This document shows positions 1 through 64,000 of a stretch of DNA of 64,000 nucleotides, one piece after another. Origin of the DNA: Allocoprobacillus halotolerans (GTDB lineage Bacteria > Bacillota_I > Bacilli_A > Erysipelotrichales > Coprobacillaceae); NCBI RefSeq assembly GCF_024399475.1, contig NZ_CP101620.1:620001-684000 (forward strand), in the 5' to 3' direction. The notes below the pieces were generated by a model. The model worked only from the letters and a program-made list of their open reading frames with translations. It did no database searches and was not told the DNA's origin. The translations under genes and the position numbers were made by a program. Each line of letters starts with the position of its first letter. Within the stretch, counting starts at the first letter, position 1.

Positions 1-36
1 ACATTGTACCATCAATGATTTTCTCTGTCATTTACC

Positions 37-282
37 TTGTACAGTTTTTATTCTACCATCAGTTTGTTTATCTTTACAAACAAAGCCAGAAACAGGATCA
101 AGATACTCTATTATGAATCCAATGGTTTCTGGCTGTTTATCAAAAGACTTGAACATGGCAGGTTCAAGATTGAAGAACATGATGATTCCAATACAAGAGA
201 AATAACTTCCACTCAGCTCAACTGGCTTCTGGAAGGCCTTGAATTTGAAGAAAAATTCAAAGAAAAACAGCTTCTCATCTAA
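37..282 (+). pseudogene. tnpB: IS66 TnpB (Orf2-like) C-terminal part
   Basis: The protein segment LFIFTNKARNRIKILYYES followed by GFWLFIKRLEHGRF matches the core of IS66 Orf2/TnpB, an accessory protein required for transposition whose biochemical role is not established. A TGA at 16-18 blocks this frame upstream. TnpB-like sequence seems to continue in the other two forward frames (residues TIND, then SVIYLVQF), which suggests two small indels near 17-50 as well as truncation by the window edge. About 80 of the usual 110-120 residues are visible. tnpC follows after about 65 bases. Confidence 0.75.
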
Positions 283-348
283 TAATTCATATTGAAATAT
301 GGTACAATACTATTCGTTGAATTATTAAGATATGGAGTGAATTATACA

Positions 349-1931
349 ATGAATCTGAGAAATCTAAGTCAGGAAGAACTAATCAAAAAAATCAATATGC
401 TTGAAGAAAGAATCAAAAGACAGGATAACGAGATCAATGTTTTAAGTGAACAGTTAAACTGGTACAGTCAGCAGATCAGACTTCAGCAGAAGAAGCTTTT
501 GGTTCATCATCAGAAAAAACTGTTCTTCCTGACCAGATTTCTCTTTTTGATGAAATTGAAATTGAATCAACTCCAATCAAAGCAGAACCAAAACTTGAAG
601 AAGTGACATATAAACGAAAAAAGAAAAACAATAAACGTGGCATTGATATTTCATCATTACCCGCTGTAACAAAGATTTATGATCTAGAAAACAAGAACTG
701 TCCTGACTGTGGTGAACCATTAAGAAAGATTGGTGAAAACATCAGAAAAGAACTTGTCTATTATCCTGCAAAATATGAAGTTATTGAGCATGTTCAATAT
801 GTCTATACCTGTGACAGATGTGAGGAAGATTCATTAAAATCAAAAATATTCAAGGCAGATATGAAAGCTTCCGTTATCTATAAGAGTTTTGCATCACCAT
901 CACTTTTATCATATATTATTGATAATAAATTCAATAAGGCATTGCCTTTATACAGACAGGAAGTGATGTTCAATCAGATTGGATTGAAACTATCAAGACA
1001 GACAATGGCCAATTGGATGATCAAGCTTCATGATGAATATTTCAAAAGAATGACTGATTATATGCATAAGACACTTCTTCAAAGTGAATATCTGCATGCG
1101 GATGAAACAACAAATCAGGTTTTGAATGTTCCAGACCAGAAACCAACAACAAAATCCTATATGTGGGTATACAAGACAGGACGAAGTGAAGACAAGCAAA
1201 TTGTTCATTTCATTTATGAAAACACAAGAGGTCATGAACATGCCAAGAAACATCTTGAAGGATATCATAATATACTTCAGACAGATGGATATCAGGTCTA
1301 TGACAAACTTGATGATATCAGACACATGGGATGCTGGGCACATTGTCGTCGAAAGTATTTAGAAGCACTTGATGGTGCACCATCTGATACAGATCTAAAA
1401 GGTACTGCAAGTTACAGACTTCTTCATAAGATCAATAAGCTTTTTACGCTTGAAAAGAAATTAAAAGGCAAAAGCTATGAAGAGATCAAAGACACAAGAC
1501 AAAAAGAAGCAAAGCCAATCATTGATGATTTCTTCAAGGATGTCAAGGAATGTGCAAAAGTAGCAGTTGAAAAGACCAAACTCAGCCAAGCCTTAACATA
1601 CAGCATCAACCAGGAAGAAAACTTAAGATTGTATCTTGAAGAAGGCCGTATTGAAATATCCAACAATCGAGCAGAAAATTCAACTCGTCCATTCTGCGTA
1701 GGTCGTCGCAACTGGCTGTTTTCAAACACAGTTAAAGGAGCAGAAGCAAGTGCAGCAATCTATTCGCTCCTTGAAACAGCAAAACTTAATAATCTCAAGC
1801 CATATGATTATTTTGAATATCTTTTAACAGCATTAACTGAAATAGATATTAATGATGACAAGGAACTAGAAAAGATCATGCCATGGTCAAAATCATTACC
1901 AGAAAACATATATCTGACTAAAAAATCGTAG
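349..1931 (+). pseudogene. tnpC: IS66 transposase TnpC, frameshifted near 497-500
   Basis: DDE-type transposase of IS66. The first part starts at ATG 349 with a coiled-coil leader (residues NLSQEELIKKINMLEERIKR). The frame then changes at a T4 run (497-500). With one extra T the protein continues as KKLFGSSSEKTVLPDQISLF, the normal IS66 linker. Next come a Cys-rich zinc-binding segment (CPDCGEPL, then CDRCEED), the catalytic aspartates in YLHADETT and QTDGYQVYD, and the catalytic glutamate region ISNNRAENSTRPF. The IS66 C-terminal domain follows (LLETAKLNNLKPYDYFEYLL). Joined length is about 527 residues, normal for the family. No convincing slippery heptamer is present, so programmed frameshifting is unlikely. 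Confidence 0.9.
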
Positions 1932-1949
1932 AAATACGATCTTTTAGTC
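1916..1949 (+). terminator. 15-bp stem-loop with GAAA loop at the end of tnpC
   Basis: Arms 1916-1930 and 1935-1949 are complementary with one mismatch, closed by a GAAA tetraloop, and contain the tnpC stop codon. No T-run follows, so this may be an mRNA 3'-end stabiliser or a barrier to incoming transcription rather than a standard intrinsic terminator. Confidence 0.55.
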
Positions 1950-2011
1950 GTTAAATGAAATCCAATAAATAATTACAGTCCTATTATAGTGTTTCTTCAG
2001 CATTATTTATA

Positions 2012-2034
2012 GGGCTTTATTATTTGACGCTTAC
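2012..2034. repeat. IS66 right terminal inverted repeat
   Basis: Read inward from 2034 the sequence starts GTAAGCGTCAAATAATAAAG. The GTAA tip is typical of IS66-family ends. The left partner lies outside the window, so the repeat cannot be paired here. Confidence 0.7.
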
Positions 2035-2175
2035 GAAAGAATTTAACATAATTAAAAGGACTAACCCCTGTACAATATAAAAGTCAATCCTTATTAACTG
2101 TTTAAAAACAAGTTTAAATTAGTATCCAACAAATTGGGTTCACTTTAATTAAATAAATCTTACTCTGTTATTTTT

Positions 2176-4101
2176 TTAATAATCAAAAATATCTTCTTTA
2201 TTTTTACTTGGAGTTGCTTTTCCTATGTCTTTTACAAATGAAATAAATGTTTTAAAATCAAGACTATTTTCTAATTTCGATAAAATATTTCCATTTTGAA
2301 TCAATACTGTAAGCATATCATTAAAAATATCAGAATCTTCATTATTTTTTTTAAACAACAATAAAAATATATACTTAACTTTTCTTTTATTCCATATAAT
2401 AGGTTTTTTTAAAATTGTTACTACGATTAAATTTCTAAAAAAACAAGGGATAATGGGATGTGGTAATGCACACTTTTCCCCATATTCAGTTGAATATATA
2501 TTCTCTCTCTGAATGATTTGTTCATAAAGATTATCAGGAATATCAAATGATTCTTTTAGTAGATTTAAAATTTTAAATAATGCATCTTCTTTATTTTCAG
2601 CATCAACATTTGTAAAAAATGCTTTTTCATTAAAATAATCAAATATAATATCTTCTTTTTTATCTAATTCTTGAAAAGCATCAGAAATTATATTTAAATC
2701 TTTCTTATTCATAAAATATTGTATGTAAATAACTTTTGTTTTTGTTTCAATATTTAATGGAACTGTCGATATAATCAAATCATATTCATCCAAACTTAAT
2801 GTATGCAAATTTGTTGTATCAATTGATTGAATATTATTTATTTTATTATAAAATTGTGATTTTATTTGCCTTAATACAATTTGCGATGTTCCTCTACCTG
2901 AGGCACATACAATAAGAATATTTTTCTTTTGTATTGGTTCATTATATCTTTCAATAGCTAATGCAAAGTGAAGTGCTAAATATCCTGTTTCCTGAACACT
3001 TACACTATATCCCGTTTTTTCTTCTATAACTTCTCTTGCTAGTATTGCAATTTCAAATGCTTTTTGGTTATGACTAATAATATCATCTAATAATGGATTA
3101 CTTACCACCATACCATATTTGATTCTATGAAACATTGGTTGCAAATGTAAAAGTAATAATGTGTATAAGTCTATATCATCACTAAAATCATATTGATAAC
3201 TTTCCTTTATTGCATGAATAATATCATTCAAAATATCTTGTGTTTCTGGAATTATGCTATAATGTGATTCCGGTGTTAATAATTTTTTACCTAACAAATG
3301 AATTGTTATGTAATCTGTTTCTATCTTTGGGAGGATTATCATAAAACTTTTATTAATAGATTGGACTATTTCATTTGCTATTTGATATTCAATTTGTTTT
3401 CTATCTATATCTAACTCATAAGGAGTTAAATTATTTGGATTTCTATAAATTCCTAAAAATATATGAATAATAAGATTATGAAAACCAATATCTGTTAATT
3501 GAAATTCATATTTATTAAGTATTTCTTTTACCCTTTCTTCAATAATCTGCATATCTTTAATAAACAGATCTTTAACCTTAGCATTTTTAATTTGTTTTTG
3601 TTCAAAGTAATAAACCAAACAAGAACGTTTATTCATTTCATTCCCAATAATTTTAATACCATAATAAGGCTTGTTTTGTAAACAAAGATTAAAGATAGAC
3701 AATTTATTTTTGATTTCCTTAATATCCTGAGATAAAGTATATTTAGAAACATATAGTACATCCTCTAAATCAGCACTTTTTATATAATCATTTGACAATA
3801 ATAGTTTTTCTAAAATATATTGCACTCTTTCTTGTGGAGAAAACATTTTGTTTTGTTGATTATAAAGTTCAGATTTAAATTCCTGATACTGAATACGATC
3901 ATTAATTTTAAGCTTATACCCTTTACCTGTTTTACTAAATATTTCTAAACCTTTACTCTGTAAAATATCCTGAGATTCTTTGATCTTATTTCTTATTGTT
4001 CTAGAACTTACTTGCATCTTACGAGATAGTACTTCTCCAGAAATATAATTATTCTCTTGCTCAAGGATTTTTATTAGGTTATCAATAAATTGTCTATCCA
4101 C
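2176..4101 (-). CDS. PRD-domain PTS transcriptional regulator with EIIA domain
   Basis: A 641-residue MtlR/LicR-type activator, normal length for the family. An N-terminal HTH (VLSRKMQVSSRTIRNKIKES) and a second winged-helix segment lead into two PTS regulation domains, with histidine-containing segments such as GFHNLIIHIF and GYLALHFALA. An EIIB-like domain follows (ILIVCASGRGTSQ), then a C-terminal EIIA(Fru/Mtl) domain with the phospho-histidine motif CALPHP. In this family phosphorylation of the PRD, EIIB and EIIA histidines or cysteine sets activity. It is the last gene of the operon, 12 bases after the hydrolase and downstream of the PTS transporter, and presumably controls that operon. 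Its EIIA is of the fructose/mannitol type, unlike the lactose/cellobiose-type transporter next to it. Confidence 0.9.
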   Translation of the reverse strand: MDRQFIDNLIKILEQENNYISGEVLSRKMQVSSRTIRNKIKESQDILQSKGLEIFSKTGKGYKLKINDRIQYQEFKSELYNQQNKMFSPQERVQYILEKLLLSNDYIKSADLEDVLYVSKYTLSQDIKEIKNKLSIFNLCLQNKPYYGIKIIGNEMNKRSCLVYYFEQKQIKNAKVKDLFIKDMQIIEERVKEILNKYEFQLTDIGFHNLIIHIFLGIYRNPNNLTPYELDIDRKQIEYQIANEIVQSINKSFMIILPKIETDYITIHLLGKKLLTPESHYSIIPETQDILNDIIHAIKESYQYDFSDDIDLYTLLLLHLQPMFHRIKYGMVVSNPLLDDIISHNQKAFEIAILAREVIEEKTGYSVSVQETGYLALHFALAIERYNEPIQKKNILIVCASGRGTSQIVLRQIKSQFYNKINNIQSIDTTNLHTLSLDEYDLIISTVPLNIETKTKVIYIQYFMNKKDLNIISDAFQELDKKEDIIFDYFNEKAFFTNVDAENKEDALFKILNLLKESFDIPDNLYEQIIQRENIYSTEYGEKCALPHPIIPCFFRNLIVVTILKKPIIWNKRKVKYIFLLLFKKNNEDSDIFNDMLTVLIQNGNILSKLENSLDFKTFISFVKDIGKATPSKNKEDIFDY

Positions 4102-4113
4102 TTTAATTCTCCT

Positions 4114-4944
4114 CTACATATTAAGTTGATTTAATTTATAAGCTAAACTTACATCATCATTCTCCATTTTATATTCAAATCCTTTGTCAACACATTCTAT
4201 TTTTTCAACACTTTTATCAATATCTATTTCTTTAGCACATTGAATAAGTTTTAATATAAACTCTTTTGGCAAAGGCTCAAAACTAGGCTTTCTATGCCCA
4301 TGTGCTGCTATTGTTATATCAAATTGATCTGAATAAGTCCATAACTTTTCCATACCTGCAATAAATGTACGGATATCCATTCCATTTTTATGAATCAATG
4401 ATGCATGTCTTAATACAATATCACCATTAAATAATCTTTTATTCTCTACTTCTAAAAAGGCGATTCCTGCTGGAGAATGTCCAGAAATTTCAATTGCTTT
4501 AATAGTAATGTTACCTAAATCAAATTCATCACCATCATGAATATGTCTAACCTTAAAAGTTGGTTTAGATTCTAAAAAGATTTGTTTATCTAATTCAGTA
4601 TGAAAATGAGTGTCATAATATTCCATCATAACAAGATGTGTTTCTTTTTCTTTTGGATCAGTAAAAAGTTCTAACATCATTTCTTCTTCTTTTTCATTAA
4701 TATAAACTTCATCAAATTGAAAATTAGCCCCGACATGATCACTATGGAAATGAGTATTCATAACATAATATTCTGTATCACATAATGATTCAACAACTTC
4801 TCTTAAATTTCCTACAGCACAACCTGTATCAATAAGCATTGCTTTTTTACTACCTAAAATCAAGAAATTATTCATAGCAGGCGAATCTGAAATTTTATAT
4901 ACATTATCAAAAACTTTTTCAATATGAAATCCATTTTTATCCAT
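4114..4944 (-). CDS. Metallo-beta-lactamase-fold hydrolase
   Basis: A 276-residue MBL-fold protein. The metal-binding signature is THFHSDHVG, followed by a histidine in ISGHSPAG, an aspartate in LFNGDIV and a histidine near AAHGHRKP. The family includes thiolesterases, lactonases and phosphodiesterases, and the substrate cannot be read from sequence. The gene sits 17 bases after the PTS EIIBC gene and 12 before the regulator, so it probably acts on the sugar or derivative imported by that PTS. No glycosidase is present in the operon, so this enzyme may be the first catabolic step. That is inference from position only. Confidence 0.82.
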   Translation of the reverse strand: MDKNGFHIEKVFDNVYKISDSPAMNNFLILGSKKAMLIDTGCAVGNLREVVESLCDTEYYVMNTHFHSDHVGANFQFDEVYINEKEEEMMLELFTDPKEKETHLVMMEYYDTHFHTELDKQIFLESKPTFKVRHIHDGDEFDLGNITIKAIEISGHSPAGIAFLEVENKRLFNGDIVLRHASLIHKNGMDIRTFIAGMEKLWTYSDQFDITIAAHGHRKPSFEPLPKEFILKLIQCAKEIDIDKSVEKIECVDKGFEYKMENDDVSLAYKLNQLNM

Positions 4945-4961
4945 TTGTTATTACCTCTCTT

Positions 4962-6611
4962 TTAAATTGTACTTATTTGAATTTCTTCATTCTCTATTTC
5001 ATCTTTTAAAGCTTTTTTATCAATAACTTTAAAGAATGGATAATATATACCAACTGATATTATAATCAAAACAATTTGTAAAATTGCCCCTGCAAAGCCA
5101 CATTCTAAAAAACCAAATAAAACAATTGGTGTAGTCCATGGAAGCTGTACACCTGATGCAAAAGGCACAAGTCCAATAGACATACATAAATATGTAATAA
5201 CCGCTGTAACAATAGGCGCTATAATAAAAGGAGCTATTAAGACTAGGTTCATAACAATTGGTGTTCCAAAAATAATTGGTTCATTAATACAGAAAAGAGA
5301 AGGTGCAATAGACATTTTTGATAAAGCCCTATATCTCTTACTCTTCGCAAATAACAACATGCAAATACATAACCCTATTGTATTTCCTACCCCACCTAAG
5401 GATTGTCCTATACTCAACGTTTCATAAGTTAAAATATTAGGTAGAGCAGTACCTGCTTGATATGCAGCTAAATTTTCCAAACTTGCTGGCATTAATAATG
5501 GCATTAAAATAGGAAAAATAATAATTTGTCCTGCATGTAATCCAAAGAACCAAAGTATAGCAAAAATAATTGGTGATACTATACATACAATCCAAAATGA
5601 TGAGGTAAATCCTTGTAATGGCATTTGAATAACAGAATAAATACAATTATGTATATTACCAAATTCTGTTAAAGAAAAAATATAATGAATAACTAACATA
5701 AAAGCAAATACAATGACAGCTGGTATTAAAGCTTCAAATGGTTTAGCTATATTACTTGGAACAGACTCAGGCATTGTAATTTTAATATTTTTTTGAACAA
5801 TAAAGATATATATTCTTGTAGATACCAAAGAAATAATAATTGAAGAAAATAACCCTGCTGATCCTAACCATTGTAATGGTAAAACATTAGCTACTTCGAT
5901 AATTTCTTTATTAGGAGCAGTAATTGAAGTTACCATAGGAGTTAATACAACAAAACTTACTAAAGAAACTAATGAAACAGAAACTCCATCAGCATCATAT
6001 TGTTTTGCATAAGAGTATGCAATAAAAATAGTTGTAAATAATGAAATGATTCCTAGTGTTGCATTAGAACAAATGTTTAATAAATTTAATATTCCACTCT
6101 TTGTAAGAAAATTTGTCCATGCTTCAATAGGAAAATTAGCAATTAAAGTAATCATTGATCCCGCAATTGTAATAGGTAAAACTCTCATAAAGCCACCTGA
6201 AATAGCACTTAAAATCTTATTTGTGCTCATTTTGTTTGCTATAGGAACAACTAACTTTTCAATAGTTTGTTCAATTTTTAAATTCATTCGTAATTCCTCC
6301 GTTTTAGATTGATAATAAGAAGTTGTAGCATACTCTAGAATATGCTTTACATCCAATATGCCAAATTCTTTTCGGCCGATATTCAATACTGGCACATCAT
6401 AAAGATGACATAATTTATCTACATACTCCTTACAATAAGTCATCTGTGGTGCTAATAAAACAATATCACATTGACTTACATATTTTTTTAGCTGATTAAT
6501 ACCAACACTTGCTACACGATCGTCCAAATCATTTTCATTAATATATTTGCGCATTTTATCTACTAATAAATTACTAGACAATCCTGTGCTACAACACACT
6601 AAAATTTTCAT
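4962..6611 (-). CDS. PTS EIIBC, lactose/cellobiose family
   Basis: A 549-residue permease with an N-terminal EIIB domain of about 100 residues (phosphocysteine in VCCSTGLSS, probably Cys7) fused to an EIIC domain of about ten membrane segments. EIIC begins near GGFMRVLPITIAGSM and contains the cellobiose/lactose-type stretch CINEPIIFGTPIVMN. Classical LacE has the reverse order, C then B, and CelA/CelB are separate, so the B-C order is uncommon. The start is supported by AAGGTGAC upstream of ATG 6611. It heads the operon with the hydrolase and PRD regulator. No EIIA(Lac) gene is visible, so phosphate must come from an unlinked EIIA or conceivably from the regulator. Sugar specificity is unknown. 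Confidence 0.88.
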   Translation of the reverse strand: MKILVCCSTGLSSNLLVDKMRKYINENDLDDRVASVGINQLKKYVSQCDIVLLAPQMTYCKEYVDKLCHLYDVPVLNIGRKEFGILDVKHILEYATTSYYQSKTEELRMNLKIEQTIEKLVVPIANKMSTNKILSAISGGFMRVLPITIAGSMITLIANFPIEAWTNFLTKSGILNLLNICSNATLGIISLFTTIFIAYSYAKQYDADGVSVSLVSLVSFVVLTPMVTSITAPNKEIIEVANVLPLQWLGSAGLFSSIIISLVSTRIYIFIVQKNIKITMPESVPSNIAKPFEALIPAVIVFAFMLVIHYIFSLTEFGNIHNCIYSVIQMPLQGFTSSFWIVCIVSPIIFAILWFFGLHAGQIIIFPILMPLLMPASLENLAAYQAGTALPNILTYETLSIGQSLGGVGNTIGLCICMLLFAKSKRYRALSKMSIAPSLFCINEPIIFGTPIVMNLVLIAPFIIAPIVTAVITYLCMSIGLVPFASGVQLPWTTPIVLFGFLECGFAGAILQIVLIIISVGIYYPFFKVIDKKALKDEIENEEIQISTI

Positions 6612-6632
6612 TTTATGTCACCTTCTATATCA

Positions 6633-6660
6633 ATTATAATTTAAAAATATTTTTAACTAA
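6633..6660 (-). promoter_or_regulatory. Probable promoter of the PTS operon
   Basis: On the minus strand TTAGTT (6655-6660) and TATAAT (6633-6638) are 16 bp apart, about 20 bases before the EIIBC start. Upstream, TTTCC and GGAAA half-sites 11 bp apart (about 6670-6692) could be an operator. Confidence 0.5.
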
Positions 6661-6751
6661 AACGGTTTATTTTCCTTATTAATTACGGAAAGTTTTTTAA
6701 CTTTTCTCCTGTAAATCATCTTACTTATATTATATATTAATATTTATATTT

Positions 6752-6780
6752 AAGTAAATAAAAGACAGAGAATCCTCTGT
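6752..6780 (-). terminator. Small intrinsic terminator
   Basis: ACAGAG and CTCTGT (6765-6780) form a 6-bp stem with a four-base loop. On the minus strand CTTTTATTT follows. It lies downstream of the surface-protein remnant. Confidence 0.45.
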
Positions 6781-6954
6781 TAATCTATCGGCGCTTGTTA
6801 GAACCCACCAAAAAATTTATTTCCTCATTAAAACCTCGACTACCAAGTTGGTGATCTTATCTTTTCTTCCATAGCCATTCTTCCAACAAAAAAAGACAAC
6901 TTTTTATGTTCCCATTATTCCCAATTAGTATATTCATATTCAATTGTCCATTTG

Positions 6955-7489
6955 TCATATGTACTCTATATCCAGTATCTTGATATATTTATCTGTATTA
7001 CTGTAATCATTAAACATTCTTTCAGTTTCATTGTCAGCTTCCTGTTCTGTATCAAATAACTTCCCACTGTTTCCTATTTTATAATTTATAGGTTTTCTTT
7101 CCTCTATAGAAGGTTCTTCCTTTTTTACTGGCTTTTTCTTCAACTTCAACAAAGTTATTTTCCTTTTCATCATTTTTAATTATTTCTTCTTTTTTCTCTG
7201 ATTCTATTTTTGTATCTTCTTTTGGTTTTTCCTCAACTTTTGGAACAACAACTTCATTTGTTTTAACTGATTTTGATACATTGTTATTAGTTTTTTTATT
7301 TTCCTTTTGTTTTGAATTATCTTTTAACACTTCATTTTTACGAACTGCTAGTTTATATTTTACGCCCTCATGGTTCGTTTTACCCGAACTATTATCTTCT
7401 ACATCACCTGTTGTAACAACTATATCATCTTCTGGTGGTGGTAAGTTAACAGCCTTATTATCTGGACTTACTATTTTATTTAATATATC
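6955..7489 (-). pseudogene. Remnant of a Lys/Glu-rich, probably surface-associated protein
   Basis: An open frame without a convincing start runs from 7489 (residues DILNKIVSPDNKAVNLPPPE) through a strongly charged Lys/Glu/Pro linker resembling a cell-wall-spanning spacer. Around 7140-7150 it must shift frame to continue as KPVKKEEPSIEERKPINYKI, then GNSGKLFDTEQEADNETE. The last motif resembles short C-terminal repeats I associate with secreted Erysipelotrichia proteins, but I cannot name the family. No ribosome site, signal peptide or membrane segment is visible, so this is a C-terminal fragment. Confidence 0.5.
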
Positions 7490-7504
7490 TTAAAAATTTG
7501 TATA

Positions 7505-7550
7505 CAAAAAAAGACTATGAAGTTGTTTTTATTAAAAACACTTCACAGTC
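7505..7550 (-). terminator. Intrinsic terminator of the ugd-epimerase operon
   Basis: The arms GACTGTGAAGTG and AACTTCATAGTC, with an inner GTTTTT/AAAAAC pair, span 7513-7550. On the minus strand seven T residues follow. It lies just beyond the stop codon of the epimerase gene. Confidence 0.85.
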
Positions 7551-7557
7551 AATTACA

Positions 7558-8631
7558 TTATTTATAAAATTCTTTATACCATTTAGCGAACGCTCTTAAT
7601 CCATCTCTTAAAGAAGTGCTTGGTTTAAATCCGAAATCTTCTTCTAATGGTGTTGTATCTGCATATGTTACAGGTACATCTCCTGGTTGCATTGGTACTA
7701 ATTCTTTATGTGCTTCAAAGTCATAATCCTCTGGCAATACACCTGCATTGATAAGTTCTTGTTGTAAAATATCTACAAACTCTAATAAATTCTCTGGTTG
7801 ATTATTACCAATGTTATATACTTTATATGGTGGTACGGGTAATCCATCTTCACCTGTTGCTTTATCAGGTGCTTTTTGCATAACTCTGACAATACCTTCT
7901 ACAATATCATCTATATATGTGAAATCTCTTTGACAGTTCCCATAATTAAATATTTTAATGGTTTCATTATTTTTTAATTTATTAGTAAAACCAAAATAAG
8001 CCATATCTGGTCTGCCAGCTGGTCCATAAACTGTAAAGAATCTTAATCCAGTAGAAGGTATATTATATAACTTACTATATGCATGTGCCATCAATTCATT
8101 AGATTTCTTAGTAGCAGCATACAATGATACTGGATTATCTACTTTATCATCTGTTGAATAAGGAATCTTTTTATTTGATCCATACACACTTGATGAAGAA
8201 GCATAAACAAGATGTTGAACGCCTTGTTTTCCACCATCATAACTGTGTCTACATTCTTCAAGAATGTTGTAGAATCCAATTAGATTACTTTGGATATAAG
8301 CATCTGGATTAGAAATAGAATATCTTACCCCTGCTTGTGCTGCTAAATTTACCACAACATCAAATGCGTATTTTTCAAATAAAGAGTGCATAAATTCTTT
8401 ATTTGATATATCTTCTTTATAAAATACAAAATGGTCATATCCATTTAATTCATGAAGTCTATATTTTTTGATATTTACACCATAATAATCATTAACATTA
8501 TCAATGCCAACAACAGTCGCATTTGTTTCATTTAGAAGTCTTTTACATAAGTTAGAACCTATAAATCCAGCTGCTCCTGTCACTAGAATTGTTTTACCAT
8601 TCAAATCAATATTGTACTTTAACATAAACAT
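7558..8631 (-). CDS. UDP-glucuronate 4-epimerase (NAD-dependent SDR)
   Basis: A 357-residue extended short-chain dehydrogenase. It has the NAD motif TGAAGFIGSNL, the catalytic YAATK tyrosine-lysine pair, a serine-rich ASSSSVYG strand and an FTVYGPAGRPDMA segment typical of CapI/LpsL-type UDP-glucuronate epimerases. It would convert UDP-glucuronate to UDP-galacturonate in the cytoplasm. Its ATG overlaps the stop codon of the UDP-glucose dehydrogenase gene (TAATG), so the two are translationally coupled and probably form consecutive steps from UDP-glucose. The products would feed the adjacent polysaccharide locus. An alternative start lies two codons further in. Confidence 0.88.
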   Translation of the reverse strand: MFMLKYNIDLNGKTILVTGAAGFIGSNLCKRLLNETNATVVGIDNVNDYYGVNIKKYRLHELNGYDHFVFYKEDISNKEFMHSLFEKYAFDVVVNLAAQAGVRYSISNPDAYIQSNLIGFYNILEECRHSYDGGKQGVQHLVYASSSSVYGSNKKIPYSTDDKVDNPVSLYAATKKSNELMAHAYSKLYNIPSTGLRFFTVYGPAGRPDMAYFGFTNKLKNNETIKIFNYGNCQRDFTYIDDIVEGIVRVMQKAPDKATGEDGLPVPPYKVYNIGNNQPENLLEFVDILQQELINAGVLPEDYDFEAHKELVPMQPGDVPVTYADTTPLEEDFGFKPSTSLRDGLRAFAKWYKEFYK

Positions 8632-9863
8632 TAGTCCCTTCTGAATATATCTCTTGTATAGACTTTATCTTGAACATCATCTAAGCATGTATCATATCTA
8701 TTTGCTACAATAGCTTGAGAAATATTTTTAAACTTTTCTAAATTATTAATGACTTTACTTCCAAAGAATGTACTTCCATCTTCTAATGTTGGTTCATAAA
8801 TCACAACTTTTGCACCTTTTGCTTTGATACGTTTCATAACACCTTGAATAGATGATTGTCTAAAATTATCACTATTAGATTTCATTGTTAATCTATAAAC
8901 ACCAACAACGATTTCTTTTTCTAATGATGAATCATAATCATCATTAGATTGATATCCTCCAGCAATCTCTAAAACTCTATCTGCAATATAATCTTTTCTT
9001 GTTCTATTTGATTGAACAATAGCACTCATCATCTCTTGTGGTACGTCTTCATAATTTGCTAATAATTGTTTTGTATCTTTTGGCAGACAGTATCCGCCAT
9101 ATCCAAATGAAGGATTGTTATAATGTGTTCCAATTCTTGGATCAAGACATACACCATTGATAATTTCTTGTGTATTCAATCCTTTCATTTCACAATACGT
9201 ATCTAATTCATTAAAATATGATACTCTTAATGCTAAATATGTATTTGCAAATAACTTAACCGCTTCTGCTTCTGTGAATCCCATAAATAGTGTATCAATA
9301 TCTTCTTTGATAGCTCCTTCTTGAAGCATACTAGCAAAAGTATGTGCTGCTTCTACCAATCTTTCATCATTCATATCAGTACCAACAATAATTCTTGAAG
9401 GATATAAGTTATCATACAAAGCTTTAGATTCTCTTAAAAATTCTGGCGAGAAAATAATATTCTTTGTATTATATTTTTCTCTTACACTTTGAGTATATCC
9501 AACAGGGATAGTGCTTTTAATAATCATGATAGCTTCTGGATTCACTTCCAAAACTAATTCAATAACATTTTCAACAGCACTTGTATCAAAGAAATTTTTC
9601 TTTGAATCATAATTTGTTGGTGCAGCAATAACAACCATTTCAGCATCTTTATATGCTTCTTTCGCATCTAAAGTCGCTGTTAAATTTAATTTTTTTGTAC
9701 TTAAAAAGTCTTCAATTTCATTATCCTGAATTGGAGACTTCCTTTCATTAATCATATTCACTTTTTCTTCAATAATATCAACTGCCATGACCTCATGGTG
9801 TTGAGCTAACAATGTGGCTATGCTTAATCCTACATAGCCTGTTCCCGCAACTGCAATTTTCAT
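8631..9863 (-). CDS. ugd: UDP-glucose 6-dehydrogenase
   Basis: A 410-residue enzyme oxidising UDP-glucose to UDP-glucuronate with two NAD. It has an N-terminal Rossmann motif ([16 protein letters not shown]), the catalytic cysteine in [10 protein letters not shown], a central dimerisation domain and a C-terminal UDP-binding domain. Length fits the compact bacterial class. ATG 9863 has GAGGAGG upstream. It forms a two-gene unit with the epimerase and lies downstream of the polysaccharide operon across a 370-base gap with its own likely control region. Confidence 0.93.
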
Positions 9864-10231
9864 TTTTAATTTTCCTCCTCATTTAGTTTAGCAGTGTCAA
9901 AATATACATTTTATACTTAAACACTCTTTTATTTTTATATATAAACAAACTATTGTACATTTGTTTACAACCTTAATCATAATATTCTTGATGTGATATA
10001 TACATCTTTTGATTAATTACTTATCAATTTTAAAAACAAACTTCAATTCATAAAAAGATTGTGAATAATTATTTATATCCATAAAAGAATTATATTTAAT
10101 ATCCTTCCCAAATAATTATGTTAACTTATAAAGTTAATAATAAACTAAAATCAATACCACTTAATAAATATGTATATATATCAAAAAATATTTTTCTGAT
10201 AGCACAAATGTAGAAATGGAGTTATTTACTT
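9864..10231 (-). promoter_or_regulatory. Intergenic region upstream of ugd with an inverted repeat
   Basis: This 368-base AT-rich gap has no gene. TAAACAAA (9942-9949) and TTTGTTTA (9960-9967) form a perfect 8-bp inverted repeat with a 10-bp spacer, a plausible operator about 80 bases before the ugd start. The AT-only dyad TTAACTTATAAAGTTAA near 10127 may end the polysaccharide transcript, but no T-run follows. Confidence 0.4.
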
Positions 10232-10692
10232 TTATCTATATTTTTTAATTAGCTTAGCTGGTACTCCAGCATATAAACAATAACTTTCTGAAATATTTTC
10301 TGTAACTACTGAACCTGCTGCGATTACAACAAATTTGCCTGTTATTTTAACATCTCCAACTATAGTTGAATTTGCACATATCCAAACATCATCTCCAATA
10401 TATGTATTCATTAAAACATGTTTCTTTTTTTATTTATAATCCACTCATTAATATCATACCCCGATGATAATATTGTAACATTAGAAGATAGAGTAACTCT
10501 ATCACCTATTGTAATCGTACTTCCAGTTCTCCCCAACAATTTACAACCATCATTCAATTTTACATCTTTTCCAATAGTAATCGTGTTTGGATCTTTTACA
10601 GTAACTTTGCCAAAAACTCTCAAATTTGATCCACAAGAAAAAAATTTATTCATAAAAATTCTATTTTTAATAAATTTAATAACTTTTTTCAT
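10232..10692 (-). CDS. Hexapeptide-repeat acetyltransferase, frameshifted near 10425-10431
   Basis: Left-handed beta-helix acyltransferase of the LbH/WbbJ type. The first part has hexapeptide turns such as ITIGKDVKLNDGCKL and ITIGDRVTLSSNVTI. After a T7 run the protein continues in another frame with MNTYIGDDVWICANSTIVGD, VIAAGSVVTENI and AGVPAKLIKKYR, the normal end of maltose/galactoside-type acetyltransferases. One added base restores about 153 residues. It is the last gene of the polysaccharide operon and probably O-acetylates a sugar of the repeat unit. Confidence 0.75.
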
Positions 10693-10724
10693 TAATTATT
10701 TCATACTCCTTTACTAATAAATAA

Positions 10725-12243
10725 TTAAAATTTAAACTTCTTTAATGTTTCTTTAAATTTACTTTTAAATATTTTTAACTCCATATTATTTCTACAAAAT
10801 AAAATATTTATAATAATTGTTAATAATACAGTAAGTATACCTTTAAAAATGAAATCAACAAAATTATTCACTTTAAAGCATAATAAAATACTATCATTAA
10901 TTAAAAGAACAAGAAAAAATATAATTATATACTTTACATTTAAAATTAAAATTTTATTAAATGGAACTTTAAATTGATCCTTACATAAATAATAAATACC
11001 AAAAGGGAAATTACAAACTATTCTTGATATTAATGTTCCTAGGATAATTCCAAGTAATCCAAAATATTTAACAAATATTAGTGATAATAATACATTAATA
11101 ATAGCACCCAAAAAATATACACTTTTTATTTTTTAAAAACATCCGTGGTGTTTATAAATCCTGTTTGAGCATAAATTAATATATTTAGATATAAATCAAA
11201 TATTAAAACATATAAAATAATTTTTGATAAAAGATATTTTTTCCCAATCCATATAATTATAAAATCCTGCATTAACAATGCTACTCCAATAGACAATACT
11301 GATCCTATTAAATGATATAAAAATAAAACATTTTTATATAACAATACTTTATCTTTAGCATTAATTTTAGTTGTATGCATTCCTATACTACTTTCCATTG
11401 AATTATACAAATTCTTTGCTAATGATCTAATATTTTGAATAATCATCATGTAATTACTATAGTATCCTACCATCACGGTTCCTACAAATTTACTTATTAA
11501 AAAATTATCAGTCATTTCTATTAATGTGCTAGATATTCTTGTAATAGAAACATCTTTTACTTTATTGTAAATGTACACCTTTTTATCTTGATCTATTGTC
11601 TTTGAACTAATTAAAACCCATTTATACTCTTTTCTAAAATAAATCACTATATATATATTTGTAATAAGAGTTCCTAATAACATAAAAATAACATATATTA
11701 GATAACTCCCACCAAAAAACATTGCAACTATCTGCAACAGGGTCGAAACAACATAACCTAAAAGATTTCCCTTTTGAATTATTCTAATTTTTTGATCTGC
11801 ACGAATAACTGAGTTGTAAGGTCCAACTTGATAGGTTAATATTTTCGATAAAACAAAAAACATGTAATATACCATAAAAGATTTAAAATCTAAAATATCA
11901 GGAACAAAAAAAGTAATAAGAGGTATAATCATAATTGATGCGATAATAAGAATTAATATAATTATCCTAAATATTTTTTTGAATAATTAAAAACTGATCT
12001 AATTTCTTCTTTCTTATCCTGCGAAATTTCTTTAATCAAACAATATACTATTGCATCCCCAAGACCTAAATTGCTCAATGCCAATAGCCCAATTATACTA
12101 TTTAAAACAGCTGTAATCCCTAAAAAATAATCGCCTATTGTTTTAATAAATAATGTTCTAGATATTAGTCCAAATAAAAGGATAACTAAATCTGAAAACA
12201 AAAAAGTACTAAAATTTTTTAATATGTGTTTTTTTGAATTCAT
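10725..12243 (-). CDS. wzx: Wzx-type polysaccharide flippase, two frameshifts
   Basis: Three collinear pieces rebuild one MATE/MVF-superfamily flippase of about 505 residues. The N-terminus (SDLVILLFGLISRTLFIKTI, then LLALSNLGLGDAIVY) is typical of Firmicutes Wzx. The middle holds most membrane segments and the C-terminal third ends in a Lys-rich tail. Breaks lie at a T7 run (11974-11980) and a T6 run (11129-11134); one base added at each restores the frame. It would flip undecaprenyl-pyrophosphate-linked repeat units across the membrane. Start ATG 12243 overlaps the end of the preceding glycosyltransferase. Confidence 0.82.
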
Positions 12244-13270
12244 ACCATCTTCCTTGTCTTGAATGTAATGATAAAAATGCAAGAAAATATGCAATATCTA
12301 CCATTTTATATTTTAAAACATATAAGTACAGTTTATATTTCAAAGATAGACTTGGGGATATTGTTACTTTATGTATATCAAACATATCACAAAGCTTTTT
12401 TATATCTTTTCTTTTAAAGAAATAATGAATATTATTTTGTTTATTCGCATAATAATATTTCATTATATTAATTAAATATAAAAGTCTATATATATAAAAG
12501 GCTCTCTTTAAACACTCTTCTGTCAAATTTATTTTTTTCAAGAATTGTCAGCATATTTACTATCTTATTAACATAATTTGGATCAAATTTTCGAGTAGCT
12601 GATTGTTCAAACAACCTATAACCATATAATTCATCAGAAATGATTACCATTTTATTTATATAATAGGACAATTGATTAAGAAATAACAAATCTTCAGACA
12701 ACGAAAGGTCTCTATCAAAATAAATATGATTTTTTACAATAATTTCCTTCTTAAATATTTTTCCCCATACACACATACAAAAGGGATATTGGATATTATC
12801 TTTTAAAGTAGGAGTGAACATAAGTTCTCGATAATAATCTAATGTTTTAGCATCGTATGTCTGCATAGCAGGACCCTTATACAAAGATTTTTTTAATGTT
12901 TTATTAAATGTATAATATAAACAACCCGTAATATCAGAATTACATGTTTTTTGTACTTTCATTAATTTTTCTATTGTATTTTTTCTAAGCAATCATCAGA
13001 ATCTAAAAAAAACAGAAAATCACCTGTAGCATTTTGTATACCTATATTCCTTGCAATTGATACACCCTCATTCTTTTTATGTATCACTTTTATTAATTTA
13101 TAATTTTGTGTATATTCATCTAAAAAATTTTGAATATCGTATTCAGAACCATCATCTACAACTATTATTTCAATATTCGAATATGATTGATTGAGCGAAG
13201 AATCGATTGCTTCTTTAATATATATTTTTTTACCATTATATACCGGTATTATTATACTAACTTTTTCCAT
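12209..13270 (-). CDS. Family 2 glycosyltransferase, two frameshifts
   Basis: GT-A glycosyltransferase. It begins MEKVSIIIPVYNG, with VVDDGSEYD nucleotide-binding and LDSDDCLE metal-binding motifs. It continues after a shift at T6 (12979-12984) with a region containing SEDLLFLNQL, the ED motif of family 2 enzymes, and ends after a second shift at T7 (12532-12538). Restored length is about 350 residues. Its ATG at 13270 overlaps the previous stop (TAATG). It would add one sugar of the repeat unit; donor and linkage cannot be inferred. Confidence 0.8.
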
Positions 13271-14342
13271 TATTTCGTTAATTCCTTTATAAAATTTAAA
13301 TTTTCTAAAACTGTATCTGAATCCCATTTTCTCGAAAGTGGACAAAAAGCATTTATTCCATCATCATACATAACTACAAATTTTTTATATAATTTACTTT
13401 CATTTGCATAATTTTTTTGTGCAATCGCTTGCCTAATTTTACCTTCATCACCTGGTAGAAATTTATAGTGTTTTAATATAATCCCATACTGTGCAGTTAA
13501 ATCCTCCTCATACGGAAAAATATGATGTGATCCTATATTAAATCTTATATCAGTTTGATAAAATAAAGGGACCTTACATTGTAATGCATTTTCATCTTTA
13601 AATACCCTATTGATAAATCCTCCTGTAATCAGTTGTCTATCTTTATCATATATGTAATAATCACTATCCGTATCATAAAACACATATTCCTCCAAGAACT
13701 TTGACTTATCTAAATTACTATCTCCAAGGTTATTGTCAGGATACATTTCAAGCATTAATCCTTTAACAGAAAATATGTTTTTTTTAAATAATTTCTCCGT
13801 ATATTCATTTAAATCCATTTTTTTCAATTCTGGGTACCAAATAAACTCATCTGCATCAACCACTAAATACCATTGATTATCTCCTACATCAGATATCATC
13901 CTATTACACCAAGCACATTTTTTTGTGAATTATATTTATCCGTCGTTTGATACAATACTACATCATTTTGCTGCATCAAGAAATCTAAAGTTCCATCTGT
14001 TGAATTATTATCACAAATCAAAAAAAGCTTTATTCCTAAATTTCTATAATGGTCAAGAAACCATTTAATTCTTGTGATTTCATTTTTTAATGCACACACC
14101 ACTATTACTTGATGTTCCTCAATATTACTGACATTCTTAAGGATTTTAATATTTGAGTCAAAAAAAGAATTAATAGTTTCATAAATTAATTCATTATTTG
14201 AGTTAGCTATTAACAGTTTTGCTTTATGTAATAGTTCAGGAAATTCAGAGCTTATAGATGTAAAGCTTTTTAATTTTTGTAATTCTTTCTTTTTATTCTT
14301 GTAACCAAGTATATAACCTAAATAATACTTGATTGTACACAT
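13270..14342 (-). CDS. Glycosyltransferase family 2-like (DUF23/GT92-like), one frameshift
   Basis: An approximately 358-residue protein broken at T7 (13918-13924). The first part has VVCALKNEITRIKWFLDHY and LICDNNSTDGTLDFL, the start typical of the Glyco_tranf_2_4/GT92 group. With one base added it runs KKCAWCNRMISDVGDNQWYL into VVDADEFIWYP, containing the DxD-type metal site. A histidine-rich segment near GSHHIFPYEED follows. GGAG precedes ATG 14342. It is an internal gene of the polysaccharide operon, immediately after the polymerase. Confidence 0.75.
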
Positions 14343-14477
14343 TGTTTTGACTCCAAAAAATTTTGTATATCTATCATTAATCTTTCTAATAATGTTAATT
14401 TTTTTTATTGAATTTTTTCATAATAAACCTCGTATTTAAATTAATATCGCTTTAAAGTAAAATAACATAAAATAAGT

Positions 14478-15725
14478 TTACTGTTTACTGAGAATATCCA
14501 TGTTGATAATAGCCATAAACATCATTGGCAATATCATATAACTAAAAAATGGTTCCTTAATCTCAATAATAAACATTATTGCTAGTATAAAGAAATAAAA
14601 GATTTTATTTTTTAATTTATTCTCTATTATTGGTAATAAATAAAGCTGCAAGAAACTTATATAATAAGCAATACTACCAAATAATCCTAAAGCAAAGAAC
14701 TTTTGCCAATACCCAGAATCATTTTGAAATTTTGTACCCAATTGTGATATACCTTTAGTAACAGAGGTTCCAAATAAAGTTTCTAATGTCAAAGCTGGTT
14801 TATCCATTTTACTAAGTACATCAAAAGTTTGCGATCCCTCTCCTAAATTAAACAATCCATAAAACAATTCTAAAGACCTATTAACAATTCTTCCTATCAA
14901 CTCTGGTTTAAATAAATATACTATTAAAAACAAAAAAATCGTTATTATAATAATTTTAGGAATCACTTTACGCATATCATATAAAATATTATCTCTTTTT
15001 TCAGTAATCAGCCAAAAAATTAATAACGCTACTGCGCAGTAAAATCCTGTTCTCCCACTTATTGCTTCAGCTATCATTATTATCAAGTATTTAACAAAAA
15101 AGTTAGATACCGTTATTTTTCCTTTTAGCATCATAAATAGTAATAATACTTGACTTGAAAATAAAACAATAGATCCAGCAGCCCCTACAACACCTATCCC
15201 AATGCCCTTCACACTAGCTGAAATATAAAATAAATATTCCTTATCATAAGAATAATATAATGATAATAAAGACTTTACTGGGTCTAAAAATAATGAAGAA
15301 ATAACGATAATACTTTGTGCTATTGCAACAGAACTAATAGTACGTTCAAAATTTTCACTATTTTTAAAAACCATAATAATAAATATTGGCATAACAAATA
15401 AATATAACATACTAACAATTAATTCTTTTGAAAACATATAAGACGATGATGAATTATAAACATAAAATATTTCTCTATACAATAACCCAGATGCCCAAAA
15501 AAAGCCTAAAGCAACATAAATTATATAATGTTTAATACCTATCTTATTTAAAATCGAACGCACTTCACACAAATGTAAAAATAAATATATAATTACAATA
15601 ACAAAAATATATTTTGTCAAATCAATATTAAATATTCTTATTTTAAAAAGTAAAATAAAAAAAACTATCCAAAGTATTATTTGTTTAATAATTTTAATAT
15701 CTATTTTAGTATTTAATAATTTCAT
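14478..15725 (-). CDS. wzy: Wzy-type polysaccharide polymerase
   Basis: A 415-residue integral membrane protein with about ten to eleven hydrophobic segments and a large extracytoplasmic loop (about residues 270-340, around GSQTFDVLSKMDKPALTLET), the topology of O-antigen/capsule polymerases. Sequence conservation in this family is too low for a motif-based call. The assignment rests on topology and position between glycosyltransferase genes and a Wzx flippase. It would link repeat units on the outer face of the membrane. This is one of the few unbroken genes in the operon. Confidence 0.75.
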   Translation of the reverse strand: MKLLNTKIDIKIIKQIILWIVFFILLFKIRIFNIDLTKYIFVIVIIYLFLHLCEVRSILNKIGIKHYIIYVALGFFWASGLLYREIFYVYNSSSSYMFSKELIVSMLYLFVMPIFIIMVFKNSENFERTISSVAIAQSIIVISSLFLDPVKSLLSLYYSYDKEYLFYISASVKGIGIGVVGAAGSIVLFSSQVLLLFMMLKGKITVSNFFVKYLIIMIAEAISGRTGFYCAVALLIFWLITEKRDNILYDMRKVIPKIIIITIFLFLIVYLFKPELIGRIVNRSLELFYGLFNLGEGSQTFDVLSKMDKPALTLETLFGTSVTKGISQLGTKFQNDSGYWQKFFALGLFGSIAYYISFLQLYLLPIIENKLKNKIFYFFILAIMFIIEIKEPFFSYMILPMMFMAIINMDILSKQ

Positions 15726-15728
15726 CTT

Positions 15729-16681
15729 TTATCCCCAACTGTCATTTTTATTTTTTCCAATTGCTGCTTTAAAATACCAAGTAGCTCTATTATACAATGC
15801 TCTAATACCACCCTTTTTATAATTTTTTAATACTCCTTTTAAATGGGATTTTATATAAGTTTCTCTGTTTAATTCTCCTATATTGTAAGGTGATTGCTTA
15901 TAACATTTATACCATTCATCAGCACATTTAATATATGTATATCGCCAAGGTTTTCCTCCTGTTGCATAATGAATAATAATTGCGTTATCAACTAATTCTT
16001 TATTACTCTTATAAGATGTATTATACAATTTATTTACTTTGTCTATAGGAAATGATTTTTTTCTACTCCTAATAATTTATTAGCAATACAATTATACTCA
16101 ATTGGCAAGAAAACCATTTTATCTTTAAACAATAAGTTAAATGTTTGTTGGTCCATACTGCCTCTATCTCCTAACGATTTTCTTGTTTTCATCAATAAAT
16201 TTGACATGTTTTTTTCTCTCATTAATTTTGCATTAAACAACATAACACCAGCATTTATTAATCTTCTATCATCAAAAACCATATCTAGCGAAGGAACTCC
16301 CCCGATATAATTGTCTCCTAAATTAATAAGATATAATTTTGTTAAATCACCACGCACATATATATCACCATCGAGGTATATCAATTTATCATATTTCTTT
16401 ATATAGTCACATATATTAAATTTTAATAAACATGCAATTGGTATGTGACTAAGTTGTTTTATATCTTTATACATTTCTAAAGAAACATTAATCACTTCTA
16501 TTTTTACGCTTTCTTTTTCTACTAATTTTAATCTTTTCTCATCTTCTTTATCACATTCTGCCATAACAACAAAGATATGGTATTTTGTATCTTTATTTTT
16601 ATTCTGTATTAAGGAGTATATTGCTACTCCTGTTTGCATTATAAAATTTTTATCTGCAATAAACACTATTGGTATAATCAT
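15729..16681 (-). CDS. Family 8 glycosyltransferase, one frameshift
   Basis: LgtC-like GT8 enzyme. The N-terminus has IVFIADKNFIMQTGVAIYSL, the metal-binding DxD is in KLIYLDGDIYVRGDL, and the acceptor-side segment INAGVMLFN is conserved. At a T7 run (16056-16062) the frame breaks. With one base added it continues GVEKKSFPIDKVNKLYN into IIIHYATGGKPWRY, the GT8 C-terminal motif. Restored length is about 317 residues. Retaining galactosyl- or glucosyltransfer is typical of the family; the substrate here is unknown. Confidence 0.85.
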
Positions 16682-17686
16682 CTATTTTTTCCTCCACTCA
16701 ATATTATGTTTTATGTTTTTTCTTTTTACCCATATTTTATACATTAATTTTGTGTTAAATGTGCATAATATAGATAATAATTTTATTTTTAAATTATTTT
16801 TTGAAAATAAAGTATTTTTAAGATAAAAAAATTTATTATTTTCTAACTTTAATTTCAATTGATTATTAATTAATTTATCAGAACGTGAACCTAAAAGTCT
16901 CATTCTTTCAGTTAGAATATTGTATGAAGTAATTCCAGTCAAAATTTTATTTTTTTAGAAAAAAATCATACTGCTCTAATCTATTAATAATAGCACCTTC
17001 TATTAATTTTCCTTTTAAATTATCATCATGCATGATACTATCACTTCTATTTGATTGATAATAATATAAAGGTAAATCTACAGTTATTATTTTTTTGCAT
17101 TCCACAGTACCCTATATATAGTTGCATTATCTTCACTTAGCCTATTATTTGGGAATAGTATATCTTCAAACAATTTTTTTCTGTATAATTTAGCTTGGGA
17201 AACACCTGAAGATGATCCAAATCCGCCAGAAAAACTTTTATATAAGTAAGATTCATTATCATATATTTCCTTTTTATAAGTTTTATTGTATTCTATTTTT
17301 ATTTGATTTTCATTTTTAAAAGCAAAAATATCAGAAGTAACAACATCCGCATCATTATTTTCTAATTCTTTAAGAAGTATCTCAATAAATCTATTATTAA
17401 TCATATCGTCACTATCTAAAAAAGTTATAATATTGCTCTTCGATTCTTTCAATAAAGTGTTTCTTGCAGTCGATAGATCAGGCTTGTTTTGTTCAATGAT
17501 TCGTATTCTTGGATCTATTTTCTCCCACTTTTTAATAATTTCATAAGTATTATCATTGGAAGGCTGCCAAACTAATAATATTTCCAAATTTCGATAACTT
17601 TGACTTAATACTGATTTTAAACATCTATCAATATATTTTTCAACTTTATATACTGGTATTAATACTGAAATTAATTGTTTTTCCAT
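16682..17686 (-). CDS. Family 2 glycosyltransferase, two frameshifts
   Basis: It starts MEKQLISVLIPVYKVEKYI, with the DxD region FLDSDDMINNRFIE and the ED motif RLSEDNATIYR. The frame breaks at T7 (17090-17096). The bridging sequence IITVDLPLYYYQSNRSDSIM is readable after adding one base. A second break at T7 (16950-16956) leads into the tail LTGITSYNILTERMRLLG. Restored length is about 335 residues. A promoter-like sequence lies upstream (17729-17756), so this gene may begin a sub-transcript of the operon. Confidence 0.82.
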
Positions 17687-17994
17687 TATTCCACACCTTT
17701 CTTATTGATTATAAATTTTCAATATCTATTTATATTGTATTCAGGTTGTTGTCTAACTCTTTTGTTCATACCAAACACTTTTAAATATCTCAACATTACC
17801 AGTGCTAGATACTATCCCTAATATTTGTATTATTCATTTTTACTTTTAACTTCATATATTTATACTGGTTTAATAAGAATACTGAATTAAATTTCTGAAA
17901 ATCATTAATCTAGTTAATGTTAAAATATTGTTACAAAATTTTCGTAATATGCAATATTTATAAATTAAATTCTTTGCAGTATCATTAATAAATA
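17687..17994 (-). promoter_or_regulatory. Intergenic gap with a possible internal promoter
   Basis: This 308-base AT-rich stretch has no open frame with homology that I recognise. On the minus strand TTAGAC (17751-17756) and TATAAA (17729-17734) are 16 bp apart, about 40 bases before the next glycosyltransferase start. It is the only large gap inside the polysaccharide operon. Confidence 0.4.
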
Positions 17995-19047
17995 TCATTT
18001 AGATACTTTTTTACTTTTTAAAATAGAATTATATATATTTTTTAATTCACCCATATATTCATTTATATTTTCTATTTTTCTTGCCTTATTTAATGCATTT
18101 ATATGCTTTTCGTTATAATATTCTTGATTATTCAGTAGTTTTTCTAATTCGGTTATATAATCATCATCAGTCAAACAAATTTTACCTACCTCATTATCTA
18201 CTATATTAACTAAGCCTCCAACAGGAGTCGATAAAACCGGTTTACCTAAAGCAAGAGACTCAATAGCCATTAAACCAAATCCTTCCCATTGAGAGGTTAT
18301 ACACATAATCTTAGAATTGTTTATAAAATCAAATCTATTTTTTGAAAACCTTTAAGATAAACATTATTCTTTAAATCATGCTCAATAATATAATTTTCAC
18401 ATACGCCTCTTAATTCACCATCACCTACAACTACTACTTTTATAGTCGGATATATTTTTTTAAATTTGAAATAATGTTTAGAAATCTTAATGGATTTTTT
18501 GATTGGGTTAATCTTCCTAAAAAATAATATCAAAATCATTTTCCTTTTCTATTTTTTCAGGTTTTATTTGCGTCAAGTCAACAGGATTAGAAATAACCTT
18601 GTAATTTCTAATCTTATTGTTATATTTATATTCATCAAAAATACTTGAAGATACTCCAAGAACTATATCAAAATATTTTAAAGAGTATTTATAAGCTAAA
18701 GATTTAATATTTCTACTCTGAATCCATAAAGGATTATGATGAAGATGTGATATAATTGGAATCTTCTTTGTAACCAACGCCGCTAAAATACTCGCAGTAA
18801 AATCATGGCAGTGTATAACATCCGGATTTAAATTTGAAATTGCTTTCTTTAATGTTAAATAATTCAGTTTATCTACTAAATAATAATTAATATCATTCTC
18901 TTTCAAAATTTCTTCAATTGGTCCTTCAATAGCTAAGTAAATCATATTGTAATTGATATTATTTTTTAATTTATTTATGATTGTTATAACTACATTTTCT
19001 GCTCCAGAATATGAATTAGTATTTAGGATATGTACCACATTAATCAT
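17995..19047 (-). CDS. Family 4 glycosyltransferase, three frameshifts
   Basis: GT-B enzyme. The N-terminal domain begins MINVVHILNTNSYSGAENVV and contains NPDVIHCHDFTAS. The C-terminal domain has VVVVGDGELRG and the family 4 signature SQWEGFGLMAIESLALGKPV. Breaks lie at A6 (18519-18524), T7 (18455-18461) and T6 (18338-18343); adding one base at each gives a continuous protein of about 350 residues through LGRLTQSKNPLRFLN and KGFQKNRFDFINN. Its start overlaps the stop of the next upstream glycosyltransferase by 8 bases. Confidence 0.83.
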
Positions 19048-20199
19048 GAAAAATATCTCCTTTTAAATACATTTTTTTCATTTTTTCACTAATTTGTTTA
19101 ACACTATATTTTTTTGACTCAATAATATTTAATTTACTAAATTTATCTTTAATTTCTTCATCAATACTTATAATTACATCTACAAAATTCATATATCCAT
19201 TAGGATTACATAATATTGAATTTGTTCCCTGAGTTATCAGATCAATATTTCCTCTAATTCTACTTGCTATACAAGGTAATCCACATGCCATTGCTTCCAT
19301 TAAAGCAACTGATAGCCCTTCTCTCTTTGAAGGAAAAACAAAGATATCACATGACTTCATAATCTTAATCACATCACTTCTATACCCTAAAAGATGCAAT
19401 CTATTTTCTACATGTAATTCTTTAGCAAGTTGTTCATGTTGTTCTTTTAATGGACCTCTTCCACAAATAACATAATGTACATTACTTGGTAACTCAGGTA
19501 ATGATTGAATAATCACTTTATGATTCTTATTATCATTGAGTTCCCCAACCGAAAGGAGTAATGTTGAATCACTTGGTATATTGAGTTCTTTGCATAATTC
19601 TTCTTTATTACCTTGAATAGAACTAATCTTATCTATATTAATCCCTACTCCAGGAACGTATTCTACCGTTCCATTTTTTCTTAATTTAAAATTATTTGCT
19701 GCTGCATAGTCTTCTTTATTAATAGTAATAAGTGTATCAGTATACTTTGCACCATATCTTTCAATATTTCTAAATAAAAATTCTTTAAAGGATTATTACC
19801 TTTAAAGAAATGAAAACCATGTGCCGTATAAATCATTCTACATTTATTGAATATCTCACTATGTTTGAATGCAATTCTTGTTATTAAACTTGAAATAGGT
19901 GTATGTGTATGAACAAGATCATATTGTCTTTCATTCATTAATTTTTTCATTTGTTTGTATGATTTGATATGATTACCAATTTTAAACATACTTCTTTCAA
20001 AATCCACTTGATACATATGAACATTTAATTCATTTAACGTATCTTTAAGTAAAGTGATTTTTTCATCAGACCATACAGAATAATCATTAAAATTACTTGC
20101 TACATCTACTTCATAGCCAAGTTCTATTAGAATATTGATATTATTCATATTAAACTGCCCTATCATTGATGGAACAGTTGCTGTCATCAAAGCTCTCAT
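19040..20199 (-). CDS. Family 4 glycosyltransferase, one frameshift
   Basis: GT-B enzyme beginning [20 protein letters not shown], with DLVHTHTPISSLITR and YTAHGFHFFKGNNPLKN, the EpsD/PglA-type N-terminal domain. At an A5 run (19776-19780) the frame changes. With one base added it continues FLFRNIERYGAKYTDTLITI into LLSVGELNDNKNHKVIIQSL, VICGRGPLKEQ and the donor-binding FPSKREGLSVALMEAMACGL. Restored length is about 387 residues. As in PglA systems it lies next to the PglC/PglD-like genes and may add the second sugar. Confidence 0.84.
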
Positions 20200-20915
20200 T
20201 GGTCTAGCCTCCTTAATGGCATTCCTACATATTTCCCAGGTCTCTCTATATGTTTAATAATTGTTGTTCCTGCACCAACAATAACATCATCATATATATT
20301 GATATTATTGATAACTGAACTTCCTATTCCTACCCATGTTCTCTTTCCTATATGTACGCCTCCTGCTATGTGTACTCCAGGTGAAACATGAACACAATCT
20401 TCTACAATACAATCATGATCTACACTTGCTGAAGTATTGATAATACAATTTTTTCCTACTTTTGTTCCAGCGTTAATAACTGCATTTGCTACAAATACAG
20501 TTCCTTCTCCAATTTCAACTGTTTCATCTATCACTGCTGATGGATGAATAAGAATTGGTAATTTGATATCTCTTTCTTTAAGTTTTTTAAACACTTTTTC
20601 TCTAATTTCATTATTTCCAATTGCTATAAAGAAGTCTGCATCTTTTTCTCTTTGATGTATTTCATCTATATCATCTGTCGTTCCAACAATAGAGTAAGTT
20701 CCTAATTGTCCTTTAGTAGAATCATCTAAGAAATAAATTTTTTTATATCCATTTTTCTTAGCTATATCCGCTACAACTTTTCCATGTCCGCCAGCACCAA
20801 TAATGTAAATTGTTTTATTATATCCATTCATAAATTTATCTAATTCTTCTGCCGTTAAATCATTTTTTAGAATATCTTTTAGAGAATGTCCTAATCCTTT
20901 TCTTCTAGTTACCAC
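20196..20915 (-). CDS. PglD/NeuD-like sugar-amine N-acetyltransferase
   Basis: A 239-residue protein with the nucleotide-sugar binding N-terminus [17 protein letters not shown] and a left-handed beta-helix. It keeps the PglD general-base histidine in SASVDHDC and the C-terminal [17 protein letters not shown]. PglD acetylates the 4-amino group of UDP-4-amino-trideoxy sugars using acetyl-CoA. The start appears to be GTG 20915, with GGAGGAG lying inside the end of the phosphoglycosyltransferase gene. This gives a 28-residue N-terminal extension before the usual PglD start, which may be an added segment. No good ribosome site precedes the internal ATG at 20831. Confidence 0.85.
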
Positions 20916-21510
20916 CTTTAAACTCCTCCATTGTTACAGAAGTATCACTTGATATTCCTTCTTTTTTAACTACTGATAATACAGTCATAAAGATAATTTT
21001 TATATCTAATAAAAAAGAATACTTTTGTGTGTATTCTACATCTAACTTAAATTTATCTTCCCAACTGATTGTATTTCTTCCGTTCACTTGTGCCCAACCA
21101 GTTAATCCTGGTCTTACATCATGCCTATGCTTTTGAAAATCATTATATAAAGGTAAATATTCTACTAATAAAGGTCTTGGTCCTACAATACTCATATCTC
21201 CTTTTAAGATATTAAATAATTCAGGTAATTCATCTAATGATGTTGAACGAAGCTTTTTACCAAATGAAGTTAATCTTATTTCATCAGGTAACAGATTACC
21301 TTCTTCATCTGTTTCACTTGTCATACTTCTAAACTTATACATCTTAAATATCTTTTCATCTTTTCCAGGTCTTTCTTGACAAAAGATTACTGGACTTCCA
21401 AGTTTTGTTCTTACAAGTATTGCAACTATGATATAGATTGGACTTAATACAATAATAGCTATTAATGAAAGAATAAAATCAAAAAATCTCTTAAAGAAAT
21501 GTCTATACAT
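20905..21510 (-). CDS. PglC-like initiating phosphoglycosyltransferase
   Basis: A 201-residue monotopic sugar transferase. One N-terminal hydrophobic re-entrant helix ([20 protein letters not shown]), the [20 protein letters not shown] segment, and the catalytic acid pair in [12 protein letters not shown] place it in the small PglC/WcaJ C-domain class. The signature [16 protein letters not shown] follows. It would transfer a sugar-1-phosphate to undecaprenyl phosphate, committing the first sugar. Grouping with PglD- and PglE-like genes suggests a diNAc-bacillosamine-type first sugar. Confidence 0.92.
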
Positions 21511-22736
21511 TATTTAAAACACTCCTTTATGATTTCAATGATCTTATCTTGTTCCTCTACTGTCATCTTGTTATCAGATGGCAAGCATAATCCTCTATCA
21601 AAGATATCCATTCCTACATCTAGTGATGATCCTGCTATATATGCATTTGTTTTAGCTCTACCATTTCCATTCTTTGTAATGAATGGATTCATTCTATAGA
21701 TAGGTTGCATATGCATTGGTTTCCATATTGGTCTACCTTCTGCATTATATTTAGCTAATGTTTCTAAGATTTCCGTTGGACACGACTTTCCTGGTTCGCT
21801 TATATAAAGTGCTTCTGTTTCACTTCTTACTTGTTTACACATAGCTTCTTTATCAATGATCATACATGATAACCAGAAATTTGGTTCTGAGTTATCTTCA
21901 TCATATGGATTCATTTGTATTGGTAAATCTTTAAGCCCATCTTTGTATCTTTCATAGATAGCTTTCTTTTGTGCGATATGTTCTTCTAAATATGGTAATT
22001 GTCCTCTAATAACTCCAGCAATCACATTAGACATCCTATAGTTATATCCTAATTCTTCATGTTGATACCATGGTGCATTTTCTCTTGATTGTGTTGACCA
22101 TTTTCTGACCTTTTTCGCTGCTTCTTCATCATCTGTTAAGAACATACCACCAGATGAACCAGTAATAATCTTATTTCCATTAAATGAAATGGCACTATAA
22201 TCTCCAAATGTTCCTGTTTGAATACCTTTATAAGTTGCCCCTAATGATTCTGCTGCATCTTCAATAAGAATAGCATTATGTTTATCACAAATAGCTTTAA
22301 TTTCATCAACCTTTGCTGGTGTTCCATAAAGATGAACAAGAACAACAACCTTCACTTCTGGGTATAATAAAAAAGCTTGTTCCAAAGCTTTCGGATCCAT
22401 ATTCCATGTATCATATTCAGTATCTACAAAAATAGGTACTCCACCTTCATAAACAACTGGATTCACTGTTGCATCAAATGTCATATCTGAACAAATAACC
22501 TTATCTCCTGGTTTCACTCCTGCTAGTTTTACTGAAAGATGAAGTGTTGAAGTTCCTGATGCAAGTGCAACTGCATATTTACACCCTACTTTTTCACAAA
22601 CTATTTTTTCAATTTCATCTATATTCTTACCTACTGTAGACATCCAATTTGTTTCATAAGCTTCTGTTATATATTTTAGTTCTTCACCATGCATTGTTGG
22701 TGATGATAACCAAACCTTATTTTCAAGCTTTTCCAT
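21510..22736 (-). CDS. PLP-dependent sugar aminotransferase (DegT/PglE-like)
   Basis: A 408-residue DegT/DnrJ/EryC1/StrS aminotransferase. PLP-binding lysine in [14 protein letters not shown], the preceding [10 protein letters not shown] and [13 protein letters not shown] motifs, and the substrate-binding segment [17 protein letters not shown] are all present. It would aminate the 4-keto group of a UDP-4-keto-6-deoxy sugar. Its stop overlaps the start of the PglC-like gene. The partner 4,6-dehydratase (PglF type) is not in the window. Confidence 0.9.
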
Positions 22737-22761
22737 ATTTTGACTCTCCTATACTATAGTT

Positions 22762-23345
22762 TTAAATATCATAAGCATATTCTTTATCATTGTTTACAAT
22801 TCTACCCTCAGATATATAACTATGTGGTTTAATTGTAATTCCTGATGAAATCACACATCGACTTTCTATTAATGTGTTTTCTCAATATGCACTTTCTTTC
22901 TTATCACTGAGTTAGAATGTATAGTTGCATAATCACTGATATAAGCTTCTCTATTTATAGTTGTATTACTTGATATAATGCACCCTTTAGATACATGACA
23001 GTTTGTTTCTAAGACAGCACATGGGAAAATAACACTTCCTTCTCCTATGTAACAATACTTTGATACACTTGCATGAGGATCTATAAGTATAGGTAACTTA
23101 TAGCCTAATAGTCTTGCTTTATCATAAAGCTTCTTTCTGACTTCATTGTTTCCAATAGCAACAAATACACTATCATACTCATTGACAAGATGCTCTAAGT
23201 CTTCTATCTTACCCACAACAATATCACTTAACTCATATCTTTCATCATCATCTAAGAAAGATATCTTATCAAAGATGTTCATTCTCTCTGCAATACTCAT
23301 GCAATACTGTCCATGACCACCAGCCCCAATGATTAACAAATTCAC
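22762..23345 (-). CDS. PglD-like paralogue lacking the catalytic histidine, one frameshift
   Basis: The first gene after the leader stem-loop. It starts at GTG 23345 behind GGGGAGGAG, with [20 protein letters not shown] matching the PglD nucleotide-binding domain. The beta-helix contains IGEGSVIFPCAVLE. Where the second paralogue has SVDHDC this one reads TTINREAY, so the general-base His appears replaced by Arg. A shift at T4 (22877-22880) breaks the last 40 codons; one base restores NTLIESRCVISSGITIKPHS. Total length is about 194 residues. It may be inactive, regulatory or use a different acceptor. Confidence 0.78.
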
Positions 23346-23370
23346 TTCTACTCCTCCCCTTAATAAAAAA

Positions 23371-23430
23371 GAATATAGTTCCCCCTACCCCATAAAAACA
23401 TATGTTTTTATGCATAGAAAAACTATATTC
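23371..23430 (-). promoter_or_regulatory. 60-nt leader stem-loop between loaP2 and the polysaccharide genes
   Basis: The outer arms GAATATAGTT and AACTATATTC pair perfectly. The inner palindrome CATAAAAACAT/ATGTTTTTATG also pairs. Between them a U-rich strand faces a G-rich strand (GGGGTAGGGGG), allowing several G-U pairs, so the whole element can fold as one long hairpin in the minus-strand RNA. LoaP proteins are known to need an RNA hairpin in the 5' leader of their target. This element has the right place and strand, but I cannot confirm a match to the described dfn motif. Confidence 0.6.
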
Positions 23431-23467
23431 AAACACTTCCATAATGGCAGATAACCACACGCATTAT

Positions 23468-23965
23468 TTATTTGTTTTGTTTAAACATTAATCCTGCTTT
23501 TATGTTTCTATTCAAGAATTGAATAGATAACAAGGCATACATATCTCTTTTATCTGTATCAATGATATAATCTTGAAATGGCATTAATGGACCTTTTGTC
23601 ACAATCGTTTTACCATTGTCTTTATATCCTTCACTCATTTTAAGTATTCCTTGTTTATTAAGTAATTGATACATAAACTCTATTTCAGTATCAGTTAATG
23701 CTGATACGTCTTTTTTCTTTAATTCTTTAATGATTCCATCTTTTTCTTCATTTAAATGATTTAATAGAATATCAAATTCCTCTTGATTCATTTGTGTTTC
23801 TACAAACAGATAACCAGGAAACATCACTTTCAATACAATTTCATCTTTTTTACGTATATATGTTTCCATTCTAGGTATAAATGCACGAACATTATTTTTT
23901 CTATTGAACATTGAACAGACTTTTTCTGTTTTCAATGTCTGACAAAATAAAACATAATAATTCAT
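23468..23965 (-). CDS. LoaP-like NusG paralogue 2
   Basis: A 165-residue NusG-family protein. The NGN domain starts MNYYVLFCQTLKTEKVCSMF and has the characteristic VKVMFPGYLFVETQM-type strand (here LKVMFPGYLFVET). The C-terminal KOW-like domain includes TKGPLMPFQDYIIDTD. LoaP proteins are specialised processive antitermination factors for long biosynthetic operons. The start at ATG 23965 overlaps the stop of the 71-aa gene by four bases (ATGA). It is the last gene before the leader hairpin and polysaccharide genes, so it probably acts on that operon. Confidence 0.85.
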   Translation of the reverse strand: MNYYVLFCQTLKTEKVCSMFNRKNNVRAFIPRMETYIRKKDEIVLKVMFPGYLFVETQMNQEEFDILLNHLNEEKDGIIKELKKKDVSALTDTEIEFMYQLLNKQGILKMSEGYKDNGKTIVTKGPLMPFQDYIIDTDKRDMYALLSIQFLNRNIKAGLMFKQNK

Positions 23966-24177
23966 GAATGATCTCTTTTCATAGACCAATGTTTTAAACA
24001 TTGAAATATGTCTTCATATGTTAAACATATATGTCCATTATCCATAAGCCATATATCATTTTCATGAGCTATTTCTTCTAATTGTTGAATAGCTAAATCT
24101 AACATATTTTCTATATGTTCTTGATTTTGTTTCATGAGTTCTTTTTTATCTTGCTTCATTGGTTCATGCATATCCAT
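23962..24177 (-). CDS. 71-aa protein between the two LoaP-like genes
   Basis: A small acidic and basic-mixed helical protein (MDMHEPMKQDKKELMKQNQE, then LAIQQLEEIAHENDIWLMDN). I do not recognise a family. It is coupled on both sides: its ATG overlaps the loaP1 stop (TAATG) and its stop overlaps the loaP2 start (ATGA). That tight coupling argues for co-production with the antiterminators. By analogy with Bacteroides UpxY-UpxZ pairs it could modulate LoaP, but there is no visible sequence similarity to UpxZ, which is also much longer. Confidence 0.65.
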   Translation of the reverse strand: MDMHEPMKQDKKELMKQNQEHIENMLDLAIQQLEEIAHENDIWLMDNGHICLTYEDIFQCLKHWSMKRDHS

Positions 24178-24692
24178 TAATAAACACTTCCTTTGCTGTT
24201 GATGACTTCTAAAGGCAATAACATATTCATACCTAATAAAGCATAATCAACTTTGGCAATACGTTTATGTCGGTTAATCTTCTTAATCTTTGACTCAAAC
24301 CCACAAAGAGGACCTTCCATAATCATTAAATCATCACCGTTATATTGACCTATGGAATGAGTAATAACTCCTTGATTATGAAAAAGCCAAGACATTATTT
24401 CTCCATCACTTTCACTTAAAGAAATAAACCTATCTTGTTCCAATAACTCTCCTAATCTTCCAACAGATTCAAATAACTTCATATACTTTGATTTGAATTC
24501 TTCCTCATTTAATAAACTTCTTATAAAGATATACCCAGGATACATATCCATTAATTGATAATCAGAAAACCCACTACATTTAAACCATTTTTCTACTTTA
24601 GGTATAAATGCATCAAGATCATCCTGTTTATTCAGTACTTCTAATAACTGCTTGTTATTTTGATGCTTTGAATAAAAAACATACCAATTCAT
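24177..24692 (-). CDS. LoaP-like NusG paralogue 1
   Basis: A 171-residue NusG-family protein. The NGN domain begins MNWYVFYSKHQNNKQLLEVL and has LMDMYPGYIFIRSLL. The KOW domain contains MIMEGPLCGFESKIKKINRH and RIAKVDYALLGMNMLLPLEV, close to the LoaP pattern. GGAGG lies 7 bases before ATG 24692, just outside the left recombination site, so the first gene transcribed after inversion would be this one. The order loaP1, 71-aa gene, loaP2 suggests a regulatory cassette rather than two independent genes. Confidence 0.88.
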   Translation of the reverse strand: MNWYVFYSKHQNNKQLLEVLNKQDDLDAFIPKVEKWFKCSGFSDYQLMDMYPGYIFIRSLLNEEEFKSKYMKLFESVGRLGELLEQDRFISLSESDGEIMSWLFHNQGVITHSIGQYNGDDLMIMEGPLCGFESKIKKINRHKRIAKVDYALLGMNMLLPLEVINSKGSVY

Positions 24693-24702
24693 ATTAACCT
24701 CC

Positions 24703-24735
24703 AAAAAAGTTCGTAGATTATCTTATTCTACGAAC
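24703..24735 (-). terminator. Left recombination site doubling as intrinsic terminator
   Basis: GTTCGTAGA (24709-24717) and TCTACGAAC (24727-24735) are perfect 9-bp inverted arms around the 9-bp spacer TTATCTTAT, the layout of a tyrosine-recombinase core site. On the minus strand the second arm is followed by TTTTTT (24703-24708), so the same DNA encodes an intrinsic terminator at the end of the recombinase gene. The recombinase stop codon (24723-24725) lies in the spacer. Confidence 0.85.
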
Positions 24736-25655
24736 TCTTTAGGTGTTTGTATTTTACTGATTTCTTTTTGTTTTTGTTCTAATGATGTATGTACATAAAA
24801 ATTTAAAGTAATAGAAACATTAGAATGTCCTAGTATTTCACTTAGTGTTTTGATTTCTACATTTTGCCTTACACATTCAGTAGCATAACTATGACGTAGA
24901 TCATGAAATGTGCAATAAAGATCATAGTCATGACAAAATTTACAGAAGTTTTTCTCTAGTCTTCTTGGTTCATATATTTTATGACTATTAGATAGGAGGT
25001 AATCTTCTTCATTATATATAAATATATATGTTTTAATATATTGAAATACAAATGATGGTATAGGTACTTCTCTATAACTTGTATGTGATTTGGGTGGGAG
25101 TATAATGACTTCTGTTTTTCTTTGATGTTCTTGAAAAGACTTTAATCTTGTTGCAGTGCCTTCTATATGAACAAGTTGATTTGTAAAATCAAGATGTTTC
25201 CATTTTAAAGCACATATTTCTCCTAGTCTGAGTCCACCATATAATGCCAATAATAAAGCAATAGAGAGTGGATTTGTATGTGTTTTCACATAGTCTATTA
25301 ATTTGTTTCTATCTTCATAAGAGAGTATGTTTTTTATTTTTGGTAGTGTTGTGATTTTGATTTGCTTAAAATTGATAGTTTGTAGATTATAATTCTCTAT
25401 TCCGTATTGATAAATAGAAGAAAGAATACATTTCATTGAATTTAATGTACTACTTGAAAGTTCTTCATTCTTTTTTCTTTCAAAGAATGTATAAATGCAT
25501 TTGTTTGTTATGTTGTTATTATTATATGACTGAAAATAGGGAAGGATATGATTGTTAATAATATTTTCATATTTTACAAATGTAGAATGCTTAATATAAA
25601 GTTTTCTTAGTGATAACCATTCTAAAGCAATATCATTGAATTTTGTTTCTTTCAT
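24723..25655 (-). CDS. Tyrosine site-specific recombinase (DNA invertase)
   Basis: A phage-integrase-family protein of about 310 residues. The N-terminal SAM-like core-binding domain begins ETKFNDIALEWLSLRKLYIK. The catalytic domain carries Arg in GGLRLGEICALKW, Lys near PPKSHTSYREV, the HxxR motif in HDLRHSYATE, His in LGHSNVSITL and the nucleophile Tyr in NFYVHTS. ATG 25655 is chosen because AGAGG precedes it and the predicted transcript starts just upstream; the frame is open to 25691. The last residues (EFVE) are encoded by the left recombination site. There is no integrated element nearby, so inversion rather than integration is the likely job. Confidence 0.9.
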   Translation of the reverse strand: MKETKFNDIALEWLSLRKLYIKHSTFVKYENIINNHILPYFQSYNNNNITNKCIYTFFERKKNEELSSSTLNSMKCILSSIYQYGIENYNLQTINFKQIKITTLPKIKNILSYEDRNKLIDYVKTHTNPLSIALLLALYGGLRLGEICALKWKHLDFTNQLVHIEGTATRLKSFQEHQRKTEVIILPPKSHTSYREVPIPSFVFQYIKTYIFIYNEEDYLLSNSHKIYEPRRLEKNFCKFCHDYDLYCTFHDLRHSYATECVRQNVEIKTLSEILGHSNVSITLNFYVHTSLEQKQKEISKIQTPKEFVE

Positions 25656-25680
25656 AATGTTAACCTCTTTTTCTATAATG

Positions 25681-25710
25681 TTTATAAACATTATTATAAG
25701 ATGATAACAA
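25681..25710 (-). promoter_or_regulatory. Promoter of the recombinase gene
   Basis: On the minus strand TTGTTA (25705-25710) and TATAAA (25681-25686) are separated by 18 bp. Transcription would start about 20 bases before the recombinase ribosome site. It lies inside the invertible segment and so always stays linked to the recombinase. Confidence 0.55.
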
Positions 25711-25755
25711 TTAAAAAAGATATCTGAGGAGTTAGATACTTTTTTTAATTAGAAG

Positions 25756-25784
25756 TTGATATTTTTTTCATATTATGTTATAAA
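25756..25784 (+). promoter_or_regulatory. Switch promoter, currently pointing right
   Basis: TTGATA (25756-25761), a 17-bp spacer, and TATAAA (25779-25784) form the best sigma-A-type promoter in the region. The predicted start is near 25791, inside the right recombination site. As assembled it reads out of the segment into the terminator at 25829. After inversion it would read left into loaP1. Confidence 0.75.
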
Positions 25785-25787
25785 TGA

Positions 25788-25818
25788 ATTCGAGGATTAA
25801 GATAATCTACGAACTTTT
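25788..25818. repeat. Right recombination site
   Basis: Outer arm TCTACGAAC (25806-25814) and spacer TTAAGATAA match the inverted left site. The inner arm ATTCGAGGA matches the left arm GTTCGTAGA at 6 of 9 positions. The imperfect arm gives a mismatched, weaker stem than the left site. Confidence 0.8.
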
Positions 25819-25828
25819 ATACAACCAG

Positions 25829-25854
25829 AATCAGCCATATGTGCTGATTTTTTT
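25829..25854 (+). terminator. Intrinsic terminator outside the right recombination site
   Basis: AATCAGC (25829-25835), loop CATATGT, GCTGATT (25843-25849) and a run of seven T. It would stop the switch promoter in the present orientation and back up recombinase termination in the other. Confidence 0.88.
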
Positions 25855-26041
25855 CGTTTATCCAATTATTAAATTTTATATTCTTTTCTAAATTTTGTTT
25901 CTTACATGTTAAGTACAACAAAAAGATTGCTTATTGAAAATAGATTAACAAAAAAAACATAGCTATTTTATGATATAACTATGCCTTTATATTCAATATT
26001 TCTCTCTTAAAAATATATAAAATTTTAATTAAACCAATAGC

Positions 26042-26527
26042 ATGACTTTAAATCATTGTGTTTTATACGATATAAATAGTTTAGTAGAAATGTATGATGT
26101 CAATGAATTTCAAAAATATACATCTCATTATTTCAGTATTGGAAATGATAATAGTGATAGAGAATTGATTATGAAAACTCAAAAAGAGGCATTGAAGTGT
26201 GGCTTTTTAGATGCAAGATCCATTGGAACAAGTGAACCAGATGTGTGGTTTAATTTTACAACATGGATTGAAAAGGGTTGTCTAATAGAAGAAGAAAACA
26301 AAACCACTCCAAAAACAGGAAATATTGTAGTTATCAATATTCCTCAAAACAAAAAAGCATTTTTAATAGATATGAAAAAGGTTTTTTCATTGAATATTTC
26401 AACAAATATTCTCTTACAAAACATCAATTTATTACCATACATTATTGTTGAAAATATTCATATGAGTAAAGCTCAAAAACTGACCAATAAAACAAAATAT
26501 CCTGAATGTTATTATTTTTATAAATAA
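26042..26527 (+). CDS. Hypothetical protein, possibly SUKH-like
   Basis: A 161-residue protein with no family I can assign firmly. The middle segment YFSIGNDNSDRELIMKTQ followed by ARSIGTSEPDVWFNF loosely recalls SMI1/KNR4 (SUKH) immunity-type folds, but the similarity is weak. No clear ribosome site precedes ATG 26042 and a stop lies four codons upstream, so it may be a fragment. It lies just beyond the switch terminator and is not obviously controlled by the switch. Confidence 0.45.
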   Translation: MTLNHCVLYDINSLVEMYDVNEFQKYTSHYFSIGNDNSDRELIMKTQKEALKCGFLDARSIGTSEPDVWFNFTTWIEKGCLIEEENKTTPKTGNIVVINIPQNKKAFLIDMKKVFSLNISTNILLQNINLLPYIIVENIHMSKAQKLTNKTKYPECYYFYK

Positions 26528-26865
26528 TTCCATTTTCATAATTGAAACACATGACCAGATAACAAACAAAGAAATTCTGTAATATAAAAATAAATGGTTA
26601 GAAAACTTTTATGAAAAGCAATGAAACAAGAGCATCAGTTTAATAATCAATACTATAAGAAATAAGCATATTATTTACTTTAAGCAAATAATATGCTATA
26701 TTTATCTTGAAAAGAAAGTTTTTTAAACTTTTTTATAGAAATAAAAAGAAAAATGAAGAATTTTTGCGTATATATATAATAGAAGGGTATTTTAATCCTG
26801 TTTATCATTCCTTAAATATGGAAAGTTTTGAAACTATAAAAATCTTAGAGAAGGAGTGATTAACT
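26528..26865 (+). promoter_or_regulatory. Intergenic gap with a terminator-like hairpin and probable rpn promoter
   Basis: A 338-base gap without a gene. A 12-bp stem (26665-26676 with 26686-26697, AGCATATTATTT) could terminate the hypothetical gene. A TATAAT-like box near 26774-26781 precedes the Rpn gene, whose ribosome site GAAGGAG is just before ATG 26866. Confidence 0.45.
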
Positions 26866-27728
26866 ATGAATCAACAGTATTTGGAGATACTGGAAATACT
26901 TAGACCTATTGACAATGAGTTCATGAAAGTTCTATTCAAGAATCAAAATTGTGTTGAACTTCTTGTCAAAACAATCTTTGGTGATGATGTTTCCTTAATG
27001 AAGTTTGAAACTGAAGATGAACGTAAGAATCTTCAGGGCAGGTCCATAGGGATGGATATTGTCGTTACGCTTAGTGATGGTAGGATTATCGACATTGAAA
27101 TGGAAAGAAGCACAGAAAACGCTACGCCATTAAGAGCGAGGTATCATGCAAGCATATTAGATTGTAGTGAATCATTTGCAGGTGAAGAATGGAATCAGAT
27201 TGAAGAAATGTATGTTATCTTCATATGTGAAAAGGACGTATTTAATACGAAACAACTTGTTAATCCTATTGAAAGATATATGGTGAATGGTGATTTGTTT
27301 AATGATAAGTTACATATCATCTATTTAAATGCGAGTATACAGGATGAAAGTCCATTAGGGTTGTTGATGCATGACTTGATGTGCAGTGATCCAAGTCAAA
27401 TGTATTATGAAGTCTTGAGAACAAGAGTCAGTTATTTTAAAAAATCAGAAAGGGGAAGTTAAAAATGTGTAAAAAACTAAGAGAGCTTGTAGAAGAAGAA
27501 AGAAAAGAAGCAAAACAAGAAGGTGTAAAGATTGGGGAAGAACGTGGAGAGAAACGTGGTATATTAAAAGGTAAAATTGAAACTCTTATGAAAATCTTAA
27601 TTAAGAGATTTGCGAATGAAAATCTTGAATGGGTCAAAGAATGCAATGAAGAGCAGATAGAAAAGATTGAAAAGAATATTTTTAAAGAAATTAGTTATAA
27701 AGATTTTTACCAATTAGTCCATTCATAA
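26866..27728 (+). CDS. Rpn-family PD-(D/E)XK nuclease/transposase, one frameshift
   Basis: Recombination-promoting nuclease (PDDEXK_2) family. The N-terminus FMKVLFKNQNCVELLVKTIF is typical. The nuclease core has the Asp in IGMDIVVTLSDGR and the ExE-type motif in IIDIEMERS, then RARYHASILDCS. At A6 (27439-27444) the frame shifts; with one base added it continues YFKKIRKGKLKMCKKLRELV into a charged, repeat-like C-terminal helix rich in Glu, Lys and Gly. Restored length is about 287 residues, normal for the family. Such genes are common in Bacillota genomes and need no IS ends. Confidence 0.85.
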
Positions 27729-27730
27729 TC

Positions 27731-27756
27731 ATCAGAGATACTTTTGTATCTCTGAT
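27731..27756 (+). terminator. Stem-loop downstream of the Rpn gene
   Basis: A perfect 11-bp stem, ATCAGAGATAC with GTATCTCTGAT, and a TTTT loop, starting a few bases after the stop codon. The following T-run is weak. Confidence 0.65.
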
Positions 27757-27971
27757 TTATTGAATTGTTATCATATAAAAAAACAATATATATGTAGAGC
27801 TAATTATTACCAATTATATTATTCTTTATTTCAAATAAATCATTTATTTTTAACATACAACCACAATCTTTTTATGATATTTTTATAACATGAAAGGATT
27901 GTTTTTATTATGTTTAAAAATATAAATCATAAATTTTAATAAAATGAGTGCTACTCGATATATTTCATATA

Positions 27972-27999
27972 TAAAAACAGCCACTATTATAGCGACTGT
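27972..27999 (-). terminator. Intrinsic terminator of mfd
   Basis: On the minus strand ACAGTCGCTAT and ATAGTGGCTGT pair with two G-U wobbles, followed by TTTTTATAT. The mfd stop codon lies within the stem. Confidence 0.75.
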
Positions 28000-30900
28000 T
28001 CATTTTTATTCTTCAATTCATTGAGTAATTCAATGGTATGAGGTAACCATTGTCCAATTGTTGGAATCATAATCACAATTTCATTTTTTACATATTTTAA
28101 CTGTGGTTTTTCAAATAAACGATTAACAAGTTCAAAAAGCCAATCACCTGCAATATGATTAGAGAATTGCTGTGTCAACAGGATTTCAACATTGCCACCG
28201 ACATCTTTGACCTCATCAATAAATGGTTCAGTACATAAGATTTCATATTGACGTTTTAATACAATATTGGCTACCTCTCTTGGCAATTTTCCATATAAAT
28301 CTTGAAGTTCTTTTTCAATAGACTGAAGTTGTGTTAAATGTTGAGCCTTATAAATACGTTGATATAAATTTAATTTTGCCATATCATTTTCCACATAATT
28401 TTCTGGAATATAGCCATCCACAGGTACATTTTGTACAGGAACTTCTTGTTCTTCTTTTTTATTCCCTGTTTTTTCATCAATCGCTTCTTGAAGAATCTTC
28501 ATATACATATCAAAACCAACAGTATCAATAAATCCAGCCTGCTCACCACCAAGAATATCACCAGAACCACGAATAGATAAATCTCTCATGGCAATCTTAT
28601 ATCCACTTCCTAGCTGAGCAAACTCTTTAATGGCTTTTAAACGTTTCGTTGCTTCTTCATTCATTTGCTTGTTTTTAGCATACAGTAAATAAGCATAAGC
28701 CAAACGTTCGCTACGACCTACACGTCCTTTAATCTGATAAAGCTGTGATAAACCAAAGCGATCTGCATTTTCAATAATAATCGTATTAGCATTAGGAATA
28801 TCAATTCCTGTTTCAATGATTGTTGTACAAACCAAAACATCATATTCTTTATCCACAAAAGATTGCATCACTTTTTCAAGTTCATCTTTACTCATGCGAC
28901 CATGTCCAATTCCAATTTTAGCCTGGGGCACAAGTCTGGCAATTTCATTAGCCACACTTTCGATATTGGCTGTTTGATTATGTAAATAGAACACCTGCCC
29001 TTTTCTACCCAACTCTCTTTCAATCACTTGTTTAACAAGCTGAGGACTTTTTCCATGACATAAGTTTGAACTGGCAAACGATTAAGAGGTGGCGTTTCGA
29101 TTTGCGATAAACCTCGAATCCCCATTAAAGACATCTGTAAAGTTCTTGGAATAGGTGTAGCCGTTAAAGTTAAAACATCAATTGTTTTTCTGATTTCTTT
29201 AATCTTTTCTTTTTGTTTGACACCAAAACGTTGTTCCTCATCAATACATAATAAACCTAAATCTTTAAACGTAACATCATTGGATAAAATACGATGTGTT
29301 CCTACTAATAAATCAATTTTTCCTTCTTTTAAATCAGCAAGAATTTGTTTTCTTTGTTTTGTAGAAGTAAAACGATTCAACAGAGCAATTGTGACTGGAA
29401 AGTTTTCAAAACGTTTTTCCATTGTATGATAATGTTGTGAAGATAAAATTGTTGTAGGACAAAGAAAAGCCACTTGTTTACCACCTAAAATAGCTTTAAA
29501 ACAAGCACGTAAAGCCACTTCTGTTTTCCCAAAACCAACATCTCCACAAAGTAAACGATCCATTGGTCGTGGTGTTTCCATATCAGCTTTAATTTCTTTA
29601 ACTGCTGCTTTTTGATCCGGTGTTAATTCATAACCAAAGCATTCTTCAAACTGTAATTGTAAAGTATCATCTTGAGGAAACGCAAAACCAGGTTGTTTCA
29701 TTCTTTGAGCATAAATTTCGATTAAACGATCAGCTAAATCATCAACCTTATTTCTGACTCTTTGTTTTGTTTTTTGCCATTCGGTACTGTTTAAAGCATG
29801 AATTTTAGGCACTTTTCCATCTCTGGAAGCATATTTTCTCACAAGTTTAAAATTTTCTACTGGAATATACAATGTATCATTCCCTTTATAGGCAATATAC
29901 AAATAATCCTTCTTCGCACCTCTGACTTCTAATGTCTTGATTCCCATATATTGTCCAATCCCATTGACATCATGAACAACATAATCACCAATATTTAATT
30001 CTGTATAATCATTAATAACTTTCGCATCTTTATATTTAATATAACCTTTTTTCTTTTGATGATTGACTTTAAATAATTCTTTTTCCGTCATTAAAATAAC
30101 ATGTTCATCACAAAAATCAATACCTGTAGAAAGGTTCCCCATATAAATATTAATTTCTGGATAGATATGATCATCATTTCCTATCAAAGTATACGTTAAA
30201 TGATGCTTGTCTAACAAATCCGTCATCATTTGAATCTGATGATTATTTTCTAAACACATTAAAATCGTATTTTGAATTAAATAATCCTTAATCTGTTGAA
30301 TTAACTGTGTTTCATTAAGTAATGATAATTGAACTTCTCTCGTAAGGAATGTAATTTGTTTTTCATTTGTTTTAAAATCTACAAAATCAATATCAGATTT
30401 TTTTAATAAAGGTTGTAATTCATGATATAAAGATAAACCTTTCACCATTTTCCCCATACTTTGAAGTTCATGTGTATAATAGAAAGTTTCTTCAACATAT
30501 TGGTTATAAACTGTTTTGATTTTCTCTTGGCTCGATGTCACAATCAAAACATCATCAAAATAAGAACGTAACGTTGTTGAAGATGCAAACAATCCCATAT
30601 ATTGGTATAGACGTGACGAAGCTTGGTGGTTTTTGATTGACTCAATATCAATAGATATTTCTTCATCAAGTTCATCCTGATATTCATCACATTTTGTCTT
30701 ATCTTTTAAGTCCTCAATTTGTGAAATAACACCTTCTATATCCTGATTATCAAAAAGTAAATCCGTCGCTGGTAAAATCGTTACTTCTTGGACATTTTCT
30801 AATGAACGTTGAGTATTTTTATCAAAGAAACGTAAACTTTCTATTTCATCATCAAAGAATTCAATACGAATCGGACTATCATATTGAATGGAATAAACAT

Positions 30901-31423
30901 CAATCACACCACCACGTTTTGAATAATAGAAAGGTTCATCGACACGTTGAATCATCTGATAACCACTATACATTAATTTTTCTCTTAAAATCAATGGATC
31001 AATCGTCATCCCTACTTTTAAATGTAAAGTATATTCTTCAAATAATTGAGGATGAGGTAAATAACGCAAATAACTTTGGGTATGACAAATCACCACAAGG
31101 GGTTGATGTGTCAAGATTTGTGATAATGCGAAAATACGTTCACCTATCAATTCTTGTGAAGAGGCCAATGCCTCAACACGTAAGGATTCATCACATGGAA
31201 AGAAAACAACTTTTTGTTTTAATAAAGGATGCAGTTCCTGATATAAAAGCTGTGCCTGATATAAACTGTCTTTAATAACCAGCATTGTTTTGGGATTAGC
31301 GAAAAAAGCACTAGCAATAAGCATCGCTTCATCGCTAGCGTGAGATACAACAATCTCGCCTTTTCCTTTTCTCATCGCAAGATATGCTGGATTATTTTTT
31401 AAAACTTGAATAATCTTCTTCAT
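27987..31423 (-). CDS. mfd: Transcription-repair coupling factor Mfd, one frameshift
   Basis: The joined protein is about 1145 residues, normal for Mfd. The N-terminal UvrB-like part contains YQMIQRVDEPFYYSKRGGVI. The RNA-polymerase interaction domain has GDYVVHDVNGIGQYMG. The RecG-like motor has Walker A LLCGDVGFGKTEVA, CIDEEQRFGVKQ and LTATPIPRTLQMS. The frame breaks at T5 (29048-29052, an A-run on the coding strand). Adding one A gives VMEKSPQLVKQVIERELGRK and continues into TTIIETGIDIPNANTI and the TRG-type C-terminal domain. Mfd removes stalled polymerase and recruits UvrA. It follows pth and pulA in one leftward unit. Confidence 0.95.
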
Positions 31424-31436
31424 ATCTATTCATCTC

Positions 31437-31991
31437 CTAATTAAAGGTATTCATAGCTGTGATAAAATCTTTATCAAGAATCGTTTGAACAGCTTTTCTA
31501 GCATTAACTATACCTTCTTCAATCAATGGTTGCTGTTCCTTAGTAAAACGTCCTAAGACATAATCAACCACTGGAATTTGAGCATGTTTATCAATCCCTA
31601 CACGAATACGTTTAAAGTTTTGTGTGCCTACATGTTGAATAATACTTTTCATTCCGTTGTGTCCACCAGCACTACCACTTTGTCTTAAACGTAACTTTCC
31701 TGTTGGCATGTCCATATCATCATAAATAACTATCAAATCTTCTACATTTATTTTAAAGAAATTCATTACTTGGATCACTGATTCACCTGAATTATTCATA
31801 TATGTGAGAGGTTTTAAAAAGATAACATCTTCACCCTGATATTTCCATTTCACATATTCACCTTTGAATTTCTTGTTGTTGATAGACACATGAAATTCAT
31901 CAGCTAAAGCATCCAACACCATAAATCCCACATTATGTCTTGTGCGTTCATATTCTTTTCCTGGATTTCCCAATCCTACAATTAATTTCAT
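31437..31991 (-). CDS. pth: Peptidyl-tRNA hydrolase
   Basis: A 184-residue Pth enzyme that releases peptides from prematurely dropped peptidyl-tRNA. It has KLIVGLGNPGKEYERTRHNV with the catalytic His, LTYMNNSGESV, the IYDDMDMPTGKLR strand with the catalytic Asp, and GSAGGHNGMKSI. The ATG at 31991 is preferred over the upstream TTG because AGGAG is correctly spaced. The gene is 13 bases before mfd, a pairing often seen in Bacillota. Confidence 0.95.
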   Translation of the reverse strand: MKLIVGLGNPGKEYERTRHNVGFMVLDALADEFHVSINNKKFKGEYVKWKYQGEDVIFLKPLTYMNNSGESVIQVMNFFKINVEDLIVIYDDMDMPTGKLRLRQSGSAGGHNGMKSIIQHVGTQNFKRIRVGIDKHAQIPVVDYVLGRFTKEQQPLIEEGIVNARKAVQTILDKDFITAMNTFN

Positions 31992-32000
31992 ATACAACTC

Positions 32001-34096
32001 CTATCTTACTAATATCGCACAACAAACACCATTAACATCTAACTTATGATCTAAGATTTTTCCTTTTTCACTATGATATAAAAGTGTAAAGCCATCTTCT
32101 ACATCAACCGGAATAGTTTCTAAAGACGCATTAAAATAAATCACAAAATCTTTATATTCGCCTTCACTTTGATGTAATGAATATTTAATCATACGATGAT
32201 TAATATTTTCAGTTTTGACATTTTTACGTATCATATCATAATTTCCATATCTAAAACAAGGATTATTTTTTCTTAAATGAATTAAAAACTGAATAAACTG
32301 TGTTGTATCAATTTCCATATCCTTACGATTCCAATCTAAGGCATTAACCTGATCACCAGCATTGTAAGTATTAGAAAGACCACCTTTGGTTCTAAAGAAT
32401 TCCTGTCCACTATGTAAGAAAGGAACACCTTGTGATAAAATAACTGCTGCCATCATCAAACGGGCGCGTCTTTTTCTTATTTTTTCGGTCTCATCATAAT
32501 TAGAAATCTGTAATTTATCATAACAAGTCGCATTATCATGGCATTCAACATAGTTAATAGATTGAGTAATTTTTGCAAACATATCTAAGTTACAAATTGC
32601 TCTCATCGCATCATTTGTCTTATACGTATCACCTGAAAAATATCCTTTTGTTTCCATCTGATTTGTTCCTCTTAATGTATCTCTAAAGAAATCATTAAAG
32701 AAACCAATATGTGGTGTTTTAAAATTATTTTGAATCGTTGTACGCATACTTTCATCTAATGCTGTTGACATATTCCAGCCTTCACCATAAACCACAAATG
32801 AAGGATCCAATGCCTTTCCTTGAGCATCAACCAATTTCATCGTTTCCTGATCAATAATACCCATTAAATCAAAACGGAATCCATCAATTCCATATAAAAC
32901 CTGCCAACGTTTACACATATCTAAAATATATTTACGACACATTAAAGCCGTTGTATTTAAATCGTTGCCACACCATGAACCATTGGATAAGCTTCCATCC
33001 TTATTTCTTCTAAAGAAATAATGAGGAACAGTCTTTTCTAAAGCATTTATATTCACATCATGCATATGATTAAAAACCACATCCATCACAACACGAATAC
33101 CACGTGAGTGTAAGGCTTCAATCATACGTTGTGCTTCTGTAATACGCATATATCCATCATCTGGATCAGTCACATAACTTCCCTCAGTTACATTATATGC
33201 CAAAGGATCATAACCCCAGTTATATAATTCTAAAGGATTTTTTCATCTACTGTCGCAAAATCAGCAATCGGCATAAGTTGTAAATGTGTGATACCAAGAC
33301 ATGACAAATAATCTAAACCTGTTGGATTGCCACTATCTGTAGATGTATTTAACTCTGTAAAAGCAAGAAACTTCCCTTTATTTTTCATTCCACTCGTTGA
33401 TGACATAGAAAAATCTCTTACACTTGTTTCATAAATAATCATATCCGTCATTTTTTCTAATGGTGGTAGTTGATGTTTATGACAAGGCACATTATTTAAA
33501 TCAATAATAATGCTAGCACGTCCATTAGCAGATGAAGAATAAGAATATGGATCCAAACTCACATCATAATGATCTGTATGTCGAATTAAATAAACATATT
33601 GTTGTAATTCTAAATCCTCATGAACTTCAACACTATATACACCTTTCTTTGTTCTTTTCATTGGAAAAAGTTCTGTTTCCCCATTCCATTTTATAACTTT
33701 TAAAATGACATCTGTTGCAAGTGGTGCCCAAACTTTAAATGTTGTTTTTTCTTTTGTATAATGATTTCCTAAATCATCTTTATCATAAAAATATAACTCA
33801 TCAAATTTATCACACATCGAAAGTTTCGAAAAATCAAGATAACAGCTTAATCCATAAGCATCCACAATCTTATAAACTTTCCCCATTGTAAAATTGGTAT
33901 GAAAAACATATTCTTGAAACCCATTATTTCCATTATTATTCAATGAATCTCCATTTAAAGGAATCAATTCATCATTTTCAATATTTTTAATATAAAACTG
34001 ACTGCTAATTCCATTATAATAACCTTTAGATAAATAGACTCTAATTTCATTAAATGTCACAGCATAAGCCTTCATTCTTACTGCATTTTCTTCCAT
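32001..34096 (-). CDS. pulA: Type I pullulanase, one frameshift
   Basis: Glycogen/starch debranching enzyme hydrolysing alpha-1,6 bonds. A CBM48-type domain (TTFKVWAPLATDVILKV) precedes a GH13 barrel with DVVFNHMHD, the nucleophile in GFRFDLMGI, the acid in YGEGWNM, and the third carboxylate region NYVECHDNATCYDKL. The frame breaks at T6 (33238-33243) exactly before the pullulanase signature. Adding one base restores EKNPLELYNWGYDPLAYNV. Joined length is about 699 residues with no signal peptide, so it is probably cytoplasmic. With glgP and glgB nearby it completes glycogen breakdown. Confidence 0.92.
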
Positions 34097-34143
34097 ACTG
34101 TTTTCCTTTCTTTATTTATAATATATGTCATATAACCATTCCA

Positions 34144-34152
34144 AGTATACCA
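34144..34152 (-). promoter_or_regulatory. Extended -10 promoter for pulA-pth-mfd
   Basis: On the minus strand TGGTATACT (TG-extended -10, TATACT) lies about 50 bases before the pulA start. The -35 is poor, as usual for extended -10 promoters. Confidence 0.45.
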
Positions 34153-34312
34153 TAAAAAGGCACAAAAAACTATCAAAGAATGTAACCCCTTTACTTTTCG
34201 TTTTGACTCTTTTTATATTTTATTTAATCATATATAAATATCATCTTAATGATTAAGTATGTTATATTTTATAAATTCTTTCAATAACAAGTCTTGAATA
34301 ATTTATCAATGA

Positions 34313-34366
34313 AAATAAAAGAAAAGCTGAACGAATATACTTTTTCAAAAGCACTTCGTTACAGCT
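34313..34366 (-). terminator. Intrinsic terminator of the Na/Pi cotransporter gene
   Basis: On the minus strand AGCTGTAACGAA pairs with TTCGTTCAGCT across a 20-base loop, followed by TTTTCTTTT. Confidence 0.75.
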
Positions 34367-34368
34367 CT

Positions 34369-36048
34369 TTATTTTTCATCTTTTATTCCATCAATCATTT
34401 TCATAGCTTTCATAGCTTCTCTAGCTTTATAGAAAGCCTGTGCAATATTTAATCCATGATCTCCGATTCTTTCAAAATCTGTTAAGATTTTGGTATAGAC
34501 AACGCTATTCTCTGCTGTACATCTCTTCTCTTTTAATCTGACTAGCTGATTCACTGAGAACTGATGGTGTGTCTTGTCAATGTTTTCTTCTATCACATCA
34601 ACTTTATCAACAATACCACTGAATTCATCATAGTTCATGATCTTCAATTCGTCTAGGATGTTTACACATAGACTGCTCATGATTCCGATTTCATCCATCG
34701 CCTCATGTGAGAATTGCTTATCCTCTTTATAGAGCAATTCTGCACGATTGGCTATGTTTATCGCATGATCCCCGATTCTTTCAATATCCGCTGCCACCTT
34801 TAAGAACAGTCCTATTGGCTGTGCCCCTTCTACTGGAAACTCTGTTGAAATGGCACTTGTCGTAAATTCTACGATGTTTTTATTGAGATAGTTGATATAT
34901 TCCTCATTCTTTTGTAGTTTTTCATATTTATCTTCCCTGAACTCTATCAACAGTTCAAATGATTTTCTGACATTATCAATCGCTACATCCAACATATTTT
35001 GTGTTTCATTGAATAATTGTGTATTCGCTATTGCACTTGTTCCAATATGATAATCATTTGTGAAGATATTAAAGTCCAAATATTTTAACTGCATCTTTCC
35101 TTCCAGTTCTGGTTTCTCTGGTAATATCAGATAAGAAAGATTGACTAGTTTTTCACCAATTGGCAATAAGATAATTGTTGTGACAACATTAAAGACTGTA
35201 TGTACATTGGCAATCTGTGCAACGACATTAGTTGGTGTCAATGATGCCATAAACGCTGCAAATGGTGTCACCATACTAATAATCACAAAGATAATTGTTC
35301 CTATGATATTGAATGACAAATGAATCACTGTTGTTCGTTTGGCATTGCGGTTGGCTCCTATCGATGCCAAGACTGATGTGACACATGTTCCAATGTTCTG
35401 TCCAAACAATACATAAATGGCTGATGGTAAAGTCACGACTCCACTCATCGCTAATGCCTGTAAGATACCCACTGATGCAGATGATGACTGAATGATAGCT
35501 GTAAAGACAGCACCTACAAGAATTCCTATCAATGGATTTTCAAAGTTGGATACAATGTTTGCAAACTCAGCTGATTCACGTAATGGAACCATGGCTGTGG
35601 ACATCATTTCCATCCCCATGAATAAAATCCCTAGACCTGCAATGATTTCACCAAAGGCATCAAGTTTCTTGCTTTTAAAGAAAGCAATCAAGACAACCCC
35701 AGCAAAAGCAATAACTGGTGCTAATGCTGTAATATCCAAAGCAATCAGCTGACCTGTAATGGTTGTTCCAATATTGGCACCCATAATCACCCATACAGCA
35801 TTTTTAAGTTGCATAAGACCAGCATTGACAAAACCTACTGCCATGACTGTTGTAGCTGATGATGATTGCATGATTGCTGTTGTTAATGCTCCTACAAGTG
35901 TTCCTAAAAAACGATTTGTTGTCAATTTTTCCAAAATTGATTTCATCTTATTCCCGGCAGCCAGCTCCAGACCATTTGACATCATTGTCATCCCATAAAG
36001 GAATAGAGCTAACCCTCCAAGCATTGAGAATAAATTTGTTAGTTCCAT
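34369..36048 (-). CDS. Na+/phosphate cotransporter with PhoU-like C-terminal domain
   Basis: A 559-residue NptA/YjbB-type protein. Two inverted Na/Pi repeat units carry the QSSSA motifs, AIMQSSSATTVMAVGF and AIIQSSSASVGIL, with multiple membrane helices to about residue 310. The C-terminal 230 residues are helical PhoU-like repeats (VAADIERIGDHAINIANRAE and LTDFERIGDHGLNIAQAF). It imports, or in YjbB-like members exports, phosphate with sodium. Four 11-bp-spaced TTAACA-like repeats upstream suggest control by the PhoP response regulator. Confidence 0.92.
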   Translation of the reverse strand: MELTNLFSMLGGLALFLYGMTMMSNGLELAAGNKMKSILEKLTTNRFLGTLVGALTTAIMQSSSATTVMAVGFVNAGLMQLKNAVWVIMGANIGTTITGQLIALDITALAPVIAFAGVVLIAFFKSKKLDAFGEIIAGLGILFMGMEMMSTAMVPLRESAEFANIVSNFENPLIGILVGAVFTAIIQSSSASVGILQALAMSGVVTLPSAIYVLFGQNIGTCVTSVLASIGANRNAKRTTVIHLSFNIIGTIIFVIISMVTPFAAFMASLTPTNVVAQIANVHTVFNVVTTIILLPIGEKLVNLSYLILPEKPELEGKMQLKYLDFNIFTNDYHIGTSAIANTQLFNETQNMLDVAIDNVRKSFELLIEFREDKYEKLQKNEEYINYLNKNIVEFTTSAISTEFPVEGAQPIGLFLKVAADIERIGDHAINIANRAELLYKEDKQFSHEAMDEIGIMSSLCVNILDELKIMNYDEFSGIVDKVDVIEENIDKTHHQFSVNQLVRLKEKRCTAENSVVYTKILTDFERIGDHGLNIAQAFYKAREAMKAMKMIDGIKDEK

Positions 36049-36078
36049 CTCTTCCTCCTATTTATACACAAATAAAAC

Positions 36079-36117
36079 TTAACATAATATTAACACAATG
36101 TAAACATGATTTTAACA
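36079..36117. promoter_or_regulatory. Four PhoP-box-like direct repeats
   Basis: TTAACA at 36079, TTAACA at 36090, TAAACA at 36101 and TTAACA at 36112, with 5-bp spacers and exact 11-bp periodicity, 31-69 bases upstream of the phosphate cotransporter start. Bacillus PhoP binds direct TTAACA-like repeats with this spacing. They read on the plus strand, opposite to the transporter gene. Confidence 0.7.
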
Positions 36118-36215
36118 AAAAAATCTTGATTCTATCAGCTTTAGACAGAAAATGTATAAAAATATTTCGTTATGACATACTCTTTATCAATATCTATATT
36201 TCCACTGTTGATTAT

Positions 36216-36223
36216 GCTATAAT
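36216..36223 (+). promoter_or_regulatory. Extended -10 promoter of the flavoprotein gene
   Basis: TGCTATAAT (TATAAT at 36218-36223) lies about 30 bases before ATG 36254, with GGGGG as ribosome site at 36242-36247. Confidence 0.55.
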
Positions 36224-36253
36224 ATTGAAAAGAATAAATATTGGGGGTAGCAA

Positions 36254-37283
36254 ATGAATCTTATACTCAGTGATTGTCCCCTTTGCCTTGAATTAGCACC
36301 ACAAGATACATTGATTGACTTATTTTCATTGAACATCCATCATTGTGTGGGATGCTTTCAATACTGGGTTAAAACACCAGGAAAATGTGTGATATGTGAT
36401 GATGCTGTTCATGTTTATCCTTGCATTGCCAAGAATCAGCATCTTATCATTGTCAGTCAAATGAAATTTGGTAGTTTTAATACAATTATGAAAACAATGT
36501 TAGAAAGAACACTACCAATACAACAACCTTTTATTCGTTTGCATCGTCGTGAAACCCATCATGTTTTAAGAGATGTCAAAAACAAAAAAGCAACACTAAT
36601 CATCTATGGAACATATGATGAAGAAGAAAAACAAATCTTTAGAAAGCTTATTCAACGCAATGAGTATAATATGAATTTTGATTCATCACAAATTCTCTTT
36701 GTTGAAACTTCTCAACTTTCTGAAACAATTGCAAACAATATGCTAAAATTTTTCAAAATTATGTGCATAGTGATATCATAAAAATTCAAACAAATAATCA
36801 TAATCAAATTCTTCAACAAATATCTCAACATCAAGATGTCATACTTGCTTTCCCATTATATGTTGATTCATTGCCTGTGACATTACTAGATTTTTTAAAA
36901 TCATGGCAAAAACATCCTCCAAGACATCAACCAGTGATTTCTTGTCTTGTAAATTGTGGATTTATTGTACTCCATCAAATGAATGTCGCTGTAGAGATGA
37001 TTCAATTATTTTGTAAACAAAAACAGTTATCTTTTGGCTCAGTTTTAAAAATTGGTAGTGGTGAAGCCATTTTAACAACACCTTTTCGTGGTCTTGTAGA
37101 AAAAAGATTGCACGCTTTGCAAAAGCTATTAAAAATCATAAACATCAGACTTTACAAGTGACAATGCCCCTACCAAAAAGAATTTATGTGAAAGCCTCAA
37201 CTGGTTATTGGATTCGTTATGGAGAAAAATATCATACTTCAAAAAAGGATATGGAAACAATGGAAATTGAAAAAGCTGATTGA
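36254..37283 (+). CDS. Flavodoxin-like NAD(P)H-dependent oxidoreductase, two frameshifts
   Basis: An iron-sulfur-flavoprotein/NADPH-dependent FMN reductase-like protein of about 343 residues. A cysteine-rich CVGCFQYWVKTPGKCVICDD segment is followed by IIVSQMKFGSFN, the flavin-side loop of this family. Frames break near 36750-36758 and near 37116. After small corrections the chain continues HSDIIKIQTNNHNQILQQIS, LAFPLYVDSLPVTLLDFLKS and MPLPKRIYVKASTGYWIRYG. It probably reduces quinones or flavins; the substrate is unknown. It is divergent from the phosphate transporter. Confidence 0.75.
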
Positions 37284-37293
37284 TTTCAATCAG
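37270..37293 (-). terminator. Stem-loop terminator downstream of ybaK
   Basis: A perfect 7-bp stem CTGATTG/CAATCAG (37276-37293), followed on the minus strand by CTTTTTC. It also overlaps the 3' end of the opposing flavoprotein gene. Confidence 0.6.
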
Positions 37294-37368
37294 TAAAAAA
37301 GGTTGACAGTAATGCCAATCCTTTTCATTTATCTATTTATTTTCTAACCAGTCTTTACAAATATCTAC

Positions 37369-37772
37369 TCATTCTATCATATGTGAATATTCAACTAATT
37401 CTTCTAAAGATAAATCTATCGCACTGTGCCCATTTCCAGCAGCTGGATAAATACGCTCAAAACGCTTTAATGAAATATCCAAATACACAGGAATATCATT
37501 ATGAATGGCAAATGGACAAACACCTCCTGGAGCATGTCCAATATAATCTTCAACTTGTCCAACTGGTATCATTTTCGCTTTTTGATGAAAAGTATTTTTT
37601 ATACTTTTTATTATCCACTTTTGCATCTCCAGCCATAACCACTAACAATGGTTTGTCAAATACTAAAAAAGACATTGTTTTGGCAATCTGTTTCACTAGA
37701 CTCTTCAAGCTTAATAATACGTTCTTGTAGACCAAAACTCTTAAAATAGGCTTCTACTTTTTCAATTGCCAT
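37369..37772 (-). CDS. ybaK: YbaK/EbsC-type aminoacyl-tRNA deacylase, two frameshifts
   Basis: It starts at ATG 37772 behind GGGAGG, with MAIEKVEAYFKSFGLQERII as in YbaK proteins. After a shift near 37690 it continues KTMSFLVFDKPLLVVMAGDA, with the catalytic-lysine region KVDNKKYK. After another shift at T6 (37595-37600) it continues KAKMIPVGQVEDYIGHAPGG and VCPFAIHNDIPVYLDISL. YbaK-family enzymes hydrolyse mischarged Cys-tRNA(Pro) or related substrates. Restored length is about 135-150 residues, slightly short for the family. Confidence 0.78.
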
Positions 37773-37826
37773 TTTGATTCCTCCCACTTTTCTACAAGTC
37801 TATACTGAAATAACCACGTTCTATGT

Positions 37827-37853
37827 AAAAACCAGTGAACATTTCACTGGTTT
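37827..37853 (-). terminator. Intrinsic terminator of glgBP
   Basis: The 11-bp stem AAACCAGTGAA/TTCACTGGTTT with a three-base loop is followed by T residues on the minus strand, six bases beyond the glgP stop. Confidence 0.85.
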
Positions 37854-37858
37854 CCTTT

Positions 37859-40255
37859 TTATCTTTTCACTCTATCTAATTTCCAAATATCTTCAACATA
37901 TTCTTCAATTGTACGATCTGATGAGAAATATCCAGATTGTGCAATATTGACAAGACACATCTTAGACCATTTTGCACGATCACGATATAATTCATCTACT
38001 TTAGCTTGAGCTTTCAAATAAGATTCAAAATCAGCAAATAAGAAGTATTCATCATTACGATTCATTAATTCATCAAAAATCATTCTGAATTCTTCTCTTG
38101 ATTCATGGAATGTTCCATCCACTAAAGAATCAACAACATTTTTAATACGTGGATCATTGTTATAATAATCCCAAGCATTATATTGTCCATTCCATCTTAA
38201 TTCATTGATTTCATTATCTTTTAATCCAAAGATAATGACATTGTCATCACCAACACGTTCAGCAATTTCTACGTTAGCACCATCAAGTGTTCCAACAGTT
38301 ACTGCTCCGTTCATCATGAATTTCATATTACCTGTACCACTTGCTTCTTTACCAGCAGTTGAAATCTGTTCAGAAACATCTGCCGCAGGCATAATCTTTT
38401 CAGCAATTGTGACACCATAGTTTTCAATAAATACAACTTTTAAATAAGCATTTGTATCAGGATCATTATTAACCATATCAGCTACACTATTAATTAATTT
38501 AATAACTTTTTTTGCAAAGTAGTAAGCTGGTGCAGCTTTTGCCCCAAAGATAAATGTTCTTGGATAAATCTTAAATTCAGGATTCCTCTTCATTTGTTGA
38601 TATAAGTAAATAACATGCATGATATTTAATAATTGACGTTTATAAGCATGTAGTCTCTTCACTTGAATATCAAAAATACTATTGACATCAACTTGAATAC
38701 CATTGTGTTGATAAATATAATCAGCTAAAACTTGTTTTCTTTGTTGTTTCACATTATAGAATTTTCCTTGGACAATAGAATCATCAACATAATTCATTAA
38801 TTTTTCTAATTGTTCAGGATGTTTAATCCAATCATTTCCAATTGTTTCATTTAATAATGTAGTTAATTCTGGATTTGAATAAGCTAACCATCTACGATGT
38901 GTAATACCATTTGTTTTGTTGTTGAATTTTTCTGGATATAAGAAATAAAAATCTTTCATTTCCTGTTCCATTAAAATTTGTGTATGAAGTCTAGCAACCC
39001 CATTAACACTAAAGCTTCCAACAATCGCAAGATGAGCCATATGCACTTGACCATCTTTTAAAATCATAACACGATTTAATAAATCTTCATCGTTATCACT
39101 TAAATGTTTAACATAACCTATAAATCTTCTATTGATTTCTTCGATAATTTGATAAACCCTTGGAAGTAATGACTGCATTGTAGAAATAGGCCATTTTTCC
39201 AATGCTTCTGATAAAATAGTATGGTTTGTATAAGCACAAGTATGTGTTGTGATGTCCCATGCTTCATCCCAATCCATATCATATTCATCAATTAAAATTC
39301 TCATCAATTCAGGAATCACTAAAACAGGATGTGTATCATTTAACTGAATCACATTCTTTTCATGGAAATTCGCTAATGATGGATAAACTCTTAAATGATT
39401 TTTAATAATCGCACGTAACCCTGCTGAAACAAAGAAATATTGTTGTTTCAAACGTAAAGTACGTCCGGCAAGTGTTGAGTCATCAGGATATAAAGTCTGA
39501 CAAATATCTCTGACTTCTTGTGCATATTGTCTAAAATCTTTATTAGATGGAATATTGTCACTTGGTTCAGAATGCCATAAACGAAGTGTATTGGTAACTG
39601 TTGTATCATTACCTACAATTGGCATATCATAAGGAACTGCTCTGACACATTCAGCATCAACATGATCCCATTTACCAGTTTCTTCATTCCATACAACATG
39701 TCCCCAGAATTTCACATCAACCGCATGTTTAGGTTTTCTAACTTCCCACATATTTCCTAATTTTAACCATTGATCAGGAACTTCTACTTGATATCCATTT
39801 TCTATTTTTTGTTTAAATAATCCATATTCATAACGAATTGTATTTCCAAATGCTGGATAAGAAAGTGAAGCTAATGAATCCATGAAACAAGCTGCAAGTC
39901 TTCCTAAACCACCATTTCCTAAACCTGCATCAGATTCTAATTCTTCTAAATCATGGATATTAATACCATAATCAGCTAATCCCTCTTTAGCAATTTCATA
40001 AATACCTAAATTCATTAAGTTGTTCACTAATAAACGTCCAATCAAAAACTCCATTGAAAAATAATGAACTTGTTTTTGATAGTTTGTTTTTGTCGCCATT
40101 TTTGTCATCGCCCAATTGACAGAAGCATAATCACGCACCATTCTTTCAAGTGTCATAAACTTTTCAGTAATGTGTGCTTCTTCAACTGTGCGTCCGTAAG
40201 ATTCAATAATTCTTTTTGAAAACTCATATTTAAATTCTTCTTTTGTCTTAAACAT
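37859..40255 (-). CDS. glgP: Glycogen phosphorylase
   Basis: A 798-residue GT35 enzyme releasing glucose-1-phosphate from glycogen. It has SMEFLIGRLLVNNLMN, LGNGGLGRLAACFMDS, GNTIRYEYGLFKQ, the QLNDTHPVLVIPELMRIL segment, and the PLP-lysine signature EASGTGNMKFMMNGA. Length is normal for bacterial GlgP. It follows glgB by 17 bases in one leftward operon. No ADP-glucose synthesis genes (glgC, glgD, glgA) are in the window. Confidence 0.97.
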   Translation of the reverse strand: MFKTKEEFKYEFSKRIIESYGRTVEEAHITEKFMTLERMVRDYASVNWAMTKMATKTNYQKQVHYFSMEFLIGRLLVNNLMNLGIYEIAKEGLADYGINIHDLEELESDAGLGNGGLGRLAACFMDSLASLSYPAFGNTIRYEYGLFKQKIENGYQVEVPDQWLKLGNMWEVRKPKHAVDVKFWGHVVWNEETGKWDHVDAECVRAVPYDMPIVGNDTTVTNTLRLWHSEPSDNIPSNKDFRQYAQEVRDICQTLYPDDSTLAGRTLRLKQQYFFVSAGLRAIIKNHLRVYPSLANFHEKNVIQLNDTHPVLVIPELMRILIDEYDMDWDEAWDITTHTCAYTNHTILSEALEKWPISTMQSLLPRVYQIIEEINRRFIGYVKHLSDNDEDLLNRVMILKDGQVHMAHLAIVGSFSVNGVARLHTQILMEQEMKDFYFLYPEKFNNKTNGITHRRWLAYSNPELTTLLNETIGNDWIKHPEQLEKLMNYVDDSIVQGKFYNVKQQRKQVLADYIYQHNGIQVDVNSIFDIQVKRLHAYKRQLLNIMHVIYLYQQMKRNPEFKIYPRTFIFGAKAAPAYYFAKKVIKLINSVADMVNNDPDTNAYLKVVFIENYGVTIAEKIMPAADVSEQISTAGKEASGTGNMKFMMNGAVTVGTLDGANVEIAERVGDDNVIIFGLKDNEINELRWNGQYNAWDYYNNDPRIKNVVDSLVDGTFHESREEFRMIFDELMNRNDEYFLFADFESYLKAQAKVDELYRDRAKWSKMCLVNIAQSGYFSSDRTIEEYVEDIWKLDRVKR

Positions 40256-40271
40256 CTTTCGTCTCCCTTAA

Positions 40272-42143
40272 CTATTTCTTCTTCAATTCAAATATCATAC
40301 TAGAAAATGGTGCAATGTCAACTAAAATTGAATTTTCTTTGTTTACAGCATGTATTTTTTGTGATTTAATAGCTCTTTTATTCGTAAAATTGCTTCCAGT
40401 ATAATAATCAGTATCCGTATTAATAATTTCTTTATATGTTCCTGCAACTGGAACTGGTATACGATAACCATGATGCGTATTACCTACAAAGTTCATAACG
40501 CATACTAAAACTTCTCCATCTGGAGCATAACGTGCATAGGCAAATACACTTTGTTTCATATCATCAACAACTAACCATTCAAATCCCTCAGGATAGTAAT
40601 CATATTGATATAAAGCTGGGTGATTTAGAATCAAATGATTTAAATCAGAGAAATATCTATGGAATGAATCATGTTGTGGATATTTCAATAAAACCCATCC
40701 TAAAGCTTTCTTTTCATCCCATTCTTTATATTCAGCAAGTTCATTACCCATGAAGTTTAATTTCTTACCAGGATGTGTCATCATATATAAATAAAGTGAC
40801 TTACATTGTGCAAATTTTTGATCATTATTTCCCCACATTTTATCTAAAATTGTTCCTTTACTATGAACGACTTCATCATGTGAAAAAGGTAAAATATAGT
40901 TTTCACGATAGAAATACATCATTGAGAAAGTCAATTTATTATGAACATCAGGATATTGACGATAAACAGGGTCTTTTTTGAAATAAGCCAAAGTATCGTT
41001 CATCCATCCTAAATCCCATTTGTAGTCAAAACCAAGTCCACCAGATTGTGGTGCTGTTGTCACCATTGGATAATCTGTTGAATCTTCAGCAATCAACATC
41101 ACACCAGGGAATAATCCATTCATGTGTGAATTCATACGTTTCATAAATTCAATAGCTCCATCGTTGATACCACGTTCTTTATTTCCTTTCCAGTAAATTA
41201 AATTACTAATTGCATCAAAACGAATACCATCAATATGGAAATAATTCGCCCAAAAATGAACAGAAGACATCAAGAAACTACGTACTTCTTCTCTACCCAA
41301 ATCAAAGTAACAGCTATCCCATTCTGTATATCTTAAATTAATATCAGGATATTCATACACAAAACCACCATCAAACTGATGTAAACCATGTCCATCAGTC
41401 ACAAAGTGGGCAGGTACAAAGTCCATAATAACCCCTATGTTATTTTTATGACAAGCATTGATAAAAGACATTAATTGTTTTGGATGCCCATAACGACTTG
41501 TCGCACTGAAATATCCAGTAGGCTGATAGCCCCATGAACCATCAAATGGGAACTCCGTCAAAGGCATTAATTCAATATGAGAATATCCATTTTCAACGAC
41601 ATAAGGAATGATTTGATCAATCATTTCTTCATAGCTATAATATTCTCCATCTTCTTCATCCGTAAAATCTTTTTTCATTTTCCATGAACCAATATTGGCT
41701 TCATAAATATTTAAAACTTTATCAAAGTTCTTTGTACGCTTATTTAACCAGCGTTTATCTGCCCATCTAAAACCATCAATCTTATAAACTTTAGATGCTG
41801 TACCTGGTCTTAGTTCACTAAAGAAGGCATATGGATCTGCACGATCCACCCATGAACCATTTGGTGTTTCAATACGATATTTATATGTATCGTATTGTTT
41901 TATTTTAGGAATAAATAAAGTATATATACCTCCATCTGTATATTTTTCCATATAGTGATCTTCTCCATTCCATTTGTTGAAGTCACCAACAACCTGCACA
42001 CTTCTTGCATGAGGTGCATAAACAGTGAATCTTACACCTTTTTGCCCATCCATTTCTTCAAAATGTGCACCAAAAACTCTATACATCTCTAAACAGTTTC
42101 CTTCGTGGAAAAGTTGAATCAAAAAGTTATCTAATTGTGCCAT
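40272..42143 (-). CDS. glgB: 1,4-alpha-glucan branching enzyme
   Basis: A GH13 branching enzyme of about 623 residues. An N-terminal CBM48 (GVRFTVYAPHARSVQVVGDF) precedes the barrel, with VIMDFVPAHF, the nucleophile in IDGIRFDAISNLIY, the acid in LIAEDSTDYP and LPFSHDEVVHSKGT. The start is ATG 42143, preceded by AAGGGG at proper spacing; the open frame extends 11 codons further upstream. It is co-transcribed with glgP. A cre-like sequence lies just upstream. Confidence 0.95.
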   Translation of the reverse strand: MAQLDNFLIQLFHEGNCLEMYRVFGAHFEEMDGQKGVRFTVYAPHARSVQVVGDFNKWNGEDHYMEKYTDGGIYTLFIPKIKQYDTYKYRIETPNGSWVDRADPYAFFSELRPGTASKVYKIDGFRWADKRWLNKRTKNFDKVLNIYEANIGSWKMKKDFTDEEDGEYYSYEEMIDQIIPYVVENGYSHIELMPLTEFPFDGSWGYQPTGYFSATSRYGHPKQLMSFINACHKNNIGVIMDFVPAHFVTDGHGLHQFDGGFVYEYPDINLRYTEWDSCYFDLGREEVRSFLMSSVHFWANYFHIDGIRFDAISNLIYWKGNKERGINDGAIEFMKRMNSHMNGLFPGVMLIAEDSTDYPMVTTAPQSGGLGFDYKWDLGWMNDTLAYFKKDPVYRQYPDVHNKLTFSMMYFYRENYILPFSHDEVVHSKGTILDKMWGNNDQKFAQCKSLYLYMMTHPGKKLNFMGNELAEYKEWDEKKALGWVLLKYPQHDSFHRYFSDLNHLILNHPALYQYDYYPEGFEWLVVDDMKQSVFAYARYAPDGEVLVCVMNFVGNTHHGYRIPVPVAGTYKEIINTDTDYYTGSNFTNKRAIKSQKIHAVNKENSILVDIAPFSSMIFELKKK

Positions 42144-42175
42144 AGTAAAACCCCTTTCATATTTTTTATTATACA

Positions 42176-42189
42176 TGAAAACGCTTAAA
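42176..42189. promoter_or_regulatory. cre-like CcpA site upstream of glgB
   Basis: TGAAAACGCTTAAA matches the Bacillota cre consensus TGWNANCGNTNWCA at 13 of 14 positions, 33 bases before the glgB start. It suggests carbon catabolite control of glgBP. Confidence 0.5.
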
Positions 42190-42243
42190 AAAGCACTCTT
42201 TTTATTTATACCATGTCTTCATACCATGTTTTTATTCATAACA

Positions 42244-42289
42244 CAATAAAAAAAGAAATACTTCAACTTTAACGTTGTTATATTTCTTT
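42244..42289 (-). terminator. Intrinsic terminator of the HTH gene
   Basis: AAAGAAATA pairs with TATTTCTTT, with an inner CAAC/GTTG stem, followed on the minus strand by TTTTATT. The HTH stop codon lies in the stem. Confidence 0.75.
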
Positions 42290-42503
42290 AATCGCTATTT
42301 TCTTCTTTTATAAATTCGATCACATCATTTGGTGTACAATCCAATGCATGACATAATTTTTCTAAAGTAAACGTAGAAATACCTTTACCATGTTTAATAT
42401 TATGAATGATTCTTGGATTAATACCATGATGATGAATCAAAGCATATGTTGTTATTGATTTTTCTTTCATTGTCTTAAATAATGGTGCATAACTAATCAT
42501 CAT
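42288..42503 (-). CDS. Small Cro/CI-family HTH regulator
   Basis: A 71-residue single-domain protein of the HTH_26 (Xre-like) type. Helices 2-3 read TYALIHHHGINPRIIHNIKH, followed by ISTFTLEKLCHALDCTPNDV, the classical C-terminal helix pair of this family. AAAGG is 7 bases before ATG 42503. Its terminator separates it from glgB, so it is monocistronic. Targets are unknown; autoregulation or control of neighbouring glycogen genes is possible but unsupported. Confidence 0.85.
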   Translation of the reverse strand: MMISYAPLFKTMKEKSITTYALIHHHGINPRIIHNIKHGKGISTFTLEKLCHALDCTPNDVIEFIKEENSD

Positions 42504-42739
42504 ATCACTACCTTTATTTTATTATGCCCATTTCTTAAGAATATGAATATATTGAAAAATGTAACTATACAGACTTAAATAATGATTATTATTGCATAAA
42601 CAAATATCTAAATCTTTTTTAGTACCTACTATAAATAAATTTCATCAAAAGTTAAACACATCAACTTTTTATAAGTTATTTCATGACTACCACTTTTTTA
42701 ATAATATTTCCAATAACCAAAAAAGTAAGCCATTTTCGC

Positions 42740-43726
42740 TTACTTTACAATCACTTCACTCACATCTTTTAATAAAACAGAATAAGTCCCATCTTCCTGT
42801 TTCACTTTTTCTACTTTATCCCCAGATAAATATTCTTCAATTGGCAAACTGATTTCAATATCGTCATCTAAAACAAGTTTACATTTATCCATTGATGGTA
42901 AAGATAAACTCTCAATCTGATCTTCTTCACCAATTCCCAAATCTTTCATCATGATTTCACTTTCTTCTTGTGCTTGTCCATCTCTTTCTAAAACCTTTTT
43001 CACAATTTCTAAAGGTTTTACAGGCTGATTCGTATCAATTTTTTCCTGTATTTCATGTTTCATTAAAGGTAAAGCTTTTCCATCATTCACATTATAAATA
43101 TCATCCATTTTTCTAACAACTTTTTTCATCGTTGATATTTTCTGTTTATCAGTAAGTTTTTCTTCACCTTTAATCCATTGTGCATTTAAATAGAAATCAA
43201 GTTTTCCATCAATCGTATATTTCTTTTCAATTAAATATAATTTCTTTGTATCAACATTTACAATAATGGCTTCATCAACTGGTGAACCCATTGTTGGTAA
43301 GACTTGTTTTTTCGTAATACGAATATTGTTTTCATCAATGACACTCATAGGAATATAACGATAATTCAGCTTTAAAGCACCTACATATCTTTCTCCATTT
43401 TTATAACAATCAACAAATAAAACATTACTGTTAGGCATTTCTTCAATCACTGATCCTAACGCAAATAATTTATCTGTCATTTCATGAGCCTGTTTGATAA
43501 ATTCTTCATTACTTTCCACCATTTTTTCACTTCTTAACATCATTTCATGTAAAGAACCTACTGTCAATTCTTTTAATGATGGAGAATTTAGTGCTTTTTC
43601 TACTTTCTTACGATAATAATCAATAGATGTTTCATTCATATCTACAAAATCAGTAGAATGATAAATCTTTCGATGTTCAAAATCTAACATATGCATTAAT
43701 ATTTTATTGATAACTATTGTATTCAT
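42740..43726 (-). CDS. Nucleoid-associated protein (NdpA/YejK-like)
   Basis: A protein of about 328 residues of the 37-kDa nucleoid-associated family. It has KILMHMLDFEHRKIYHSTDF near the N-terminus, FVDCYKNGERYVGALKLNYR, and LPTMGSPVDEAIIVNVDTKK in the middle. The C-terminal third is acidic and carries a short beta-rich domain ending VSEVIVK. The start at ATG 43726 is preferred, with the GGGTG ribosome site; a GTG lies three codons upstream. It is divergent from yaaA. Confidence 0.75.
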   Translation of the reverse strand: MNTIVINKILMHMLDFEHRKIYHSTDFVDMNETSIDYYRKKVEKALNSPSLKELTVGSLHEMMLRSEKMVESNEEFIKQAHEMTDKLFALGSVIEEMPNSNVLFVDCYKNGERYVGALKLNYRYIPMSVIDENNIRITKKQVLPTMGSPVDEAIIVNVDTKKLYLIEKKYTIDGKLDFYLNAQWIKGEEKLTDKQKISTMKKVVRKMDDIYNVNDGKALPLMKHEIQEKIDTNQPVKPLEIVKKVLERDGQAQEESEIMMKDLGIGEEDQIESLSLPSMDKCKLVLDDDIEISLPIEEYLSGDKVEKVKQEDGTYSVLLKDVSEVIVK

Positions 43727-43807
43727 TCTTTTCACCCGTCAAGATTATAACATATTTCTTTATCAATGACATTAAATACTTTATAATAATTCTAAGGAGG
43801 AAAACGT

Positions 43808-44515
43808 ATGAAGATTATCATTGCCCCAAGTAAAACAATGAAATATAGTGGTATAGATATTGTTGGATCAAAACCACTTTACCCAAAAGAAACAGAATAT
43901 TTACATAACCTATTAAAACAATATAACGATGAACAATTATGTGAATTCATGAAAATTTCTTATAAACAAGCTACTCAAGTCTATCGATATTTTCATGAAC
44001 CACAAACTGAACACCCCGCTCTTTTCTTTTATCAGGGAACAGTTTTTAAACAATTAGATTTATCAAGCTATCATTTACATCAAACATATCTTGAAAATCA
44101 TTTAAGAATACTAGATGCCTATTATGGTGTTTTATTGTATAACACAAGTATTACACCTTATCGTTTAGATATGACCATGAAACCTCAAAATATGAATCTC
44201 TATGAATATTGGTATACTCCTTTATATCAACATTTTGAACAAGAAGATTATATTATTTCTTTAGCTTCTAAAGAATTTACCAATATGTTAAGACATCCTC
44301 ATATTTATTTTATTGATTTTATAATCATTGATCAGGGTAAAATCAAAAGGAATGCTGTGATTATAAAAAAAGCAAGAGGACAAATGTTAAATCAAATGAT
44401 TTTACAAGAAATTGAAACATTGGATGAATTAAAGACTTTAAATATTGATGGATTTACTTATAATCCTCAATATGATCAAGAAGGTACGCTTGCTTTTGTG
44501 AAAGAGAGAACATAA
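43808..44515 (+). CDS. yaaA: YaaA family protein (peroxide stress, UPF0246)
   Basis: A 235-residue protein beginning MKIIIAPSKTMKYSG, the signature of YaaA. It has ALFFYQGTVFKQLDL and a C-terminal block around NIDGFTYNPQYDQEG. E. coli YaaA limits DNA damage under peroxide stress by lowering free iron. AAGGAGG is correctly spaced before ATG 43808. It is followed three bases later by an acetyltransferase gene. Confidence 0.92.
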   Translation: MKIIIAPSKTMKYSGIDIVGSKPLYPKETEYLHNLLKQYNDEQLCEFMKISYKQATQVYRYFHEPQTEHPALFFYQGTVFKQLDLSSYHLHQTYLENHLRILDAYYGVLLYNTSITPYRLDMTMKPQNMNLYEYWYTPLYQHFEQEDYIISLASKEFTNMLRHPHIYFIDFIIIDQGKIKRNAVIIKKARGQMLNQMILQEIETLDELKTLNIDGFTYNPQYDQEGTLAFVKERT

Positions 44516-44517
44516 AA

Positions 44518-45161
44518 ATGTTGAAAATTAGACATGAAAAACAAGAAGATTATACAATTGTAGAAAATGTCATTAGACAAGCTTTTTATAATGTTTATAT
44601 GCCTGGTTGTTATGAACATTATTTAACTCATGTGATGCGTCATCATGAAGATTTCATACCAGAATTAGATTTTGTCATGGAATTAGATGGACAAATTATT
44701 GGTAACATTATGTATACTAAAGCCAAACTTGTTGATGAAAACAATCATGAAAAAGATATTTTAACTTTTGGACCAGTTAGCATCTTACCTGCATATCAAA
44801 AACAGGGATATGGACATCAACTGATGGAATATTCTTTTCAGCAAGCCACTTTACTTGGCTACGATACGATTGTGATTTTAGGAAATCCTCGTGTCTATCT
44901 ACCACTTGGTTTCCAATCATCACACAAATATAACATTTGTTTAGAAATGGAAAATTCCCTACTGCCATGCTTGTGAAAACCTTCAATTCACATTTTTATG
45001 ATGGTAAAAGATGGACTTATCACGAAAGTCCAGTCATGAATATCGACATAGAAGCAGCACTGGCATATGATGATGCTTTAGAAAAACTGGAAAAGAAACA
45101 TCTTTATAGTCAAGATGAATTTGAAATTCTTTGTCATTCTTTTATTGAAGTAGAAATATAA
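44518..45161 (+). CDS. GNAT N-acetyltransferase, one frameshift
   Basis: A protein of about 213 residues. The acetyl-CoA site is VSILPAYQKQGYGHQLMEYS, the GNAT motif A. The preceding strand ELDGQIIGNIMYTKAKL and the later VILGNPRVYLPLGFQSSHKY fit YhbS-type acetyltransferases. The frame shifts near 44947-44955 (one base missing around ATGGAAAA), after which GKFPTAMLVKTFNSHFYDGK continues to the end at EVEI. The substrate is unknown. Confidence 0.85.
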
Positions 45162-45162
45162 A

Positions 45163-45204
45163 AAAGCCATTATGAAATTTTAAAATTTCATTTGGCTTTT
45201 TATG
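45163..45204 (+). terminator. Intrinsic terminator after the GNAT gene
   Basis: AAAGCCA pairs with TGGCTTT, enclosing ATGAAATTTTAAAATTTCAT, followed by T residues. It could act on both strands. Confidence 0.8.
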
Positions 45205-45277
45205 TCTTTTTATTGATAAATGCGTACAAGATGACACCATATGTATGTACGTTTTATACATTATATTTATAAATCTT

Positions 45278-46036
45278 CTATTCTTCTTGATAATTTCTAA
45301 AATCAACTAACTCAATATTATTATCTTTTACCCATTGTTTCAACCAATCACTACATAAAAAGTCACATTCCATGGCTCTAATATGTGTAAAAGATGAATG
45401 CGTTAAAATATACTGATCTAGATAACCTGGATGAAAAATGGCTACGCTACAAGGATTACTTTTGATTTTTTCTAAATGCTCCTACATATATTCACTAGGA
45501 TTATATAATCCCTTTTCATCCTCTTTAAAGAAAGGCAAACCATATAATTGATGTTCTTCTTCCCACTTTGGATCAAGATTTGGATTACAAAAGAAAAGAT
45601 GATGTCTTTTCGCAACATTTTCTAAAGCGATAAAGAAATTTTTTGAAAACACAGCATGTCCTTCAAAATAATCTGGATTTCTTCCTGTAATTTCTTGAAA
45701 TCTTTTTAATTGCGCTTCTATTTCAATTTCACATTCTTCAACACATATCGTATCTTCTTGACGTGATCTAATTTCTTTACTTGAACAAAATTCTCCATTA
45801 GGCTGAACTAATGAAGGAATAAGTGAAGAATCACTCAATGGTTTTCCAACACAAATATTTGTATGTTGCCCTAACGCAATATCATAATCTTTTACCAATT
45901 GATAACCGTAAGAAGCACTTGGCATATTGGGCATCATTCCTACACTTGTAATTAAACCATCTTTCACAGCTTTTAAAATCCCTAAACTCACTGCTTCACT
46001 AAAACCCAAATCATCTGCACGTAAAATTAATTTCAT
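45278..46036 (-). pseudogene. ChbG/YdjC carbohydrate deacetylase with in-frame TAG
   Basis: The 5' part has LILRADDLGFSEAVSLGILK, ALGQHTNICVGKPL and YFEGHAVFSKNFF, the metal-binding pattern of ChbG/YdjC deacetylases acting on chito-oligosaccharides. A TAG at 45482-45484 interrupts the frame, but the same frame continues for 67 codons with SNPCSVAIFHPGYLDQYILT and a normal family C-terminus ending NYQEE. Unlike the other broken genes here, no indel is involved. A nonsense mutation, a substitution error or readthrough are the options. The start is ATG 46036 behind AAAGGAA. Confidence 0.75.
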
Positions 46037-46154
46037 ATATTCCATATTCCTTTCTTCATTTCTTCTTTTTTCTTTTTCATATCCATCTCAATTAAATCAG
46101 ACATAGTTGTCCATTAAACGTGTAAAGATAAATCTAGGATAGTGTTCCCACTTT

Positions 46155-46336
46155 GCAATAAAAAAGTACCCAATTCAAGGGCACTTTCTACAAAGTCTGA
46201 GCCAAATTCAGAAAATGGATAGTTCCTGAACCGCAGCATTTGTTTTGCACCTGCCACAGTCGAGTTCCCATCGACTTTCAAATAATCACATCTTCATCAT
46301 ATTTGTAAAATGTCGCAAATGAAATAACTATCATCC
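46155..46336 (-). ncRNA. Putative orphan structured RNA of about 180 nt
   Basis: A 335-base gap contains an independent-looking RNA on the minus strand. An extended -10 (TGCTATAAT, 46343-46351) would start it near 46336. Stems visible include CGAC/GTCG (about 46315 with 46270), an 8-bp pair ACTGTGGC with GCTGCGGT around a 15-base loop (46253-46260 with 46230-46237), GATGG with CTATC, and TCTGA/TCAGA. The final stem AAAGTGCCC/GGGTACTTT (46163-46187) plus T-run is an intrinsic terminator. I do not recognise an Rfam class. It could be a leader of chbG or a free-standing RNA. Confidence 0.5.
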
Positions 46337-46342
46337 ACAGCA

Positions 46343-46351
46343 ATTATAGCA
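46343..46351 (-). promoter_or_regulatory. Extended -10 promoter for the structured RNA
   Basis: On the minus strand TGCTATAAT, the same extended -10 form used upstream of the flavoprotein gene. Confidence 0.55.
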
Positions 46352-46380
46352 TATTTTTCATCTAGTTATTTATCATTCGT

Positions 46381-46925
46381 TTATTTCACTAAATAATGAT
46401 ACTGCATACCTTCACGAATATTTTTTGATGATTGTCCTAATTTTTCTAAAATTGTGTATGCAAACTCCAAAGCAGCGGCTGGACCACGTCCAGTAATCAC
46501 ATTTTGATCACAACAAACCAATACGTCCTGATGTATACCTGAAGGAATTTCTTTTTCAAATCCTGGATAACAAGTAAATTTTTTCCAGTCACAACACCAG
46601 CTTTTTCTAATGAAATAGGACCAGCACAGATGGCTGCAATCCATTTGTTTTGTTGATTAAATGTTTTCAAAATATTAATCACTCTTTCATCATCACGAAG
46701 TGAAGTTGCTCCTGGAAGTCCACCTGGTAATACCACAACATCAGCTTCATAAACACTTTCATCAAATACCTGATCCATTTTCACTTCAATACCATGTGAA
46801 CTCTTAGCAAACATCGTATCCATTCCTACCATTTGACATGTGATATTCGCACGTCTTAAAACATCAACAACACTTAAAGCCTCTAATTCTTCAAAACCAT
46901 CTTTAAATAAAACAGCAGCTTGCAT
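46381..46925 (-). CDS. DJ-1/PfpI family protein, one frameshift
   Basis: A protein of about 181 residues. It starts MQAAVLFKDGFEELEALSVV with the conserved glutamate. The nucleophile elbow is WIAAICAGPISLEKAGVV. At T6 (46579-46584, A-run on the coding strand) the frame breaks; one base added gives GKKFTCYPGFEKEIPSGIHQ and ITGRGPAAALEFAYTILEKL, the end of ThiJ/YajL-type proteins. These act as deglycases or chaperones; the precise activity is debated. GGGAGGAG precedes ATG 46925. Confidence 0.88.
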
Positions 46926-47039
46926 ATGATCTCCTCCCTTTATTTTTTTATTATTATAACATATTTTTATAAACAAATAATGAACTACACTTTTATAATG
47001 AATTATGTTATGATAATAACCATAAAAGAAGGTGAATTT

Positions 47040-48212
47040 ATGATTGACAAAACTCAAATTGTCAAAAAGAATAAAATTATTTTTTATTTGACATATGCCA
47101 TTTTATTAGCTTTTATTGTTTTTAATTATGAAACAGTCTTTGCGATGTTGAGTGATATCCTTTCTCTAGCAACACCGTTTTATATTGCGATTATTATTGC
47201 ATTTATTTTAAATATACCAATGCGTAAGATTGAGCATTTTTATGGTAAAAAGATAAAAAGGAAAGGATTAAAACGTGGTTTAAGTATTGCGACTACTTTG
47301 ATTTTAGCTGTTATCCTCATCATTTTATTTTCATCGTTTATTATTCCTAGACTTGGTGAAAGTATTGCTTTAATTATTACAAATATTTTTAATTATGCGA
47401 ATCGTCTTGTGACAATGGTTAATGATGCTTTGGCACATTTCAAAATTAATTATGCGATTAATTATGATTCCATTCAAGAAACTTTAACAGGTCTTGATTT
47501 AAATCATTTGCTTTCTCAAAGTGGTAATATTTTAGGAAATGCTGGAATAAACTTAATTTTTCAATCTTTTGGTATTTTTAGTGTTTTTATTAATACAATT
47601 ACTTCCTTTATTATGGCTATTTACTTATTGGCTAATAAGGAAACACATTTAAGACAATTAAAGAAAGTTGTCACTTTCTTATTTGGATATTATCGTTCTT
47701 TAGTCATCTTTGATATCGGTGCTGAAGCAAACCATTATTTCAATGGCTTTGTTTCTGGACAATTATTAGAAAGTTGTATTTTAATGTTCTTGATGTATGT
47801 AGGCTTTAGATTGACTGGCTTACCTTTCCCAGAATTGATTGCTTTCATTATTGGTATTGCTAGTTTAATTCCAATGTTTGGTGGTTATTTTGGTTTTGCA
47901 GTTGGCTTTATTCTTGTTTTAGCTGTTAATTCTGCACAAGCTATTGTCTTTACTATCTGTTTTGTATTTATCCAACAATTTGAAGCCAATCTGATTTATC
48001 CTCGTGTCGTAGGTGGTGCTGTTGGTATTTCTGGTTTATATGTTTTACTTTCATTAGTTATTTTTGGAAATCTCTTTGGTTTCTTTGGATTATTGATAGC
48101 TGTGCCAAGTATGGCATTGATTTATGCAGTAGGCAGCCGTGTTGTTAATATTTCTTTATATCGTAATCATATTGAAATTACGGATAAAACAATTAAAAAA
48201 TTTGATAAATAA
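47040..48212 (+). CDS. AI-2E family membrane transporter
   Basis: A 390-residue protein of the YdiK/TqsA (UPF0118) family with about seven to eight membrane segments. N-terminal helices include FYIAIIIAFILNIPM, and the C-terminal half has the conserved LIAFIIGIASLIPMFGGYFG, QQFEANLIYPRVVGGAVGIS and LFGFFGLLIAVPSMA. The family has been linked to autoinducer-2 export and to Na/H antiport; substrate here is unknown. ATG 47040 with AAGGTG is used. It converges on the nitroreductase gene across a shared terminator. Confidence 0.92.
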   Translation: MIDKTQIVKKNKIIFYLTYAILLAFIVFNYETVFAMLSDILSLATPFYIAIIIAFILNIPMRKIEHFYGKKIKRKGLKRGLSIATTLILAVILIILFSSFIIPRLGESIALIITNIFNYANRLVTMVNDALAHFKINYAINYDSIQETLTGLDLNHLLSQSGNILGNAGINLIFQSFGIFSVFINTITSFIMAIYLLANKETHLRQLKKVVTFLFGYYRSLVIFDIGAEANHYFNGFVSGQLLESCILMFLMYVGFRLTGLPFPELIAFIIGIASLIPMFGGYFGFAVGFILVLAVNSAQAIVFTICFVFIQQFEANLIYPRVVGGAVGISGLYVLLSLVIFGNLFGFFGLLIAVPSMALIYAVGSRVVNISLYRNHIEITDKTIKKFDK

Positions 48213-48235
48213 AAACGGACGCAAAGTCCGTTTTT
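48212..48235. terminator. Bidirectional intrinsic terminator
   Basis: AAAACGGAC/GTCCGTTTT, a perfect 9-bp stem with a short loop and A/T flanks, between two convergent genes. Confidence 0.9.
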
Positions 48236-48967
48236 ATTTCATCCAAGATTCTATGATTTTTCTAACTGAACGATTCATTTCCTGACGAAAATCAGAATAA
48301 AATTTCCTTTTTGCAAAAGCTTGAATATAATTTTCTATCTGTTCTTCATTTTTTCCAGTATGATTCATAAACATTTGCTTTGTTTCATCCATTGTACGAT
48401 GATGATAAGTATTCACACTGACAATATCTTCTAAAGCAAATCGTTTTGGCTTTTGACGTTCTTGTTGTTGTGTTGTTGGTTTACCAAAAACAACAAGTGT
48501 CGCAGGAATAGCATACTTTGGTAAATCAAAAAGTTTTTGATGAATCTCAAAGTTTTCTAAAATATCCCCAATATAACAAGAACCTATGCCTAGTGACCAA
48601 GCAGCTGTCACAGCGTTTTGTGCTGCAATCATGCTGTCTTCCAATGCTAATATCAAATCAGATTCTTCTAGTTTTGGCACATCATCATAATAATGTTCAT
48701 ACATATCATACCATTTTTGGTAATCAGCTAAAAAAGGAGTACCAATGGTGCCTGACTGATAAAAGGTTGATGATCACAAGTGATGGCGAGTTGATCTTTG
48801 ATTGCCTGATCTTGAATTTCAATAACAGAATAAAGTGCCATATTGCCAGCTGTTGGTGCTTGCATAGCGGCTTTTAATATCATTTCTTTTTCTTCTAAAG
48901 TGATTTTATCTTCACGATAAGCACGAACAGATTTTCTTTCAAAAAGTTCTTTAATAACTTGATTCAT
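48234..48967 (-). CDS. Nitroreductase family protein, one frameshift
   Basis: FMN-dependent nitroreductase of about 244 residues. The N-terminus has ELFERKSVRAYREDKITLEE and AAMQAPTAGNMALYSVI, the FMN-binding start. At A6 (48730-48735) the frame breaks; with one base added it continues APLVLLFLADYQKWYDMYEH, AAWSLGIGSCYIGDILEN and LVVFGKPTTQQQERQKPKRF. The C-terminus carries an extra helix found in oxygen-insensitive NfsA/NfrA-type members. Natural substrates are unknown. Confidence 0.88.
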
Positions 48968-49059
48968 TTTTTTGACTCCTCCTATGATTTGATTATATCA
49001 TAATCATGGATTATTTGCATAATTCCATGTATAATAATAAAGAAAGTGAGGGAAGACTA

Positions 49060-50283
49060 ATGAATATAGAAGAAAGATTTTTAAAATATATCAGCTTTGA
49101 TACACAATCTGATCCACAATCTTCTTCAACACCTTCTTCAATGAAACAACTTGAATTAGGTAAGTATCTTGTTGAAGAAATGAAAAAGATTGGTATTGAA
49201 AATGCTCGTTTAGATCAAAGTGGTATTGTCTATGGAACGATTCCAGCCTCTTGTCAGGATGATGGTCCTGTCATTGGCTTTGTCGCTCATATGGATACTT
49301 CACCAGATGCTTCAGGTCAAAATGTCAAACCACAAATCATTAGAGATTATCAAGGTGATACGATTGTTTTAAATCAAGATCAAGATTTATATCTTGATCC
49401 ACATGAGTTTCCTGAATTACTGAATGTCATTCATCATGATTTAATTACAACTGATGGAACAACATTACTTGGAGCTGATGATAAAGCCGGTGTCGCTATT
49501 ATTATGAGTATGGCTGAATATCTCTATCAACACCCTGAATTCAAACATAATGATATTCAGATTGCTTTTACACCTGATGAAGAAGTCGGTAGAGGAACTG
49601 AAAACTTTGATGTCAAAGGTTTCCATGCTGATTATGCCTATACGATTGATGGTGGCAATATTGCTGAAATTGAATATGAAAACTTTAATGCTTTTAGTGC
49701 TATTGTGGAAGTCACAGGAAAAAGCATTCATCCTGGCAGTGCGAAAAATGCAATGATTAACTCTATCCACATTGCTCAAGAATTTGATGCGATGTTGCCA
49801 GTGCATGCAAGGCCTGAATATACTGAAGGCTATGAAGGATTCAATCACTTGCATGATATTCACGGAAATTGTGAAAAAACAGTGATGGAATATATTATTA
49901 GAAATCATGATTTGTCACTAGCAAAAAAACAATGTCAAGATTTTGAAAATATAGCTGCTTTTTTAAATCAAAAATATGGTTATCAAATAGTTAAAGTAAC
50001 TATCGAACAAAGTTATTTAAATATGCGTGAACATATTGAACAACATATGTATATTGTCGATAATGCCATGTCTGCCATGAAAGCTTGTGGGGTTGAACCT
50101 TATGCTGTACCTATTCGTGGTGGAACTGATGGTGCGAATCTTACATATATGGGACTTCCTTGTCCAAATCTTGGTACTGGTGGATATAATTTCCATGGGC
50201 CTTTTGAATATGTTTCTCTAACGATGATGAAAAAACAAGTTGAAGTTTTATTAAAAATAATTGAAAGAAATGAGGTTATGTAA
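49060..50283 (+). CDS. pepT: Peptidase T (tripeptidase)
   Basis: A 407-residue M20B zinc aminotripeptidase. Metal ligands are in VGFVAHMDTSPDASGQN, LLGADDKAGVAII and AFTPDEEVGRGTENF; YTIDGGNIAEIEYENFNAFS and YAVPIRGGTDGANL are family signatures. The start at ATG 49060 follows GAGGGAAG. It abuts the next aminopeptidase gene with no gap (stop TAA, then ATG), and together they would process peptides imported by the Opp system. Confidence 0.96.
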   Translation: MNIEERFLKYISFDTQSDPQSSSTPSSMKQLELGKYLVEEMKKIGIENARLDQSGIVYGTIPASCQDDGPVIGFVAHMDTSPDASGQNVKPQIIRDYQGDTIVLNQDQDLYLDPHEFPELLNVIHHDLITTDGTTLLGADDKAGVAIIMSMAEYLYQHPEFKHNDIQIAFTPDEEVGRGTENFDVKGFHADYAYTIDGGNIAEIEYENFNAFSAIVEVTGKSIHPGSAKNAMINSIHIAQEFDAMLPVHARPEYTEGYEGFNHLHDIHGNCEKTVMEYIIRNHDLSLAKKQCQDFENIAAFLNQKYGYQIVKVTIEQSYLNMREHIEQHMYIVDNAMSAMKACGVEPYAVPIRGGTDGANLTYMGLPCPNLGTGGYNFHGPFEYVSLTMMKKQVEVLLKIIERNEVM

Positions 50284-51654
50284 ATGTACGCAAAAAATGC
50301 TTGGAATAAATATGAAAATAATCAATATAAAGATGTCATGGATTTTAATGAAGGATATAAATCATTTTTAACATCAGGAAAAACAGAAAGAGCTTGTGTT
50401 AAAGAATCAGTGGAACTTGCAAAAGCTGCTGGTTTTCAAGATATTCAAAGTTTTCAAAGCTTAAAAGCCGGTGATAAATTCTATGTTGTGAATAAAGATA
50501 AAAATTTAGCTTTATTTATTATGGGGGAAAAACCTGTGATTGAAGGAATGAGAATTTTAGGTGCTCATATTGATTCTCCTCGTTTAGATTTAAAACAAAA
50601 TCCTCTTTATGAAAGTGATGGTTTTGCTTTATTAGATACACATTACTATGGTGGTGTCAAAAAATATCAATGGGTAACACTTCCTTTATCATTATATGGT
50701 GTTGTGATTAAAAAAGATGGTACACAGGTTGATGTTGTGATTGGTGAAGATGAAAATGATCCTGTTGTAGGTATTACTGATTTATTAATTCATTTATCTG
50801 CTGATCAATTACAAAAAACGGCTGCTAAAGTTATTGAAGGTGAAAACTTAGATATCACTTTAGGAAGTATTCCTTTAAAAGATAGTGAAAAAGATGCTGT
50901 TAAAGCAAATGTTTTAAAACTTTTAAAAGATAAATATGATATTGAAGAAGAAGATTTCTTAAGTGCTGAAATCGAAGTTGTACCTAGTGGTCCAGCCAGA
51001 GATTATGGTTTAGATAGAAGTATGGTAATGGGATATGGACATGATGATCGTGTTTGTGCTTACACTTCATTAAAAGCAATTCTAGATATCCAAGAAATTC
51101 CTCAATATACATCTTGTTGTATTTTAGTTGATAAAGAAGAAATTGGTAGTGTAGGAGCAACTGGTGCTCAATCTTTATTCTTTGAAAATACAATTGCTGA
51201 AATTTTACATCTTTGTGGTGATGATAAATTCTTATCTGTTAGAAAAGCCCTTGCCAATTCAATGATGTTATCAAGTGATGTCAGTGCTGGTTTTGATCCA
51301 CTTTATAAAGAAGTGAATGATCCTAAAAATGCGGCTTATCTAGGTAAAGGTATTGTTTTCAATAAGTATACTGGCGCTCGTGGAAAAAGTGGCAGCAATG
51401 ATGCGAATCCTGAATATTTTGCAAAAATTAGAAATGTAATGGATCAAGCTGGTGTTCATTTCCAGACAGCTGAACTTGGTAAAGTTGATCAAGGTGGCGG
51501 AGGTACAATTGCCTACATCTTAGGAAATTATGATATGAATGTCATTGATGCTGGTATTGCGGTATTAAACATGCATGCGCCTTGGGAAATTGTTTCTAAA
51601 GTAGATGTTTATGAAGCTTATTTAGCATATCAACAATTCTTAATTCAAATGTAA
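50284..51654 (+). CDS. M18 family aminopeptidase
   Basis: A 456-residue aspartyl-aminopeptidase-like enzyme. Metal-binding motifs include LGAHIDSPRLDLKQNPLYE, MGYGHDDRVCAYTSL and DKEEIGSVGATGAQS; VSAGFDPLYKEVND follows, with the C-terminal NMHAPWEIVSKVDVYEAYLA histidine segment. Dodecameric M18 enzymes cleave N-terminal acidic or other residues in the cytoplasm. It is directly coupled to pepT and ends at a strong terminator. Confidence 0.93.
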   Translation: MYAKNAWNKYENNQYKDVMDFNEGYKSFLTSGKTERACVKESVELAKAAGFQDIQSFQSLKAGDKFYVVNKDKNLALFIMGEKPVIEGMRILGAHIDSPRLDLKQNPLYESDGFALLDTHYYGGVKKYQWVTLPLSLYGVVIKKDGTQVDVVIGEDENDPVVGITDLLIHLSADQLQKTAAKVIEGENLDITLGSIPLKDSEKDAVKANVLKLLKDKYDIEEEDFLSAEIEVVPSGPARDYGLDRSMVMGYGHDDRVCAYTSLKAILDIQEIPQYTSCCILVDKEEIGSVGATGAQSLFFENTIAEILHLCGDDKFLSVRKALANSMMLSSDVSAGFDPLYKEVNDPKNAAYLGKGIVFNKYTGARGKSGSNDANPEYFAKIRNVMDQAGVHFQTAELGKVDQGGGGTIAYILGNYDMNVIDAGIAVLNMHAPWEIVSKVDVYEAYLAYQQFLIQM

Positions 51655-51676
51655 AAGCTCTTAGGAGCTTTTTTCT
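51654..51676 (+). terminator. Intrinsic terminator after pepT and M18 peptidase
   Basis: AAAGCTC, loop TTAG, GAGCTTT, then a T-run, immediately after the stop codon. Confidence 0.88.
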
Positions 51677-51734
51677 TACATAGACAATAGCATCTGTCTT
51701 TGATATAATAACCACATTAAGGAGGTCTTTACTT

Positions 51735-52789
51735 ATGAAATGTATGATTATGAATTATAAACCTTATGAATATGAATTATTACAAAATAAACTTGATAAA
51801 TTAGGTAAAGCTGGTTATATTACAAACGATTTAACTTTACTGACTTTTTTTAAGAAAGTAAAAAAAACAGTTTACTACCATATAGATTTTTATTCGCCTA
51901 ATGGAAAAAATGCAGAAGAGAAAAAATTGATGAATCTTTATTCATTGAACATTATACAAATAATGGACTAAAAAATATTTATAAGAAACATAATATGTAT
52001 GTTTTTTCATCCTATAAAAAATATAACAAATCTATTGATTGGAATGTTAAACAAAATATTATACCACACTCTTTTAGACTTTTATCACTCGGTTTATGTT
52101 TTATTTCAATTGTTATTATATCTATGTTGATGTATTCTTCTTTACAAGGAAGCTATGATAAATTTATGAGTTATGGTATAACCATTGCGTATATTGGTGT
52201 TATTATTTTACTTATTAGTTCAGCTTTTAGAAATTATCTTAATTTTTATGGAATGACTTCCTTTCATTCAAAAATAAAAAAAATGACACCTCACTTCCAA
52301 ACAAAAAAAACATCTTCACTTAGGAAGATATATTTTTCTATTTTATCAATTTCACTTATATTTATATGTAGTGGATTAATTGAAGATACTTTTAATCCAA
52401 AACAATTCACATCACTAGACCATCCATTCATCACTTTACAAGATTTAGGTATTAATCAAAAAAGTGAATTATCAACACAAAAATACTCAGGTTTTGTGGT
52501 TCCTCATTCATATATTTCCTTAGAGGAAACAGAGAATGATGCTCTTTATATCAAAGAATATCAACTTTCATCTCACCAAAATGCCATTAATCTTTTTAAT
52601 GAATTCAAAATAACACCGTCTAAATACGGAGCAAATAAAATAGATGAAAATAATAATATGATTTTGGGATATTATAATCAGGATATTGTCTCTATAGTTA
52701 TCTTAAAAAACAAATCTGTTATTATGATTATTCCTTCATTTACTCTTAATTCTGAAAATATAACTAAAATTGTTGATTTCTATAAATAA
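51735..52789 (+). CDS. DUF2812-like membrane protein, one frameshift
   Basis: The N-terminal 110 residues (KPYEYELLQNKLDKLGKAGY, then TVYYHIDFYSP) resemble the DUF2812 domain. At A6 (51921-51926) the frame shifts; with one base added it runs EKKIDESLFIEHYTNNGLKN into a region with three hydrophobic segments (LLSLGLCFISIVIISMLMYS, then GITIAYIGVIILLISSAF). A C-terminal soluble domain follows after a further helix (FSILSISLIFICSGLI). Restored length is about 351 residues. AAGGAGG precedes ATG 51735. DUF2812 proteins often accompany PadR regulators, but none is seen here. Confidence 0.6.
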
Positions 52790-52825
52790 TATATAGCCTA
52801 ACATTTTTTATTCTATACATAAAAT

Positions 52826-52871
52826 TAAAGGTTTCAAATTCTCATCATTTCATGAAAATTTGAAACCTTTA
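52826..52871. terminator. Bidirectional stem-loop between DUF2812 gene and oppF
   Basis: A perfect 15-bp stem (52826-52840 with 52857-52871, TAAAGGTTTCAAATT) separates two convergent genes. Confidence 0.85.
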
Positions 52872-52882
52872 TATTTATCAAA

Positions 52883-53847
52883 CTATTTTATTCTTGGATG
52901 ATGACATGCCACAAAATGTCCTTTTTGAACTTCTTTTAATTCTGGCTTATTATTATGGCACTCTTCTGTAGCATAACGACATCTACCAGCAAATGGACAT
53001 CCTTGTGGAAGGTTAATTGGAGAAGGAACATCACCTTCCAAAATAATACGTTTTTTTCTTTTTCCAATTTTGGATCAGGAATAGGAACAGCTGATAACAA
53101 AGCTTCTGAATATGGATGCAACGCTTGATGATAAACTTCATCACTATCCCCTAATTCAACTAAATGCCCTAAATACATAACAGCTATTCTATCTGAAATA
53201 TATCTTACAATGTCTAAATCATGAGCTATAAATAAATATGTTAATCCTAATTTTTTCTGTAAATCAATTAATAGATTTATGATTTGTGATTGAATGGAAA
53301 CATCCAATGCTGAAATTGGTTCATCACAAACCAAAAATTCTGGATTAATTGCTAATGCACGTGCTATTCCAATACGTTGTCTTTGTCCTCCTGAAAATTC
53401 ATGAGGAAAACGATTAGCATGTTCTTTATTCAAACCTACTAACTCTAATAACTCATGTACTTTTTTTGTTCTCTCTTCAGAAGTATACATGTTATGAACT
53501 TCCATACCTTCAGCAATAATACTACCAACAGTCATACGTGGATTTAATGAAGCATATGGATCCTGAAATATCATTTGAGCTTTTTTAGCATAATGATAAC
53601 GATCTTTAGCATTCTTAATATTCAATTCTTTACCATCATAAATAATTTTTCCAGTTGTTGGTTGATATACCCCCATAACAACACGACCCAAAGTAGATTT
53701 CCCACATCCTGATTCACCAACTAGACCAACAGTTTCACCTTTATGAATCGTTAAATTAATATGATTAACAGCCTTTAAAATTCCACCACTAACTTTAAAA
53801 CTTTTGGATAAATCATGAAGTTCGACTAATGTTTCTCTATCTGCCAT
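52883..53847 (-). CDS. oppF: Oligopeptide ABC transporter ATPase OppF, one frameshift
   Basis: ABC ATPase of about 321 residues. It has Walker [19 protein letters not shown]-loop [14 protein letters not shown], signature [17 protein letters not shown] and Walker [15 protein letters not shown]. At T7 (53051-53057) the frame breaks before the oligopeptide-type C-terminal domain. One base added gives [20 protein letters not shown] and [11 protein letters not shown], a Cys cluster typical of OppF/DppF, ending HHPRIK. The start overlaps the oppD stop. It energises peptide uptake with OppD. Confidence 0.95.
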
Positions 53848-54851
53848 TATTCTTTATCCTCCTTTAAATGAGATGGGCAATCTTTATGCAATAGCCAACA
53901 AGATGAAGCATGTCCGTTTCCTAAATCAAAAATAGGTGGCTGCTTAGCTTTACAAATTTTCATACATTTTTCACATCGAGAAGCAAATGCACAACCGACT
54001 GGTGGTTTAATCAAGTCAGGCGGCGTTCCTGGAATAGAAGATAATTTATCATCTTTATTTGTATCATGTTTAGGCAAACTATTTAATAAGGCTTTTGTGT
54101 ATGGGTGTGATGGTTTTTCAAAAATATCGTCTGCACTTCCAGTTTCAACAACTTTTCCAGCATACATAACTGAAATTCTATCAGCTAAAGAAGCAACGAC
54201 TCCTAAATCATGAGTAATAAGAATGATTGCCGTACCCATTTCCTTACGAATATCAGCTAATAAGTCAATAATTTGAGCTTGAATTGTAACATCCAAAGCT
54301 GTCGTAGGTTCATCGGCAATCAATAATTTTGGATTACAAGACAAAGCCATTGCAATCATTGCACGCTGACGCATTCCTCCAGAAAACTCATGAGGATATT
54401 GTTTTGCACGTTCTTCTGCATTTGGAATTTGTACTTTCTTCAACATTTCTATAGCTTTTTGTTGGGCTGATTTTCTATCTAATTTTTGATGATGTTTAAT
54501 AGCCTCAACGATTTGTTTACCAACTGGCATCGTAGGATTTAAACAAGTCATTGGATCTTGAAATATCATACTAACTTCTTTTCCACGAATTTTTTGCATA
54601 TCTTCTTCAGATGTATGAATAATATCAATACCATCTAATGTTAATTCACCAGATTTAATACGAGCTGGTGGCATAGGATTTAATTTCATTATAGTCTGTG
54701 CAGTGACTGATTTTCCACATCCTGATTCACCAACAACAGCAAGGACTTCTCCTTCATCTACATGATATGTAACGCCTCTTACTGCTTGTACTTCACCTGC
54801 ATAAGTATCAAACGAAACGTATAAATCTTTTATATCTAAAACTCTTGCCAT
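53847..54851 (-). CDS. oppD: Oligopeptide ABC transporter ATPase OppD
   Basis: A 334-residue ATPase, intact. Walker [19 protein letters not shown]-loop MIFQDPMTCLNP, signature HEFSGGMRQRAMIAMAL and Walker B LLIADEPTTALDVT are present. The C-terminal Cys cluster (GCAFASRCEKCMKICKAKQP) belongs to the oligopeptide-transporter ATPase extension, which binds a 4Fe-4S cluster in some members. It lies five bases after oppC. Confidence 0.96.
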   Translation of the reverse strand: MARVLDIKDLYVSFDTYAGEVQAVRGVTYHVDEGEVLAVVGESGCGKSVTAQTIMKLNPMPPARIKSGELTLDGIDIIHTSEEDMQKIRGKEVSMIFQDPMTCLNPTMPVGKQIVEAIKHHQKLDRKSAQQKAIEMLKKVQIPNAEERAKQYPHEFSGGMRQRAMIAMALSCNPKLLIADEPTTALDVTIQAQIIDLLADIRKEMGTAIILITHDLGVVASLADRISVMYAGKVVETGSADDIFEKPSHPYTKALLNSLPKHDTNKDDKLSSIPGTPPDLIKPPVGCAFASRCEKCMKICKAKQPPIFDLGNGHASSCWLLHKDCPSHLKEDKE

Positions 54852-54856
54852 CTCGC

Positions 54857-55837
54857 TTACCTCCTTAATCTTGGATCAAAAGCATCTCTTAATTTATCAC
54901 CAAGTAAGTTAAAGCTTAACATAGTGATACTAATAAAAAATGCAGGTATCAATAATTGATATGGATAATATCTAAAGTTTGTAATACCATCTTGGGCCAG
55001 TGTACCCCACGAAGCTAGTGGAACACGTACCCCCAAACCAATAAATGATAAGAACGCTTCATTAAAAATTGCACTTGGTATTGCTAAAGTTAAATTAACA
55101 ATAATAATCGATAAAATATTAGGAACTAAATGCTTAGCAATAATACGTGATGAAGAAACTCCCATTGTTTTTGCAGCAATAATAAATTCCTGTTCTTTTA
55201 ATTGGATGACTTGCCCTCTCACTAATCGAGCCATTCCAACCCAACCTACAGCAACTAGAGCAATGATAATAGTCATAACTCCACGTTCCATAACAAGCAT
55301 CAATAATAACACAACTAATAAATATGGGATACCATTAACTATTTCCACAATTCTCATCATCACATCATCAATTTTTCCACCAAAATATCCTGAGATACCT
55401 CCATAGATAACTCCAATGATTCCATTAACAAGAACTGAAACAAATGCAATAGTCAATGAAATTCTTGCACCTTCCCATATACGAACAAATAAATCTCTTC
55501 CCAACGAATCTGTTCCAAAAATATGGAAACACGTTCCATCACTATAAAACATTCCAGCATTTAAATGCTGTTTATGCATAACATTACCTGAAATTGGATA
55601 AACAAACGGAATAATAATTGCTAATAAAGTAATTACTAATAAAACACCAATAAAAAATACCGCAATTTTATCTCTTTTCAAACGATTAAAAGCATCATTC
55701 CAATAACTAATACTTGGTCTTCCAATTTCCATCATTTTTTCTGTATCTTGACCAACCCACTCAAATTCTGCTGCATCAATATGAGAATCTGGTGTTAGGA
55801 CATTTTCTTTATTTTCTTTATTTAACATCTCTTCCAT
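54857..55837 (-). CDS. oppC: Oligopeptide ABC transporter permease OppC
   Basis: A 326-residue permease with an N-terminal cytoplasmic tail, one leading helix (VFFIGVLLVITLLAIIIPFV) and five further membrane segments. The EAA loop EFIIAAKTMGVSSSRIIAKH contacts the ATPases. The family C-terminus LGDKLRDAFDPRLRR is present. Spacing to oppB is four bases. Confidence 0.95.
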   Translation of the reverse strand: MEEMLNKENKENVLTPDSHIDAAEFEWVGQDTEKMMEIGRPSISYWNDAFNRLKRDKIAVFFIGVLLVITLLAIIIPFVYPISGNVMHKQHLNAGMFYSDGTCFHIFGTDSLGRDLFVRIWEGARISLTIAFVSVLVNGIIGVIYGGISGYFGGKIDDVMMRIVEIVNGIPYLLVVLLLMLVMERGVMTIIIALVAVGWVGMARLVRGQVIQLKEQEFIIAAKTMGVSSSRIIAKHLVPNILSIIIVNLTLAIPSAIFNEAFLSFIGLGVRVPLASWGTLAQDGITNFRYYPYQLLIPAFFISITMLSFNLLGDKLRDAFDPRLRR

Positions 55838-55841
55838 ATTT

Positions 55842-56798
55842 CTACTCCTTTGAATCAGCTAATTTAACACGAGGGTCAACAACACCATACAAAATATCAA
55901 TAACTAAAACCGATAAAATGAGGAACATACCATAGAAAATAGTCGTACCTGCAATCATAGTATAATCATTTTCTTTAATGGAAACAACAAAATATCTTCC
56001 CATTCCCGGTATAGAAAAGACTTGTTCAACGACAAATCCACCAGTTAAAATACTAGCTGCAATTGGTCCTAAAACTGTTAAAACAGGCATGCACGCATTT
56101 CTTAAAGCATGACGCCAAATAATCATTCCTTGGGACAATCCTTTTGCTTTGGCTGTCTTAATATAATCTGAATTTAATACATCTAGCATACTTGTACGCA
56201 TTAGTCGAGAAATTTGGGCTAGTGGGCCTAAACTCAACGCAATAGCTGGTAATACTTTAGACAACTCAGTATTCCATCCTGTAATTGGAAATATATTTGT
56301 ACCTACTGCTATATTCAATTGTAATGCTAAATAATATTGTAATAATGCTGCCACAATAAAACTAGGTACAGAAACACCAAATACAGCAACAAGCATAGCA
56401 ATTGTATCTGCTTTTTTACCACGTTTGAGTGCAGCTAAAGATCCTAAACCAATACCACCAAAAACAGCAATAATGAGAGCTCTCATTCCTAATTCAAATG
56501 AATATGGAAAAGAATCACCAATAATTTCTATAACTTCTCTACCATATTTTATTGACTGCCCAAAATCACCTTGAAAAGCATTTGTAATATAAATGAACAA
56601 TTGTTGAATAAGTGGTTTATCCAACCCATATTGCGCCTCTAATGCAGCCTTGGCAGTATCTGATATTGCCTTATCTCCAATAAATGGATCTCCTGGTATA
56701 GCATGCATCATAAAAAATGTAATAGCAATCAATACAATAATCGTAAGAAGAGCATAAATCAAACGTTTTAAAATATATTTCGCTGTACTCTTAGACAT
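55842..56798 (-). CDS. oppB: Oligopeptide ABC transporter permease OppB
   Basis: A 318-residue permease. It has the N-terminal helix RLIYALLTIIVLIAITFFMM, MHAIPGDPF, the EAA loop DYIKTAKAKGLSQGMIIWRH, GGFVVEQVFSIPGMGRYFV, and the conserved end YGVVDPRVKLADSKE. It pairs with OppC to form the channel. It is separated from oppA by about 100 bases containing a stem-loop. Confidence 0.95.
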   Translation of the reverse strand: MSKSTAKYILKRLIYALLTIIVLIAITFFMMHAIPGDPFIGDKAISDTAKAALEAQYGLDKPLIQQLFIYITNAFQGDFGQSIKYGREVIEIIGDSFPYSFELGMRALIIAVFGGIGLGSLAALKRGKKADTIAMLVAVFGVSVPSFIVAALLQYYLALQLNIAVGTNIFPITGWNTELSKVLPAIALSLGPLAQISRLMRTSMLDVLNSDYIKTAKAKGLSQGMIIWRHALRNACMPVLTVLGPIAASILTGGFVVEQVFSIPGMGRYFVVSIKENDYTMIAGTTIFYGMFLILSVLVIDILYGVVDPRVKLADSKE

Positions 56799-56839
56799 TT
56801 TTCATACTCACTTCCTCACTATTTTTATACATTATAACA

Positions 56840-56874
56840 TAATAACATGGGACTAATTTAGCCCCATGTATTAT
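56840..56874 (-). promoter_or_regulatory. Stem-loop between oppA and oppB
   Basis: On the minus strand TAATACATGGG and CCCATGTTATTA pair with a one-base bulge around a 10-base loop, with no T-run. Such intercistronic hairpins often stabilise the upstream mRNA or reduce readthrough, giving more binding protein than permease. Confidence 0.6.
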
Positions 56875-56896
56875 AGTCCTTCAAAATTTTTATTTT

Positions 56897-58555
56897 TTAT
56901 TTAACATCAGCAAATCTTAAATCAATTTGTTTGTAAGCTGTTCTTTGAATTCCAACTAATCTATCACTACAAATATAAGAAGTAGCTCTATGGAATACAG
57001 GACCAACTGGACATTCTTCAGCAAATAATTCTTCTGCTTGTTTTAAATATTCAGTACGTTTTGTTGTATCTGTTTCAGAATCAGCTTTTTCTAACAACGC
57101 ATCATATTCTTTATTACTATATTTTCCGTTGTTATTTCCATTGTCAGATTGAACAATTTCAAGATAACTCTTTGGATCGTTATAATCTGGAGACCATCCA
57201 GCAAATACGATATCAAAATCTTGAGTGTTCATTCTTTCAATTCTTGTCTTGAAAGTAACTTGGTCAACTTTAACAGTGATTCCTAAATTCTTTTGCCATT
57301 CTTCTTGGAAGTAAGCATACATTCTTTGTGCATCGTCACCTTCATCACCAAGTAATGTTAATGTGAAGTCTTCTAATTTCATTCCTTCTTCAGCTAAACC
57401 TTCTTCTAATAATTTCTTAGCTTCAGTATAATCTGTAGAACGTGGATATAAATTACCTAATGATTCAGTAAATTCACCTTTCGAAACCGCTTCAGTTGTA
57501 AATGCAGTAGCTACTTTTGATGCATCTTTACGAATATTTTCAATATATCCTTCTGCATCAACACCTAATGTTAAAGCTCTTCTCACTTTTGCATTGTCAT
57601 ATGGTTTTTGAGTTGTATTAAATAAGAAATACCAAGATCCTCCATCAACATAAGTTTGAACATCTTTACCTTGATCTTTTAAGTTAGATGCTTGTTCACC
57701 AGTTAAACCAATCATATCAATACTTCCGTTTTCGAATTCATTTAGCGCTGTATTTGTATCACTAATCATTCTGAAAGTAATTTGATCAATTTTGATTTCA
57801 TCTTTATTCCAATAATTTTCATTTTTCTCTAAAACAATTGAATCTTCATGATTCCATTCTTTAAATTTATATGGACCATTTCCTAAGAATTTATCCATAT
57901 CTGTTCCGTATTTTGTAACTCCACCAGCTTTTTCATAAGCATCTTTGTTTAATGGGGCAAAACTATAGAAAGACATTAAACTTACAAAATATGCATATGG
58001 TTTTGTTAATTGAACAGTAAATGTTCCAGCTTCATCGTCAGCTTTATAACCTTTTTTAGCTAAAGCAGCTTCTCTCTCTGCATCATTTTTAGCATCATAA
58101 ATATCTTGTGCTCCAACAATCAATGGTGCCCAAGTAGTTGCATATCCAGCACCGTTTTCTACATTGAACAATTGATCCCAAGCATATTCAAAATCACTTG
58201 CTTTCACTTGAGTTCCATCTTGCCATTTAGCTTCTGGATTTAAATTAAAAGTAATTGTCAATCCATCTTCAGAAATTCCTCCGTTTTCTTTTGTAGGAAC
58301 TTCTTTAGCCACACCTGGAATTGGCTCATCATTTCCATCTAAAGTTATTAATGTTTCCATTGTGTGTCTTAATACATTTCCTGAAGTACTATCAGTAGTC
58401 ATAAATGATAACATTTCAGGTGGTTCAGTTCCTAAGTTTACTGTAACAGCCTTAGTTCCTGATCCAGATTCAGAGTTACCTCCGCCACCACAACCAACTA
58501 GCATAGCTAAGCATACTAAAGAAGTGGCAAATTTTGCAAACCAGTTTCTTTTCAT
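56897..58555 (-). CDS. oppA: Oligopeptide-binding lipoprotein OppA
   Basis: A 552-residue solute-binding protein (SBP_bac_5). It has a lipoprotein signal, MKRNWFAKFATSLVCLAMLV followed by the lipobox cysteine. The family segment LTITFNLNPEAKWQDGTQVK, then SDFEYAWDQLF, binds peptide. The start at ATG 58555 is chosen for the GGAGGAGGG ribosome site and signal peptide. It is anchored on the outer membrane face and delivers peptides to OppBC. Confidence 0.95.
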   Translation of the reverse strand: MKRNWFAKFATSLVCLAMLVGCGGGGNSESGSGTKAVTVNLGTEPPEMLSFMTTDSTSGNVLRHTMETLITLDGNDEPIPGVAKEVPTKENGGISEDGLTITFNLNPEAKWQDGTQVKASDFEYAWDQLFNVENGAGYATTWAPLIVGAQDIYDAKNDAEREAALAKKGYKADDEAGTFTVQLTKPYAYFVSLMSFYSFAPLNKDAYEKAGGVTKYGTDMDKFLGNGPYKFKEWNHEDSIVLEKNENYWNKDEIKIDQITFRMISDTNTALNEFENGSIDMIGLTGEQASNLKDQGKDVQTYVDGGSWYFLFNTTQKPYDNAKVRRALTLGVDAEGYIENIRKDASKVATAFTTEAVSKGEFTESLGNLYPRSTDYTEAKKLLEEGLAEEGMKLEDFTLTLLGDEGDDAQRMYAYFQEEWQKNLGITVKVDQVTFKTRIERMNTQDFDIVFAGWSPDYNDPKSYLEIVQSDNGNNNGKYSNKEYDALLEKADSETDTTKRTEYLKQAEELFAEECPVGPVFHRATSYICSDRLVGIQRTAYKQIDLRFADVK

Positions 58556-58575
58556 TATTAAATTTCCCTCCTCCA

Positions 58576-58602
58576 AAATAACCAATCACGTCAGTTATTT
58601 TC
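58576..58602 (-). promoter_or_regulatory. Hairpin just upstream of the oppA ribosome site
   Basis: AAAATAAC and GTTATTTT (8 bp) flank a 11-base loop and end immediately before GGAGGAGGG, in position to affect translation or mRNA stability of oppA. Confidence 0.5.
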
Positions 58603-58768
58603 TACTAGTTTATCACAACTTTTTTAATATGGGAATATTTTTTTGATGTTTTTTTACGATTTTACGATAATTCTATCATAATTGCTTTATGTTTGTCTTT
58701 TGACTAAAAAATATTATCGTTTTTTTATAGATGCATACAATTTTCACATTGTATACACAATCAAACAA

Positions 58769-59578
58769 TTAAGAATTAAGGTCACTTTGTTGGATATGCA
58801 CATCAATTTGCCTTGCTGGGACCTTCACATTTTGTTGCTTATATATCTCTCTTATTGCAATCAATAAATCATCATTGACTTCATAAAAATGTTCATTATC
58901 AGCCCATACCCAAATTTGCAAGACAACACTTTGCTCTTTATATTCACTAATCTTAATACAAGGAGCAGGTTCTTGAAGAGCATAAGGATGTTTTTCAATA
59001 ACTTCCATTAATGCTTTTTTAAATTGGGCAATATCATTATCTGGATGCAAGTCTAAAGTAATCGTCACACGGCGCACTTCTTCATGTGAATAGTTCACAA
59101 AACTTGATGAAACCAAATCATTATTTGGAATTACAACCATTTTATTATCAAACGTCATAACGATTGTATATAATAATTGAATTTCCTGAACTGTTCCCAC
59201 ATAACCATCAATTTCAATAATATCTCCTTTTACAAAGGGTTTAGAAAATAATATCGTAATCCCTGAAGCAATGCCTTTTAAAGAATCTTGTAATCCTAAA
59301 GCAATGGCTGCTCCGGCTGTTGTTAAAACAGCAACTAAAGATGTTGTTGGCACACCTAATTGAGCAATCACTGTAATCACAACAATAATTTTTGATCCAA
59401 TATTTAATATAGAAATAACAAAATTCTCTATAATCGCATCAATTTGGCTTTTTTCCATCATTTTAGATAAAATATGTAAAATTATTTTAACTGCATACCA
59501 CCCAATCACAAAAATAATGGCAGCTTCTAAAATTTTCATACCGACATCTGCATATTTATTAATCAATTGATCTATCAT
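58769..59578 (-). CDS. mscS: Small-conductance mechanosensitive channel (MscS family)
   Basis: A 269-residue protein with three membrane helices. The pore helix carries LTTAGAAIALGLQDSLKGIA, the Gly/Ala-rich TM3 pattern, followed by the beta domain FVKGDIIEIDGYVGTVQEI and IPNNDLVSSSFVNYS. Length is close to E. coli MscS (286). It would release solutes on hypo-osmotic shock. It is monocistronic and divergent from degV. Confidence 0.95.
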   Translation of the reverse strand: MIDQLINKYADVGMKILEAAIIFVIGWYAVKIILHILSKMMEKSQIDAIIENFVISILNIGSKIIVVITVIAQLGVPTTSLVAVLTTAGAAIALGLQDSLKGIASGITILFSKPFVKGDIIEIDGYVGTVQEIQLLYTIVMTFDNKMVVIPNNDLVSSSFVNYSHEEVRRVTITLDLHPDNDIAQFKKALMEVIEKHPYALQEPAPCIKISEYKEQSVVLQIWVWADNEHFYEVNDDLLIAIREIYKQQNVKVPARQIDVHIQQSDLNS

Positions 59579-59753
59579 GATTTTTACCTCTTTTCTTTTT
59601 TCGTTATTTTATCACATTCCCTATTGAAAGCAATCTTTTTGTTTTATTATTCAATACAGTTATATTTTTAATGAATTTATCGCAACTATTCATAAAAATC
59701 TTGCAATATTTTTTTATTGATATAAAATGATATTATTAAAAGGAGGGAAATTC

Positions 59754-60623
59754 ATGAAAGTCGCAATTATGACTGATAGTAACAGTGGAATTACACAAAG
59801 TGAAGCAAAAGAATTAGGTATTTTTGTTTTACCAATGCCTTTTACGATTGATGGCAAAGAATATAAAGAAGATATTAATCTCACGCAAGATGAGTTTTAT
59901 GATAAATTAATGAATGGAGCTGAAGTTTTTACTTCTCAACCTGCAGCAGGAGAAGTGACTGGTTTTTTTGATCGTATTTTAGAAGACTATGATCAAATTG
60001 TTCACATTCCTATGTCTAGTGGTTTAAGTGGCTCATGTCAAACAGCTATGATGTTAGCTGATGATGAAGATTATAAAGGAAAGGTTTTTGTTGTTGATTC
60101 ACAACGTATTTCAGTCACTCAAAAATGGGATGTACTAGATGCCATAGAAATGGCAAAACAAGGTAAAGATGCCAAAGAAATTCATGATATTTTAATGCAA
60201 AATAAATTAAATGCATCTATTTATATTACAGTTAATACTTTAGAATACCTTAAAAAAGGTGGCCGTATTACACCAGCTGCCGCAGCACTAGGAGGTTTAT
60301 TAAAAATCAAACCTATTTTAACAATTCAAGGAGAAAAACTTGATTCTTTCCAAAAAACTCGTACAATGCAAAAAGCCGCAAAAATTATGATTGATGCGCT
60401 TCGTCAAGATATTCAAGAACATATTGACCCTGTCAATGAAGACATGTCTGATGCGCATATCATGATTGCTTATACATATGATAAAGACCAGGCTTTGGAA
60501 TTTAAAAAAGAGGTTGAAGAAGCTTTTCCAAATCACGAAGTCATCTGTGATCCTCTTTCATTGAGTGTAGCCTGTCATATTGGTCCGCATTCTCTTGCTA
60601 TTGCTACATGTAAAAAGATTTAA
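59754..60623 (+). CDS. DegV family fatty-acid-binding protein
   Basis: A 289-residue DegV/FakB-type protein. It begins MKVAIMTDSNSGIT with the conserved TDS, then FTSQPAAGEV, IPMSSGLSGSCQTA and VNTLEYLKKGGRIT, all lipid-head-group contact motifs. FakB proteins present fatty acids to FakA kinase; no fakA is seen nearby. AGGAGGG precedes ATG 59754. Confidence 0.93.
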   Translation: MKVAIMTDSNSGITQSEAKELGIFVLPMPFTIDGKEYKEDINLTQDEFYDKLMNGAEVFTSQPAAGEVTGFFDRILEDYDQIVHIPMSSGLSGSCQTAMMLADDEDYKGKVFVVDSQRISVTQKWDVLDAIEMAKQGKDAKEIHDILMQNKLNASIYITVNTLEYLKKGGRITPAAAALGGLLKIKPILTIQGEKLDSFQKTRTMQKAAKIMIDALRQDIQEHIDPVNEDMSDAHIMIAYTYDKDQALEFKKEVEEAFPNHEVICDPLSLSVACHIGPHSLAIATCKKI

Positions 60624-60625
60624 TC

Positions 60626-60649
60626 GCTACTCATAAGAGTAGCTTTTTT
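60626..60649 (+). terminator. Intrinsic terminator of degV
   Basis: GCTACTC, loop ATAA, GAGTAGC and TTTTTT. Confidence 0.92.
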
Positions 60650-60715
60650 GTTAAATTCTTGCATTTCCCTTTGTTTTCAGTTATGATACAGTATGTCAAT
60701 ATGATAAATAATGAG

Positions 60716-60832
60716 TTTTCAACAATTTTAATTATCAATCTTAAATAAAAAATCATGTGCTTTAGTGAAAAAATATATTAAAAATGGTATAATATATATA
60801 ATTTAGATGCTTTTTATTTGAATTGTTGAAAA
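60716..60832 (+). promoter_or_regulatory. Promoter region of rnj flanked by a 12-bp inverted repeat
   Basis: An extended -10 (TGGTATAAT, TATAAT 60788-60793) lies upstream of the RNase J gene. TTTTCAACAATT (60716-60727) and AATTGTTGAAAA (60821-60832) are perfect inverted repeats around it, 93 bases apart. They could be paired operator sites or, if transcription starts further upstream, an mRNA stem. Confidence 0.5.
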
Positions 60833-60867
60833 ACAAATATAATATAATGAAAGAAAGGTGAGAGTGA

Positions 60868-62613
60868 ATGGCAGATATGCCTCAAAAACGTTCTTTTCAA
60901 AAAAGAACACCCTATAATAATAGAAATAGACAAATAAAAAATGAAACATTATCATCTGATACAAAAGTTTTTGCATTAGGTGGTTTAAATGAAGTTGGAA
61001 AAAATATGTATTGTATTGAACATAACAATGAATTAGTCATTATTGATGCTGGTGTGAAATTCGCTGAAGATGGATTACCAGGTATTGATTATGTAATTCC
61101 AGACTATACATATTTAAAACGTAATCAAAAGAAAATTAAAGCCTTATTGATTACCCATGGACATGAAGATCATATTGGAGGAATTCCATTCCTTTTACAG
61201 GTTGTACATATTCCTTTTATTTATGCTTCCCCACTTGCTTGTGCAATGATTCGTCGAAAACTTGAGGAAAAACGTTTAACACAAGCAACAAAATTAATAC
61301 AAATTAATAATTTATCACAAGTGAAAACAAAATATTTTAATATTGGTTTCTTTAAAACCAATCATTCCATCCCTGAATCTTTGGGAATTGTTGTGAATAC
61401 GCCTAATGGACGTATTGTTTCAACAGGTGACTTTAAATTTGATTTAACACCTGTTGGTGATCCTGCTGATTTTCAAGTTATGTCCTTTTTAGGAGAAACA
61501 GGTGTCACCTTATTATTGAGTGATTCTACCAATGCTGAAGTTCCTAATTTTTCAATTAGTGAAAAACAAGTTGCTTACAGTGTTCAAGAGGAATTTAGAA
61601 AAACAGAGGGACGTTTAATTGTTGCCACTTTTGCTTCTAACGTTCATCGTGTCCAGCAGATTATTGATGCTGCTGTCAAATTTAATCGTAAAATTTTGGT
61701 TTTTGGACGTTCAATGGAAAACAATATTCAAGTTTCACGAAAACTTGGTTATATTAAATGCCCAGATCGTTTCTTTATTAAAAACGATGAAGCAAAACAC
61801 TTACCTGATAATGAAATCTTAATCTTATGTACAGGTAGTCAAGGTGAAGCTTTAGCAGCATTAAGTCGTATTGCTAATGGAACACATCGTCAAATTTCTA
61901 TAAAACCTGGTGATACTGTTGTCTTTTCATCGAATCCTATTCCAGGTAATGCCAACAGTGTCAGCAAAGTTATTAATAAACTTTATCGTGCCGGAGCTAG
62001 AGTTTTAACAAACGAAGCCATTAACAATTTGCATACTTCTGGACATGCTTCACAGGAAGAACAAAAATTGATGTTGTTATTGACACGTCCAAAATATTTC
62101 TTCCCAGTTCATGGTGAATATCGTATGTTGAAGATTCATGCTAAATTATTCGAAGAAGTTGGACTTACAAAAGGCAATGCTTTTGTGTTATCTAATGGAG
62201 ATTCTATTCTTTTGCATAACGAAGAAGCGCGTTTAGGACCACGTATTCATGTGGATGATATCTATGTTGATGGCAATGACATTACTGGTTTATCAACTGC
62301 TGTATTAAGAGATCGACAGATTTTAAGTGAAGATGGTATGGTTTCTGTATTAATTTCTATGGATTCCCGTGCAGGTTGCTTACTCAATAAGCCAATTATT
62401 ATGTCACGTGGTTTTGTTTATATGCAAGATAGTAAAGAAATGATTCGTGAAGCAGAATTGCTAGTCAGTCGAGAACTTTCTCAATTATTAAGAAGAAAAA
62501 CAACTTTTGGTGAAATCAAAAATACAATCAGGGATACTTTGGCTCCTTATTTCTATCAAAAAACCAAGAGAAATCCAATGATTATTCCTGTTATTATGAA
62601 TAAAAAAGTATGA
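60868..62613 (+). CDS. rnj: Ribonuclease J
   Basis: A 581-residue beta-CASP metallo-beta-lactamase ribonuclease. It has LITHGHEDHIGGIPFLLQ (motif 2), FKTNHSIPESLGIVV, STGDFKFDL, the beta-CASP segment FGRSMENNIQVSRKLGYI and HTSGHASQEEQKLMLLL. The basic N-terminal tail (PQKRSFQKRTPYNNRNRQ) is common. It performs 5'-3' exonuclease and endonuclease steps of mRNA decay. AAAGGTGAG precedes ATG 60868. Its stop overlaps the next gene. Confidence 0.96.
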   Translation: MADMPQKRSFQKRTPYNNRNRQIKNETLSSDTKVFALGGLNEVGKNMYCIEHNNELVIIDAGVKFAEDGLPGIDYVIPDYTYLKRNQKKIKALLITHGHEDHIGGIPFLLQVVHIPFIYASPLACAMIRRKLEEKRLTQATKLIQINNLSQVKTKYFNIGFFKTNHSIPESLGIVVNTPNGRIVSTGDFKFDLTPVGDPADFQVMSFLGETGVTLLLSDSTNAEVPNFSISEKQVAYSVQEEFRKTEGRLIVATFASNVHRVQQIIDAAVKFNRKILVFGRSMENNIQVSRKLGYIKCPDRFFIKNDEAKHLPDNEILILCTGSQGEALAALSRIANGTHRQISIKPGDTVVFSSNPIPGNANSVSKVINKLYRAGARVLTNEAINNLHTSGHASQEEQKLMLLLTRPKYFFPVHGEYRMLKIHAKLFEEVGLTKGNAFVLSNGDSILLHNEEARLGPRIHVDDIYVDGNDITGLSTAVLRDRQILSEDGMVSVLISMDSRAGCLLNKPIIMSRGFVYMQDSKEMIREAELLVSRELSQLLRRKTTFGEIKNTIRDTLAPYFYQKTKRNPMIIPVIMNKKV

Positions 62614-63437
62614 AAAAGTTTATAAGACGATTAATTTTACTATTAATCGTCTTTGGTTTATGTTTTCTTGGATATTACATATATGCTGTATCACCAAAAG
62701 CCTATGAATTTCACGAACAAAAATACATCAACTCTCATATTTCATCTCAATTAAATGGTTTTAAGATTGCCTTTATCTCTGATGTCAATTTAACAGATCA
62801 AGAAAGTTTAACACGTTTTCAATCAATCGTTAATGAATTAAATAACTATCCTTTTGATATGGTTATCTTTGGTGGTGATTTATATGATGAGCAAGTTTTT
62901 AAAGGTGATGAGGTATCTAAAATTTTAAAAAGTATTCAATGTCAATATGGTAAATTGGCTATCCTAGGAGAGCGTGACGAAAATTCTTCTTTAGAAGTCA
63001 CTCAAATTCTTAATAATGGTGGTTTTGAAGTTTTAAGTAATGAAACAAGATCTCTTTATTATAAAGACACATCATTAACATTGGTGGCTTATGATGATGA
63101 ATACGATTTTTCAAAATTAAAGACTTCACAAGATAAATTTATACTTGGTATCTCACATGAACCTGATACTTTTACACAAGCAAAAGACTATGTTCATTTA
63201 CAATTATCTGGACATAGTTATGGAGGATCTGTTTATGTTCCTTATTTTGGATCATTATTTCCAATTGATGGAGCAAAGACATATAATCATGGAACTTATG
63301 AAGAAAAGAATGCAACTCTTATTGTTTCAAATGGAATCAGTGGTCCAGCTTCTTTCCCATTCAAAGTTCTATGCCCTAATCAAATACAACTCATTGCATT
63401 GAATACCAAAAGTAATGATACAACTCAAAATGAATAA
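62610..63437 (+). CDS. Calcineurin-like metallophosphoesterase with altered motifs
   Basis: A 275-residue protein coupled to rnj by ATGA overlap. An N-terminal membrane helix (LILLLIVFGLCFLGYYIYAV) puts the domain outside the cytoplasm. The family motifs are divergent: the usual D-x-H reads ISDVNL, GD is kept in FGGDLYDE, GNH(D/E) reads LGERDE, then ISHEPD and LSGHSYGG are kept. Loss of the first histidine and of the Asn-His pair suggests altered metal binding or reduced activity. Relatives of the YkuE type remove phosphate from lipids or nucleotides; function here is uncertain. Confidence 0.8.
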   Translation: MKKFIRRLILLLIVFGLCFLGYYIYAVSPKAYEFHEQKYINSHISSQLNGFKIAFISDVNLTDQESLTRFQSIVNELNNYPFDMVIFGGDLYDEQVFKGDEVSKILKSIQCQYGKLAILGERDENSSLEVTQILNNGGFEVLSNETRSLYYKDTSLTLVAYDDEYDFSKLKTSQDKFILGISHEPDTFTQAKDYVHLQLSGHSYGGSVYVPYFGSLFPIDGAKTYNHGTYEEKNATLIVSNGISGPASFPFKVLCPNQIQLIALNTKSNDTTQNE

Positions 63438-63485
63438 AAAAATATGATAAAACAAAAAATTTCAAAGATAAAATATATAAGAATA

Positions 63486-63515
63486 TTGATTTTTTTGCAT
63501 AATTTATTGTATAGT
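63486..63515 (+). promoter_or_regulatory. Promoter of the toxI-like antitoxin RNA
   Basis: TTGATT (63486-63491), 18-bp spacer, TATAGT (63510-63515). Transcription would start near 63522, just before the antitoxin region. Confidence 0.65.
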
Positions 63516-63521
63516 GAATAT

Positions 63522-63628
63522 GCTAATAATGATACAGTTTGTATCAGCAAAAAGTCGAAGAACCCAAGCCATAGTGGGAATTGAAAAAGTGAAACAAGGA
63601 ATTCTATTTAAGAATTTCTTGTTTTTCT
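63522..63628 (+). ncRNA. ToxI-like antitoxin RNA of a type III toxin-antitoxin system
   Basis: A short non-coding stretch between a promoter and the toxin gene. After a small stem (GATACA/TGTATC, 63531-63545), AAAAAGT occurs at 63549-63555 and again at 63584-63590, delimiting a 35-nt unit. That is the usual size of ToxI pseudoknot repeats, whose ends are cut by ToxN in A-rich sequence. Inside, CCCA/TGGG can form one stem. Only about one and a fraction repeats are present. A 12-bp terminator stem (63594-63622) with a T-run separates it from the toxin, as in known type III loci. Confidence 0.72.
63594..63626 (+). terminator. Attenuating terminator between antitoxin RNA and toxin
   Basis: ACAAGGAATTCT pairs with AGAATTTCTTGT (one G-U), loop ATTT, then TTTTT. 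Partial readthrough would set the antitoxin-to-toxin ratio. Confidence 0.85.
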
Positions 63629-63641
63629 ATAGGAGGACTAT

Positions 63642-64000
63642 ATGGAAAAATTAAAAATTTATTTTATAGACAGCAATCATATAAATTATTTAAGAAAGTA
63701 CGACAGCAAAGTAGCATATAATAATGTGCCTAATAGACCTTATATTGGTGTTGTTTATAAATATAATGGTTTCCATTATTTCGCTCCATTATCAAGTCCT
63801 AAACCAAAACATACGAAATTGAAAAATAGCACAATTGATATTTTCAAAATAAAAGATGGAAAATTGGGAATCATAAATACTAACAACATGTTTCCAACAC
63901 CTATAGAAGCACTTATTGAAGCCATTCCAAATATTCATGATAAAAAATATAAAGCATTATTAATAGAGCAGTTAGATTTCATTAATCACCATAGAGAGGT
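63642..64000 (+). CDS. ToxN/AbiQ-family endoribonuclease toxin, truncated by window end
   Basis: It starts at ATG 63642 behind AGGAGG and stays open to the window edge (119 codons visible). The start KIYFIDSNHINYLRKYDSKV, the segment RPYIGVVYKYNGFHYFAPLS with PLSSPKPKH, and LGIINTNNMFPTPIEALI follow the ToxN/AbiQ pattern. Type III toxins are sequence-specific ribonucleases of about 160-170 residues, inhibited by their own RNA antitoxin, and often give phage defence by abortive infection. The upstream promoter, repeat RNA and terminator support the assignment. Confidence 0.85.
   Translation, partial: MEKLKIYFIDSNHINYLRKYDSKVAYNNVPNRPYIGVVYKYNGFHYFAPLSSPKPKHTKLKNSTIDIFKIKDGKLGIINTNNMFPTPIEALIEAIPNIHDKKYKALLIEQLDFINHHRE

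Follow-up and report, generated by a model that had tools for sequence, protein, structure and literature searches.

The window, by which we mean the whole 64,000-nucleotide stretch of Allocoprobacillus halotolerans DNA that was analyzed, contains a segment of about 1.1 kb bounded by inverted repeats, beyond whose left end lie two genes for paralogs of NusG, a leader RNA and a polysaccharide operon. In ascending window coordinates, the features of this locus are:

10411–23345, minus strand: polysaccharide operon, with Pfam matches to PglD-type acetyltransferases, a DegT aminotransferase, a sugar transferase, glycosyltransferases and a flippase-like gene
23361–23470, minus strand: conserved leader RNA, with a small hairpin followed by a terminator hairpin (23430–23371) and a T run (23370–23365)
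23468–24001, minus strand: loaP2, coding for a second LoaP-like NusG paralog of 177 aa (NCBIfam antiterm_LoaP, 102.2 bits)
24177–24692, minus strand: loaP1, coding for a LoaP-like NusG paralog of 171 aa (best match NCBIfam antiterm_LoaP, 101.8 bits; Pfam NusG)
24705–24725, no strand: left, loaP-proximal repeat arm (full recombinase site 24710–24734)
24723–25655, minus strand: tyrosine recombinase of 310 aa counted from its ATG (Pfam Phage_integrase, PF00589, E 1.3e-24), within the candidate invertible segment
25756–25784, plus strand: outward promoter, TTGATA-17-TATAAA with a TG-extended −10, inside the right end, with equivalents at the same end in relatives
25798–25818, no strand: right, distal repeat arm (full recombinase site 25789–25813)
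25827–25851, plus strand: intrinsic terminator just outside the distal site (as good in 0 of 40 shuffles)

The anatomy described by the initial annotation, namely a tyrosine recombinase gene between perfect 21-bp inverted repeats, an outward promoter within the segment, loaP1 just outside its left end and a terminator just beyond its right end, was recovered in full: a check of the window sequence found the two arms to be perfect and the recombinase reading frame intact, the ATG of loaP1 is at 24692 with its ribosome-binding sequence, GGAGG, directly outside and adjoining the left repeat, and the promoter, whose strength is judged from its sequence, and the terminator lie at the positions given above. 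The chance expectation for such a repeat pair in the surrounding 2.5 kb is about 5 × 10–5. The arms belong to a pair of 25-bp sites matching the pattern TTCGyAGA-N9-TCTryGAA, the left one reading TTCGTAGA-TTATCTTAT-TCTACGAA and the right one TTCGAGGA-TTAAGATAA-TCTACGAA; the two spacers agree in their central 7 bp, and the outer half-site of the right site is degenerate. The same genome has a second site at 2829230 (G000:C1:2829230; L129:7231), which is single and perfect and is preceded by an extended −10 promoter. Neither a partner repeat nor an adjacent loaP was found there, and this site, located beside a transposase-like gene, resembles what would remain of such a switch.

The recombinase retains the catalytic R, HxxR, H and Y motifs, and is a tyrosine-type enzyme encoded inside the segment rather than a serine invertase acting in trans. 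Its stop codon falls within the left repeat; hence, the protein would be left unchanged by inversion. Separately, a perfect 20-bp palindrome, ATAATGTTTATAAACATTAT (window 25675–25695), is situated just 5′ of the recombinase start, where it overlaps the presumed promoter of this gene and could be an operator for its autoregulation.

Homologous recombinases with repeats are found 5′ to tandem loaP1-loaP2 genes at dozens of loci from two bacterial families, i.e., the family of the window and one genus of a neighboring family, and the repeats share the same site motif. While a lack of conservation of the repeats around the recombinase in relatives had been named beforehand as the result that would count against a switch, we found the opposite, with repeats flanking the homologous recombinases at many loci. 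These come in two layouts: segments of approximately 1.1–1.4 kb that contain the recombinase, and short segments of approximately 130–340 bp with a promoter and no recombinase. In every tested locus with two sites (24/24), the paired sites have the same central 7 bp of spacer, and spacers of different loci agree at 3.1 of 7 positions, with 21 different spacers among them; agreement between paired sites was as high in 0 of 100,000 permutations. Such identity of paired spacers is what site-specific crossover requires. An exact-repeat search recovered no site pair in L056, L078, L079, L103, L106, L107 and L111; a motif scan then retrieved the pair in L103 and single sites, some of them cut by contig ends, in L056, L078, L079, L106, L107 and L111 (L057 was left out on account of its N runs). 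The search of genome contigs for related loci gave one weak match only. Related recombinases also occur away from loaP, at L080, L089, L091 and L092, with repeats of a further type (TTTAGTT...AACTAAA-like), which suggests additional elements of the self-inverting kind, including one within the genus to which the window belongs.

When orientation was compared among related species, the homologous segments were found in both orientations. For instance, in two genomes of a genus whose recombinase is 58% identical to that of the window (G074, locus L136, and G083, locus L137), the flanks are 94.6% and 95.7% identical and colinear, whereas the inner 1,144 bp are 96.2% identical and inverted, with the breakpoints coinciding with the 24-bp repeats. 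Likewise, opposite orientations are seen in L081 versus L105 and in L079 versus L081, at 70–74% identity. Inversion of such segments occurs in nature, a conclusion we hold to be nearly certain. In the window strain we predict it from the sequence of the locus, and the conserved repeats and the two orientations among homologous loci argue for the invertible promoter switch that had been proposed ahead of loaP.

The observed inversions also bear on the idea that the segment is an integrase-type mobile element, or a remnant of an integration, which came to lie beside loaP by chance and has no regulatory role. Such an origin would fit the placement of the recombinase in the broad phage integrase family and its distant phage and plasmid relatives, with identity up to about 33%; however, its position 5′ of loaP1 is conserved across two families, the spacers agree as pairs, the site pair is present just once in the window's genome, and the event seen is inversion, not insertion. 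Given the conserved position and the observed inversions we rejected this explanation, which we consider extremely improbable, in favor of a promoter inversion switch.

The outward promoter had been missed by a generic promoter scan because that scan demands a T at the final base of the −10 element. In the assembled orientation of the window it aims away from loaP and into the terminator at 25827–25851; computationally inverting the segment places it just 5′ of loaP1 with a short leader in between. The orientation as assembled is accordingly predicted from this layout to be OFF. By a simple score, 17 of 20 long segments have the stronger promoter at the 5′ end of the recombinase (Wilcoxon p=2 × 10–4), and the three long loci in which the expected end shows no clear advantage are L070, L105 and L136; about half of the loci have a terminator directly beyond the distal site. 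The promoter points toward loaP1, the predicted ON state, in L060, L116 and L136, and away from it in most other assemblies, including the window. Since loaP1 follows the recombinase closely in the same direction and no terminator separates the two, some read-through into loaP1 is likely in the OFF orientation.

This last arrangement, together with the assembled orientation being that of most assemblies, would also be compatible with a reversed logic, under which expression would be on in the assembled orientation: the promoter belonging to the recombinase itself would read through that gene into loaP1, and inversion would lower expression. However, the conserved extended −10 promoter sits at the opposite end and reads outward, the recombinase-less segments retain only this outward promoter, the terminators are placed where it would otherwise continue, and in L136, L060 and L116 it abuts loaP1; hence, we see the reversed logic as quite unlikely. 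Based on the anatomy of the locus, it is instead very likely that the orientation of the segment controls loaP and the operon, with the outward promoter as the driver of the ON state.

LoaP is the best NCBIfam match for both NusG paralogs (E ~1e-29), with scores under the curated cut-off of 125 bits, for which reason we term them LoaP-like. An identity as UpxY is not supported for either protein (38.6 and 32.8 bits versus the UpxY cut-off of 100), and no UpxZ was seen. Conserved 3′ of loaP2 is the leader RNA of approximately 90–110 nt. Its terminator hairpin has the form GAAyATAGTT...AACTATrTTC, often enclosing TTGGGGTAGGGG, and is followed by Ts; the small hairpin is also conserved, and its top is TGGTTTACCGC-like and not a UNCG tetraloop. 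Searching with a covariance model of the leader gave 41 matches, some of them weak, in 21 of 43 genomes from the family, and a single match in the window's genome. Pairing in the leader was above that of shuffled and slid controls in an alignment that had been fitted to the structure, and the terminator hairpin covaries. The leader region retrieved no significant match in Rfam. Because of its position after loaP2, the leader is a probable target of LoaP, which would act on its terminator, and it probably represents a new family of cis-regulatory RNAs to which LoaP-like proteins bind.

The roughly 14-kb polysaccharide operon of the initial annotation stands as far as its content is concerned, with Pfam identifying polysaccharide genes over the next 14 kb; its integrity is another matter, as several of the genes, including those for glycosyltransferases and the flippase, are broken by frameshifts (window 10725–20199). 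The frame break that we examined in detail sits at an A-run near 12980. Thus, the operon may be defective through decay, or the assembly may hold indel errors. Polysaccharide genes also follow loaP2 and the leader in relatives. In this regard, L136 and L137 are ~95% identical across switch, loaP genes and flanks, yet the operons open with different genes, a sugar transferase in one species and a DegT aminotransferase in the other, which suggests that polysaccharide cassettes are exchanged while the switch ahead of them stays in place.

The frame breaks raise the prospect of a frozen switch, i.e., an element that is real in the relatives but has lost inversion, or heads a dead operon, in the window strain. 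This would agree with the degenerate outer half-site TTCGAGGA and with other genomes of the same genus being without close relatives of loaP2. Set against these points are the perfection of the 21-bp repeats, the intact recombinase with all its catalytic motifs, the intact state of both LoaP genes and the leader, and the location of the examined frame break at an A-run, which an assembly error fits as well as decay does. We therefore regard a frozen switch as unlikely, and have strong confidence that the segment 24705–25818 is an invertible promoter element with a self-encoded recombinase, forming the first part of a two-step gate on a phase-variable surface polysaccharide.

Under this proposal, the self-encoded tyrosine recombinase would act on the two 25-bp sites, with their common crossover spacer, to invert the segment stochastically. 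In the OFF state, the outward promoter at the recombinase's 5′ end would fire into the terminator; in the ON state, the inverted promoter, now shortly 5′ of loaP1, would drive loaP1, loaP2, the leader RNA and the polysaccharide operon, and the terminator at 25827–25851 would end the recombinase transcript. The leader hairpin after loaP2 should halt most transcripts unless LoaP proteins, which are translated from that transcript too, join the polymerase and allow read-through of the leader terminator. The predicted outcome is a phase-variable surface polysaccharide gated by inversion and then by antitermination; both the promoter strength and this surface phenotype are what we infer from the gene content and sequence.

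A variation on this theme is seen in the genus g8 (G026 and G034), where related recombinases lie directly 5′ of the leader with no loaP (L063, L066, L067, L069, L071, L152 and L153). Three of the g8 loci have clear repeat pairs of a different site type, GAAGATT...AATCTTC. Going by promoter position, L063 and L066 of G026 are OFF and L067 is ON. This genome has a single loaP2-type match, which is on another contig, suggesting that its invertons are served by an antiterminator in trans. We somewhat favor the broader view that these loci represent an undescribed, widespread capsule module, which combines a self-inverting tyrosine-recombinase promoter cassette, locus-specific crossover spacers, paired LoaP1/LoaP2 and a leader RNA dedicated to it; one genus would have many such invertons feeding leader-bearing operons that lack a local loaP, presumably via a trans-acting antiterminator, and inversion and antitermination would jointly choose the surface polysaccharide.

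If so, predictions follow for phage sensitivity, immune recognition and colonization. The system would also provide a compact, self-contained flip module with spacers varying by locus, and a large collection of natural LoaP-like proteins and the RNAs presumed to be their targets, on which processive antitermination could be studied. Bacillus-like Firmicutes are reported in one study to have a median of zero invertons per genome (PMC11892184); were the organism to belong to them, as the initial annotation assumed, this would be an unexpected concentration of invertons. The annotation had further held the coupling of LoaP to promoter inversion to be undescribed, and in the open-access literature we found no report linking LoaP to an invertible promoter or phase variation other than a preprint on Eggerthella lenta; as the search covered open-access texts, the novelty of the combination is provisional. 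In E. lenta, megabase inversions move capsule clusters relative to loaP (PMC13174815, preprint). Like the module described here, this ties capsule expression to loaP through inversion, but it uses 16-bp repeats with no adjacent recombinase and moves whole clusters instead of a promoter cassette.

Individual parts of the module have counterparts in other known systems. The Salmonella Hin invertase gene likewise lies with the promoter within its own invertible segment (cited in PMC5903667), but it codes for a serine recombinase that controls flagellin rather than antiterminators or polysaccharide. The cps1 locus of Akkermansia muciniphila similarly shows capsule phase variation under an invertible element (PMC13343947), although that text, as searched, mentions neither a recombinase nor an antiterminator. 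At the dfn and mln operons of Bacillus velezensis, the leader on which LoaP acts likewise has a small hairpin and a terminator (PMC12691694); this parallels the LoaP-type NusG paralog and the two-hairpin leader that precede a long operon in the window, but those are antibiotic operons, the hairpin is of the UNCG type, and recombination goes unmentioned in that text. In capsule loci of Bacteroides xylanisolvens and other Bacteroidales, a short inverton at upxY has a tyrosine invertase next to it (PMC12118408). These share the tyrosine-type invertase, palindromic repeats and an antiterminator heading capsule operons, and resemble our short layout; however, the invertase is outside the invertible segment, the antiterminator is UpxY, not LoaP, and the sites are different. 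Finally, in the capsule loci of Bacteroides fragilis, invertible promoters are followed by upxY and upxZ under the global invertase Mpi (PMC12632263, PMC5903667). Here too an invertible promoter precedes a NusG-paralog antiterminator gene heading a polysaccharide operon, with the same two-step logic; but in B. fragilis many loci are switched in trans by one serine invertase, and UpxZ is an inhibitor of other loci, whereas the module described here has a tyrosine recombinase inside most segments, locus-specific spacers and paired LoaP-like antiterminators. As judged from its sequence, the module shares the logic of the Bacteroides capsule switch and not its parts, giving that logic a counterpart built of different components in another lineage.
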